Shown: piece after piece, positions 1 to 39,831 of the stretch | Layout of the letters: every line of letters begins with the position of its first letter | Numbering within the stretch: the first letter of the stretch is position 1 | Source of the DNA: Oscillospiraceae bacterium | GTDB taxonomy: Bacteria; Bacillota; Clostridia; Oscillospirales; Oscillospiraceae | Direction: 5' to 3' | Length of the DNA: 39,831 nt | NCBI GenBank assembly: GCA_022800525.1 | Contig: JAAWQM010000026.1 | Span: forward strand, 1-39,831 | Made by a program: the position numbers and the translations under genes | Notes under the pieces: generated by a model | The model's database searches: none | Seen by the model: the letters and a program-made list of their open reading frames with translations, nothing else | Told to the model about the DNA's origin: nothing

Positions 1-1
1 C

Positions 2-484
2 TTCCTGGAGGAGGGCCGCCGCTTCCTGGACATGACCAGCGCGGTGTATATCATGCCCCTGCTGCTCTCCTGCCTGGGCGCGGTGTTTACCAAGGCCGGC
101 GTCGGCGACGCGTTCTCCGTCATCTTCGGCAAGATCATCCCCGCCGGAAACATCTATATCGGCATCGTGGCCTACGCCCTGGGCATGATGCTCTTCACCA
201 TCATCATGGGCAACGCATTCGCCGCCATCACGGTGATGACCGTTGGCGTGGGCGTCCCCTTCGTCATCAGTCTGGGTGGCAACCCGCTGTATATGGTCAC
301 GCTGGCCATGACCTGCGGCTACTGCGGCACCCTGCTGACCCCCATGGCCGCCAACTTCAACATCGTCCCCGGCGTGTACCTGGAGGTCAAGGACAAGTAT
401 TCCATCATCAAGATGCAGGCTATCCCCTCTGCCTGTATGCTGGTTTTCCAGCTGATCTATATGTTCATTGCCGCTAACTTCTAA
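2..484 (+). CDS. DUF979 family membrane protein, 3' part (putative 5-oxoproline transporter subunit)
   Basis: The open frame enters from the left edge, so only the C-terminal 160 residues are seen. They are strongly hydrophobic, with about four membrane segments, and carry the motif run GNAFAA...GGNPLYMV...CGYCGTLLTPMAANFN that I recognise as the end of DUF979 proteins. DUF979 normally pairs with DUF969, and the pair is annotated as a 5-oxoproline (pyroglutamate) transporter. The pyroglutamyl peptidase gene three genes downstream fits that. The DUF969 partner would lie just outside the window. A strong hairpin follows the stop. Family assignment is from motif recognition; the transport role is inferred from family and context. 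Confidence 0.85.
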   Translation, partial: FLEEGRRFLDMTSAVYIMPLLLSCLGAVFTKAGVGDAFSVIFGKIIPAGNIYIGIVAYALGMMLFTIIMGNAFAAITVMTVGVGVPFVISLGGNPLYMVTLAMTCGYCGTLLTPMAANFNIVPGVYLEVKDKYSIIKMQAIPSACMLVFQLIYMFIAANF

Positions 485-498
485 GAGCCGGCAGCAGG

Positions 499-530
499 GG
501 CAGGGGGGCTGCGGCCCCCCTGCCAATTTT
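499..530 (+). terminator. Intrinsic terminator after the DUF979 gene
   Basis: GGCAGGGGGGC and GCCCCCCTGCC form an 11-bp stem with a TGCG loop, followed by AATTTT. It starts 15 nt after the DUF979 stop, so the aminopeptidase downstream is probably expressed by partial readthrough or its own promoter. Confidence 0.75.
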
Positions 531-552
531 GCGGAAAGGTTGTGTACCCGGT

Positions 553-1521
553 ATGGGCTTGACACTGGACGAAGGCGCGCATATCGTAATCGACCGCTGG
601 TGCCGCGTACAGCCTGGAGAAAGGGCTCTCATTATCTCAGATGAGTGCCATGTGCAGGAGAGTATGGCGCTCTGGACGGCGGCGGACCGCGCCGGCGCGA
701 TGGTGTCTCTTCTGACCATTCAGGAGCGGCTGACCCAGCCGGGGGCTGTTCTCCGCTCCCTGGCCGACTTCGTGATGCAGAACAATGTGATTATCGGGGC
801 AACCAACGTTTCCCTTGTCACCAACCGCATCACCCAGGAGGTGCTGGCTGAGGGGGGCCGGTTTCTCTCTCTTCCCCTCTCCAGCAATAACGGACAGCCG
901 GCGCTGACCTTTGATTTCATGGACATGGACCCCTACGAGGCGGAGCGGACCGGGCGCGGAATGCTGGAGGCGCTGCGCAGGGCGGAGCGGGTCCATGTGA
1001 CCACCGCATTGGGAACCGACCTGTTCATCGGCAAGCGGGGCAGGACGCCGGGGCTGTTCAATGGACTGGCGGACCGTCCCGGCAAGGCTGGGTCCTCCAG
1101 CTTTGAAATTTATATCGGGGTTGAGGAGCGTCTGACCGACGGGCGGGCTGTGGTCGACGGTTCCCTGGGATATCTGGGCTGCCCCGCCGAGCCCGTCCCC
1201 CTTCTCTTCCGGCAGGGCAGGCTGGTGCAGACCGGCAGCGGAGCTGGGGAGAAGCTGAGGCGCTATATGGACTCCTTCGGGGACCCGGGCATCTATGTGG
1301 CCGGGGAGCTGGGAATCGGGCTGAACCGGAAGTCCCGCTGTGTGGGGAACTGCTACATTGAGGATGAGTCCACCTTCACTACCTTTCACATCGGCATGGG
1401 GCGGAATCTGGCTCTGGGCGGCGTTCATGACGCGGCGGGGCATTTCGATCTGGTGTTCCGGTTCCCTACCATTTACGCGGATGATGTTCTGATTATGAGA
1501 GACGGCCAGCCAACCGTATAA
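553..1521 (+). CDS. M29-like (thermophilic metalloprotease family) aminopeptidase
   Basis: The protein has about 322 residues and resembles the shorter M29-like aminopeptidases. The C-terminal half keeps the family layout: GELGIGLN, then an acidic ED..STF segment, FHIGMGRN, and GHFDLVF, which supply the Glu, His and Asp expected for a dinuclear metal site. Such enzymes remove N-terminal residues from peptides. I chose ATG 553, which has GGAAAGG upstream; a TTG at 529 is in frame but lacks a ribosome binding site. It sits between a putative 5-oxoproline transporter gene and pcp, so it probably acts in peptide utilisation. Substrate range cannot be read from the sequence. Confidence 0.75.
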   Translation: MGLTLDEGAHIVIDRWCRVQPGERALIISDECHVQESMALWTAADRAGAMVSLLTIQERLTQPGAVLRSLADFVMQNNVIIGATNVSLVTNRITQEVLAEGGRFLSLPLSSNNGQPALTFDFMDMDPYEAERTGRGMLEALRRAERVHVTTALGTDLFIGKRGRTPGLFNGLADRPGKAGSSSFEIYIGVEERLTDGRAVVDGSLGYLGCPAEPVPLLFRQGRLVQTGSGAGEKLRRYMDSFGDPGIYVAGELGIGLNRKSRCVGNCYIEDESTFTTFHIGMGRNLALGGVHDAAGHFDLVFRFPTIYADDVLIMRDGQPTV

Positions 1522-1555
1522 ACGCGCCGGGTTCTCCGGCAGAAGCGGAGACCTT

Positions 1556-2068
1556 ATGTTTTCTTTTCTGAAAAAAAAGCAGATTATTGTGGCGGTGGAG
1601 ACCTACGAGGCCAGCCGCTACGCCGCCGGGCTGCGGACGGTAACGACAAAGCGGTGCTACAAAAGCGATGTGCAGAAGCTGCAAAAGCAGTTTTATGAGG
1701 TCCGCAAGACTTTGAGGGACTGCTCCAACCCCAGCGGAACCCTGGTGATCTTCGGGAATCCGGATGAAAAGGGCTGTTTTCCGTACTTTATCGGGGAGCT
1801 GGTGGACAAGCCTGAGCAGCCGGAGGCCGCCTCCGTGGTGGAGCTGGCGCCGGGGGATTACGCGGAGATCCATGTGAAATTCAAGGTGCCCAACGATCTG
1901 GCCCTGTCCGTAGCCAGGGCGAAGCAGTATTTTATGGAGACCTGGCTGCCGGAGTCCGGCTACCAGCTGCGGGACAATGTGGAATCCATCGAGCTCTATG
2001 ACCGCCGCAGTAATATCCGTCTGCCGTCCATAGAGCTGATTTTCCCACTACAAAAAACGAAAGGATGA
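1556..2068 (+). CDS. GyrI-like / AraC effector-binding domain protein
   Basis: This 170-residue protein ends in a GyrI-like small-molecule-binding fold: YFIGELVD, then VVELAPGDYAEIHVKF, a helix leading to TWLPESGYQL, and a final ELIFPLQK strand. The N-terminal 60 residues are basic and hold no helix-turn-helix that I can see, so it is a stand-alone binding domain and not a full AraC-type regulator. It lies 34 nt after the aminopeptidase and 6 nt before pcp, so it is in the same transcription unit. Stand-alone members bind small hydrophobic compounds or interact with other proteins; the ligand here is unknown. Confidence 0.7.
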   Translation: MFSFLKKKQIIVAVETYEASRYAAGLRTVTTKRCYKSDVQKLQKQFYEVRKTLRDCSNPSGTLVIFGNPDEKGCFPYFIGELVDKPEQPEAASVVELAPGDYAEIHVKFKVPNDLALSVARAKQYFMETWLPESGYQLRDNVESIELYDRRSNIRLPSIELIFPLQKTKG

Positions 2069-2074
2069 CAGGAC

Positions 2075-2719
2075 ATGAAAATCTTAGTGACAGGCTTTGA
2101 CCCATTTGGCGGCGAGAAGGTGAATCCCGCTTATGAGGCGGTGAAGCTCCTTCCGGACGAGATCGCGGGGGCGAAGATCATCAAGCTGGAGATCCCCACC
2201 GTGTTTTCCAAGAGCGGACCGGCTGTAGAGGCAGGCATTCAGGTCCACAATCCGGACGTGGTATTGAACATCGGCCAAGCAGGCGGACGGGCCTGCGTGA
2301 CCATTGAGCGCGTCGGCATCAATCTGGCTGAGGCCAGAATCCCCGACAACGCCGGAGAGCAGCCCATGGACCAGCCCCTCCAGCCGGACGGTCCCAGCGC
2401 CTATTTCGCAACCATTCCCGTGAAGGCCATGGTCAAAAACGTGCGGGACCACGGAATCCCCTGTCACATTTCCTACACGGCGGGCACCTATGTGTGCAAC
2501 TGCGTCATGTACAATGTATTGCATATGGCCGCCACAAAGTATCCCAATATCCGGGCGGGCTTTATCCATGTCCCCTTCGCCAGCGAGCAGGCGGTGGAGA
2601 AGCCTGTCAGCACCCCCACAGCCTCCCTGGAAACCATCGCAAAGGCGCTGGAGTACGCAATTGAGGCGATTGCTACCAACCGGGAGGATGTGAAGGAGGC
2701 CATGGGCACCACCCACTGA
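2075..2719 (+). CDS. pcp: Pyroglutamyl-peptidase I (pyrrolidone-carboxylate peptidase)
   Basis: This cysteine peptidase of family C15 removes N-terminal pyroglutamate from peptides in the cytoplasm. The 214-residue length is normal. The start MKILVTGFDPFGG is the family signature, and the catalytic triad is visible as Glu78 (in TIERVGINL), Cys141 (in GTYVCNCVMYN) and His165 (in AGFIHVPF). Its neighbours are an M29-like aminopeptidase and a DUF979 transporter subunit, which suggests a module that takes in or exchanges 5-oxoproline and degrades pyroglutamyl peptides. An AAAGGATGACAGGAC stretch serves as the ribosome binding region. The gene is followed by a repeat element and a terminator-like hairpin. 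Confidence 0.95.
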   Translation: MKILVTGFDPFGGEKVNPAYEAVKLLPDEIAGAKIIKLEIPTVFSKSGPAVEAGIQVHNPDVVLNIGQAGGRACVTIERVGINLAEARIPDNAGEQPMDQPLQPDGPSAYFATIPVKAMVKNVRDHGIPCHISYTAGTYVCNCVMYNVLHMAATKYPNIRAGFIHVPFASEQAVEKPVSTPTASLETIAKALEYAIEAIATNREDVKEAMGTTH

Positions 2720-2721
2720 TC

Positions 2722-2801
2722 GATAAAGTTTAGAGCCGCCCTTTTCAAAGGGCGGTGGGGTCCAGGGGCAAAGCCCCTGGTGGGTTTGGGCAAAGCCCAA
2801 C
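2722..2801 (+). repeat. 80-bp triple-hairpin intergenic repeat, copy 1
   Basis: Three hairpins in tandem follow pcp: CCGCCCTT/AAGGGCGG, CCAGGGGC/GCCCCTGG and TGGGC/GCCCA. The complete 80-bp block recurs in the opposite orientation at 37299-37378 with about 11 differences. In the first two stems the changes occur as complementary pairs (G-C to A-T), so base pairing is kept. The element starts 3 nt after the pcp stop and could act in 3' end formation or RNA stability. Confidence 0.8.
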
Positions 2802-2810
2802 CATATCCAC

Positions 2811-2842
2811 ATCCCCCCGCAGGAAAAACTCTGCGGGGGGAT
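2811..2842. terminator. Terminator-like hairpin between convergent pcp and ABC operons
   Basis: ATCCCCCCGCAG and CTGCGGGGGGAT form a perfect 12-bp stem around an 8-nt loop, located between the convergent pcp and ABC-transporter genes. T-runs are poor on both sides, so termination efficiency is uncertain. Confidence 0.55.
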
Positions 2843-2846
2843 GTTT

Positions 2847-3944
2847 CTATTCCTCCAGCTTTCCAGCCTGCCGGGCCAGCTCCAGGAGGTCGCGGTTCCT
2901 TTCATTCATTGGTCCAAAGGCCCGGAGGGGGCACAGCGTCCGGCGGCACTGCCCCATGAGCTCCGCCGCCTGCCGGAAGGCCGCGTCCCCGACAGGCTGA
3001 AAGGCCCGCTCTCCCACCACCCGGACTGCCAGCGCCGACGCCACCGGAAAGTCCAGATCGTTCTCCTGCAGAACTCCGGCGGCGAAGGGCGTCCCCTGCC
3101 GCTGGAGCTGGCGGTAAACAGAAATCCCGGCCCCGCCGCCGCCGATCACAAACACCTCCGGCGCGCCGTTCGCAGCTTCCAGCTCCAGCGAACCGAAAAG
3201 CGCGTTGTAGCTGCCCCGGGCTGCGCCGTAAAGCTTCATCATGTATTCCGAGGTAAATATCTCCTCAGGCGTCCCCTGCCGCTCAATCCTGTCCCCATGG
3301 ACGCAGACCACATGGTCGCTGACCTTCTGGGCCAGATCCAGCTCGTGTAGGCTCATGAGCACCGCCAGCCGCCTGGAGCGGACCATATCCTTCAGAATTG
3401 CCAGCAGCTCCAGCTTGTGCCGGATGTCCAGAAAGGACGTCGGCTCGTCCAACACCAGCACCTCCGGCTCCTGGCACAGCGCCCGGGCCAGCAGCACCCG
3501 CTGGCGCTGCCCATCGCTGATGCGGGAAAAATCCTGCTCCGCCAAGGCGGAGGCGTGGACCAGCTCCAGGCACAGCCCCACCTTCTCCCAGTCCTCCCTG
3601 GTCAGAATTCCCAGCCGCCCGGTGTAGGGATAGCGGCCTGTAGCCACCACGTCCCCGCAGGTCATGAGCTCCGGCTGGATGTGGCTGGTCATGAGCACGC
3701 TCATGCGCTGGGAGACCTCCCGCTCGGTGAGCTTCGCCATGTCCCGGCTGTCCAGGCACACCGTGCCCCGGACCAGCGCCAGCTGGCGGATGATGCTTTT
3801 CAAAATCGTAGATTTTCCCGCGCCGTTGGGACCAATAAGGGTCATAATCTCCCCAGGCCGCAGGGACAGGGCGATCTCCCGGATCAACGCCCTGCCGTCA
3901 TAGCCCACATCAAGGCTCTCCGTATATAAGCGGACGCCGTCCAT
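2847..3944 (-). CDS. ABC transporter ATPase, BtuD/FecE type, with extra C-terminal domain
   Basis: This 365-residue protein is the nucleotide-binding subunit of a corrinoid/heme/siderophore importer. Walker A is GPNGAGKST (38-46), the signature is ISDGQRQR (142-149, a variant of LSGGQ), Walker B is VLVLDEPTS (163-170) and the switch His is in MSLHELD (near 200). FecE-type ATPases usually end near residue 255. Here about 110 residues follow, beginning with VFVIGGGGAGISVYRQL, a glycine-rich beta-alpha start that looks like a nucleotide-binding fold. The start ATG 3944 shares one base with the permease stop (TGATG). It is the last gene of the unit led by the cobalamin riboswitch, so cobalamin or a related tetrapyrrole is the best guess for cargo. 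Confidence 0.85.
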   Translation of the reverse strand: MDGVRLYTESLDVGYDGRALIREIALSLRPGEIMTLIGPNGAGKSTILKSIIRQLALVRGTVCLDSRDMAKLTEREVSQRMSVLMTSHIQPELMTCGDVVATGRYPYTGRLGILTREDWEKVGLCLELVHASALAEQDFSRISDGQRQRVLLARALCQEPEVLVLDEPTSFLDIRHKLELLAILKDMVRSRRLAVLMSLHELDLAQKVSDHVVCVHGDRIERQGTPEEIFTSEYMMKLYGAARGSYNALFGSLELEAANGAPEVFVIGGGGAGISVYRQLQRQGTPFAAGVLQENDLDFPVASALAVRVVGERAFQPVGDAAFRQAAELMGQCRRTLCPLRAFGPMNERNRDLLELARQAGKLEE

Positions 3945-4960
3945 CACTCCCGCCCCCCTTTCGCCGCGCTGCGCCGGGAGGCCATGAGGTACAGCACCAC
4001 CGGCGCGCCGAATACGGCGGTGACGGAGCTGATGCTCATGTCCCTGGGGGCGAAGGCCGTGCGGGCGATGAGGTCGCACAGCAGGCAGAACGCAGCGCCG
4101 CCCAGAAAGCAGCCGGGGATAATAATAATGGGCTTGGCGGTGCGGAACAGGCTTTTGATAAGGTGCGGAGCCGCGATGCCCACAAAGGAAATAGGCCCTG
4201 CGAAGGCCGTGACGCAGGCGGAGAGGATGCTGGACAGCAGAATCAGCTCCACCCGGAACCGCTTGATGTTCACGCCCATGTTCTGGGCGTAGACTTCCCC
4301 CATCTGGTAAGCGCCAATGGGCTTGGACAGCAGGAAGGTCAGCCCCAGCGACACCCCCACCACCCAGGCCATGAGCTGCACATTCTCCCAGCTGGTGCCG
4401 GAAAAGCTGCCCAGAGACCAGTTGTGGAGGTTGACAATGTTGGAGTCGTCGGCGAAGGTCACAACAAAGTCGGTGATGGCGGAGCAGATATAGCCGATCA
4501 TCACGCCGCTGACCACCAGCATGCTCATTTGCTTCACCCGGCGGCTCAGCAGCAGGATAAACCCCATGGACAGCATGGAGCCGGCGAACGCCCCAACAAT
4601 CAGCGCGGCGGAGCCGAGCACGATCCCCCGGCTGAGGAACAGGACCATCATCAGGGAGACGGTCAGCTTGGCCCCCGAGGAGATGCCCAGCACGAAGGGA
4701 CCCGCGATGGGATTGGCGAAGAAGGTCTGGAGCAGGAACCCGGACACAGACAGCGCCCCGCCCAGGATGGCGGCGGCCAGGACCCGCGGGAGCCGGATGC
4801 CCCAGATGATGCCGGAATGGTCATGCAGCAGGGCGCCCATGATCTCCCCGGCGGTAAAAGCCACGCTGCCTGCGCTGACATTCCACACCAGCAGCGCCAG
4901 CGCCAGCGCGGTCAGAAAGGCGAAGCTGAGGCCGTATCGTACATACCGAGTGTTTTTCAT
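3944..4960 (-). CDS. ABC transporter permease, BtuC/FecCD type
   Basis: The 338-residue protein has about nine or ten hydrophobic segments and clear FecCD landmarks: RLPRVLAAAILGGALSVSGFLLQTFFANPIAGPFVLGISSGA in the first third, and AGPISFVGIAAPHL near residue 260, followed by APRDMSISSVTAVFGAPVVLYLM at the end. These belong to permeases that import vitamin B12, heme or ferric siderophores. ATG 4960 lies 5 nt after the stop of the binding-protein gene and has GGAGTG upstream. The riboswitch at the head of the operon favours cobalamin, but the sequence alone does not fix the cargo. Confidence 0.9.
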   Translation of the reverse strand: MKNTRYVRYGLSFAFLTALALALLVWNVSAGSVAFTAGEIMGALLHDHSGIIWGIRLPRVLAAAILGGALSVSGFLLQTFFANPIAGPFVLGISSGAKLTVSLMMVLFLSRGIVLGSAALIVGAFAGSMLSMGFILLLSRRVKQMSMLVVSGVMIGYICSAITDFVVTFADDSNIVNLHNWSLGSFSGTSWENVQLMAWVVGVSLGLTFLLSKPIGAYQMGEVYAQNMGVNIKRFRVELILLSSILSACVTAFAGPISFVGIAAPHLIKSLFRTAKPIIIIPGCFLGGAAFCLLCDLIARTAFAPRDMSISSVTAVFGAPVVLYLMASRRSAAKGGRE

Positions 4961-4965
4961 GGCCG

Positions 4966-6180
4966 TCACTCCAGCCGGTACAGGTAGTTCATATTTCCCG
5001 CGTCCTCCCCGGTCAGGATGGTGTGGATATCCAGGATCATGCCGCCCACGGACTGGGACTCCTGGAACATACTCTTGCCGGTACACCACACGTCGCCGCT
5101 CCGTACCGCCTTGAAGTCCGCCAGGGGAGCGCTCTTGGCGATGAGCTCATCGATGGTTTGCAGGCTGGCCTCGATGGCGCTGTTGTAGATCAGCACGTCC
5201 GCGTCCCTGGCGGCGTCATAGAAGGTTTCCATCTGGATATTCATAGTGGACAGGGCGTTTTCCTGCTCAGCCTCCAGGCTGTCAAACACATACACGCCCC
5301 CGGCCAGTTCGATGGCCTTGGCGATGTAGTCCCCGGATTTGCGCACGGTGACGCTGCCGTTGGAGGTCACGGAGAAGAAGGCCACCGTCTTGCCGGTGGT
5401 CTCCTGCTTCAGCACAGGCTCCAGGTGTTCAAGCTGCTGGTTGAAATAGGCTTCCGCCTCCGTGCGCTTGTTCAGCAGCACACCGTAGAGCTTGATCCAC
5501 TCCATCCGCCCCAGGGGGTGGCTCTCATAGCTGGACCGCTCCACCAGCACGGGGATACCGAACCGCTCAAGCTGCTCCTTGACTTCCGGGTTGTGGTAGA
5601 TCATGGTGGACTCCAGGGCCAGATCGCAGCCCTTGTCTACAATCAGCTCGTAGTCCGGGGCGCTGTACTTTCCGGCGTAGACCATCCTTCCGTCCTCCAT
5701 GGCCTGACGGGCTTCGGGGATGTACCAGCCCTCCGCCTGGGTGCCGGACATTGTGACCGCGCTGATGGCGTCCAGTTTCCGGAAGCAGTCCATGGCGGCG
5801 GTGGCCTGGAGGTAGATGTTGTCCAGAGGCTGGCGGAGGACGGTTACGTCCTCCGGCGTTCCATGCGGAACAAACGACTCCTCCGGCACCAGCAGATAGG
5901 TCTCCTGGTCAATGACGATGCGGGCGTAGCCGAACTCGCTGAATTCCACAGAAAAACACTGGGCATAGTCCAACTCCAGCATACTCCACCCTGAAGCATT
6001 CTCATCCCACATGGTCTCCCAGGTGAATTGAGCTTGGTTCTCCCAGTCCTCCGGCCGCCCGGACGGTTCCTCCTGCATGGGCGGCCCTTCCGGATCATTA
6101 TCTGGCGCAGGGGCCTTCTGTCCGCAGGCGCACAAGAGGGCCAGCAGCAAAAGGGGCAGAAAAATCTTCCAACGCTTCAT
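4966..6180 (-). CDS. ABC transporter substrate-binding lipoprotein, BtuF/FecB (TroA-like) type
   Basis: This 404-residue protein starts with a lipoprotein signal (KIFLPLLLLALLCAC, lipid-bearing Cys19). It continues with a class-III binding-protein fold: a DAISAVTMSG strand, a VDKGCDLALESTMIYHNPEVKEQL segment typical of FecB proteins, PVLVERSSYESHPLGRMEWIKLYG, and a C-terminal lobe with VAFFSVTSNGSVTVRKSGDYI. It presents cargo to the permease from the outer membrane leaflet. The start at 6180 follows GAGGTGG and lies 10 nt from the upstream lipoprotein stop. About 60 residues with DNDPEGPP-like composition form a linker after the lipidation site. Confidence 0.88.
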   Translation of the reverse strand: MKRWKIFLPLLLLALLCACGQKAPAPDNDPEGPPMQEEPSGRPEDWENQAQFTWETMWDENASGWSMLELDYAQCFSVEFSEFGYARIVIDQETYLLVPEESFVPHGTPEDVTVLRQPLDNIYLQATAAMDCFRKLDAISAVTMSGTQAEGWYIPEARQAMEDGRMVYAGKYSAPDYELIVDKGCDLALESTMIYHNPEVKEQLERFGIPVLVERSSYESHPLGRMEWIKLYGVLLNKRTEAEAYFNQQLEHLEPVLKQETTGKTVAFFSVTSNGSVTVRKSGDYIAKAIELAGGVYVFDSLEAEQENALSTMNIQMETFYDAARDADVLIYNSAIEASLQTIDELIAKSAPLADFKAVRSGDVWCTGKSMFQESQSVGGMILDIHTILTGEDAGNMNYLYRLE

Positions 6181-6190
6181 CCCCGCCACC

Positions 6191-6889
6191 TCACTGCTTC
6201 TGCAGGGTGGAGGAATCAAAATACAGGGTATATTCCACCTCGTGAGGCTCGCTCATGGCGACGGTATCCGCAATGACGTCAAGCTTCTGGTCAAAAGCCG
6301 CGACAGGTATCTCAAAGGTGGAGTTGCCCTCCGTATTGGTCTGGAGGTACTTCTCTCCGCCCACCTTCATGTAGTCAAAGTTAGGGCTGCTCCAGACGAT
6401 GACCGCATAGAATTTGCCATTCTCGCAGCGCAGCATGGCGGGGGAATCCACCTTGGCCCGGCCCGTACCGCCCTCCAGGGTGACGCTGGCGGTATAGGTT
6501 CCGTCCTCCGGGACGGTTTCCACAGGCTCAGGGGCGGGCTCAGGTTCCTTTTCAGGTTCTGATTCTGGCACGGGCGCAAGCCCGGAAGCAGGCTCCGCTT
6601 CTTTGGCAGGCTCCTCCGGCTGAACGTCCGCCGCCTCGCCGCCGGTATCCTGTGCCGCATCGTCTCCGGTGGGTTCCACAGGTTCGGCGTCCTGGGGCTG
6701 CTCGTTTTTCGCAGGCGCGGGGGCGCTGGCAGGCGGGGCGGTCTCCCCGCCCTGCTCTGCACCTGTCCCATCGGCGGCAGGAGCCGGGGCAGGGGGCAGA
6801 GGGGTATCTTCGCCGCCGCATCCGGACAGCAGGGCAAGAGTCAGCGCCATTGCCGTCAGCAGAGCAAGGCATTTGTTTCTGTTTCGCAT
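6191..6889 (-). CDS. Lipoprotein with Pro/Glu-rich stalk and C-terminal beta domain (possible cargo-binding relay protein)
   Basis: The 232-residue protein has a lipobox, LLSGCGG (Cys24), then about 90 residues rich in Pro, Glu and Ala that should form an extended stalk. A domain of about 110 residues follows, starting DGTYTASVTLEGGTGRAKV and running through IVWSSPNFDYMKVGGEKYL to VEYTLYFDSS. This domain resembles the C-terminal domain of the S-layer chelatase encoded just upstream (shared pattern DGxYTxxVT, GKxxA, Y, PVxAxDQxL, LxFxS). The S..Y and Y..Y residues recall NEAT heme-binding domains, but I cannot confirm that relation. It is the first gene after the cobalamin riboswitch and is packed 10 nt before the binding-protein gene. 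GGAGGAG precedes ATG 6889. Confidence 0.7.
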   Translation of the reverse strand: MRNRNKCLALLTAMALTLALLSGCGGEDTPLPPAPAPAADGTGAEQGGETAPPASAPAPAKNEQPQDAEPVEPTGDDAAQDTGGEAADVQPEEPAKEAEPASGLAPVPESEPEKEPEPAPEPVETVPEDGTYTASVTLEGGTGRAKVDSPAMLRCENGKFYAVIVWSSPNFDYMKVGGEKYLQTNTEGNSTFEIPVAAFDQKLDVIADTVAMSEPHEVEYTLYFDSSTLQKQ

Positions 6890-6916
6890 CGTAAAACTCC
6901 TCCTTCAAACGAAAAT

Positions 6917-7152
6917 CGTGGTCACCGGATGATGACCACGACGCATACTGCCCCTGAAGGCAGATGGTACAAGAATCAAGACTCCGTGATCCAGGGTGCG
7001 CTGTGCGCTCCGCGTACCAAAGCACATTAGATCATGCAACGGCTGCATCGAGCAGCCGCGCATGATTTAACAGTGTGCCGCGGATTCTGAAGACCGCGTC
7101 GAGCGGTCTTCAGAATCCAATTTTGCACAGGCGCGCTGCGCCTGCTGCAAAA
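6917..7152 (-). promoter_or_regulatory. Tandem hairpins in the leader between cobalamin riboswitch and lipoprotein gene
   Basis: After the riboswitch the leader holds several stems before the ribosome binding site: 7121-7152 (14 bp with one bulge, TTTTGCAC.. arms), 7082-7118 (15 perfect base pairs, GGATTCTGAAGACCG arms, 7-nt loop), 7031-7066 (ATCATGC plus GGCTGC stems) and 6917-6940 (CGTGGTCA arms). None has a clear U-run, so they are not ordinary intrinsic terminators. They may be part of the expression platform. Confidence 0.6.
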
Positions 7153-7161
7153 TATCAAGCG

Positions 7162-7355
7162 GCCACTGTTCCGGCAGGTCTCCTGGCTCACGGCTCTCCC
7201 GCATCCTCACCTTCCCAGGTCTCCCCAGTGGCGCACGAGGACGCATCGCCGCATACAGTGACGGAATCGCGCAGGCTTCTCACCTGCTTCCCTATTCTCC
7301 GCCGCGTCCGTCCCTGCGCAGCAGGGCACAGACCGGCGGCACCGGATGCTTCCAA
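7162..7355 (-). promoter_or_regulatory. Cobalamin (B12) riboswitch
   Basis: On the minus strand this stretch reads in order CCGGTGCC, AATAGGGAAGCAGGTG, GATTCCGTCACTGTAT, GCGCCACTGGG, GGGAAGG and GTGAGCCAGGAGACCTGCC. These are the conserved blocks of cobalamin aptamers, including the AGCCAGGAGACCTGCC B12 box. It lies about 270 nt ahead of the lipoprotein-BtuFCD-like genes and after the S-layer chelatase gene. A TACAAT element at 7362-7367 could be the -10 of its own promoter. High cobalamin is expected to lower expression of the downstream genes; the mechanism (transcription or translation) cannot be decided here. Confidence 0.93.
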
Positions 7356-7386
7356 GATGAAATTGTAGTTGGAAACACAAGGAACA

Positions 7387-7415
7387 GCGCCGCGGAGCCT
7401 GATACTCCGCGGCGC
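7387..7415 (-). terminator. Hairpin after the S-layer chelatase gene
   Basis: GCGCCGCGGAG and CTCCGCGGCGC form an 11-bp perfect stem with a 7-nt loop, 24 nt past the stop. The following minus-strand bases TGTTCCTTGTGTTT are only moderately T-rich, so some readthrough into the riboswitch is possible. Confidence 0.6.
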
Positions 7416-7438
7416 GAACGGCTCTGCATGAAAGAGGG

Positions 7439-9331
7439 TTACTTCGCCTCGGCAGTGGCGGACTCGAAGGTCAGACCGCGGTCAAACCACCTGGAACCCA
7501 GCGCGGCATAGGCCAGCTCCTGGTCCAGTGCCTCGACGGGAACGGTGAAGGTGTACGCGCCCTTAGCATTTTCAACATAGTCAATCAGTCCGGACCCGGC
7601 CTTCTCCGCATCGGCGGCGGTACCCGCGTACATCTGCGTGTAGCCCGTACCGCTGAGGGTCAGCAGGGCGGACATCTTACCGCCTTCTACGGTCAGCTCA
7701 CAGGCCACCACGCGGAACATCCTGGAATCGCTGGTCACGTCAATGGTATACACGCCGTCCGCCAGCTCCGCGCTCTCAGCGGGAGCGGAAGGCTCTTCGG
7801 TTTTGCTGCCGGTGTTCGCGGGGTTGGGCTCCTTTTCAACCGAGGTCTCGCTCAGCAGCTCGGCGTTCTGGGCGTGCTGAACCAGTATCTGCTGGATACC
7901 CTCAATTTCGCCCAGGCCCTTGATATCGGTGACAACCTCGTAGCCCGCCTCCGTGAAAACGGTTTTCCAGGAACCCTCTTCATCACCGGCCATATCGTTG
8001 TTGGCATGGTCGCCGGCAACGATCATCATGGGACGCAGGACCACGCGGGTATACTCCCCGTCCTGGACCATTCTAAGCACGTCCTGCACGTCGGGGTGGG
8101 CCTCAACGGTTCCGACAAAATAGTTGTCGTAGCCTGCGGCCTTGAGCTCCTCCTGCATTCTGGCGTAGATGCCGTTGGCGGCGGCCTCGGTGCCGTGGCC
8201 CATATAGCAGATGGCGGTCTTGCCGTCGTCAAAGCTGGCCGCAGCCTCCACTAGAGCCAGCGCCACATCGGTGAAGTCCTTGTCGCTGGTCAGCAGGGGC
8301 GCGCCGATCCTGATGGTCTCAAAATCATCCGCCCAGTTGTCCTCCAGCTCCTTGCGCAGGTCGCCGTACTCATAGCCGTTCATCAGGTGGGTGGGCTGGA
8401 CCAGCAGCTCCTTCACGCCGTTGTCCTTGGCACGCTGGAGCGCTTCCTGGACGTTGTCGATTTTCACGCCGTCCCGGCGCAGGACATGCTCGATGATGAT
8501 GTCGGCGGTAAAGCCCCGGCGGACGGAGTAGCCGGTAAACGCCTTCTCCAGAGCGCCCTCAATCCCGCCGATGGTGGCGGCGCGGTTCTCATTGTAGCTG
8601 GTGCCGAAGCTGACTACCAGCAGCTCCTTTTCGCCGATGCTGTTCCCGTTGCGGGCGTCGTCCTTGGAGGCGTCGCCAGTGCTGCTGTCATCCATGTAGC
8701 GGCAGATGATGGCGGCAGCCTCCGCACGGGTCACGTTCCCCTGGGGGTCCAGCTTTCCGCCGTCGCTGCCACTGATGTACTCGCTGGCTACGGCCCAGTT
8801 CATGAACGCGGGGGCCCAGGATTCCAGTTGGTCCACGTCGGGATAACTGGAGAGCACATCCTCGCTGCTGCGCAGTTCCTCTGCGCCGGCCAGCCTTGCG
8901 GCGAAGCCGTTGAGGATCTTGGCGATGGCCTGACGCTCAACCGGGGCGTTGGGCTCAAAGGTGGTATCGCCGGTGCCGTTGACGATGCTCTGAGAGCTGG
9001 CCCAGAGCACAGCGTCCTTGTACTTGGCACCGTCGGGTACGTCGGTGAAGGGATTGGCGCTGATGGAGCCAGTGACCTTCCCGGACTTCTGCGCAAGACG
9101 GTACAGAGCCAGGACTAGGTCGGCGCGGGTCATGTTCTCGTCGGGGGCAAAGGTGGTTGCGGTTTTGCCGTCAATCAGGCCCAGCTCCACCACGTTCTTG
9201 ATGTATTCCTCGCCCCAGTGGCCGGAGATATCGCTGTAACCGCCGTTCTCCGACGCGAACGCGGTCCCGGCAAGACCCAGGACCATGACCGTTGCCAGCA
9301 GCATCGCCGCCAGCTTATTCCGCTTTCTCAT
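7439..9331 (-). CDS. S-layer-anchored CbiK-type tetrapyrrole chelatase (signal peptide, three SLH domains, CbiK domain, C-terminal beta domain)
   Basis: The 630-residue protein begins with a signal peptide (LAAMLLATVMVLGLAGTAFA). Three SLH repeats follow (about 30-80, 93-150, 160-215; YSDISGHWGEEYI, FTDVPDGAKYKDAV, YPDVDQLESWAPAF), which bind secondary cell-wall polymer. Residues 235-500 are a complete CbiK domain: LLVVSFGTSYNENR, RRDGVKIDNVQEAL, CYMGHGTEAAAN, VEAHPDV and MIVAGDHANNDMAGD, so both metal-site His residues of CbiK are present. Known CbiK inserts cobalt (or iron) into sirohydrochlorin. An exported form could insert, remove or simply bind a metal tetrapyrrole at the surface. The last 105 residues resemble the domain of the lipoprotein downstream. 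ATG 9331 is chosen for the signal peptide; AGGAGG lies 13 nt upstream, slightly far. Confidence 0.9.
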   Translation of the reverse strand: MRKRNKLAAMLLATVMVLGLAGTAFASENGGYSDISGHWGEEYIKNVVELGLIDGKTATTFAPDENMTRADLVLALYRLAQKSGKVTGSISANPFTDVPDGAKYKDAVLWASSQSIVNGTGDTTFEPNAPVERQAIAKILNGFAARLAGAEELRSSEDVLSSYPDVDQLESWAPAFMNWAVASEYISGSDGGKLDPQGNVTRAEAAAIICRYMDDSSTGDASKDDARNGNSIGEKELLVVSFGTSYNENRAATIGGIEGALEKAFTGYSVRRGFTADIIIEHVLRRDGVKIDNVQEALQRAKDNGVKELLVQPTHLMNGYEYGDLRKELEDNWADDFETIRIGAPLLTSDKDFTDVALALVEAAASFDDGKTAICYMGHGTEAAANGIYARMQEELKAAGYDNYFVGTVEAHPDVQDVLRMVQDGEYTRVVLRPMMIVAGDHANNDMAGDEEGSWKTVFTEAGYEVVTDIKGLGEIEGIQQILVQHAQNAELLSETSVEKEPNPANTGSKTEEPSAPAESAELADGVYTIDVTSDSRMFRVVACELTVEGGKMSALLTLSGTGYTQMYAGTAADAEKAGSGLIDYVENAKGAYTFTVPVEALDQELAYAALGSRWFDRGLTFESATAEAK

Positions 9332-9360
9332 TGTTGATGTAATACCTCCTGATACTTTTT

Positions 9361-9415
9361 CAGGCGGCGTAACCGGATAAAGACCGTGGAGGTATGGGGC
9401 CCTCACCGCCGCCTG
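9361..9415 (-). promoter_or_regulatory. Leader hairpin before the S-layer chelatase gene
   Basis: CAGGCGGCG and CGCCGCCTG can pair across a 37-nt loop between the -10 element and the ribosome binding site. The loop contains CCTCC, which could pair with AGGAGG at 9345-9350. A translational switch is possible, but I recognise no known riboswitch class. Confidence 0.4.
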
Positions 9416-9426
9416 TATATGATCAA

Positions 9427-9435
9427 ATTATACCA
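9427..9435 (-). promoter_or_regulatory. Extended -10 promoter element for the S-layer chelatase gene
   Basis: TGG-TATAAT reads on the minus strand about 95 nt before ATG 9331, an extended -10. No good -35 lies at 17 bp; a TTGACA at 9473-9478 is too far upstream. Confidence 0.5.
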
Positions 9436-9486
9436 TACTCTTTCCCGTTTGGCTAGTCCCTTTTTCCAAGTTTGTCAAAATTTTTA

Positions 9487-9530
9487 CAAAACAGAGGGGG
9501 CGGTACAGCCGAAGCCATACCGCCCCCCTC
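9487..9530 (-). terminator. Intrinsic terminator after the siroheme protein gene
   Basis: GAGGGGGGCGGTA and TACCGCCCCCTC pair on the minus strand 20 nt after the stop, followed by TGTTTTGT. It separates the siroheme-protein gene from the chelatase promoter. Confidence 0.75.
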
Positions 9531-9549
9531 TTAAAGTCCTCTTATGCTG

Positions 9550-10503
9550 TCAGCAGGTCGCGCCGCCCGCCATATGCAGCTCAGCGTCCAGAATCGCCTG
9601 CTTGCGCTCCAGCAGCTCATTGCCCAGCAGCTGCTGCTCCACATTCTCAAAGCCCAGCCGCTCGATGGTCTTGGCAAAACGCTCGCCGGTCTTGCCCTGT
9701 TCGCGGAACAGCAGGATGGCCTTCTCGATGACCGCCAGAGCCTCCTCCTGATCAGTGAAAATTTTGGTCAGGGCCTGACCCTGGGCCACCTTCTTGCCCC
9801 AGCGTCCGCCAATGTAAATCTTGTAGCCGTATGTTCCCTCGTCCAGCGCGTCGAAGTGGCAGGTCCCGATGCAGCGTCCGCAGTTGTTGCAGATGTCCTT
9901 GTCAATCTCCAGCACACCGTCCTCCAGTTTAGCCGCGCCCATGGGGCAGGTCTGGACCACGCCGCACTTCTTGCAGCCGTTGCACTCGTCCTGGTCCAGC
10001 CCGGGGATGCGCTGGCCGATGATGCCCAGGTCGTTCAGGTCGGGCTTGACGCAGTTGTTGGGACAGCCGCCCACGGCAATCTTGAACTTGTGGGGCAGCT
10101 TCACGCCGCGATAGCCCTCATAGAAGCGGTGATGGATCTCCTCGCTGAGTCCGAAGGAATCCAGCAGGCCGTACTGGCAGGTGGTGCCCTTGCAGGCCAC
10201 CACAGGGCGCACCATGGAGCCGGTGCCGCCGGTGACAAGCCCCTCCTTGGCGATGTACGCCTGGAACGCCTCAATCTTCTCGTAGGGGATGCCCTGGACC
10301 TCAATGGTCAGGCGGGTGGTAAAGGTGACGATGCCGTTGCCGAACTTCTCGGCGGCCTCAGCGATGCACCGCTGCTGGGCGGCGGTGATTTTGCCGTTGA
10401 TGGTGATGATGCGTCCGGAGAAGTTGTCCGTGCCCTTGTTGGACAGGAAGCCCATTGACTTTACTCTCTTTTCGTCCGCCACGCTGACTGTCAGTGTTGC
10501 CAT
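9550..10503 (-). CDS. Siroheme/4Fe-4S sulfite (nitrite) reductase-like protein with ferredoxin domain
   Basis: The 317-residue protein combines a nitrite/sulfite reductase half-domain with two [4Fe-4S] ferredoxin motifs. The reductase part shows TTRLTIEVQGI, then CKGTTCQYG and GGCPNNCVKPDLNDLGI, the Cys pairs that hold the siroheme-bridged cluster. The ferredoxin part shows CNGCKKCGVVQTCPMGAAK and CNNCGRCIGTCHFDALDEG. This layout matches anaerobic sulfite reductase subunit C (AsrC) and other small dissimilatory-type sulfite reductase-like proteins. No AsrA or AsrB gene is next to it, so electron donor and substrate are open. AAAAGGAGAA precedes ATG 10503. The upstream gene encodes a thiol/disulfide flavoenzyme with a rhodanese domain, suggesting sulfur metabolism. 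Confidence 0.85.
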   Translation of the reverse strand: MATLTVSVADEKRVKSMGFLSNKGTDNFSGRIITINGKITAAQQRCIAEAAEKFGNGIVTFTTRLTIEVQGIPYEKIEAFQAYIAKEGLVTGGTGSMVRPVVACKGTTCQYGLLDSFGLSEEIHHRFYEGYRGVKLPHKFKIAVGGCPNNCVKPDLNDLGIIGQRIPGLDQDECNGCKKCGVVQTCPMGAAKLEDGVLEIDKDICNNCGRCIGTCHFDALDEGTYGYKIYIGGRWGKKVAQGQALTKIFTDQEEALAVIEKAILLFREQGKTGERFAKTIERLGFENVEQQLLGNELLERKQAILDAELHMAGGATC

Positions 10504-10637
10504 AGTTGTGTTCTCCTTTTCTTTTTTCAAATGAATGATGGTTGCTTCTGAACCGAATGGCAGGATGTAATATATGCCATGCTTTGCGGCTGCCGTCGCA
10601 AAACGGCTCAAATCTTCCGGATTTTATATTCGGAAAT

Positions 10638-10646
10638 AGTATAGCA
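10638..10646 (-). promoter_or_regulatory. Extended -10 element for the siroheme protein gene
   Basis: TGC-TATACT on the minus strand, 135 nt before ATG 10503. No convincing -35 is seen, so the call is tentative. Confidence 0.4.
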
Positions 10647-10726
10647 GACGCTGGTTATTTCAACACGCCGTATCCCGCAGAGGCGCACGGTCTCCGCGCC
10701 TTCTATCCCCCTGCCGGACCGGGAGG

Positions 10727-12355
10727 TCACTCCTCAATCTCCGTAAAGGTAGTGCCGCCCTCCAGCACTTTGGTGTTGGTGTAGCCGTAATACTTCATAC
10801 GGTTCTGGGCCATGTAGGCCCGCCTGCCCTTGGTGCAGACCAGCAGCAGCTTCGCGTCCTTGGCCAGCCCCGGGATGTCCCCCTCAATCCTGGTCAGGTC
10901 CACATACTTCTTGTCCGGCAGGGCCGGGGCGAGGGCGCAGTCGATGATTTCATACCCCTCGGCGGCCCCATTGGCGTACTCCTGGGGCGTAATCGACTCC
11001 AGCCCGCCGTCCAGCTTGTTCATCAAAATGTTGATGCTCTGGGCAAAGGGATGGATGGCCGTGGAAAACGGCGGCGCGTAGGCGAAATCCATCGCCGCCA
11101 GCTGATCCACTGTCGCCCCCAGGGAAATCGCCGTCACGCCGATATCCGTGATCTTGTCCACCGCGCCAGGACCCAGCACCTGTACGCCCAACAGCTTCCT
11201 GGTCGTCCTGTCCGCCGTCAGCTTCACGATGAACAGCCCGGAGCCGGGGTAATAATGGGCCTTGTCGTCCAGTACGGTGAGGACAGTCTCCACATCGTAC
11301 CCCCCGGCCCTGGCGGCTGTCTCCGTCAGACCTGTGCGGCCTGTGTTCAGTCCGCCGGGCAGCCTGGCGACCCCCGTCCCCAGCACGCCGGGGTACACAC
11401 TCTCCCTCCCCGCGATGTTCTTCGCCAGAATGCGCCCGGCAATGTTGGCCGTGGAGCCCATGGGAGACCACGCCGGTTTGCCGGTCTGACGGTTGGCGAC
11501 CATGGCGCAGTCGCCGGCTGCGTAGATGTCCGGCACATTGGTGCGCAGATGCTGGTCCGTCAGGATGGTCCCCTTGAACATCTCAATTCCGGTCCCCTCC
11601 AGGAACCCGGTGTTGGGCCGGATGCCGATGGCCAACACCAGTGCGTCGGCCTTCATCCCGCGCTTGCTGGTCAGAACCTTCTCCACCCTGCCGTTTCCTT
11701 CCACGCCCTCCAGGGACACGCCGGTCATGGGCATGACACCCGCGTCAGCCATCTTGTTCTCCACATACTCGCTGAGCTCAGGGTCCAGGAAGTTGGGCAG
11801 CACGTGGGGCGCATAGTCGATCACCGTCGTCTTCACGCCCTTGGCGGCTAGATTCTCCGCCACCTCCAGGCCGATAAAGCCGCCCCCGGCCACCACGGCC
11901 CGCTTGATCTCCCCGGCCTCCACCGCCGCCCGCAGGCCGATGGCGTCGTCGGGAGTGCGCATTACGAACACATTTTTCAGGTCCAGCCCGTTGACCGGAG
12001 GCACGAAGGGGGACGCGCCGGTGGCGATAACCAGCTTGTCATAGCCATACTCCGCCGCTTCGCCGGTCTCCAGGTCCTTGGCCTCCACGGTGTGCTTGTC
12101 AGGATGTACCGCCACAGCCTCCGTCCTGGTCCTGACCCTGGCTCCGGTGAGGGCGGCGAACTTCTCCGGCGTATTGACAATCAGCTCGCTCTTTTCGCGG
12201 ATCACACCGCCCACATAGTAGGGCAGGCCGCAGCCCGCGTAGGAGATGTCCCTGCCCTTGGTCAGCACCGTCACCTCACAGCTCTGGTCCTCCCGCAGGA
12301 GCTTGGCCGCGACCTTTGTTCCGGCAGCAACGCCGCCCAATATCAGTACCTTCAT
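10727..12355 (-). CDS. CoA-disulfide reductase / NADH-dependent flavoprotein with C-terminal rhodanese domain
   Basis: The 542-residue protein is a pyridine-nucleotide-disulfide oxidoreductase of the CoA-disulfide-reductase type. An FAD-binding motif, ILGGVAAGTKVAAKL, starts it; YAGCGLPYYVGG carries the single redox Cys typical of CoADR and Nox enzymes; GGGFIGLEVAENL binds NAD(P)H; and IYAAGDCA is the second FAD motif. The last 80 residues form a rhodanese domain with the loop CTKGRR (C-x2-G-x-R), so its persulfide Cys is present. Such CoADR-rhodanese fusions reduce CoA persulfide, polysulfide or CoA disulfide. The gene lies 223 nt upstream of the siroheme protein gene on the same strand, each with a possible promoter. 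GAGGAG precedes ATG 12355. Confidence 0.88.
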   Translation of the reverse strand: MKVLILGGVAAGTKVAAKLLREDQSCEVTVLTKGRDISYAGCGLPYYVGGVIREKSELIVNTPEKFAALTGARVRTRTEAVAVHPDKHTVEAKDLETGEAAEYGYDKLVIATGASPFVPPVNGLDLKNVFVMRTPDDAIGLRAAVEAGEIKRAVVAGGGFIGLEVAENLAAKGVKTTVIDYAPHVLPNFLDPELSEYVENKMADAGVMPMTGVSLEGVEGNGRVEKVLTSKRGMKADALVLAIGIRPNTGFLEGTGIEMFKGTILTDQHLRTNVPDIYAAGDCAMVANRQTGKPAWSPMGSTANIAGRILAKNIAGRESVYPGVLGTGVARLPGGLNTGRTGLTETAARAGGYDVETVLTVLDDKAHYYPGSGLFIVKLTADRTTRKLLGVQVLGPGAVDKITDIGVTAISLGATVDQLAAMDFAYAPPFSTAIHPFAQSINILMNKLDGGLESITPQEYANGAAEGYEIIDCALAPALPDKKYVDLTRIEGDIPGLAKDAKLLLVCTKGRRAYMAQNRMKYYGYTNTKVLEGGTTFTEIEE

Positions 12356-12506
12356 GTTTTGCTCTCCTCTTCTCGACTTATTTTGGACGGACCGGCGGAC
12401 ACGCCTGCCCATACAATCCTACTTGATTCCAGGGTAATGTAAAGCGAGGCTATCCCCACCGGAACGGCCTCACAGATCCAACATATTGTCCGGGAGCTAC
12501 GGTTTC

Positions 12507-12535
12507 AGCTTACTCTATTTTGTCTGGTTTGTCAA
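12507..12535 (-). promoter_or_regulatory. Putative promoter of the CoA-disulfide reductase gene
   Basis: TTGACA-N17-TAAGCT on the minus strand, about 150 nt before ATG 12355. The -35 is perfect and the -10 is weak. The 334-bp gap here also holds repeat copy A and the terminator of the beta-CASP gene. Confidence 0.45.
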
Positions 12536-12553
12536 CTGGGAACGCAAGACAAA

Positions 12554-12612
12554 CAGGGAAATCCATTTTTGCGGTTTGCGGATTTTGGAATGAACAAAAA
12601 TCAATTTCCCTG
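12554..12612. repeat. CAGGGAAATC-ended intergenic repeat, copy A (59 bp)
   Basis: The element opens with CAGGGAAATCCATTTTTGC and closes with ATCAATTTCCCTG, the near reverse complement of its start. The same opening and closing occur at 14362-14432 and 22081-22170, with unlike interiors. It looks like a small non-coding element with terminal inverted repeats. Confidence 0.75.
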
Positions 12613-12644
12613 CGGGCGTGGACTGCTCCGGGGAATGCGGACAC

Positions 12645-12672
12645 CAAAAACGGGGGCGGATCAACCGCCCCC
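12645..12672 (-). terminator. Intrinsic terminator of the beta-CASP gene
   Basis: GGGGGCGG and CCGCCCCC form an 8-bp stem with a 5-nt loop on the minus strand, followed by GTTTTTGG, 18 nt after the stop. Confidence 0.85.
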
Positions 12673-12689
12673 GCAGAACTGTCCTGCCG

Positions 12690-14282
12690 TTATGCCTCCC
12701 ATTTCTCGATCATCTGCTTGAGCTGGTCGGCGAAGTTGCCCAGGTCGCGGTTGGCGCGGCCCTTGCTGCGCAGGATGACCTCCTGGAGCAGCTTGCCCAT
12801 GGCTACCAGACGCTGATAGGGCGCGGAAACCTTGCCCATCGGGGTGATGACCCGCCGCTCGGGGAGATAGCCCACGTCCACCACTTTGTTGGCAATGAGG
12901 TCGTAGGTCTCCGTATACTGCGGCGCGTGGGCGCTGATGCCCAGACGCTCCAGGCTGTCGGCGAAATAGGGGGCCACCTCCCGGTCGCCGTGGGTCACAA
13001 AGATATGGGTGGGGCTGGTGAAGGACTTTGCCCACTCCAGCAGGTGGTCCCGGTCAGCGTGGCTGGAGAGGCCCTTGAAGTTCACAATCTCCGCCAGCAC
13101 GGCCACGTCCTCGCCCAGCAGCTTCACGCTCTTCGCCCCGTCCAGCAGCGCGCGGCCCAGAGTGCCGGGGCCCTGGAAGCCCACGAAGGCGATGGTGCTC
13201 TCCGGACGCCACAGGTTGTACTTCAGGTGGTGGCGGATACGGCCCGCGTCGCACATGCCGGAGGCGGAGATGATGACCTTGGGCACCCGGTCAGCGTTGA
13301 GCAGCTTGGACTCCTCCACCGACTCCGTCAGCCGCAGGCCGGGGAAGGAGAACATATCCACCCCGTCCTTTACCAGGGCCAGGGCCTCGCCGTCCAGGTA
13401 GCCCCGCAAATCGCCGCAGAAGATGGTGGTGGCCTTGCTGGCCAGGGGGGAGTCGATGTAGACCGGGAAGTCCTTGACGGCTTTCACAAGATGCTCCTGC
13501 TTGATGCGGCGCAGGAAGTACAGAATTTCCTGGGTGCGGCCCACGGCGAAGGCGGGGATGACCAGATTGCCGCCCCGGCCCAGGGTGCGGTCGATGACCT
13601 TGGCCAGCTCGGAGGTGTAGCTCCACACCTCCTGGTGGTTCCGGTCGCCGTAGGTGGACTCCATGATGACGTAGTCCGCCTTTTTCAGCAGTACGGGATC
13701 GCGGATGATGGGCTGGTTCAGGTTGCCGATGTCGCCGGAGAAGACGATGGTCTTGTGTACGCCATTTTCCGTCACCTCCAGGGTGATGCTGGCGGAGCCC
13801 AGCAGGTGTCCGGCGTCGGTAAAGGTGGCGGTGACGCCGTCGCACAGGCCGATCTCCTGATCGTACTCGCAGGAGTGGACGTAGGCCTGGGTGCGCATGG
13901 CGTCCTCCACAGTGTAGATGGGCTCCTGGGGAGGACGGCCCGCGCGCATGTTGCGGCGGTTTTCGTACTCCGTGTCGGACTGCTGGATATAGGCGCTGTC
14001 TACCAGCATAATCTCCATCAGCCGGGCGGTAAGCCGGGTGGTCCAGATCTGGCCGTTGAAGCCCTGGCGCACCAGCATGGGGATTCGTCCGGAGTGGTCG
14101 ATATGGGCGTGGGTAACCAGGATGTAGTCGATGGTATTGGGCGCAAAGGGCAGCTCGTGGTTGTCGATCTCATCCCGCCCCTGCTGCAGGCCGCAGTCAA
14201 CAAGAATTCGCTTGCCATTGACCTCCAGGCAGTGGCAGCTGCCGGTGACGCATTGGTCCGCTCCGTAAAAACTCAGCTTCAT
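12690..14282 (-). CDS. MBL-fold beta-CASP RNA-processing exonuclease-like protein (CPSF73-like)
   Basis: The 530-residue protein has the metallo-beta-lactamase motif THAHIDHSG (His58, His60, Asp62, His63), then FTDAGHLLGSASI and VFSGDIGN for the other metal ligands. It then carries a beta-CASP domain with ESTYGDR, IPAFAVGRTQEILY, IISASGMCDAGRI and, near the C-terminus, GLSSHADRDHLLEW with the ligand His, and FVTHGD. These are hallmarks of CPSF73/YSH1-type RNA endo/exonucleases in bacteria and archaea. It is a single-gene unit with its own promoter and terminator. GGAGG precedes ATG 14282. The target RNAs are unknown. Confidence 0.88.
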   Translation of the reverse strand: MKLSFYGADQCVTGSCHCLEVNGKRILVDCGLQQGRDEIDNHELPFAPNTIDYILVTHAHIDHSGRIPMLVRQGFNGQIWTTRLTARLMEIMLVDSAYIQQSDTEYENRRNMRAGRPPQEPIYTVEDAMRTQAYVHSCEYDQEIGLCDGVTATFTDAGHLLGSASITLEVTENGVHKTIVFSGDIGNLNQPIIRDPVLLKKADYVIMESTYGDRNHQEVWSYTSELAKVIDRTLGRGGNLVIPAFAVGRTQEILYFLRRIKQEHLVKAVKDFPVYIDSPLASKATTIFCGDLRGYLDGEALALVKDGVDMFSFPGLRLTESVEESKLLNADRVPKVIISASGMCDAGRIRHHLKYNLWRPESTIAFVGFQGPGTLGRALLDGAKSVKLLGEDVAVLAEIVNFKGLSSHADRDHLLEWAKSFTSPTHIFVTHGDREVAPYFADSLERLGISAHAPQYTETYDLIANKVVDVGYLPERRVITPMGKVSAPYQRLVAMGKLLQEVILRSKGRANRDLGNFADQLKQMIEKWEA

Positions 14283-14313
14283 GGGATGGCCCTCCTCTAT
14301 GTATGATATACTC

Positions 14314-14342
14314 ATTGTAGCACAATTGGCGGGAAATGACAA
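14314..14342 (-). promoter_or_regulatory. Promoter of the beta-CASP gene
   Basis: TTGTCA-N17-TACAAT on the minus strand, 32 nt before the start codon. Confidence 0.8.
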
Positions 14343-14361
14343 TGGGAAATCGCCGCGGCGG

Positions 14362-14432
14362 CAGGGAAATCCATTTTGCAGAGGATATCCTTTCCTCTTA
14401 AAAATCTGCATAACATCAAACTGATTTCCCTG
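14362..14432. repeat. CAGGGAAATC-ended intergenic repeat, copy B (71 bp)
   Basis: It opens with CAGGGAAATCCATTTTGCAG and closes with CTGATTTCCCTG. It lies between the divergent beta-CASP and LacI-family promoters. See copies A and C. Confidence 0.75.
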
Positions 14433-14451
14433 GGATCATCCCTGCAGGGAC

Positions 14452-14480
14452 TGGTCAAACGGCTTCGCCTGTGATATATT
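14452..14480 (+). promoter_or_regulatory. Putative promoter of the LacI-family regulator gene
   Basis: TGGTCA-N17-TATATT on the plus strand. The -10 abuts the first palindrome at 14479, so binding there would cover the transcription start. Confidence 0.55.
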
Positions 14481-14590
14481 ATTTCCGAATTAAAAATTCG
14501 GAAATAATTAAGCCGTTTTGCCCGCCGCCACAGGCGGCAGCTGCAAAACATGGAAAATATTACTTCCGACCTGAAAGATCGGAAGTAATA
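14479..14590 (+). promoter_or_regulatory. Two related palindromes in the LacI-family regulator leader (candidate operators or RNA hairpins)
   Basis: The first palindrome (14479-14507) has 13-bp perfect arms TTATTTCCGAATT/AATTCGGAAATAA with a 3-nt loop. The second (14558-14590) has 12-bp arms TATTACTTCCGA/TCGGAAGTAATA with a 9-nt loop. They share the TTCCGA...TCGGAA core, and a GC-rich CCGCC/GGCGG hairpin lies between them. Twin copies of one core just after the -10 fit autoregulation. Confidence 0.65.
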
Positions 14591-14624
14591 ATGTGAAATC
14601 GATCTCAAACGGAGGACTGACCTT

Positions 14625-15605
14625 GTGAATATTTCAGAAATCGCGAAAATGGCGGGCGTCTCAAACGCCGCCGTATCCCGCTATCTCAATAACGGCTATC
14701 TGTCGGAGGAAAAACGGGCGGTCATCCGCCGGGTGATCGAGGAGACGGGCTACCGCCCTTCGGCCCAGGCCCAGACCCTGCGCACCGGGCAGACCAAGAC
14801 GGTGGGCGTAATCCTGCCAAGGATCGATTCTTTCTCCATCGGCAGCGTTATGACGGGCATCGACGCCGCGCTGGAGCGGAAGGGCTTCCGCCTCCTGCTG
14901 GCCGACACCCACAACGACCCGGCCAAGGAACTGGAGTATCTGGACATCTTCGGGCAGCAGCACGTGGACGGCGTGATTCTCATCGCCACCGTGTTCACGC
15001 CCGCGCACGTCCGGGCCATCAAGGGACGGAAAATCCCGCTGGTCATCGTGGGACAGCATCTGCCTAACACGCCCTGTGTCTATCATGACGACTATCACGC
15101 CTTTTACGACATGACGAAGCTGGTTCTGAAGAAGGGGTGCCGCACGCTGGGGTACATCGGCGCGCTGCCCCAGGACCGGGCGGTGGGCCAGGAGCGCAGC
15201 CGCGCCTTCCTCGACGCGGTGCGGGAGGCCGGACTGCCGGAGCCGCACACCATCATCGCGGATTTCAGCATCGCGTCCGGACGGCAAAAGGCGCAGGAGC
15301 TCCTGGAGCGCAGCGGTCCCCTGGACGCGATGGTCTGCGCCACGGATACAATCGCCGCCGGAGCGCTGCAATACCTGCGCAGCCAGGGAATCCAGACGCC
15401 AGGGCAGATGCTGCTGACCGGCCACGGCGCGTCGGACGTCAGCGGAGTCACGTCTCCGACGATCACCACCATCCGGTACTTCTACGAGGAGAGTGGCGCG
15501 GAGGCCGCCGGACTGCTGCTGGAGCAGATGGAGAAGCCGGACCTGCCGCCCAAGGAGATCAAGCTGGGGTACGCCATCGTGGAGAATGAGTCCACCGCCC
15601 GGTGA
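14625..15605 (+). CDS. LacI-family transcriptional regulator
   Basis: The 326-residue repressor has the LacI DNA-binding head at 1-50 (NISEIAKMAGVSNAAVSRYLNNG, hinge RPSAQAQTLRTGQTKTVGVI) and a periplasmic-binding-protein-like effector domain (DGVILIATVF, MVCATDTIAAGAL, GQMLLTGHGASD). The head resembles sucrose/beta-glucoside-type repressors (ScrR-like). The start is GTG 14625 with GGAGG 9 nt upstream. No sugar transport or hydrolase gene lies nearby: the previous gene is divergent and the next is convergent. It is thus an orphan regulator, probably autoregulated through the palindromes in its leader and acting on distant genes. Effector unknown. Confidence 0.88.
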   Translation: MNISEIAKMAGVSNAAVSRYLNNGYLSEEKRAVIRRVIEETGYRPSAQAQTLRTGQTKTVGVILPRIDSFSIGSVMTGIDAALERKGFRLLLADTHNDPAKELEYLDIFGQQHVDGVILIATVFTPAHVRAIKGRKIPLVIVGQHLPNTPCVYHDDYHAFYDMTKLVLKKGCRTLGYIGALPQDRAVGQERSRAFLDAVREAGLPEPHTIIADFSIASGRQKAQELLERSGPLDAMVCATDTIAAGALQYLRSQGIQTPGQMLLTGHGASDVSGVTSPTITTIRYFYEESGAEAAGLLLEQMEKPDLPPKEIKLGYAIVENESTAR

Positions 15606-15622
15606 CGTTTCTTTCGGCAGCC

Positions 15623-15946
15623 CTACCGCCTTTCGTGGAAGATTCTGCCGGCTCCGTTTCCGGCAAGGACTATGCCCCCATAGATAATCACATAGGGCCA
15701 CGCTGTTTCGTTGTAAAAGAGAAGGACCGTTGGAGCGAACAGCAGCATGGCGGCGGCTGGCAGCAGCAGGTCAAATCCCCGCCGGACGCCGTAGATTACA
15801 GCAGTAAAAAAGGCGGTCATGGGAATGACGCACAGCATCATTACCATTGCCGCCCCCGTATCCGTCGTCAGGCAGGGGAGCAGATAAAAGGCCGCCGCCA
15901 GCGCGGCGGCGTAGGGGAGCAGCCCGGGCAGTTTTTTCTTCATCAT
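15623..15946 (-). CDS. Small membrane protein, third gene of the XRE operon
   Basis: This 107-residue protein has three or four hydrophobic segments and a basic start (MMKKKLPGLLPYAAALAAAF). I recognise no named family. ATG 15946 overlaps the XRE stop as ATGA, and GGAGG precedes it, so translation is coupled to the regulator. It probably works with the other membrane protein at 16137-16496. Operons of a short XRE regulator flanked by small membrane proteins are common in Clostridia, but their role is mostly unknown. Confidence 0.7.
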   Translation of the reverse strand: MMKKKLPGLLPYAAALAAAFYLLPCLTTDTGAAMVMMLCVIPMTAFFTAVIYGVRRGFDLLLPAAAMLLFAPTVLLFYNETAWPYVIIYGGIVLAGNGAGRIFHERR

Positions 15947-16140
15947 GAATCCTCCAGCAAAAATAGTTCCTCCACCGTTGTCTGCAAATACCGCGCCAGA
16001 CGCATAGCCAGTTCGAGGGACGCGTCATATTTGTTGTTCTCTATGGCGATGATTGTCTGCCGGGACACGCCCAGCGCGTCCGCAAGGTCCTCCTGGCGGT
16101 AGCCCTTCGCCTTGCGGAGCTCCTTGAGACGGTTTTTCAT
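15943..16140 (-). CDS. Short XRE-family (Cro/CI-type) regulator
   Basis: The 65-residue protein is one helix-turn-helix domain: MKNRLKELRKAKGYRQEDLADALGV, then SRQTIIAIENNKYDASLELAMRLA. It overlaps the genes on both sides by ATGA junctions, so the three are translated together. A 10-bp inverted repeat covering the -35 of the operon promoter is the likely operator, giving negative autoregulation. Confidence 0.9.
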   Translation of the reverse strand: MKNRLKELRKAKGYRQEDLADALGVSRQTIIAIENNKYDASLELAMRLARYLQTTVEELFLLEDS

Positions 16141-16496
16141 ATCCGGACGCTTGTCAGAATCATCACCGCGCCGATGGTCACGATGACGCCGGCGGCGGCG
16201 CAGATGAAAAGGATGAGCCGGAGGAGCGGGGCCGTCTCAAAGGAGTCCTCATCATCCTTGACGGCGTTCCGGGTCATGACGAGCCGGGAAAGCGTCTGGA
16301 CAGCCATCGCCGCCACCAGCAGCGTACACGGGAGTATATTCAGCCGTGTATGGTATGCGTATACCCGGTAGCTTTCGTAGAGTGACCAGAGCGTCAGAGC
16401 GGCGATCAGGAAGACATAAGAATTTCTCTGCGCCCTGAAAAGAATATATTTCTCCATCTCATCCGGCCTGCGAAAGCGGAATGAACGCTTTTTCAT
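16137..16496 (-). CDS. Small membrane protein, first gene of the XRE operon
   Basis: The 119-residue protein starts with a basic segment (MKKRSFRFRRPDEMEKYI). Three membrane spans follow: YVFLIAALTLWSLYESY, ILPCTLLVAAMAVQTL and LLRLILFICAAAGVIVTIGAVMIL. The DDEDSFE acidic loop precedes the last span. Its stop overlaps the XRE start. GGGGGC upstream gives a weak ribosome binding site. Function unknown. Confidence 0.7.
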   Translation of the reverse strand: MKKRSFRFRRPDEMEKYILFRAQRNSYVFLIAALTLWSLYESYRVYAYHTRLNILPCTLLVAAMAVQTLSRLVMTRNAVKDDEDSFETAPLLRLILFICAAAGVIVTIGAVMILTSVRI

Positions 16497-16526
16497 TGCA
16501 AAGCCCCCTTTTTAGTTGATGGATAC

Positions 16527-16555
16527 AGTATATCCGCTTTACAGCAAAATGTCAA
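16527..16555 (-). promoter_or_regulatory. Promoter of the XRE operon
   Basis: TTGACA-N17-TATACT on the minus strand, 31 nt before ATG 16496: a near-consensus sigma-A promoter. Confidence 0.85.
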
Positions 16556-16574
16556 GAGTTCTTTACATTTTGCT
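16543..16574 (-). promoter_or_regulatory. Inverted repeat over the -35, candidate XRE operator
   Basis: AGCAAAATGT and ACATTTTGCT form perfect 10-bp arms around a 12-bp centre and cover the -35 hexamer. A dimeric XRE repressor bound here would block RNA polymerase. Confidence 0.65.
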
Positions 16575-16582
16575 CTGAGAAA

Positions 16583-16608
16583 CAGGAGGGGCCACCCTGC
16601 CCCTCCTG
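16583..16608 (-). terminator. Hairpin after the SCIFF operon
   Basis: CAGGAGGGGC and GCCCCTCCTG form a 10-bp stem with a 6-nt loop, 12 nt after the last stop, followed by TTTCTC on the minus strand. Confidence 0.65.
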
Positions 16609-16619
16609 CCTGGTTTGGA

Positions 16620-17495
16620 CTATATCCGCCGCCAGAGCAGCATATTGTTTTCAAACAGCGCCGTCAGCCTGCCGGAGTCCTTCAGCCACGCCAGGTAGGA
16701 GCGCACCGTACTGCCCACCAGGACATACTGTTCAAAGTTCATTTTCAGATTGCAGTCCGTAAACAGCTTTTGCAGGACCGCCTCAAAGCACAGCGGCTCC
16801 TGGCAGATGCCGGTAATCCTGTCTGCGATTTCCTGCACCTTGTCGATGTTGTACTGCGCAAGGCCGGCAATCTCCTTCGATGCCTCCGCGTGGGCCGGAA
16901 CAAATAGGTCCGCTTCCATGGCTTTCACCATTTCAAGCGTTTTCAGATAGGCGGCCACATCGTAGATAAAGCCAATCTGGTACTTCTCCAGCGTCTCCCG
17001 GCTGGAGAGGCAGTCCGCCAGATAGACCACGCCGTCAATCCGGAAGCCCGCCATGTCAAAGAAATGCCCCGGCAGGGGGATCATCTCGAAGCCCTCCGGC
17101 AGACAGTCCGCTGTCAGCTCCTCCGCATCGCTCTCCTGGGCCATGAGGAACTTGTGCCGCAGCTCCTTGCAAGGATATCCGCCATACAGGAAGGACGGCT
17201 CCAGAATGGGGCGGCGAGTGAAGGCGCGCTCGATTCCCGGCGCATAAATTCCGCATCCCGTCTGGCTCTGCAAATACTTGTTGCCGCCGATATGGTCGGC
17301 ATTGGAGTGTGTGTTGTAGATGGCTGTCAGCTTCCAGCTGTTGGCGTCCAGAAGCTGCCGGACCTTGCGGCCCGCGTCCTTGTCGCTGCCGCTGTCGATA
17401 AGGCAGACGTCCCGCTCGTTGAGCCTGACCAGTCCGATCTTCGCCGGACTCTGGATATAGTAGTTCCGCTCGGAAACCTGGATCAATTCATACAT
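16620..17495 (-). CDS. MBL-fold metallohydrolase, fourth gene of the SCIFF operon
   Basis: The 291-residue protein has a metallo-beta-lactamase fold with THSNADHIGGN (His63, Asn65, Asp67, His68), PGHFFD (His144), LADCL (Asp161) and PAHAE (His202). The usual second His of HxHxDH is Asn65 here, which may change the metal site. About 100 residues follow the core and end in a helical region, possibly for substrate or DNA contact. It starts 3 nt after the decarboxylase stop. Substrate unknown; its place in the SCIFF operon is the main clue. Confidence 0.8.
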   Translation of the reverse strand: MYELIQVSERNYYIQSPAKIGLVRLNERDVCLIDSGSDKDAGRKVRQLLDANSWKLTAIYNTHSNADHIGGNKYLQSQTGCGIYAPGIERAFTRRPILEPSFLYGGYPCKELRHKFLMAQESDAEELTADCLPEGFEMIPLPGHFFDMAGFRIDGVVYLADCLSSRETLEKYQIGFIYDVAAYLKTLEMVKAMEADLFVPAHAEASKEIAGLAQYNIDKVQEIADRITGICQEPLCFEAVLQKLFTDCNLKMNFEQYVLVGSTVRSYLAWLKDSGRLTALFENNMLLWRRI

Positions 17496-17498
17496 ACT

Positions 17499-18878
17499 TC
17501 AAGTTTTCCTTATAGAGGCTCCGGCTCCTTGCGCCTTCCGCAGGACCTCCACCTGTTCCACGCCGTAGTGCGCGAACAGCTTCGCCGCCTCCGGCCCAAT
17601 GCGTTCCCCGGCCACGGCGATGGGGATGGCCGGAGGACAGCTCACCGTGGGCGAGCCGCAGACACGTCCCGGGCTTTTTTCCGCCGGGACCGTCTCATGA
17701 GGAGAAAATACCGCCTCCCGGATGGAGCAGACCCGCTCCCCCTTCGCCAGCGGCAGAGCCGGGCGGGGCGTCCCCGGCTTTGGCTGGCCGCAGGACAGTG
17801 CGTTGGCGGCAATCCGGAAGTCCTCCTCCGTTGTGGCCCCGGAGGCCATCAGCACCACATAATCCTGATCGGCGTACTCCGCCTCCACGCTGCCCACCCG
17901 CAGCAGGCCCGCCAGCCGGGAGCCGGTCCAGCCGGAGGCGGCGGCATCGACCGTCAGCTTCAGCGGCTCGTTACCGGACAGGGTCCAGCCCTGATTGGAA
18001 CATTCCTGTTTCAACTCCGACAATTTCCCGGCGGCGGTGCGGATGCGCTCCGGTTCCCCGCCTGCCAGGGCCTGGTTGCACAAATCCAGGGAGGCCATCG
18101 TCAAATAGGACGGGCTGGTGGAGCCAAACAGGGCCAGCGCCGCTTTCGCGTTCTCCCGGAAGGAGGCCGGAAGGGTCCTTGAAAGATGCAGATACGCCCC
18201 GCCCGTGAGGACCGGCAAGGTCTTATGGGCCGAGTCACAGCACAAATCCGCCCCCAGGTCCAGCGGGTGGAGGGACCGCTCCAGGAACCGCAGGTAAGCC
18301 CCGTGGGCGTTGTCCACCAGCAGCAGGGTCCCCCGGCGATGGCAGACCTCCGCCAGGGCGGCAATATCCGCCAGATTGCCCAGGTAGTCCGGGCTGGTGA
18401 TATAGACGGCGGCGGGCGGCGCGCCCAGGGCGGCCAGCGTCCGGTCCAGCCCCTCCGGGGCAACAGGGCAGGCGCAGAGGGAGGCTGTCCCTTCCTCCGG
18501 CCACAGCCAGACAGGTTCAAAGTCCAGCAGCGCGGCGGCGTAGACGAATGCCTTATGGACGTTCCGCGCGGCCACAACCACCGGAGGCGTCCCCTCCGCC
18601 CGGTTTGCCAGCGCCAGGTACAGCATAGCCCGGATGCACTGGCTGGAGCCCTCGGTGGAGTAGAACGTGGCCCCTGAGCCGAACAATCGGGCGGCATTGG
18701 CCTCGCTCTGGGCGATGATGCCGGAGGCTTCATAGAGGGCATCCGCCCCCATGATCTCGGTAATGTCCCAGGGTTCGCAGCCCAGGAGGCCCGGCCCGCC
18801 CTTGTGGCCCGGCATATGGAACCGGCTCATGCCCTCCCGGCGGTAGCCCTGGAGGAGATTCCATATGGGCGTGTTCAC
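17499..18878 (-). CDS. PLP-dependent Orn/Lys/Arg decarboxylase-family protein, third gene of the SCIFF operon
   Basis: The 459-residue protein matches the short Orn/Lys/Arg decarboxylase family (fold type I): HMPGHKGG at 21-28, EGSSQ at 76-80, VDNAHGAY with Asp189 and His192, and DSAHKTLPVLTGGAYL with the PLP Lys219. Enzymes of this group decarboxylate arginine, lysine or ornithine to polyamine precursors, but several members have unknown substrates. The start is GTG 18878, overlapping the maturase stop as GTGA, so translation is coupled. A Pro-rich insert lies near residue 390 before the C-terminal domain. Confidence 0.88.
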   Translation of the reverse strand: MNTPIWNLLQGYRREGMSRFHMPGHKGGPGLLGCEPWDITEIMGADALYEASGIIAQSEANAARLFGSGATFYSTEGSSQCIRAMLYLALANRAEGTPPVVVAARNVHKAFVYAAALLDFEPVWLWPEEGTASLCACPVAPEGLDRTLAALGAPPAAVYITSPDYLGNLADIAALAEVCHRRGTLLLVDNAHGAYLRFLERSLHPLDLGADLCCDSAHKTLPVLTGGAYLHLSRTLPASFRENAKAALALFGSTSPSYLTMASLDLCNQALAGGEPERIRTAAGKLSELKQECSNQGWTLSGNEPLKLTVDAAASGWTGSRLAGLLRVGSVEAEYADQDYVVLMASGATTEEDFRIAANALSCGQPKPGTPRPALPLAKGERVCSIREAVFSPHETVPAEKSPGRVCGSPTVSCPPAIPIAVAGERIGPEAAKLFAHYGVEQVEVLRKAQGAGASIRKT

Positions 18879-20260
18879 AGCTTCCCGTCTCTCTCCGCCC
18901 GGGCCGCCTGCATCATAATGGCGCATTCGATCCGCTTGCGGAACAGCTCGCAGCCATACTCATAAACGCCCCGGATGGACCCGGAGGCGTGGTAGGCGTT
19001 GGCGGCGCAGCCGCCGGAGCAGTACAGCTTCGCCCAGCAGTCCGCGCACTCGGGCCGTGCGTAGGCGTTGCACAGCTTGAACTCGTCCCGCGCGGCGGTG
19101 TTGGTGACGCCATTCCAGATGTCGCCCAGCTTGTGCGCCTCCTCCCCCACGAACTGGTGGCAGGGATACAGGTCCCCCCAGGGGGTGACGGCCATGTACT
19201 CCGTGCCGGAGCCGCAGCCGGAGATGCGCTTATAGATGCACGGCCCATGGGTCAGGTCCAGCATGTAGTGATAGAAGGTGAAGCCCCGGCCCTCCTTCTC
19301 CCGTTTCAGCATCTCCTTTGCGAGAATCTCATACTGCTCCAGGACAATGGGCAGGTCCTCCGCCGTCAGGGCGGCGGGGTCGTCCGGGGCGCAGACCACA
19401 GGCTCCATGCTCAGCTCGGTGAAGCCCAGGTCCGCCATGTGGAGCACGTCCTTAGTGAAATCGGGGTTGGCGTGGGTGAAGGTCCCCCGCATGTAGTAGC
19501 CCTTTCCGCCCCGGCGTTCCACCAGCTCCCGGAATTTGGGCACGATGCGGTCGTAGCTGCCCTTCCCGGCGTAGTCCACCCGCAGGCGGTCGTGGATTTC
19601 CTTCCTGCCGTCCAGGCTGAGGACTACGTTGTGCATCTCTTTGTTGGCGAAGTCGATCACGTCATCGTCAATGAGCATCCCGTTGGTGGTGAGGGTGAAG
19701 CGGAATTTCTTGTGGTGAGGCTCCTCCTGGGTGCGGGCGTAGGCCACCAGCCGCTTCACCACGTCCCAGTTCATCAGCGGCTCGCCGCCGAAGAAATCCA
19801 CCTCCAGGTTCGTCCGGGTCCCGGAGTGTTCGATCAGGAAATCCAGCGCCCGTCTGCCTACCTCGAAGGACATGAGCGCCCGGTCCCCGTTGTATTTCCC
19901 CTGACTGGCGAAGCAGTAGGAGCAGTTGAGGTTGCAGGTGTGGGCCACGTGGAGGCACAGGGCCTTGACCACGGTACTGCGGTTTTTGAAGTCAAAGGCC
20001 ATTGGCTCGAAGGTGTCGGGGGTGTAGAGCTTTTTCGCTTTTTCCAGCGCCCGCACATCTCCAACGCAGGCGCGCAGCTCCTCCCCGGTCACATCGGGCC
20101 GGTCTCTGTATTTTTCCAGCAGAGCGGTGACAATCTCGTCCTCGCTCCTGTCCGGATAGAGGGCGATGACGTCATAGGCTACCTCATCCACCACATGGAC
20201 GGAGCCGGAGCAGGTATCCAAAACGATCTGGTAGCCGTTGAGCTTGTATTGATGGACCAT
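18875..20260 (-). CDS. Radical SAM/SPASM SCIFF peptide maturase (thioether cross-link forming)
   Basis: The 461-residue protein installs thioether bonds in the SCIFF peptide encoded just upstream. Residues 1-90 form the peptide-recognition region. The radical SAM motif C-x3-C-x2-C is CNLNCSYC (Cys109, Cys113, Cys116), followed by FFGGEPLMNW and LTTNGMLID. A SPASM region with CGSGTEYMAVTPWGDLYPCHQF, CADCW and YCSGGCAANAY near the end binds auxiliary Fe-S clusters. This matches CteB-type SCIFF maturases in length and motifs. CAGGAGG precedes ATG 20260. It is separated from the peptide gene by a terminator, so it is expected to be made at lower level. Confidence 0.95.
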   Translation of the reverse strand: MVHQYKLNGYQIVLDTCSGSVHVVDEVAYDVIALYPDRSEDEIVTALLEKYRDRPDVTGEELRACVGDVRALEKAKKLYTPDTFEPMAFDFKNRSTVVKALCLHVAHTCNLNCSYCFASQGKYNGDRALMSFEVGRRALDFLIEHSGTRTNLEVDFFGGEPLMNWDVVKRLVAYARTQEEPHHKKFRFTLTTNGMLIDDDVIDFANKEMHNVVLSLDGRKEIHDRLRVDYAGKGSYDRIVPKFRELVERRGGKGYYMRGTFTHANPDFTKDVLHMADLGFTELSMEPVVCAPDDPAALTAEDLPIVLEQYEILAKEMLKREKEGRGFTFYHYMLDLTHGPCIYKRISGCGSGTEYMAVTPWGDLYPCHQFVGEEAHKLGDIWNGVTNTAARDEFKLCNAYARPECADCWAKLYCSGGCAANAYHASGSIRGVYEYGCELFRKRIECAIMMQAARAERDGKL

Positions 20261-20327
20261 CGTAGTTCCTCCTGTAACACGCTGGGTAATGATGGCGCAG
20301 GGCCCGCCATTGGCCTGCGGCCGCCTG

Positions 20328-20357
20328 AAAAAGCGCCGCCGTTGATACGGCGGCGCT
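20328..20357 (-). terminator. Terminator/attenuator between the SCIFF peptide and maturase genes
   Basis: AGCGCCGCCG and CGGCGGCGCT form a perfect 10-bp stem with a 6-nt loop, followed by TTTTTC on the minus strand, 15 nt after the peptide stop. Partial termination would give more peptide mRNA than maturase mRNA. Confidence 0.85.
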
Positions 20358-20372
20358 CCTTGGGTGTCCTGC

Positions 20373-20519
20373 TTACTTGTCAGAGTTCTCGCACTGCTGG
20401 TTGGCAACACCGCAGGAGGTCTTGCACGCGGACTGGCAGGAGGTCTGGCATTCGCCGCAGCCGCCGGTCTGTACGCTTTGGTTCAGGTCGCGGGTCTCGA
20501 GAGTCTTGATACGTTCCAT
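20373..20519 (-). CDS. SCIFF (six cysteines in forty-five residues) ribosomally synthesised peptide precursor
   Basis: This 48-residue peptide starts MERIKTLETRDLNQSVQTGG and has exactly six Cys, at 21, 24, 28, 32, 36 and 43. Its core includes CQTSCQSACKTSCGVANQ and it ends CENSDK. The core and Cys spacing are the SCIFF signature, one of the most conserved RiPP precursors in Clostridia. The maturase follows directly. ATG 20519 has AAGGAG 9 nt upstream and a consensus promoter. SCIFF precursors from this group often have Thr right after the fifth Cys; here that position is Gly37. Confidence 0.95.
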   Translation of the reverse strand: MERIKTLETRDLNQSVQTGGCGECQTSCQSACKTSCGVANQQCENSDK

Positions 20520-20580
20520 AGTTATGATCTCCTTATTCTACCGCCGCACGCTGCAGGGCGCGGCATATTGAACTGGGTTA

Positions 20581-20609
20581 AGGATACCATACCTGGACCC
20601 GGTTGTCAA
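20581..20609 (-). promoter_or_regulatory. Promoter of the SCIFF operon
   Basis: TTGACA-N17-TATCCT on the minus strand, 62 nt before ATG 20519. Confidence 0.8.
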
Positions 20610-20683
20610 GAAATCCTTTTTCGCGCTTCGCAGCCGAAACGCTTTTCTGAATAAAATTTCCCCCGGATTCGATTGCCGCGCCA

Positions 20684-20712
20684 TTGACAAGGGCATCATC
20701 TCTCATTATAAT
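20684..20712 (+). promoter_or_regulatory. Promoter of the flavodiiron protein gene
   Basis: TTGACA-N17-TATAAT, a perfect consensus promoter, 61 nt before ATG 20773. Confidence 0.92.
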
Positions 20713-20772
20713 AAGAAACCGATAAAAACAGCCGCTTTTTCGCGGCGTGAACAAAGGAAGGACTTCACTCGT

Positions 20773-21939
20773 ATGACTGATATGCATGTTTCCGGCGCCG
20801 TCCGCTATATCGGTGTGGACGACACCACCATCGACTTGTTTGAGAGCCAGTACCCCGTTCCCAATGGCGTGTCCTACAACTCCTACATCATTCTGGATGA
20901 AAAGGTCGCCGTTATGGATACCGTGGACCGCCGGGGCGCGGCGGCGTGGCTGGAAAATCTGGAGCGCGAGCTGGCGGGCCGCAGGCCCGACTATCTGGTC
21001 ATCCAGCATCTGGAGCCCGACCACGCTGGGAGCATCGGCCTGCTGGCGGAGAAGTTCCCGGAGATGACCTTGGTGGGCAACGCCAAGACCTTCCAGATGC
21101 TGCCAAGATTCTTCCCCGGCGACTGGTCCAGCCGGTCCCTCACCGTCAAGGAGGGGGACACCCTCTCCCTTGGCAGCCACATCCTCACCTTCGTCATGGC
21201 CCCCATGGTCCACTGGCCGGAGGTCATGGTGAGCTATGAGTCCAGCGAGAGGATTCTGTTTTCCGCCGACGGCTTCGGAACCTTCGGGGCCCTGTCCTCC
21301 GGCCAGAGCTGGGACAAGGAGGCCGCCCGCTACTACTTCAACATCGTGGGCAAATACGGCGCGCAGGTCCAGGCCCTGCTGAAGAAGGCCGCCGGACTGG
21401 ATATTCAGACCATCTGCCCGCTCCACGGGCCGGTACTCCGGGAGGACCTGGGCCGGTACATCGGCAAGTATGACCAGTGGAGCAACTACGAGCCGGAGGA
21501 GCCGGAGGCCGTGCTGGTGGCCTACGCCTCCATCCACGGCAACACGGCCCACGCCGCCGGGAAGATGCGGGAGATCCTGGAGCGCAAGGGCTGCGCCAAG
21601 GTGGTCCTGTTCGATCTGAGCCGTGAGGATCAGGCCGTTGCGGTGGAGGCCGCTTTCCTCTGCGGCAAAGCCGTATTCATGAGCCCCACCTATGACGGGG
21701 GCCTGTTCCCGCCCATGGACCACTTCATGGCGCACCTGCGAGACAAGACCTGGCGGAAGCGCAGGGCGGCTGTGATTGAGAACGGCTCCTGGGCTCCCGC
21801 CGCCGCCAAGGTGATGCGGGGCTATCTGGAGGCCATGAAGGATATTGCCCTCTGCTCCACCGTCCACACCATCCAAGGTGCGGTGAAGGACAGCGATATC
21901 ACCGCCATGGAGCGGATTGCGGACGAGCTGCTGGGATAA
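20773..21939 (+). CDS. A-type flavodiiron protein (O2/NO reductase)
   Basis: The 388-residue protein joins an MBL-fold diiron domain to a flavodoxin domain, the short class A layout. Diiron ligands are visible as His79-x-Glu81-x-Asp83-His84 (HLEPDH), His147, Asp166 (SADGFG) and His218 (PLHGP). The FMN-binding loop is VAYASIHGNTAHAAGKM, and MSPTYDGGLFPPM is the second flavodoxin motif. Such proteins reduce oxygen to water or NO to N2O and protect anaerobes. No rubredoxin domain is fused, so electrons would come from a separate rubredoxin or similar carrier. It is a single-gene unit under a perfect promoter, suggesting high expression. Confidence 0.93.
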   Translation: MTDMHVSGAVRYIGVDDTTIDLFESQYPVPNGVSYNSYIILDEKVAVMDTVDRRGAAAWLENLERELAGRRPDYLVIQHLEPDHAGSIGLLAEKFPEMTLVGNAKTFQMLPRFFPGDWSSRSLTVKEGDTLSLGSHILTFVMAPMVHWPEVMVSYESSERILFSADGFGTFGALSSGQSWDKEAARYYFNIVGKYGAQVQALLKKAAGLDIQTICPLHGPVLREDLGRYIGKYDQWSNYEPEEPEAVLVAYASIHGNTAHAAGKMREILERKGCAKVVLFDLSREDQAVAVEAAFLCGKAVFMSPTYDGGLFPPMDHFMAHLRDKTWRKRRAAVIENGSWAPAAAKVMRGYLEAMKDIALCSTVHTIQGAVKDSDITAMERIADELLG

Positions 21940-21994
21940 GATGTATTTATGCTCCTGAATGACAAATCTGTGAGGGAAGTTCAGCAGGCAGGTA

Positions 21995-22027
21995 AAGGGA
22001 CGCGGGGCAGAGCGCCCAGCGTCCCTT
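21995..22027 (+). terminator. Terminator-like hairpin after the flavodiiron protein gene
   Basis: AAGGGACGC and GCGTCCCTT pair, with an inner GGGC/GCCC stem; CCTATGCTTTC follows. The T-run is poor. The 338-bp gap here holds this hairpin, repeat copy C and the mgtC promoter. Confidence 0.55.
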
Positions 22028-22080
22028 CCTATGCTTTCAGGGACTGTTGATCCATTCGTGAATACTTGCAATGGCTGCCG

Positions 22081-22170
22081 CAGGGAAATCCATTTTTTGC
22101 AGATTTCAGGAGGAAAGAATCAACCCTGTAGGGGCGGATACCATCCGCCCCTACAGGGTTGATTTCCCTG
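22081..22170. repeat. CAGGGAAATC-ended intergenic repeat, copy C (90 bp)
   Basis: It opens with CAGGGAAATCCATTTTTTGC and closes with GATTTCCCTG. Inside is a long hairpin whose arms AATCAACCCTGTAGGGGCGG and its complement flank ATACCAT. See copies A and B. Confidence 0.8.
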
Positions 22171-22188
22171 GACCTGCCAATCGTACCA

Positions 22189-22217
22189 TTGACAAAGCTC
22201 TCTGAAAACTGTATAAT
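22189..22217 (+). promoter_or_regulatory. Promoter of the mgtC-like gene
   Basis: TTGACA-N17-TATAAT, perfect consensus, 61 nt before ATG 22278. Confidence 0.92.
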
Positions 22218-22277
22218 GTGATTTCTATTTCAGGGCGGCCGGCACACAGCGCCGCGGTATTGAAGGAGGGCAGGCTT

Positions 22278-23003
22278 ATGATACTGGTAGAATATTTGAA
22301 CAGTCAGTTCTCGCTTGCGCAGAATCTCGATTTCTTCATTCGCATCCTGACGGCCTCGCTGTGCGGCGCCTGCATCGGCTTTGAGCGCAGCAAGCGCTAC
22401 AAGGAAGCCGGCATCCGCACCCATATTATTGTGTGCTGCGCCGCGTCGCTGATGGTGATTGTATCCAAGTACGGCTTTGCGGACCTGACTGATGCGGCAG
22501 GAGCCGCCTACAACGGCACCCGCGGCGCAGACGCCGCCCGGATTGCCGCCCAGGTGGTCAGCGGCATCAGCTTCCTGGGCGCGGGTGTCATCTTCAAGCA
22601 CGGCAGCTCCGTCCGCGGCCTGACCACGGCTGCGGGCCTGTGGGCCACTGCGGGCATCGGTCTGGCAATCGGCGCGGGCATGTATACCGTCGGCATCTTC
22701 ACCACCATTGCCATCGCCCTCTTCCAGATCATGATGCACAAGATCGTGGTGGGCGCGGACTCCATGGCCACCACCCACCTGCGCTTCACCGTCAAGAACA
22801 GCGAGGCGCTCCAGCGGGCTATGGGCAGATACGCTGCGGAACACCGGCAGCAGATCCTGGAGTGCAGCGTCAGGCACTATGACGACGGATTTGTGAGCTA
22901 TGACGCCATTATCCGGTCCGCCCGGGAGGTCACTGTGCGGGAACTGGAGCTGTTCCTGTGCGAATACGGCGACATCCGGGATGTCAGCCTCAATATCCTG
23001 TAA
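22278..23003 (+). CDS. MgtC/SapB family membrane protein
   Basis: The 241-residue protein has the MgtC N-terminal domain: LTASLCGACIGFERSKRYKEAGIRTHIIVCCAASLMVIVSKYG, then QVVSGISFLGAGVIFKHGSSVRGLTTAAGLWATAGIGLAIGAG, about five membrane spans. A C-terminal soluble domain of about 85 residues resembles an ACT-like fold. MgtC proteins support growth in low magnesium or acid in pathogens; in gut commensals the role is unclear. ATG 22278 follows GGAGGGC. It has its own strong promoter. No magnesium riboswitch is visible. Confidence 0.9.
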   Translation: MILVEYLNSQFSLAQNLDFFIRILTASLCGACIGFERSKRYKEAGIRTHIIVCCAASLMVIVSKYGFADLTDAAGAAYNGTRGADAARIAAQVVSGISFLGAGVIFKHGSSVRGLTTAAGLWATAGIGLAIGAGMYTVGIFTTIAIALFQIMMHKIVVGADSMATTHLRFTVKNSEALQRAMGRYAAEHRQQILECSVRHYDDGFVSYDAIIRSAREVTVRELELFLCEYGDIRDVSLNIL

Positions 23004-23028
23004 CGCGGTCTCAGAAAAAGAATGATGG

Positions 23029-23057
23029 TTGACCTTTTCCCGGACCGCTGGTACAAT
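23029..23057 (+). promoter_or_regulatory. Promoter of the ridA-like gene
   Basis: TTGACC-N17-TACAAT, 33 nt before ATG 23090. Confidence 0.8.
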
Positions 23058-23089
23058 AAAGACACCATTATTTCACAGGAGGATCTTTC

Positions 23090-23467
23090 ATGAAACAGAT
23101 TATTGCCACCAGCGCCGCTCCGGCGGCCATCGGTCCCTACTCCCAGGGCGTTGACGGCGGCAGCGTCGTCATCACCTCCGGCCAGCTGCCCATCGATCCC
23201 GCCACTGGCGCGTTCGCCGCCAGCGATATCGCCGGACAGACCCGGCAGTCCCTGAAGAACGTTCAGGCTGTTCTGGCCCAGGCCGGACTGGGGATGGAGA
23301 ACATCATCAAAACCACTGTGTTCCTCAAGGACATGAATGACTTCGCCGCGATGAACGAGGTCTATGCCGCATTCTTCCCCAGCCAGCCCCCTGCGCGCAG
23401 CGCGGTGGAGGTGGCACGCCTGCCCAAGGACGCGCTGGTGGAGATTGAGGCCATCGCCGTCCGCTGA
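23090..23467 (+). CDS. RidA family enamine/imine deaminase
   Basis: This 125-residue protein matches RidA (YjgF/YER057c) over its complete length: AAIGPYSQGV, VITSGQLPIDP, QSLKNVQAVLAQAGL, KTTVFLKDMNDFAAMNEVYAAFF, and PARSAVEVARLPKDALVEIEAIA, with the active-site Arg in PPARSAV. RidA hydrolyses reactive 2-aminoacrylate formed by PLP enzymes. AGGAGG precedes ATG 23090, and a strong terminator follows, so it is a single-gene unit. Confidence 0.95.
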   Translation: MKQIIATSAAPAAIGPYSQGVDGGSVVITSGQLPIDPATGAFAASDIAGQTRQSLKNVQAVLAQAGLGMENIIKTTVFLKDMNDFAAMNEVYAAFFPSQPPARSAVEVARLPKDALVEIEAIAVR

Positions 23468-23488
23468 GCGCCTTTCGGACAGACAAAA

Positions 23489-23522
23489 ACGCGGTCCCGC
23501 ATGGGACCGCGTCCTCTTTTTT
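23489..23522 (+). terminator. Intrinsic terminator after the ridA-like gene
   Basis: ACGCGGTCCC and GGGACCGCGT form a 10-bp stem with a GCAT loop, followed by CCTCTTTTTT. Confidence 0.92.
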
Positions 23523-23650
23523 CTGCCTCCGCGCCCGAAAGCGTTCCCAGCCATGTCACTGTCTCCGGATACTGCCATGATAACAAATATAGCAGCGGCT
23601 TTGCTATCGGCCGCTCCGCCCATATGATCATCATCCTTCCTCCGGTAAGA

Positions 23651-23692
23651 AGCTGTATTCATAGACGGCATTCAACGCCTGTGAATACAGCT
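23651..23692 (-). terminator. Hairpin after the glutaminase gene
   Basis: AGCTGTATTCATAG and CTGTGAATACAGCT pair over 14 positions with one mismatch around a 14-nt loop, 13 nt after the stop. The T-run on the minus strand is weak (CTTCTT), so this may be a stability element. Confidence 0.5.
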
Positions 23693-23705
23693 CCAACATC
23701 CTAGT

Positions 23706-24620
23706 TCAGAAAATACTCAGATACAGCTCCCGGCTCAGCCGTTCCAGCAGCCGGATGCCCGCCAGGCTGTTGCCCTTGTGGTCCAGGGCGGGGGAATAGA
23801 TGCCGATGCCCATGCGGGTGGGCACCACAGCCATGATGCCGCCGGACACGCCGCTCTTGGCGGGCACCCCCACCCGGATAGCGAACTCTCCGGAGCCGTC
23901 ATACATGCCGCAGGTCGTCAGAATCGCGTTGACATACCGGGTCAGAGCGATGGGAAAGACCGGCTCGTTGGTCAGCGGCAGCCGCCCCCGGTTGGACAGC
24001 ACCGCTCCGATATGGGCCAGCGAACGGCAGTCCACCTGGATGGAGCAGGCCCGGAAATAGCAGTCCAGCACCTCCTCCACATCGCCCTCCAGCAGGCCGG
24101 AGGACTTGAGCAGATAAGCCAGCGCGCGGTTTTTGCTGCCGTGCTCCTTCTCCGAACGGTAGACCGCCTCGTCTACGCACAGCTCCTCCCCGGCAAGCTG
24201 ACTGGTCAGCGCCAGCAGGCGCTGGAACCGCTCCTCATAGCTGCTTCCCTTGATAAGGGTACACATGACGATAGCGCCCATGTTGACCATAGGGTTGATG
24301 TGACCGCTGTCCAGAGCCTGTTCCCCGGCATTGATAGCATCGAAGGGCTTGCCGGTGGCCTCCACGCCCACCCGGTTCTGCACTGCCTCCATACCGTTGT
24401 CCAGCAGGGCCTGGAGCAACAGGATCGGCTTGACCACGCTTTGCAGGGTGAATTTCTGCCGGCAGTCTCCGGCCCAGCTGTGCCTGCCCTCGCTGGCGAT
24501 GACGTAGACGCCCAGCGTGTCCGGGTCGCTCTTCGCCAGCTCCGGGATGTAATCGGCCACCCGGCCCTGTTCCGTATAGACACGGCACTCCGCCAGCAGC
24601 CGCTCCAGTAATTCTTCCAT
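23706..24620 (-). CDS. glsA: Glutaminase A
   Basis: The 304-residue protein is a beta-lactamase-fold glutaminase that hydrolyses glutamine to glutamate and ammonia. The catalytic Ser61-x-x-Lys64 lies in FTLQSVVKPILLLQAL. GKPFDAINAGEQALDSGHINPMVNMGAI, NRALAYLLKSSG, CSIQVDCRSLAHIGAVLSNRG, YDGSGEFAIRVGVPAKSGVSGGIMAVVP and the end IGIYSPALDHKGNS are family landmarks, and the length is typical. GGAAGG precedes ATG 24620. It is a single-gene unit with a consensus-like promoter. Confidence 0.95.
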   Translation of the reverse strand: MEELLERLLAECRVYTEQGRVADYIPELAKSDPDTLGVYVIASEGRHSWAGDCRQKFTLQSVVKPILLLQALLDNGMEAVQNRVGVEATGKPFDAINAGEQALDSGHINPMVNMGAIVMCTLIKGSSYEERFQRLLALTSQLAGEELCVDEAVYRSEKEHGSKNRALAYLLKSSGLLEGDVEEVLDCYFRACSIQVDCRSLAHIGAVLSNRGRLPLTNEPVFPIALTRYVNAILTTCGMYDGSGEFAIRVGVPAKSGVSGGIMAVVPTRMGIGIYSPALDHKGNSLAGIRLLERLSRELYLSIF

Positions 24621-24668
24621 ATTGTTCCTTCCTCTTTTCAGAAATCGCCCGTGCGAACGGACAAGCTA

Positions 24669-24697
24669 AAGATACCAGAGGCGGCGGGGCTTGTCAA
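24669..24697 (-). promoter_or_regulatory. Promoter of glsA
   Basis: TTGACA-N17-TATCTT on the minus strand, 49 nt before ATG 24620. Confidence 0.8.
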
Positions 24698-24794
24698 GGA
24701 CGGGAGAAGAATATCCGCGGGAATCAATTTTGCAGGGGCGGAGGGTTCGTCTGATCCCCCTATGTTGCGCTCCGGCGCTTCTACAGGCGAAGGC

Positions 24795-24826
24795 AAATGG
24801 GGGACGGCTTCAAGCCGTCCCCCATT
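24795..24826 (-). terminator. Terminator after the glycosyltransferase gene
   Basis: ATGGGGGACGGCTT and AAGCCGTCCCCCAT pair almost end to end on either strand, 3 nt after the stop. Short A/T runs flank it. Confidence 0.7.
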
Positions 24827-24828
24827 TC

Positions 24829-25995
24829 TTACCGCTCCCCGGCGGCCAGTGGCATCCACTGCCGCTGGACCTCCTGATAGAGCTTTTCCGCCGCCGCGCC
24901 AAAGGCCTCCGCAGAGAACCGCTCCGACGACGCCAGCGCCGCCCGGCTCATTTCCTTCCGCCGCTCCACGTCGCCGCAGAAGGCGGAAAGCGCTTCGGTA
25001 AACCCGGCGGCATCCTCATACTGCCAGCCGTTCACGCCGTTGACAATCACACCGTCCACGCAGGGGTCCTTCCGGCATAGCACCGGCACCCCCGCCGCCA
25101 GAGCCTCGAAGTAGGTCAGGCCCTGGGTCTCGCTGGTGGAGGCGGTGATGAACAGGTCCCCCAGCCGGTAGTAGTCCGGCGCCTCGCTGTGGGGCACCAT
25201 GCCGGTATAGATCACCGGCACGCCTCTCTCCCGGGCGTGGTCCAGAACCTCCTCCCGGTCCGGGCCGTCGCCCACCAGTAGCAGGACGGCGTCCCGGCGT
25301 CCCGCCGCGGCAAGCTGGTCGATGAGCTGCTCCAGGTTCTTCTCCTTCGCCATGCGGCCCAGGTACAGCAGAACGGTCTTGTCCTCCGGGATGGCCCATT
25401 TGCGGCGCAGGGCCTCCATGCGGCCCGGGGCGGGCTCCTTCCGGTAGGCGGCCAGGTCCACGCCGGTGGGGATTACCTCCACCCGGCAGCTGACGTTGTA
25501 GTTATGCAGCAGGTCCGCAACCTTCTGCGTGGGGGCCACCACGCAGGCCGTCCGCCCGCAGATCCACCGGGAGAAAACGGAGACCACATACTTCCCCACC
25601 CTTGCGCTGGGGGAGAAATAGTGGGTATAATCCTCATAAACCGTGTGGTAGGTGTGGACGATGGGCGCGTCCAGATGGTTGGACAGGGCGTAGGCCACCC
25701 GGAATGTGGAAAACTCGCATTGGGAGTGGATTACGTCAGGCCGCCAGTTGAGCAGCTCACGGAGCAGGCTCCGGGTGCGGTTGACCCGCAGGCGGGCGCC
25801 CGGATAGATGCGGTTCGCGCTGACGGAACCCATGTAATAGACATTGCCGTCTTTATAAGAGTGCATGGTGTTGGACAGAGTGACCACCCGGACCTCATGG
25901 CCCCGGGCCTCCAGCTCGCGCTTGAGCAGCAGCACGGAGGTCACCACGCCGTTGATGACTGGAGCATACCAGTCCGTTGTTATCAGAACCTTCAT
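24829..25995 (-). CDS. Family 4 glycosyltransferase, diacylglycerol glucosyltransferase-like
   Basis: The 388-residue protein has the GT-B fold of family GT4: TTDWYAPVINGVVTSVLLLKREL at the start, HSQCEFSTFRVAY, TYHTVYEDYTHYF, VIPTGVDL, LLYLGRMAKEKNLEQLI, LLVGDGPDREEV, YTGMVPHSEAPDYY, and the E-x7-E donor motif in SETQGLTYFEALAAGVPVL. The TYHTVYEDYTHYF segment is typical of 1,2-diacylglycerol 3-glucosyltransferases, which make glycolipid anchors for lipoteichoic acid. That function is inferred. AAGGAG precedes ATG 25995, and a promoter with perfect -10 lies 67 nt upstream. Confidence 0.88.
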   Translation of the reverse strand: MKVLITTDWYAPVINGVVTSVLLLKRELEARGHEVRVVTLSNTMHSYKDGNVYYMGSVSANRIYPGARLRVNRTRSLLRELLNWRPDVIHSQCEFSTFRVAYALSNHLDAPIVHTYHTVYEDYTHYFSPSARVGKYVVSVFSRWICGRTACVVAPTQKVADLLHNYNVSCRVEVIPTGVDLAAYRKEPAPGRMEALRRKWAIPEDKTVLLYLGRMAKEKNLEQLIDQLAAAGRRDAVLLLVGDGPDREEVLDHARERGVPVIYTGMVPHSEAPDYYRLGDLFITASTSETQGLTYFEALAAGVPVLCRKDPCVDGVIVNGVNGWQYEDAAGFTEALSAFCGDVERRKEMSRAALASSERFSAEAFGAAAEKLYQEVQRQWMPLAAGER

Positions 25996-26061
25996 ATGAC
26001 TCCTTCCGAAACTTCCTTTTTTTTCGGTAGGGACAGGGTCTCTCGCCCCTCCGGCCCGTTT

Positions 26062-26090
26062 ATTATAGCAAATCCCGCCCGCCGGGGCAA
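26062..26090 (-). promoter_or_regulatory. Promoter of the glycosyltransferase gene
   Basis: TTGCCC-N17-TATAAT on the minus strand. Confidence 0.75.
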
Positions 26091-26245
26091 GAGGTATTTC
26101 AAGACTTAAAAGAATCCTAAATATTTCGGCGGGCGAAGTAAAACGGAACGTCCCCCTGCGTCCGCCCCTGTCCGAAAATTTTCTCCACGGGCCTGTGACA
26201 TTATCCGCCTCCGCTTTGAGTTATAGGTGAAAGGAGGTCATGCCG

Positions 26246-26749
26246 ATGAACGACCAGCCGCAGCGCGCGGGCGGCGCAATCGATGACATCATAGACCGCT
26301 ATCAGAACATGGTATATGGGCTGGCCCTGGCAAGGACCGGCTCGGCATCCGACGCTGACGACGTATTCCAGGAGGTCTTTCTGGCCTATCACCAGTCCGG
26401 AAAGACCTTCCGGGATGAGGAGCACCGGAAGGCGTGGCTGCTGAAAACCACCGTGAACCTCAGCCGCCGGGTCACCGCCTCCACGTGGCGGAAAAAGACC
26501 GCCCCGCTGTCTGAGCGGGAGGATGTCCCGGTCCTTTTCCAGGAGCCCGGGGAAAATCTTGTGTGGGAGGCCGTCCAGTCACTGGAGGACGCCTACCGCC
26601 TGCCCATATACCTCCACTACTTCCAGGAGCTTTCCACCCAGGAGATCGGGAAAGCCCTGTCCCTCCGGCCCGGCACGGTGCGGATGCGCCTGAGCCGGGG
26701 GCGGGAGAAGCTCCGGGAACTGCTGAAAGGAGAGTTTTTTGATGAATAA
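26246..26749 (+). CDS. ECF-type RNA polymerase sigma factor
   Basis: The 167-residue protein has sigma region 2 (YQNMVYGLALARTGSASDADDVFQEVFLAYHQS and RKAWLLKTTVNLSRR) and region 4 (PIYLHYFQELSTQEIGKALSLRPGTVRMRLSRGREKLRELL). I chose ATG 26246, because AAAGGAGG lies 8 nt upstream; the ATG at 26240 is only 2 nt from it. The next gene overlaps the stop and encodes a membrane-anchored protein, the usual layout of sigma and anti-sigma. Confidence 0.93.
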   Translation: MNDQPQRAGGAIDDIIDRYQNMVYGLALARTGSASDADDVFQEVFLAYHQSGKTFRDEEHRKAWLLKTTVNLSRRVTASTWRKKTAPLSEREDVPVLFQEPGENLVWEAVQSLEDAYRLPIYLHYFQELSTQEIGKALSLRPGTVRMRLSRGREKLRELLKGEFFDE

Positions 26750-27932
26750 GGAACTGTTTCGCTCCATGCAGGAGCAGATGAGGCCCAGCGGGGAAGCGCG
26801 GAACGCGCTGGCGGAGAGGCTGGCCTCTGCAAAAAGAAGGACCATCCCCTGGAGCCGGTACGCGGCGGTGGCCGCCTGCGGGGCGCTGCTTGCGGCGGCG
26901 ATCCCGGCGGCGGGGATGGTGCGGGACAATATGAAGTGGCGGGTTATCGGGGACAGCTTCACAACGGATACTATCAGGGAGGTCACTCAGCCTCACAGCT
27001 ACGAGGTGATGGATGGGACGGCCTGCTGGCCGGAGGATGACATCACCACAGAATCCAGCGCCGACACAGGCGCAGGGGACCAGGACCAGGACATGACTCC
27101 CGGCGAGCTGACGGACAATATGCTGGAGGCCGGATTCTCCCAGGAGGACGTGGACGGCTATCTGGCTTCCGGCTGGCAGATGACCTGGGCCAAATGGTGG
27201 AAGTTCTATCATCTGGCCGAGATATCCGGGGAATGGAACCTTGAGGCTCTGCTGGACTTCTCCCGGACGGAGAGGCTGACGGTGAACACCGGGGAAGCGC
27301 CTGAGCTCCCCGGCGGGGCGCCCGCAGGCGTCTGCCCGGACCAGGGGGAGGCCGTCATGGCCTACCAGAACCTGATGGCGCGGTTTGAGGCGGACTACGG
27401 TCCGGGCGTCTATCCCGAGTGGTACGGCGGGGCATATATTGACGGGCAAACGCTGATTGTCAACATCGTCACATATCTGGACCCGGGAAACGAGGGAGAC
27501 AAGACGCTGTATTTCCAGATTCAGGAGTGGGCGGGCAGCGACCGTGTGGGCTTCGGCGGCAGCGATGTGTCCCTGAACCAGCTCAAGGAGCTTCAGGACA
27601 AGGTTATGGCGGCTATGGAGGAGCTGGGCCTTGCGGCGGGCTGTGGGATTGATGAGGAAGCGGGCCGGGTGGTGCTGACGCTGCCGGAGGTTACGGAGGA
27701 GGCTCTGTGGAAGCTGGCGTGGCTGGACCCGGCGGACACCGCCATCCAGGTCATCACGGCGCGGATGACTGTGACGGATACTCCGGCGGAGGAACCTGGG
27801 CAGATTGCTCCCAGCGTGTCGAACATCATTCAGCCCGGCGGGGTCAGCGACGACCCCAGCATGCCGGTAAGCAATACGGACGGCATGATTGTGGACGGGG
27901 ATGGCGTCATTGCCTACGAGCCGCAGGGGTGA
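26742..27932 (+). CDS. Membrane-anchored protein paired with the ECF sigma factor (putative anti-sigma factor)
   Basis: The 396-residue protein overlaps the sigma gene by 8 nt and has AAAGGAGAG upstream of ATG 26742. Residues 1-37 are cytoplasmic (MNKELFRSMQEQMRPSGEARNAL), residues 38-60 form one membrane span (RYAAVAACGALLAAAIPAAGM), and about 330 residues lie outside. The outer part is acidic, has a helical stretch (GELTDNMLEAGFSQEDVDGYLASGWQMTWAKWWKFYHLAEI) and a mixed alpha/beta region, and ends in a flexible tail. No zinc-binding anti-sigma motif (HxxxCxxC) is seen. The sensor signal is unknown. The role is inferred from gene order and topology. Confidence 0.7.
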   Translation: MNKELFRSMQEQMRPSGEARNALAERLASAKRRTIPWSRYAAVAACGALLAAAIPAAGMVRDNMKWRVIGDSFTTDTIREVTQPHSYEVMDGTACWPEDDITTESSADTGAGDQDQDMTPGELTDNMLEAGFSQEDVDGYLASGWQMTWAKWWKFYHLAEISGEWNLEALLDFSRTERLTVNTGEAPELPGGAPAGVCPDQGEAVMAYQNLMARFEADYGPGVYPEWYGGAYIDGQTLIVNIVTYLDPGNEGDKTLYFQIQEWAGSDRVGFGGSDVSLNQLKELQDKVMAAMEELGLAAGCGIDEEAGRVVLTLPEVTEEALWKLAWLDPADTAIQVITARMTVTDTPAEEPGQIAPSVSNIIQPGGVSDDPSMPVSNTDGMIVDGDGVIAYEPQG

Positions 27933-27937
27933 TACAA

Positions 27938-27967
27938 GAACGGTGCATGGTATTCCATGCACCGTTC
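27938..27967. terminator. Bidirectional terminator between convergent genes
   Basis: GAACGGTGCATGG and CCATGCACCGTTC form a perfect 13-bp stem with a TATT loop, directly between the putative anti-sigma gene and the ParB-like gene. No T-run follows on either strand. Confidence 0.65.
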
Positions 27968-27972
27968 CTGCA

Positions 27973-28794
27973 TCAGGTTGATTTTGCCGCCTGGGCCTTT
28001 GGAATCTGGATGGTGAGGGTGATGGCCTCGTCGCTCTCCTGGCGTTCGCAGCGGGCGTCCACGCCTGCGCGGCGGATGGTCTCCATGCCGCGGTCCACGC
28101 TGTTGAGGAACAGCCGCACGTCCTTGATGATATACAGCCGCTTCTGGGCCCTTGCGTCCCGCTGCCGCTTTTGCAGCAGGGATTCGATGTACTCCTCTGC
28201 GGCCGCTACGTTCAGGCTCTTCTCCCCGATGTGCCGCAGCGCCGCCAGCTGGGCGTCCTCACCCTCCAGGCGCAGCAGCGCCCGGGCATGGCGCTCCGTC
28301 AGGCCGTACCTGCGGAGCTGGTCCCCGCAGGCGGGGCTGAGCCGCAGCAGCCGCAGCTTGTTGGCCACGGCGGGCTGGGAGCGTCCCAGGCGGCGGGCGG
28401 CCTCCTCCTGGCTCATGCCGAAGGTGGTGATGAGCTTGGAGATAGCGGCGGCCTCCTCCAGGTAGTGGAGGTCGCTGCGCTGCAAATTCTCCACCAGGGC
28501 CAGCAGCGCGCTGTCCTGGGGCGAGGCCCGCACAAGGATGCAGGGCACATGGGTCAGCCCCGCCATGCCGGCGGCCCGCAGACGCCGTTCCCCCGCCACC
28601 AGCACATAGCCGTCAGGCGTCTTCTGGACGCTGAGGGGCTGGAGCACCCCGTGCTGCCGGATGGAGTCCGCCAGCTCCCGCAGGGGCTGCTCCGGGAAAT
28701 GGCGGCGGGGCTGCCGGGGATTGGGGCTGATGCGCTCGATGGGCAGCATATGGATGCGGTTGGACTGGTACAGATCGTTTTTCGGTGTCAGCAT
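27973..28794 (-). CDS. ParB/Noc-like DNA-binding protein
   Basis: The 273-residue protein has the ParB N-terminal domain: IHMLPIERISPNPRQPRR, LADSIRQHGVLQPLSVQK, and VAGERRLRAAGMAGL with the GERR motif (68-71) used for CTP binding. ALVENLQRSDLHYLEEA follows, then a helix-turn-helix in FGMSQEEAARRLGRSQPAVANKLRLLRL, and a C-terminal dimerisation region. No parA lies beside it. It could be the nucleoid-occlusion protein Noc or a second ParB; the sequence does not settle this. GGAGGGGG precedes ATG 28794. It stands 157 nt downstream of the glycerophosphodiesterase gene on the same strand. Confidence 0.85.
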   Translation of the reverse strand: MLTPKNDLYQSNRIHMLPIERISPNPRQPRRHFPEQPLRELADSIRQHGVLQPLSVQKTPDGYVLVAGERRLRAAGMAGLTHVPCILVRASPQDSALLALVENLQRSDLHYLEEAAAISKLITTFGMSQEEAARRLGRSQPAVANKLRLLRLSPACGDQLRRYGLTERHARALLRLEGEDAQLAALRHIGEKSLNVAAAEEYIESLLQKRQRDARAQKRLYIIKDVRLFLNSVDRGMETIRRAGVDARCERQESDEAITLTIQIPKAQAAKST

Positions 28795-28951
28795 AAAGGA
28801 CCCCCTCCGCAGGCTTTTCTCCATTCTACGGCTTGTCCGATGCAAATGGGAGAAAATCCTGTCGGAGGGGAATTTTTATTTTGGGGCGGCATCCAGCCCG
28901 TATACAGGGGCTTTTCCGCGCCGGGACCGGCGGGGCGCATTCCTCTGAATT

Positions 28952-29779
28952 TTATGGGACAAATTTCTCAAAGATTACCGGAACGTCCTCCGCCTCCAGC
29001 CGCTCCATGGCGCCCCGCTCCCGGACGGTCCAGGCCACCTCGTGGACGCCATAGAGCTTTTTCATGAGCCGCAGGCTGGCGTTGGCCCGGTCCTGCCAGT
29101 TGTAGGCGATGAAGTCCGGGCGGGTGAAGGCGGTGGTCAGCAGGTTGGTCAGTGCGAAGCGCACCGGCAGGGACAGGCCGTGAATTTCGCCGCCCTTCAA
29201 AAAATTTTCGCTCAGCTGTCCCCGGATAACCTCCGGGTATTTTTCCCGCAGCCGCAGCAGTGCGCCGGGGTGAAAGGACTCGACGCAGTATGTACCGCTC
29301 CAGCCCTTCAGCATTGCCATTGCGGTATCGGTGAGGGCGTTGGCGTTGCCCCGCTCCACCTTCAGCTCCACGACCAGGGGAGTTCTGTTTTCAAAGAGGG
29401 CCAGCACGTCCTCCAGCAGGGGGATGGTCTCTGTTGTTCCCTGGAGGGGATAACCGCTCAAGTCCGCCGCTGTCATATCTTCGATGAGGACCTTTTTGCC
29501 GCAGATGCGGGTGAGATCGCTGTCATGGACGACGGCCAGCCTGCCGTCCGCCATGAGATGGACGTCCAGCTCCGCGCCGAAGCCCTGCTCCACCGCCGCC
29601 CGGAAGGCGGCCATGGAGTTCTCGGGACGGCCCTGGCTCAGGTCGTGGAGACCCCGGTGGGCGTAACGGACGTTCCCAAGTTTTTCCCAGCCGGGCTGGC
29701 CCTGGCGGGGCTGGAGCAGCAGACACCATGCCCCCAGCCCGCCCAGGCAGCTCAGGGCGGCTTTTGTTATCGTGTTCAT
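28952..29779 (-). CDS. Glycerophosphodiester phosphodiesterase, membrane anchored
   Basis: The 275-residue protein has an N-terminal membrane span (KAALSCLGGLGAWCLLL) and a GDPD domain: AHRGLHD (His41, Arg42), PENSMAAFRAAVEQG (Glu53, Asn54), AELDVHLMADGRLAVVHD (Glu70, Asp72, His85) and LVVELKVE. It hydrolyses glycerophosphodiesters to glycerol-3-phosphate and alcohol, probably on the outer face or at the membrane. AAGGAGGAAC precedes ATG 29779. It lies 66 nt after the MFS gene and is likely co-transcribed. Confidence 0.9.
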   Translation of the reverse strand: MNTITKAALSCLGGLGAWCLLLQPRQGQPGWEKLGNVRYAHRGLHDLSQGRPENSMAAFRAAVEQGFGAELDVHLMADGRLAVVHDSDLTRICGKKVLIEDMTAADLSGYPLQGTTETIPLLEDVLALFENRTPLVVELKVERGNANALTDTAMAMLKGWSGTYCVESFHPGALLRLREKYPEVIRGQLSENFLKGGEIHGLSLPVRFALTNLLTTAFTRPDFIAYNWQDRANASLRLMKKLYGVHEVAWTVRERGAMERLEAEDVPVIFEKFVP

Positions 29780-29845
29780 CTGTGTTCCTCCTTATGAATA
29801 TGCGGGACCGGTCCGCAGGGGCGGATGATACCCGCCTCCGCAATG

Positions 29846-31189
29846 CTAGTCATCCATATCGCCAAAGGCATCCAGGCCCTTTTTGGCCTCGGCCTTGCTG
29901 TCGCCGTGGCGCACAAAGCACATGGTCACAAAGCTGAGCGACACAAAGACCGCCGCGTAAGGGAACAGGACCTGATAGCTGATCTGCTTCATCAGCGTTC
30001 CCGCCAGCACGGGAGTGATAACCTGGGCCGTCATAGATGCGGTGTAGTAGTAGCCGGTGAACTTGCCCACGTCGCTGCCCTTGCACATCTCAACCACCAT
30101 GGGCAGGGAGTTGACGTTGATGGCCGCCCAGGCAAGGCCCACCAGCGCGAAGGCGATATACATGACAGGGGTGATGGTGTGGGAATCGCGGGTCAGGAAA
30201 AATCCGGCGAGGAAGCACGCCGCCAGCAGCACTACGCCGGACATGATGGTCTTCCTGCGCCCTACCTTGGAAGCCACCACGCCGATGGGAATATAGGACA
30301 CGATGGCGCCTGCGGTGGCTACGGTCAGACAGAGGTTCGTACCCCGCAGGCCCTCGCCCATGACCTCGGCCACATAGGTGGAGAACCAGGTGGTCACGCC
30401 GTTATAGCCCACATACCACAGGGCGATGGAGGCCAGAAGGAAAATAAGGCTCCTTTTGACCGGCTGGGGCAGCGTCTCATTTCCGCTGCCGTCGTCCCCG
30501 GCAAGATTCCACTCCGGGTGCTTTTTCTCCAGGGCGCGGTTTTCCTCCGCCAGCCTGGGCTCCCGGATGGTCAGCAGCAGGACCGCCACGGCGGCGGCCA
30601 TGATGAGGGACACGATGATAAACAGGGGTTGGTAGTCCACATGGGAAACGCCCTGGGTCTTGGAGGCGGGATAAAGCGCCGCGCTGACCGCCAGATAGAT
30701 TACGCCGCCTACCGCGCCCATAAGATTGATGATGGCATTGGCCTTGCTCCGCAGGGGCTTGGGGGTCACGTCGGGCATCAGGGCCACAGCGGGGGAGCGG
30801 TAGGTGCCCATGGAAATCAGCAGCAGGCCCAGCACGATGACGAAGCTCACCAGCTTGAAGGGGGCCGCTTCCTGGGAGTAGCTGTTGTCCAGGATGGGCA
30901 GCAGGTTCATGAGGATCACCGCCCCAACGGTGCCGCCGATGATATAAGGGGTACGGCTGCCCAGTCTGGTGCTGGTCTTGTCGCTGAGCGCCCCGAAGAG
31001 GGGCAGCAGGAGTAATGCCAGGATGTTGTCAGACGCCATGATGACGCCGGTAAGGGACTCGTCCAGGTGGAAGGTCTGCTTGAGAATCAGGGGCACCAGA
31101 TTGTCGTACATCTGCCAGAAGGAACAGATGGACAGGAAGGCCAGTCCCACCAGAATCGTTCGTCTGTTGTTCAGCTTCATTTCGTTCAT
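29846..31189 (-). CDS. MFS transporter, GPH/SLC45-like
   Basis: The 447-residue protein has 12 predicted membrane spans. Landmarks are FLSICSFWQMYDNLVPLIL, a GALSDKTSTRLGSRTPYI loop between spans 2 and 3, GTYRSPAVALMPDVTPKPLRSKANAIINLMGAVGG, and a central EPRLAEENRALEKKHPEW loop. The RSPAVALMPD and RTPYI motifs fit sugar/cation symporter-like MFS proteins (sucrose/maltose transporters of the SLC45 type). Substrate is unknown. ATG 31189 is preceded by GAGAGGAAAC at correct distance; a second ATG at 31180 is less likely. It follows the methyltransferase gene by 39 nt. Confidence 0.85.
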   Translation of the reverse strand: MNEMKLNNRRTILVGLAFLSICSFWQMYDNLVPLILKQTFHLDESLTGVIMASDNILALLLLPLFGALSDKTSTRLGSRTPYIIGGTVGAVILMNLLPILDNSYSQEAAPFKLVSFVIVLGLLLISMGTYRSPAVALMPDVTPKPLRSKANAIINLMGAVGGVIYLAVSAALYPASKTQGVSHVDYQPLFIIVSLIMAAAVAVLLLTIREPRLAEENRALEKKHPEWNLAGDDGSGNETLPQPVKRSLIFLLASIALWYVGYNGVTTWFSTYVAEVMGEGLRGTNLCLTVATAGAIVSYIPIGVVASKVGRRKTIMSGVVLLAACFLAGFFLTRDSHTITPVMYIAFALVGLAWAAINVNSLPMVVEMCKGSDVGKFTGYYYTASMTAQVITPVLAGTLMKQISYQVLFPYAAVFVSLSFVTMCFVRHGDSKAEAKKGLDAFGDMDD

Positions 31190-31228
31190 TTGATTGTTTC
31201 CTCTCTCCTCATCAAACAGGTACATCTA

Positions 31229-32047
31229 TCATGACGGCTTTTGACCGATATACATGGCGTGCTCGGAAAATGCCAGCAGCTCCGGGACCTCCAGATACTT
31301 TTTCGCCAGCTCCACCCACAGCCCGATTTCCTCCGGGGAACGGGCGAGAAGGTCTTTGTAATTGGGAGCAAGGATGCCCTCCTGGCCAAAGAGGTGGAGG
31401 TTTTTCAGGCCGAACCGCTCCATAAAGGGCAGGATATTCCGCTGGTGGTACATATAGTTCGTAGTGAAGCCAATGCGGTTAGGAAAGTCCCGGCCATCCG
31501 CCACAGCGTCAAAAAAGGGGTCCGCCTCGGGCATTGCGCGGTCAATGGGAAGCTGTCCGGCGTTTTGAAGGTCATAAAGCACGCCGCCAATCACCATAAT
31601 AAAAGACACATACAGCTTTCCGCCGGGCTTGAGATGCCTGAGGGCGGTCTCCACTGCCTGTACCCGGTCCTCTTCCTCCAGAAGATGGTACAGCGGTCCC
31701 ATGAGGAACACATGGTTAAATTGTCCCAGGTTCAGCCCGTCCAATTCCAAACAGTTTTTGGCATAGGCGGTCAGGGGGACGTTTTCTTCCTCCGCTTTTT
31801 TTCGGGCGAAGTCCACATTGCCTTCCGACAGATCTGCCAGAGTGACGGCGCAGCCCTTTTTCGCGTAGTGGATGCTGTAGCGTCCCGGCCCGCCGCCGAT
31901 GTCCAGAATCGTGTCCCCGGTCCGGATATACTTGTCCATCATCCAGGTTGTGAAGGTAAATTCAAACGGGTGGGCCTCCAGGCGCCTCCACTCCTCTTCC
32001 GCGCCCTGGTCATAAAAGCTCCGGACGGTCTCAATATCCTTGTTCAT
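31229..32047 (-). CDS. Class I SAM-dependent methyltransferase
   Basis: The 272-residue protein has SAM-binding motif I in TILDIGGGPGRYSIHYA (47-60), an acidic end of strand 2 in CAVTLADLSEGNVDFAR, and FNHVFLMGPLYHLLEEEDR with LKPGGKLYVSFI, the usual layout of Rossmann methyltransferases of the UbiE/Methyltransf_25 type. Acceptor unknown. ATG 32047 overlaps the HAD gene stop as ATGA, so translation is coupled. Confidence 0.88.
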   Translation of the reverse strand: MNKDIETVRSFYDQGAEEEWRRLEAHPFEFTFTTWMMDKYIRTGDTILDIGGGPGRYSIHYAKKGCAVTLADLSEGNVDFARKKAEEENVPLTAYAKNCLELDGLNLGQFNHVFLMGPLYHLLEEEDRVQAVETALRHLKPGGKLYVSFIMVIGGVLYDLQNAGQLPIDRAMPEADPFFDAVADGRDFPNRIGFTTNYMYHQRNILPFMERFGLKNLHLFGQEGILAPNYKDLLARSPEEIGLWVELAKKYLEVPELLAFSEHAMYIGQKPS

Positions 32048-32850
32048 ACCATGTTCTCCTTTTCCCAAGTTCTGTGCAGGGCGGCGATATCGTCAAAAAT
32101 CCAGGTGGGCTTTGCTTCACTGGCCTCCAGGTCAGCCAGGGTTCCCTCGCCGGAGAGGACAAAGACGGTGTCGATCCCCGCGTTGACGCCGCAGGCGATA
32201 TCAGTATACAGCCGGTCGCCTACCATGACGGCCTCCTCCGGGGCGAAGCCGGTGCGTTCCAGGGCCAGCAGAGCCATGGCGGGCTGGGGCTTGCCGATGA
32301 AGCGGGGGCGGCGTCCGGTCGCGCGGTGCAGCATATCGCAGACGCTGCCGCAGTCAGGAACGGAGCCGTACCAGGTGGGGCACACCCAGTCCGGGTTCGT
32401 GGCGATGAAGTCCGCGCCCCGGTTCAGCAGGATACAGGCGTCCTCCAGCTTCTGGAAGGTCAGTTCCGTATCGAAGCCGACGAGCAAACAGTCAATGTCA
32501 TCCTCCAGGCGGCTGGTGACAGGGATATCCGCTTCCGCGAGCTGCTGGCGGAAGGTCCGGGTGCCGAAGGCGTAGCACTTATGGTAGGGGGGACGGCCCT
32601 TCAGGTTGGCGATGAGGGCATCCACGGAGGTTAAAAAATCCTCCCGGGCAGAGGATATGCCCATACGGTCCAGCTTGGCGATATAGGCGTCCACGGAGCG
32701 GGAGGAATTGTTGGTCAGGAACAGATAGCGTCCTCCTGCGGCGCGAATGGCGTTCAGGAAGGGGAGAGCGCCTGGGAAGAGGGAGTGGTCCAGGTAGATG
32801 GTGCCGTCCATATCCAGGAGGAACAGGCGTTTTTGGGTAAGCTCTGTCAT
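32044..32850 (-). CDS. HAD-superfamily IIA phosphatase, NagD-like
   Basis: The 268-residue protein has the HAD motif I DMDGT (Asp13, Asp15), motif II FLTNNSSRS, a type IIA cap, and GKPQPAMALLALER with MVGDRLYTDIACGVNAGIDTVFVLSGE for motifs III and IV. NagD-like enzymes dephosphorylate small sugar phosphates or nucleotides. It is the first gene of the HAD-methyltransferase-MFS unit, under a good promoter. Confidence 0.92.
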   Translation of the reverse strand: MTELTQKRLFLLDMDGTIYLDHSLFPGALPFLNAIRAAGGRYLFLTNNSSRSVDAYIAKLDRMGISSAREDFLTSVDALIANLKGRPPYHKCYAFGTRTFRQQLAEADIPVTSRLEDDIDCLLVGFDTELTFQKLEDACILLNRGADFIATNPDWVCPTWYGSVPDCGSVCDMLHRATGRRPRFIGKPQPAMALLALERTGFAPEEAVMVGDRLYTDIACGVNAGIDTVFVLSGEGTLADLEASEAKPTWIFDDIAALHRTWEKENMV

Positions 32851-32884
32851 GGCGGTTTTCCCTTCTTAGGAAAATAATGGGACT

Positions 32885-32913
32885 ATTTTATCACAGGTTT
32901 GGGGTATTGTCTA
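32885..32913 (-). promoter_or_regulatory. Promoter of the HAD-phosphatase operon
   Basis: TAGACA-N17-TAAAAT on the minus strand, 35 nt before ATG 32850. The remaining 32914-33200 stretch of this 545-bp gap shows no gene that I can support. Confidence 0.7.
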
Positions 32914-33204
32914 CCGAAATCGGAGAAAATAATTCCAGAAAATAATTGCATAATTGCAGGGGCTGCGGCTCCTGCGGGTGCATGTCTGGCGGTGGTTCGC
33001 ATGGGGGGCCATCATTGCCCTTCTGCCAACGACCGGCCCGGCAGTGATGCTGGCGCACCACTGCCCAGAAGCGGCGCCGCAGCGACCCGCCGCCGATAGA
33101 ACAAGCGGGTAGACGCAGAAGACCGGCGCACCAACGAAGGGATTGAAGCAGAACCAACCAGGGTATCGCCGGAAGGCAAACAAAACCCCAAAATTCAGGG
33201 GATT

Positions 33205-33282
33205 CTCAAGGGGGTCCGCCCCCTTGAGGGCGCTTTTGTTACTTTTCCTGCAAGGGAAAAGTAAGCCCGCCCCGGCAGGGGC
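33205..33282 (+). repeat. Triple-hairpin intergenic element upstream of the TetR gene
   Basis: Three tandem stems: CTCAAGGGGG/CCCCCTTGAG with TCCG loop (33205-33228), TTACTTTTCC/GGAAAAGTAA with 6-nt loop (33239-33264), and GCCCC/GGGGC (33269-33282). The block is unrelated in sequence to the 80-bp element but built alike. It looks like a genome-wide intergenic repeat; only one copy is in the window. Confidence 0.6.
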
Positions 33283-33333
33283 AAAACCGGGATGTTCGTT
33301 TATGAACGGTATGTAAACAAGAAGAAAACCCCC

Positions 33334-33362
33334 TTGACATGTGACAACTTGTCATGTATCAT
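33334..33362 (+). promoter_or_regulatory. Promoter of the tetR-ABC operon with embedded operator
   Basis: TTGACA-N17-TATCAT, 34 nt before ATG 33396. The spacer holds the palindrome TGACAA-C-TTGTCA (33342-33354), overlapping neither hexamer fully but filling the gap, as expected of a TetR-type autoregulatory operator. Confidence 0.85.
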
Positions 33363-33395
33363 GAGCGGCGGCCAGATCATACAAGGAGAACACCT

Positions 33396-34007
33396 ATGCC
33401 GTCAACCACATTTTTCAATCTGCCCCCGCCCAAGCGGGAGCGGCTCCTGCGGGCCGCGGTGTCGGAATTCATCCAGAAGCCCTTCAACGAGGTGTCCATC
33501 AACCGCATCATCCGGGTGGCGGGCATCCCCCGCGGGAGCTTCTACCAGTACTTCGAGGACAAATCGGACCTGTTCCGCTACATTCTGGACTATTTCAGCA
33601 AGCAGCTGGAGAAGGCCATCCTCTCCAGCCTGGACGCCTGCGGCGGCGACTTGCTGGCCGCGCCCCTGACGCTGTTCGACACGGTCCTGACCTGCATCCG
33701 GGAGAACAGGCTGGAATTCCAGGTACTCACCAGCATCGTCCGGCAGAATGTGGGCATGGACGCGGGGCAGTTGTGGGACTTTACCAGCGGCGCCCAGGCC
33801 GTCCTGGACCGGGCGGACATGAGCCGCCTGAATATCGCCGGTCAGGAGGAACAGATCGCCCTGCTGGACCTGCTGCTGTCCTCCACCGCTCAGGCGCTGA
33901 TGGCCGCTTCCTGCGGGAAGCTGCCTCTGGAGAAATGCCGGAAACGGCTGGAAACCAAAATGTCAATCATCCGCCGGGGGGCGGAAATCAAGGAGGAACC
34001 ATGTTAA
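33396..34007 (+). CDS. TetR/AcrR family transcriptional regulator
   Basis: The 203-residue protein has a TetR DNA-binding domain at 8-55: KRERLLRAAVSEFIQKPFNEVSINRIIRVAGIPRGSFYQYFEDKSDLF. The C-terminal ligand domain is all helical and variable. ATG 33396 follows AAGGAG. Its end overlaps the ABC gene by 7 nt, so both are made from one message. It probably represses its own operon through the palindrome in the promoter and is released by the compound or stress handled by the transporter. Confidence 0.92.
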   Translation: MPSTTFFNLPPPKRERLLRAAVSEFIQKPFNEVSINRIIRVAGIPRGSFYQYFEDKSDLFRYILDYFSKQLEKAILSSLDACGGDLLAAPLTLFDTVLTCIRENRLEFQVLTSIVRQNVGMDAGQLWDFTSGAQAVLDRADMSRLNIAGQEEQIALLDLLLSSTAQALMAASCGKLPLEKCRKRLETKMSIIRRGAEIKEEPC

Positions 34008-36991
34008 AACTGGACAACATCGTCAAGGTATACAAGACCGGAGGCGAGGACGTCACCGCCCTGCGGGGCGTGTCCCTCAGCTTCCGGGAGAACGAATTTG
34101 TCGCGATCCTGGGCCACTCCGGCTGCGGCAAGACCACCCTGCTGAACATCGTGGGCGGCCTGGATCAGTACACCAGCGGCGACCTCATCATCAACGGCCG
34201 CTCCACCAAGGAATTCCGGGACGGCGACTGGGACGCCTACCGCAACCACTCCATCGGCTTTGTCTTCCAGAGCTATAACCTCATCCCCCACCAGTCGGTC
34301 CTGGCCAACGTGGAGCTGGCCCTGACCCTCTCTGGCGTCAGCAAGGGCGAACGCCGCCGCCGCGCTGCCGAGGCGCTGGAAAAAGTGGGGCTGGCCAGTC
34401 AGATGAAGAAGCGGCCCAACCAGCTCTCCGGCGGACAGATGCAGCGGGTCGCCATCGCCCGCGCCCTGGTCAACGACCCGGATATCCTGCTGGCCGACGA
34501 GCCCACCGGGGCGCTGGACAGCGAGACCAGCGTCCAGGTCATGGACCTGCTGGCGGAGATCGCCCGGGAAAAGCTGGTCATTATGGTCACCCACAACCCG
34601 GAGCTGGCCGCGCAGTACGCCACCCGCACAATCCGCCTCCTGGACGGCCGGATTGTGGACGATTCCGCGCCCTATGACGGCGTGCAGGAGAAGGCCGTCC
34701 ATGCCATGGGGCGGCAGAAGAAGCCCTCCATGAGCTTCCTGACCGCCTTCTCCCTGTCCCTGAACAACCTCATGACCAAGAAGGGCCGGACCCTGCTGAC
34801 CAGCTTTGCCGGGTCCATCGGCATCATTGGCATCGCCTTGATCCTGTCTCTCTCCACCGGTATCAACAGCTACATCAACCAGGTCCAGGAGGAGACCCTG
34901 TCCAGTTACCCTATCACCATTATGGCGGAGAGCACTGACATGTCGGACCTGATGGTCTCCCTCATGGGCGCTCACCCGGGCGGGGACGGCGGGGACCACG
35001 ACCGGGAGCGGGTCTATTCCTCTACCGTCATGTATGATATGCTCAACTCCATGATTAATGCCGAGGTCCAGACCAACAACCTCAAGGACTTCAAGACCTG
35101 GCTGGATCAGGGCGGCGGCGGGATTGCGGATCTGGCCACCGTCCAGTACAGCTACGATTTCGGCTTCGACATCTACACCGAGGACGAGGACGGCGAGATC
35201 GTCAAGAGCGACGTCATGACCATGCTGCAAAGCGCCATGAGCGCCATGTACGGCGGCGATTACTCCTCCTATTTCGCCACAATGGGCAGCATGTATGAGC
35301 AGATGGACGTCTGGGAGGAGCTGCTGCCCGGAAACAGCGGCGAGGCCGTCGGGGAGCAGGTGAAAAGCCAATATGATCTTCTCTACGGAAAATGGCCGGA
35401 GAGCTATGATGAAGTGATCCTCTTTGTCAGTGAGAACAACGAAATTTCGGACCTGATGCTGTACGCGCTGGGCCTCATGTCCGGCGAGCATATGTCCGAC
35501 AGCATGACCTCCGCCATGAACGGCGAAGCCCTGGAGGTGGAACAGCGCAGCTGGAGCTATGAGGAGCTGTGCGGAATGGACTTCAAGCTGTTGCTGCCCG
35601 CTGAGAAGTACCAGTATGAGGCGTCCTCCGGGACCTATGTGGATATGTCCGCCACGGAGACGGGCATGGACTTCCTCTATGGCAGCGACGGCGTGGGGAC
35701 GCGCCTGAAGGTCGTGGGCGTGGCCCGGCCCAGCGAGGAGTCCACCGCCGGCATGGTCACCGGGGCCATCGGATACACCAGTGCCCTGACCGCTTACGCC
35801 ATTGAGACCACAGCGGAAATGGACATCATAAAGGAGCAGATGACGGACCGGGAGACCGACGTGATCTGTGGCCTGCCCTTCCCCAGCGAGGACGATGTGG
35901 AGCCAATGGACTGGCAGAAGGAGGACGCGGTCAAGGAGCATCTGCGGACTCTCTCCGACACGGAGAAGGCCGCCGCCTACATGGATGTCATGAGCCAGCC
36001 TGGCGAAGAGTACGTGGAGAACGTGGTTTCCCAGCAGATGGAGGGCATGACCCGAGAGTCCATTGAGACGGCCATCATTGCCCAGTACGCCGGGGAGATG
36101 GGCGTGGATGAGGAGACCGTCTCCGGCTACATTGCGGACATGGACGACGAGACCCTGTTCGCCCGCATTGAGGAAGCCATTGCACAGCAGGTCCGGGAGC
36201 AGTACGCCCAGGGCGTCCAGGCCCAGCTGGGCGTCATGAGCCAGGAGCAGCTGGCCGCCCAGCTGGACATGGCGGTGGAGTGGACGGAGGCTTCTGCCAT
36301 CCGCGGACCGCTGCTGACCACGGAGCAGTTCGTATATCTCTACGACAACTACATGCCGCCCACCCGGTCCGACTCCACCTATGAGGACAATCTGGATCTG
36401 TTGGGCTACGTTGACCTGGAAAGCCCGTCCGCTATCAGCATCTATGCCTCCACCTTCGCGGAGAAGGACCAGATTGCGGATAAAATCGCGGAGTACAACG
36501 CCTCCGTCACCAACAGCGAGGATGAAATCAGCTACACCGACTATGTAGCCCTGCTCATGAGCTCCATCACGGACATCATCAGCGGCATCAGCTACCTGCT
36601 CATCGCCTTCGTGTCCATCTCCCTGATTGTATCCTCCATCATGATCGGCATTATCACGTATATTTCCGTCCTGGAGCGGACCAAGGAGATCGGTATTCTC
36701 CGGGCCGTAGGCGCGTCCAAGCGGGACGTCAGCCGGGTGTTCAATGCCGAGACCCTGATTGTCGGCCTGGGCGCGGGACTCATCGGCATCGGTGTGACAT
36801 TGCTGCTGATTATTCCCATCAACGCCGCCCTGCTGCATTTTACCGGCATCGCGGGCCTGAAAGCCGCCCTGCCGGTTCAGGGGGCCGTGGCTCTGGTGGC
36901 AATCAGCGCCCTGCTGACCATCATTGCGGGACTGATTCCCTCCCGCGTCGCCGCGAAGAAGGACCCGGTGGTGGCGTTGCGGACAGAGTAA
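34001..36991 (+). CDS. Fused ABC ATPase-permease, MacB/FtsX type with large extracellular domain
   Basis: The 996-residue protein joins an ATPase and a permease. The ATPase (1-225) has GHSGCGKTT (38-46), LSGGQMQR and LLADEPTGALD, the MacB/LolD type. A first membrane span follows (SFAGSIGIIGIALILSLSTGI, near 270), then about 600 residues outside, acidic and rich in Met, Glu and Asp. At the end come three spans: YLLIAFVSISLIVSSIMIGIITYI, LIVGLGAGLIGIGVTLLLIIPI and VALVAISALLTIIAGLI, with ERTKEIGILRAVGASKRDV as the FtsX signature. Four spans in one chain suggest a homodimer. Such proteins move lipoproteins, peptides or antibiotics out of the membrane, or do mechanotransmission. AGGAGG lies in the end of tetR. 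Cargo unknown. Confidence 0.9.
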   Translation: MLKLDNIVKVYKTGGEDVTALRGVSLSFRENEFVAILGHSGCGKTTLLNIVGGLDQYTSGDLIINGRSTKEFRDGDWDAYRNHSIGFVFQSYNLIPHQSVLANVELALTLSGVSKGERRRRAAEALEKVGLASQMKKRPNQLSGGQMQRVAIARALVNDPDILLADEPTGALDSETSVQVMDLLAEIAREKLVIMVTHNPELAAQYATRTIRLLDGRIVDDSAPYDGVQEKAVHAMGRQKKPSMSFLTAFSLSLNNLMTKKGRTLLTSFAGSIGIIGIALILSLSTGINSYINQVQEETLSSYPITIMAESTDMSDLMVSLMGAHPGGDGGDHDRERVYSSTVMYDMLNSMINAEVQTNNLKDFKTWLDQGGGGIADLATVQYSYDFGFDIYTEDEDGEIVKSDVMTMLQSAMSAMYGGDYSSYFATMGSMYEQMDVWEELLPGNSGEAVGEQVKSQYDLLYGKWPESYDEVILFVSENNEISDLMLYALGLMSGEHMSDSMTSAMNGEALEVEQRSWSYEELCGMDFKLLLPAEKYQYEASSGTYVDMSATETGMDFLYGSDGVGTRLKVVGVARPSEESTAGMVTGAIGYTSALTAYAIETTAEMDIIKEQMTDRETDVICGLPFPSEDDVEPMDWQKEDAVKEHLRTLSDTEKAAAYMDVMSQPGEEYVENVVSQQMEGMTRESIETAIIAQYAGEMGVDEETVSGYIADMDDETLFARIEEAIAQQVREQYAQGVQAQLGVMSQEQLAAQLDMAVEWTEASAIRGPLLTTEQFVYLYDNYMPPTRSDSTYEDNLDLLGYVDLESPSAISIYASTFAEKDQIADKIAEYNASVTNSEDEISYTDYVALLMSSITDIISGISYLLIAFVSISLIVSSIMIGIITYISVLERTKEIGILRAVGASKRDVSRVFNAETLIVGLGAGLIGIGVTLLLIIPINAALLHFTGIAGLKAALPVQGAVALVAISALLTIIAGLIPSRVAAKKDPVVALRTE

Positions 36992-37022
36992 GAAATTTCT
37001 GCGCTTTTGTTCAAATTTCCCC

Positions 37023-37051
37023 TTGTCAATGGGGAAAAAATATGGTATGGT
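37023..37051 (+). promoter_or_regulatory. Promoter of the lysine riboswitch-dap operon
   Basis: TTGTCA-N17-TATGGT, a few bases before the aptamer, 31 nt after the ABC gene stop. Confidence 0.7.
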
Positions 37052-37059
37052 AGTAGCAA

Positions 37060-37228
37060 CATGATAGAGGTTGCGGACGCGAAGAAGCTGTGGGAGCCGG
37101 CGGGCTGGGAACACAGTGGAGGCAGATCCGCCGAACCGGCGGCCCAGGCATGGGCCTCTGGTGGGGCCGGCGGGAACACCGCCGGGACTGTCCGTGAAGT
37201 CTGTCGGCTTCATGGTTGCGCTATCTGC
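37060..37228 (+). promoter_or_regulatory. Lysine riboswitch (L box)
   Basis: The aptamer starts GATAGAGGTTGCGGACGCGA and closes with GCGCTATC to form P1. Inner conserved blocks are GGCAGATCCGCCGAA, a CTGGTGGGGCCGGC segment, and GGGACTGTCC. This order is that of L-box RNAs. A terminator follows 21 nt later, so lysine should cause premature termination ahead of dapA. Confidence 0.93.
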
Positions 37229-37248
37229 TTGCATGAAACACTGTTCAT

Positions 37249-37279
37249 GGCCGGTGGATACGTTCACCGGCCATTTTTT
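37249..37279 (+). terminator. Riboswitch-controlled terminator ahead of dapA
   Basis: GGCCGGTG and CACCGGCC form an 8-bp stem with an 8-nt loop, followed by ATTTTTT. Confidence 0.92.
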
Positions 37280-37298
37280 ATCAGTGAAACGAGAGAAC

Positions 37299-37378
37299 GT
37301 TGGGCTCCGCCCAAACCCGCCAGAGGCTTTGCCTCTGGACTCCACCACCCTTTGAAAAGGGTGGACCGAAACTTTATC
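37299..37378 (-). repeat. 80-bp triple-hairpin intergenic repeat, copy 2 (opposite orientation)
   Basis: This block is the reverse complement of 2722-2801 with about 11 differences. Its stems, read in copy 1 orientation, are CCACCCTT/AAGGGTGG, CCAGAGGC/GCCTCTGG and TGGGC/GCCCA. It lies in the dap mRNA leader, between the riboswitch terminator and the dapA ribosome binding site, in an unusual position for an element that is downstream of a gene in its other copy. Confidence 0.8.
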
Positions 37379-37397
37379 CTTTTGGAGGAATCTACTT

Positions 37398-38288
37398 ATG
37401 GACATCCGCAGCTTGAAGGGCTCCATCGTAGCCCTGGTGACCCCGTTCCACGCCGACGGCTCAGTGAATTTTGACAAGCTCCAGGAGCTGGTGGAGTGGC
37501 ACATTGAAAACAAGACCGACGCGATTCTGGCCCTCGGCACCACCGGCGAAAGCTCCACCATGACCCACGAGGAGGACGACGCCGTCCTGCGCAGGGTCAT
37601 CGAAACAGCGGCGGGCCGCGTCCCTGTCATCGCCGGTACCGGCTCCAACTCCACCCAGACCATGCTGGAGAAGAGCCTGCGGGCGGAGCGGCTGGGCGCG
37701 GACGGCCTGCTGCTCATCACGCCCTACTACAACAAGGGAAATCCTGATGGCATTTACCGCCACTTCGCTGTCGTAGCGGACGCGGTGGGTATCCCCTGTA
37801 TCCTCTATAACGTGCCTGGGCGGACCGGCTGCGCCATCTCCGTTGAAAATGTGGAGAAGCTCAGCAGGCACCCCAACATCTGCGGCATCAAGGAGGCCAG
37901 CGGCGATATGTCCTACGCCATGAAGATCGCCCACTGCGTCGGGCCGGACTTCGCCCTCTGGAGCGGCAATGATGACATCACCCTGCCCCTGCTGTCCATC
38001 GGCGGCAGCGGCGTGATCTCCGTGTGGGCCAACATCATGCCCCGCGCGTGCCATGATATGGTCATGGACTACCTGGAGGGCCGCCGGGAACAGGCCGCCG
38101 CTGCGGCGGTCAAGTATCTTGACCTGATGAACGGTCTCTTTTTGGAGGTCAACCCCATTCCCGTCAAGACCGCCATGAACCTTATGGGCCTGGAGGCCGG
38201 GCCCTTCCGCCTGCCCCTGTGCGAGATGACTGAGGCCCATACCGCCCAGCTGCGGGGCTTGCTGGAGGAAGCGGGGCTGGTAAAATGA
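37398..38288 (+). CDS. dapA: 4-hydroxy-tetrahydrodipicolinate synthase
   Basis: This enzyme condenses pyruvate with aspartate semialdehyde, the first committed step to diaminopimelate and lysine. The 296-residue protein has GTTGESSTM near 47-55, Tyr137 in LYNVPGRT and the Schiff-base Lys165 in CGIKEASGD, plus SVWANIMPR near the end. TTTGGAGGAAT precedes ATG 37398. It is the first gene of the dapA-dapB-dapH operon controlled by the lysine riboswitch. Confidence 0.97.
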   Translation: MDIRSLKGSIVALVTPFHADGSVNFDKLQELVEWHIENKTDAILALGTTGESSTMTHEEDDAVLRRVIETAAGRVPVIAGTGSNSTQTMLEKSLRAERLGADGLLLITPYYNKGNPDGIYRHFAVVADAVGIPCILYNVPGRTGCAISVENVEKLSRHPNICGIKEASGDMSYAMKIAHCVGPDFALWSGNDDITLPLLSIGGSGVISVWANIMPRACHDMVMDYLEGRREQAAAAAVKYLDLMNGLFLEVNPIPVKTAMNLMGLEAGPFRLPLCEMTEAHTAQLRGLLEEAGLVK

Positions 38289-39010
38289 AAATCCTCCTGA
38301 TCGGCCACGGCCGCATGGGCCAGATGATTGAGCGCACCGCCCTGGCCGCCGGCGACTCCATCGGCGGCGTCATCGACGTGGGCAATCTCACCGATCTGGA
38401 GACCATCGGACGGGTGGCGGATATCGCCATTGACTTCTCCGCTCCCGCCGCGCTGCCCGCTGTGGCCCATTATGTGCGCACCACCGGTACGCCCCTGCTG
38501 TCCGGCGTCACCGGACTGAGCGAGGCGGAGCTGAAGCTGTTCGACGACATGGGACGCTTCGCTCCCGTCATCCACTCCGCCAATTACTCCCTGGGCGTCG
38601 CGGTGTTCCGGCGGGCCCTGGAGGAGGTAGCCGGAGTGCTGAAGCCGGATTTTGATATCGAGATCGTGGAGACCCACCACAATCAGAAGGCCGACGCCCC
38701 CAGCGGCACCGCCAAGCTCCTTCTGGATGCGGTGGACCCGGACCATGCGTACAAGCCGGTCTATGGCCGCTATGGCCGCCCCGGTCCCCGGGACCAGAAG
38801 GAAATCGGCATTCACGCCCTGCGGGGCGGTACCGAGGCCGGGACTCATACCGTCAGCTTCTTTGGTCCGGATGAGGTTTTTGAGATCACCCACCGCGCGT
38901 CGTCCCGCCAGATTTTCGTCAACGGCGCGCTGCGCGCCGCCCGGCAGCTGGCGCGGATGCCCAAGGGACGCTATGAGCTGCAAGACTTGCTGTTTGGAGG
39001 GAAAAAATGA
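38285..39010 (+). CDS. dapB: 4-hydroxy-tetrahydrodipicolinate reductase
   Basis: The 241-residue enzyme reduces the DapA product with NAD(P)H. The N-terminal nucleotide motif is GHGRMG (7-12), IDFSAP follows at 49-54, and the active site [13 protein letters not shown] (131-143) carries His131/His132 and Lys135. [15 protein letters not shown] is the second substrate motif. It overlaps dapA by ATGA and dapH by ATGA, so the three are translated together. The protein is on the short side of the family, as in many Firmicutes. Confidence 0.96.
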
Positions 39011-39702
39011 ACGCACAGGAAATTATCGCCTATATCGGTTCCGCCGAGAAGAAAACGCCTGTGAAGGTCTACGTCAACGAGAGGGAGGCCATTGCTTACG
39101 GCTCCGCCAAGGTGTTCGGTGAGGGGCGCAGCAAGGTGGTCTTTGGTGACTGGCGGGAGCTGGGTCCCATTCTGGAGGCCAGCGCGGACAAGATTGAGGA
39201 TATCGTCGTTGAGAACGACCGCCGCAACAGCGCCATCCCCATGCTGGATCTGAAAAATATCAACGCCCGCATTGAGCCGGGAGCAATCATCCGGGAGCAG
39301 GTGGAGATTGGCAGCAACGCCGTCGTCATGATGGGGGCTGTCATCAACATCGGGGCCGTCATCGGTGAGGGCACCATGATTGACATGGGGGCTGTCCTGG
39401 GGGGACGGGCTACTGTGGGAAAGAACTGCCACATTGGGGCCGGGGCTGTCCTGGCCGGGGTTATTGAGCCTGCCAGCGCCATGCCCGTCATCGTGGAGGA
39501 CGGCGTCCTGGTGGGAGCCAACGCTGTGGTCATCGAGGGCGTCCATGTGGGCAGGGGCGCGGTGGTGGCCGCAGGCGCGGTGGTGATTGAGGACGTTCCG
39601 GAAAATGCGGTGGTGGCTGGATGTCCCGCCAGAGTCATCAAGATGAAGGACGAGGGCACCACCCAGAAGACTGCCCTGGAGGCTGCGCTGCGGAAGCTGT
39701 GA
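39007..39702 (+). CDS. dapH: Tetrahydrodipicolinate N-acetyltransferase
   Basis: The 231-residue protein is the acetyltransferase of the acetylase branch of diaminopimelate synthesis. An N-terminal helical region ([22 protein letters not shown]) is followed by a left-handed beta-helix made of hexapeptide repeats ([65 protein letters not shown]) and ends [14 protein letters not shown]. Presence of dapH means that N-acetyl intermediates are used; the later aminotransferase and deacetylase genes are not in the window. No terminator is seen directly after it. Confidence 0.95.
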
Positions 39703-39746
39703 GAGAGCGGCGGCGAGCAAAACGGCTTGAATCATATATATAAATC

Positions 39747-39817
39747 GCCTTTCTGCGAAAGGCACCGACGAGGTAATGAAACGACGAGGTGCCATCGCGT
39801 AAAAATGTTGCTATACT
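39747..39817 (+). other. Short repeats and a possible extended -10 at the right edge
   Basis: After dapH lie a GCCTTTC/GAAAGGC hairpin (39747-39763), a direct repeat CGACGAGGT at 39766-39774 and 39782-39790, and TGC-TATACT at 39809-39817, an extended -10 that may start the next transcript outside the window. Confidence 0.35.
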
Positions 39818-39831
39818 TAGCCACGGGAAGA

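Follow-up and report, generated by a model that had tools for sequence, protein, structure and literature searches.

A 630-residue protein encoded on the minus strand of an Oscillospiraceae contig probably serves at the cell surface as part of a cobalamin-regulated system that takes up early corrin-ring intermediates. In the proposed mechanism, extracellular sirohydrochlorin (factor II) or C20-methylated factor III would be caught at the cell surface by an anchored CbiK domain, which would add cobalt to it or put cobalt in the place of iron. The ring would then pass over NEAT domains to a binding lipoprotein, be imported by a FecCD-type ABC transporter and be finished by cytoplasmic Cbi enzymes. 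Factors II and III are released by cobalt-starved B12 producers. A cobalamin riboswitch, the gene context, the NEAT partner proteins and the missing early steps of ring synthesis in carriers together point to uptake of early corrin intermediates; the substrate, the extracellular chelation and the direction of transfer are inferred. The sequence-only reading, in which the protein could load or strip metal from scavenged tetrapyrroles, came close to this explanation; it missed the C-terminal NEAT-like domain, the downstream transporter genes and the riboswitch.

A broader reading is held more tentatively. It is possible that a widespread, B12-controlled form of salvage in gut Clostridia imports unfinished rings, with cobalt insertion moved to the cell surface, that a subset of genomes without SUMT and CbiL would import factor III, and that the same explanation would extend to IhtB of Porphyromonas.

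Architecture and metal site of the exported CbiK

Throughout, the window is the whole stretch of DNA that was analysed, 39,831 nucleotides long. The reading frame at 7439-9331 on its minus strand opens with a Met codon at 9331 and translates to a protein, P0001, with the following features.

7439..9331, minus strand: SLH-CbiK-NEAT protein P0001, 630 aa (translation, Pfam and fold search)
9251..9331, minus strand: signal peptide, residues 1-27 (read by eye)
8690..9238, minus strand: three SLH domains, approximately residues 32-214 (PF00395, three stretches, E 6.8e-34)
7862..8629, minus strand: CbiK chelatase domain, residues 235-490 (PF06180 E 1e-72; 1qgo E 1.8e-39)
7442..7765, minus strand: C-terminal NEAT-like domain "A", residues 523-630 (alignment with domain A of CbiK-A-B fusions; 4myp)

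The N-terminus, MRKRNKLAAMLLATVMVLGLAGTAFASE, was judged by eye to be a signal peptidase I-like signal. With three SLH domains behind it, P0001 fits a predicted SLH-anchored surface protein, and the SLH part matches the SLH structures 3pyw and 6bt4 in sequence and fold searches. The CbiK domain scores 245 bits against PF06180 (curated cut-off 26.2), placing it in the CbiK family, and has both His motifs. Residues E321, H379 and H442 align with E89, H145 and H207 of Salmonella CbiK in the residue alignment to 1qgo, E89 also being a metal ligand. H145 and H207 are important for cobalt insertion, according to the accessible part of PMC7689651. The metal ligands are invariant in the 11 exported forms aligned, and also in an alignment of the CbiK-A-B fusions.

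An AlphaFold model of P0001 built with nine sequences (pLDDT 75.7) superposes on Salmonella CbiK 1qgo with a TM-score of 0.93 of the target. Salmonella CbiK, the periplasmic Desulfovibrio CbiK and, in second place, FetB of Porphyromonas gingivalis lead the fold matches of the model, and lower down come SLH structures, ferrochelatases and a NEAT domain. That NEAT match, 4myp, came from the fold search of the whole model. By Pfam, domain A has no NEAT match, and only one unrelated weak match appears at E up to 0.05. Several earlier suggestions hold up against these results: export with anchoring by SLH domains (signal by eye, Pfam SLH), a complete CbiK domain with its metal-site His motifs (Pfam, 1qgo alignment), and a likeness to IhtB, since FetB, which from its name we take to be the same protein, is the best PDB sequence match as well as the second fold match. 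By residue alignment with Salmonella CbiK the active site is intact, and the intact ligands would favor real chelation over mere binding.

As a separate observation, the NCBIfam cobaltochelatase equivalog NF047852 gives P0001 211.6 bits, under its 400-bit cut-off, which speaks against a plain cobaltochelatase label.

A predicted riboswitch-controlled transporter and its NEAT partners

What surrounds the gene? Downstream of cbiK, on the same strand, lie the genes for P0002, P0003, P0004 and P0005 in that order, and the locus has the following features.

2847..3944, minus strand: ABC transporter ATPase P0005, from the probable Met (PF00005 E 2e-27)
3944..4960, minus strand: FecCD/BtuC-type permease P0004, from the probable Met (PF01032 E 1.8e-73)
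4966..6180, minus strand: substrate-binding lipoprotein P0003, Peripla_BP_2 (PF01497 E 4.2e-28)
6191..6889, minus strand: lipoprotein P0002 with one NEAT-like domain "B" (PF05031 E 0.0018, below cut-off)
7156..7361, minus strand: cobalamin riboswitch RF00174 (101.3 bits, gathering score 31.5, E 2.1e-24)
7387..7415, minus strand: terminator-like hairpin directly behind the stop codon of cbiK (consensus scan)
9427..9455, minus strand: promoter-like site upstream of cbiK (consensus scan, 10/12 matches; weak)
9495..9528, minus strand: terminator-like hairpin between the upstream NIR_SIR gene, which it follows, and cbiK (consensus scan)

An exported CbiK accompanied by genes for a binding protein, a permease and an ATPase makes this an IhtB/FetB-type system. 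The best NCBIfam match of P0004 is a BtuC model, and the two best of P0005 are FecE and a corrinoid ATPase model, all below their cut-offs. The riboswitch scores well over its gathering threshold and sits between cbiK and the transporter genes, behind the former and ahead of P0002-P0005, marking these four genes as a predicted riboswitch-regulated operon. Its position, together with the hairpins and the promoter-like site, indicates that B12 could control the transporter genes of the window, and cbiK there may have its own promoter. A siroheme role shared with the neighboring NIR_SIR (sulfite-reductase-like) gene P0007 was considered and rejected, because a terminator-like hairpin of 15 pairs separates P0007 from cbiK and because, among the tblastn matches listed, the three remaining SLH forms do not have P0007 and P0008 as neighbors.

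P0002 reaches 19.1 bits against PF05031, short of the cut-off of 32.8 for the NEAT profile, and is similar to domain B of tandem-NEAT lipoproteins. In related loci the partner lipoproteins mostly have two domains, of which A resembles the C-terminal domain of P0001 and B the domain of P0002. The two domains occur as a separate A-B lipoprotein, as CbiK-A with a separate B protein, or as a CbiK-A-B (CbiK-NEAT-NEAT) fusion, the last in L166, L180 and L192. Pfam NEAT is detected in 17 of 20 tandem lipoproteins at E up to 0.1, and L228 exceeds the PF05031 cut-off at 33.6 bits. For the predicted structure of one tandem lipoprotein (pLDDT 88), the 16 best fold matches are all NEAT proteins. Superpositions of this class on IsdX1 are good where they cover one domain (TM 0.69-0.70 of the target), and matches spanning both domains have a low TM, 0.28 at best. 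A PDB sequence-profile search for NEAT relatives returned only two chance-level matches, to lipoprotein signal regions.

Exported CbiK proteins in Clostridia

Exported CbiK proteins form a family in Clostridia. A sample of 295 genomes of the same order gave a CbiK match in 60, of which 59 were over the cut-off. The form is exported in 21 of the 60, including one genome (G051) whose gene runs off the end of its contig and is counted as exported from its operon. The earlier statement that CbiK normally acts in the cytoplasm is thus to be qualified for this order. A scan of named genomes gave at least 583 relatives of the exported CbiK, and the best 80 were kept; by title, most of these 80 loci come from metagenome-assembled genomes. 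Among the best 80 of at least 583, approximately 75 are exported, as judged by a signal peptide or lipobox under a crude rule corrected by eye. Of the others, L197, L199 and L213 have the 5' end cut by a contig edge, and the signal is absent in L212 and L227. The exported forms are mostly lipoproteins. Gene order is conserved, running CbiK, NEAT lipoprotein, binding protein, FecCD permease, ATPase, and all parts of this module were detected in 61 of the best 80 of at least 583, some of the others being cut by contig ends.

Could export simply be misread, with ordinary cytoplasmic CbiK proteins carrying odd fusions? CbiK is usually cytoplasmic, and the signals were judged by eye or by a simple rule. 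However, signal peptides or lipoboxes recur in approximately 75 of the best 80 of at least 583 relatives, SLH domains and NEAT fusions belong to the cell surface, and the partner proteins also begin like lipoproteins, making such a misreading barely credible.

A tree of 79 CbiK domains places the exported forms together as one side of a single branch (the starred branch, support 100/99). Four SLH forms were found among the matches listed, including those of the window, L150 and L169, in a search that the sequence-only reading had proposed. They form one nested clade (100/100) beside the lipoprotein L203, which is most simply explained by a single swap of anchor. In the lineage of the window, then, SLH domains probably took the place of the lipid anchor a single time. 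The SLH protein does not stand alone, as it had seemed to from the sequence of the window; it represents one anchor swap within a large clade that is mostly lipoprotein.

Most of these loci also carry a riboswitch match ahead of the module. Of the best 80 of at least 583 relatives, 65 have a match to a riboswitch profile, made from 12 Rfam-detected copies, in the 1.5 kb ahead of exported cbiK, as do 64 of the 75 loci from that set that have at least 900 bp of upstream sequence. The Rfam cobalamin riboswitch itself was detected in 10 of 16 further loci scanned. At the other three SLH loci, the Rfam and profile scans found no riboswitch, which counts against the proposed explanation, as does the place of cbiK in the window, ahead of the riboswitch and behind a hairpin of its own. 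Weaker profile matches occur near several cytoplasmic cbiK genes, so the riboswitch shows a role in B12 metabolism rather than anything special to export.

Corrin genes and missing early steps in carriers

If the module feeds corrin-ring synthesis, what do its carriers encode? First, many carry corrin genes close by. The module is followed by same-direction cbiA or cbiD and more cbi genes in L043, L040, L037, L054, L035, L036, L059 and L099, and cbi genes lie in the available flank of 35 of the 80 named loci (best 80 of at least 583). CbiC is found in all 20 order genomes that have only exported CbiK, the match in G107 being partial.

This context bears on the possibility that the system imports finished or late corrinoids, as a BtuFCD-type importer of cobamides or cobinamide in which CbiK and the NEAT domains bind corrinoids without chelatase action. 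Riboswitch control would fit B12 import, and the models that best match the permease and ATPase (BtuC, FecE and the corrinoid ATPase, all below cut-offs) lean the same way. However, the adjoining cbiA-C-D-F-G-H-JET would be superfluous for importing late corrinoids, and metal ligands invariant in 11 aligned exported forms are not what mere binding would lead one to expect, so this alternative is unlikely.

Second, carriers often lack the early steps, which were scored by HemC and SUMT. HemC was not found in 16 of the 20 exported-only order genomes, compared with 5 of 33 that have cytoplasmic CbiK and CbiC (Fisher p 4.9e-6); one of those five is only 62% complete. The contrast persists when loss is counted by genus-by-state combinations (11/15 vs 4/18, p 0.005) and when only genomes at least 90% complete are compared (14/18 vs 4/32, p 6.3e-6). 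The 16 exported-only genomes in which HemC was not found also have no SUMT match above its cut-off. These 16 of 20 have the gene content of tetrapyrrole precursor salvagers, namely corrin genes without HemC or SUMT. In a second sample of 50 named genomes from the matches listed, which carry no completeness figures, HemC is absent in 40, and it is absent in 32 of the 35 genomes with cbi genes beside exported cbiK.

Third, other chelatases are scarce in carriers. In 20 genomes with exported CbiK (19 of the 20 exported-only genomes plus G260), CobN was found in none, and the CbiX matches, present in 15, all fall within CbiK genes.

Fourth, some carriers also lack the C20 methylation step. CbiL is found in 32 of 33 genomes with cytoplasmic CbiK vs 9 of the 20 exported-only genomes, one of the nine matches being a fragment. 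To guard against a CbiL missed by its profile, all TP-methylases were counted in 13 genomes, and this full count was used in place of the profile result. Nine genomes have exactly four, which by position are CbiF, CbiH, CbiE and one unlinked enzyme taken as RsmI, leaving neither SUMT nor CbiL. These nine seem to start from a ring already C20-methylated, unless the work of CbiL is done by an unrelated enzyme. G201 makes this reading less simple, having HemC, SUMT and a SirC-like gene with CbiL absent.

The early steps are not always missing. HemC, SUMT, a SirC-like gene and CbiL are all present in G221 and G288, as in the window's genome, and HemC is present in three of the four SLH genomes (the window's, L150 and L169). 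Because early genes are kept in the window's genome, G221, G288 and G201, the system does not in every carrier make up for missing steps. Nor is the association phylogenetically independent: the exported forms make one clade on the CbiK tree, where an independent-pairs test finds one pair only and so has no power. The exported form thus has one origin in this gene tree, and the genomes behind the statistics have the gene in common through descent or through transfer.

The genome of the window's organism

In the window's genome (G000), CbiA, C, D, F, G, H, JET and B are encoded on one contig, and a second contig carries HemC, SUMT, CbiL and a SirC-like gene. With HemC and SUMT both present, this genome is not a salvager by gene content, and the organism should be capable of producing sirohydrochlorin itself. 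Apart from the exported CbiK no cobaltochelatase was found: no other match to CbiK, CbiX or CobN was obtained in the assembly, which is 96.2% complete. Given its own ring-building genes and no other chelatase match, the exported system would either bring in additional rings or supply the cobaltochelatase that is otherwise missing. The absence of a second recognizable chelatase is weak evidence, since G222 has CbiC, HemC, SUMT and CbiL with no CbiK match, the chelatase search there being by the CbiK profile.

The same gene content suggests a loop within prototrophs, in which sirohydrochlorin made in the cell would get out by leakage or export, pick up cobalt at the surface and be taken in again. 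Ring genes from HemC to CbiB and the lack of any other CbiK, CbiX or CobN match would suit it. It is quite unlikely, because it requires an additional exporter and leaves the carriers without HemC unexplained; moreover, at 96.2% completeness a cytoplasmic chelatase may be missing from the assembly.

Relation to known systems

The Isd NEAT relay of Gram-positive bacteria hands a tetrapyrrole to an ABC transporter. Like Isd-type relays, the window's module has NEAT domains, by fold match, on a surface protein and on lipoproteins. Unlike them, it is tied to a chelatase and to B12 control, and the NEAT-like domain of P0001 has no Pfam NEAT match. Salmonella CbiK is cytoplasmic. Its structure (1qgo) shares the fold and the metal ligands of P0001, but is a 264-residue chain without extra domains. 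The periplasmic CbiK of Desulfovibrio vulgaris (2xvx, 2xvz) is, like P0001, an exported protein of the same fold, whereas the solved chain of 269 residues lacks SLH and NEAT domains. One B12-element in Desulfovibrio regulates cbiK-cbiL and btuCDF, the cbiK copy being unspecified in the accessible text of PMC545781.

The closest parallel is in P. gingivalis. As excerpted from PMC10913741, IhtB/FetB is an exported CbiK fold, in this case a lipoprotein, and the IhtA-E system shares with the window a binding protein, a permease and an ATPase; it differs in having a TonB-dependent receptor, IhtA, and in being assigned to haem and iron. The Clostridia systems differ from IhtB in their SLH or lipid anchor, their NEAT domains and their cobalamin riboswitch.

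Should the window's module, too, be assigned to haem or iron acquisition, with the exported CbiK removing iron from haem or binding it and the ABC transporter importing haem or iron? FetB is the closest PDB sequence match of P0001, IhtC-E have the same make-up as the window's transporter (PMC10913741, in part), and IhtB is called a putative ferrochelatase or reverse ferrochelatase in the available portion of PMC13227078. In addition, the nearest NEAT structures are haem binders, and a FeoA-FeoB gene lies beside the module in L043. However, control by a cobalamin riboswitch and the adjoining corrin-ring genes weaken the haem reading, and it does not account for the association with loss of HemC and SUMT while corrin genes stay. 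For the Clostridia module, a haem or iron function is rather unlikely.

The assignment of IhtB itself may be worth revisiting. The haem reading of IhtB rests on homology to CbiK, according to the accessible text of PMC10913741, and P. gingivalis is reported to lack precorrin-2 synthesis while keeping the later corrin steps (a 2000 report, via the accessible parts of PMC6461909 and PMC4410737). By analogy, IhtB may be part of the same kind of ring-uptake system.

Carriers of the module also resemble the tetrapyrrole precursor salvagers of Shelton et al. (PMC6461909), which have the corrin and loop pathway without the early steps. In the accessible text of that paper, environmental uptake or a novel route is left open as the source of the ring, and neither a transporter nor an exported chelatase is named for these organisms; the carriers described here have the module. 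The window's genome differs from these salvagers in keeping the early genes. Precorrin-2 salvagers make up 0.6% of genomes in the available part of PMC8123684. Open-licence literature, as far as its text was accessible, yielded neither an SLH-CbiK protein nor an exported CbiK tied to cobalamin uptake.

Functional implications

What would uptake of early corrin rings mean? First, it offers a concrete candidate uptake system for bacteria predicted to build cobamides from scavenged tetrapyrroles, a route left open in the accessible part of PMC6461909. Second, it bears on the old puzzle of a corrin pathway without precorrin-2 synthesis in P. gingivalis. Third, if true, ring intermediates would be traded among gut bacteria, and a chelation step of a cofactor pathway would take place outside the cell, on an intermediate shared by the community. 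Fourth, reconstructions in which CbiK together with the corrin genes counts as B12 prototrophy, as in the gene list in the available portion of PMC6593275, would misjudge these genomes if the proposal is true. Fifth, CbiK-type surface proteins now treated as haem systems would, on the same condition, need re-testing. The idea is made testable by a named strain, Evtepia gabavorous KLE1738, which has no HemC match and carries the module with adjoining corrin genes, including CbiL.

Corrin gene content and CbiK across Oscillospirales

One operon (locus L104, genome G036) joins transporter genes to cbi genes with no CbiK present, in the order binding protein, permease, ATPase, cbiA, cbiC, partial cbiG, cbiJET and cbiB. 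Searches of this genome for HemC, SUMT and CbiL each gave no match. Its only two TP-methylases are an unlinked protein and the one inside the JET fusion, and there is therefore no CbiF or CbiH. The gene set looks as though a still later intermediate were imported.

Two other genomes, G023 and G092 (loci L027 and L023), encode a cytoplasmic CbiK and CbiC, with HemC and SUMT not found. In the tree, their CbiK proteins are the closest neighbors of the exported clade, with weak support (93/64). Perhaps metal-free rings are imported in these species and chelation occurs inside the cell.

Genome G222 has no CbiK match, although CbiC, HemC, SUMT and CbiL are all present. G013, G125 and G194 (L045, L051 and L052) encode a divergent CbiK in genomes without CbiC. 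A SirC-like gene lies near all three, as does HemC in L045 and L052; these proteins are perhaps siroheme ferrochelatases.

Module variants and other window features

One lipoprotein (L202:8969-10831) carries two tandem CbiK domains, and four modules (L037, L039, L041 and L042) have two tandem substrate-binding protein genes. Exported CbiK proteins of the L033-L043 sub-clade, excluding L044, have an additional segment between lipobox and CbiK, and a ~20-residue insert within the CbiK domain.

The window also contains the following features:

9550-10611 (-), sulfite/nitrite-reductase-like protein, upstream of cbiK
10727-12412 (-), CoA-disulfide-reductase-like protein that weakly matches rhodanese, likewise upstream of cbiK
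37057-37231 (+), lysine riboswitch scoring 66.4 bits
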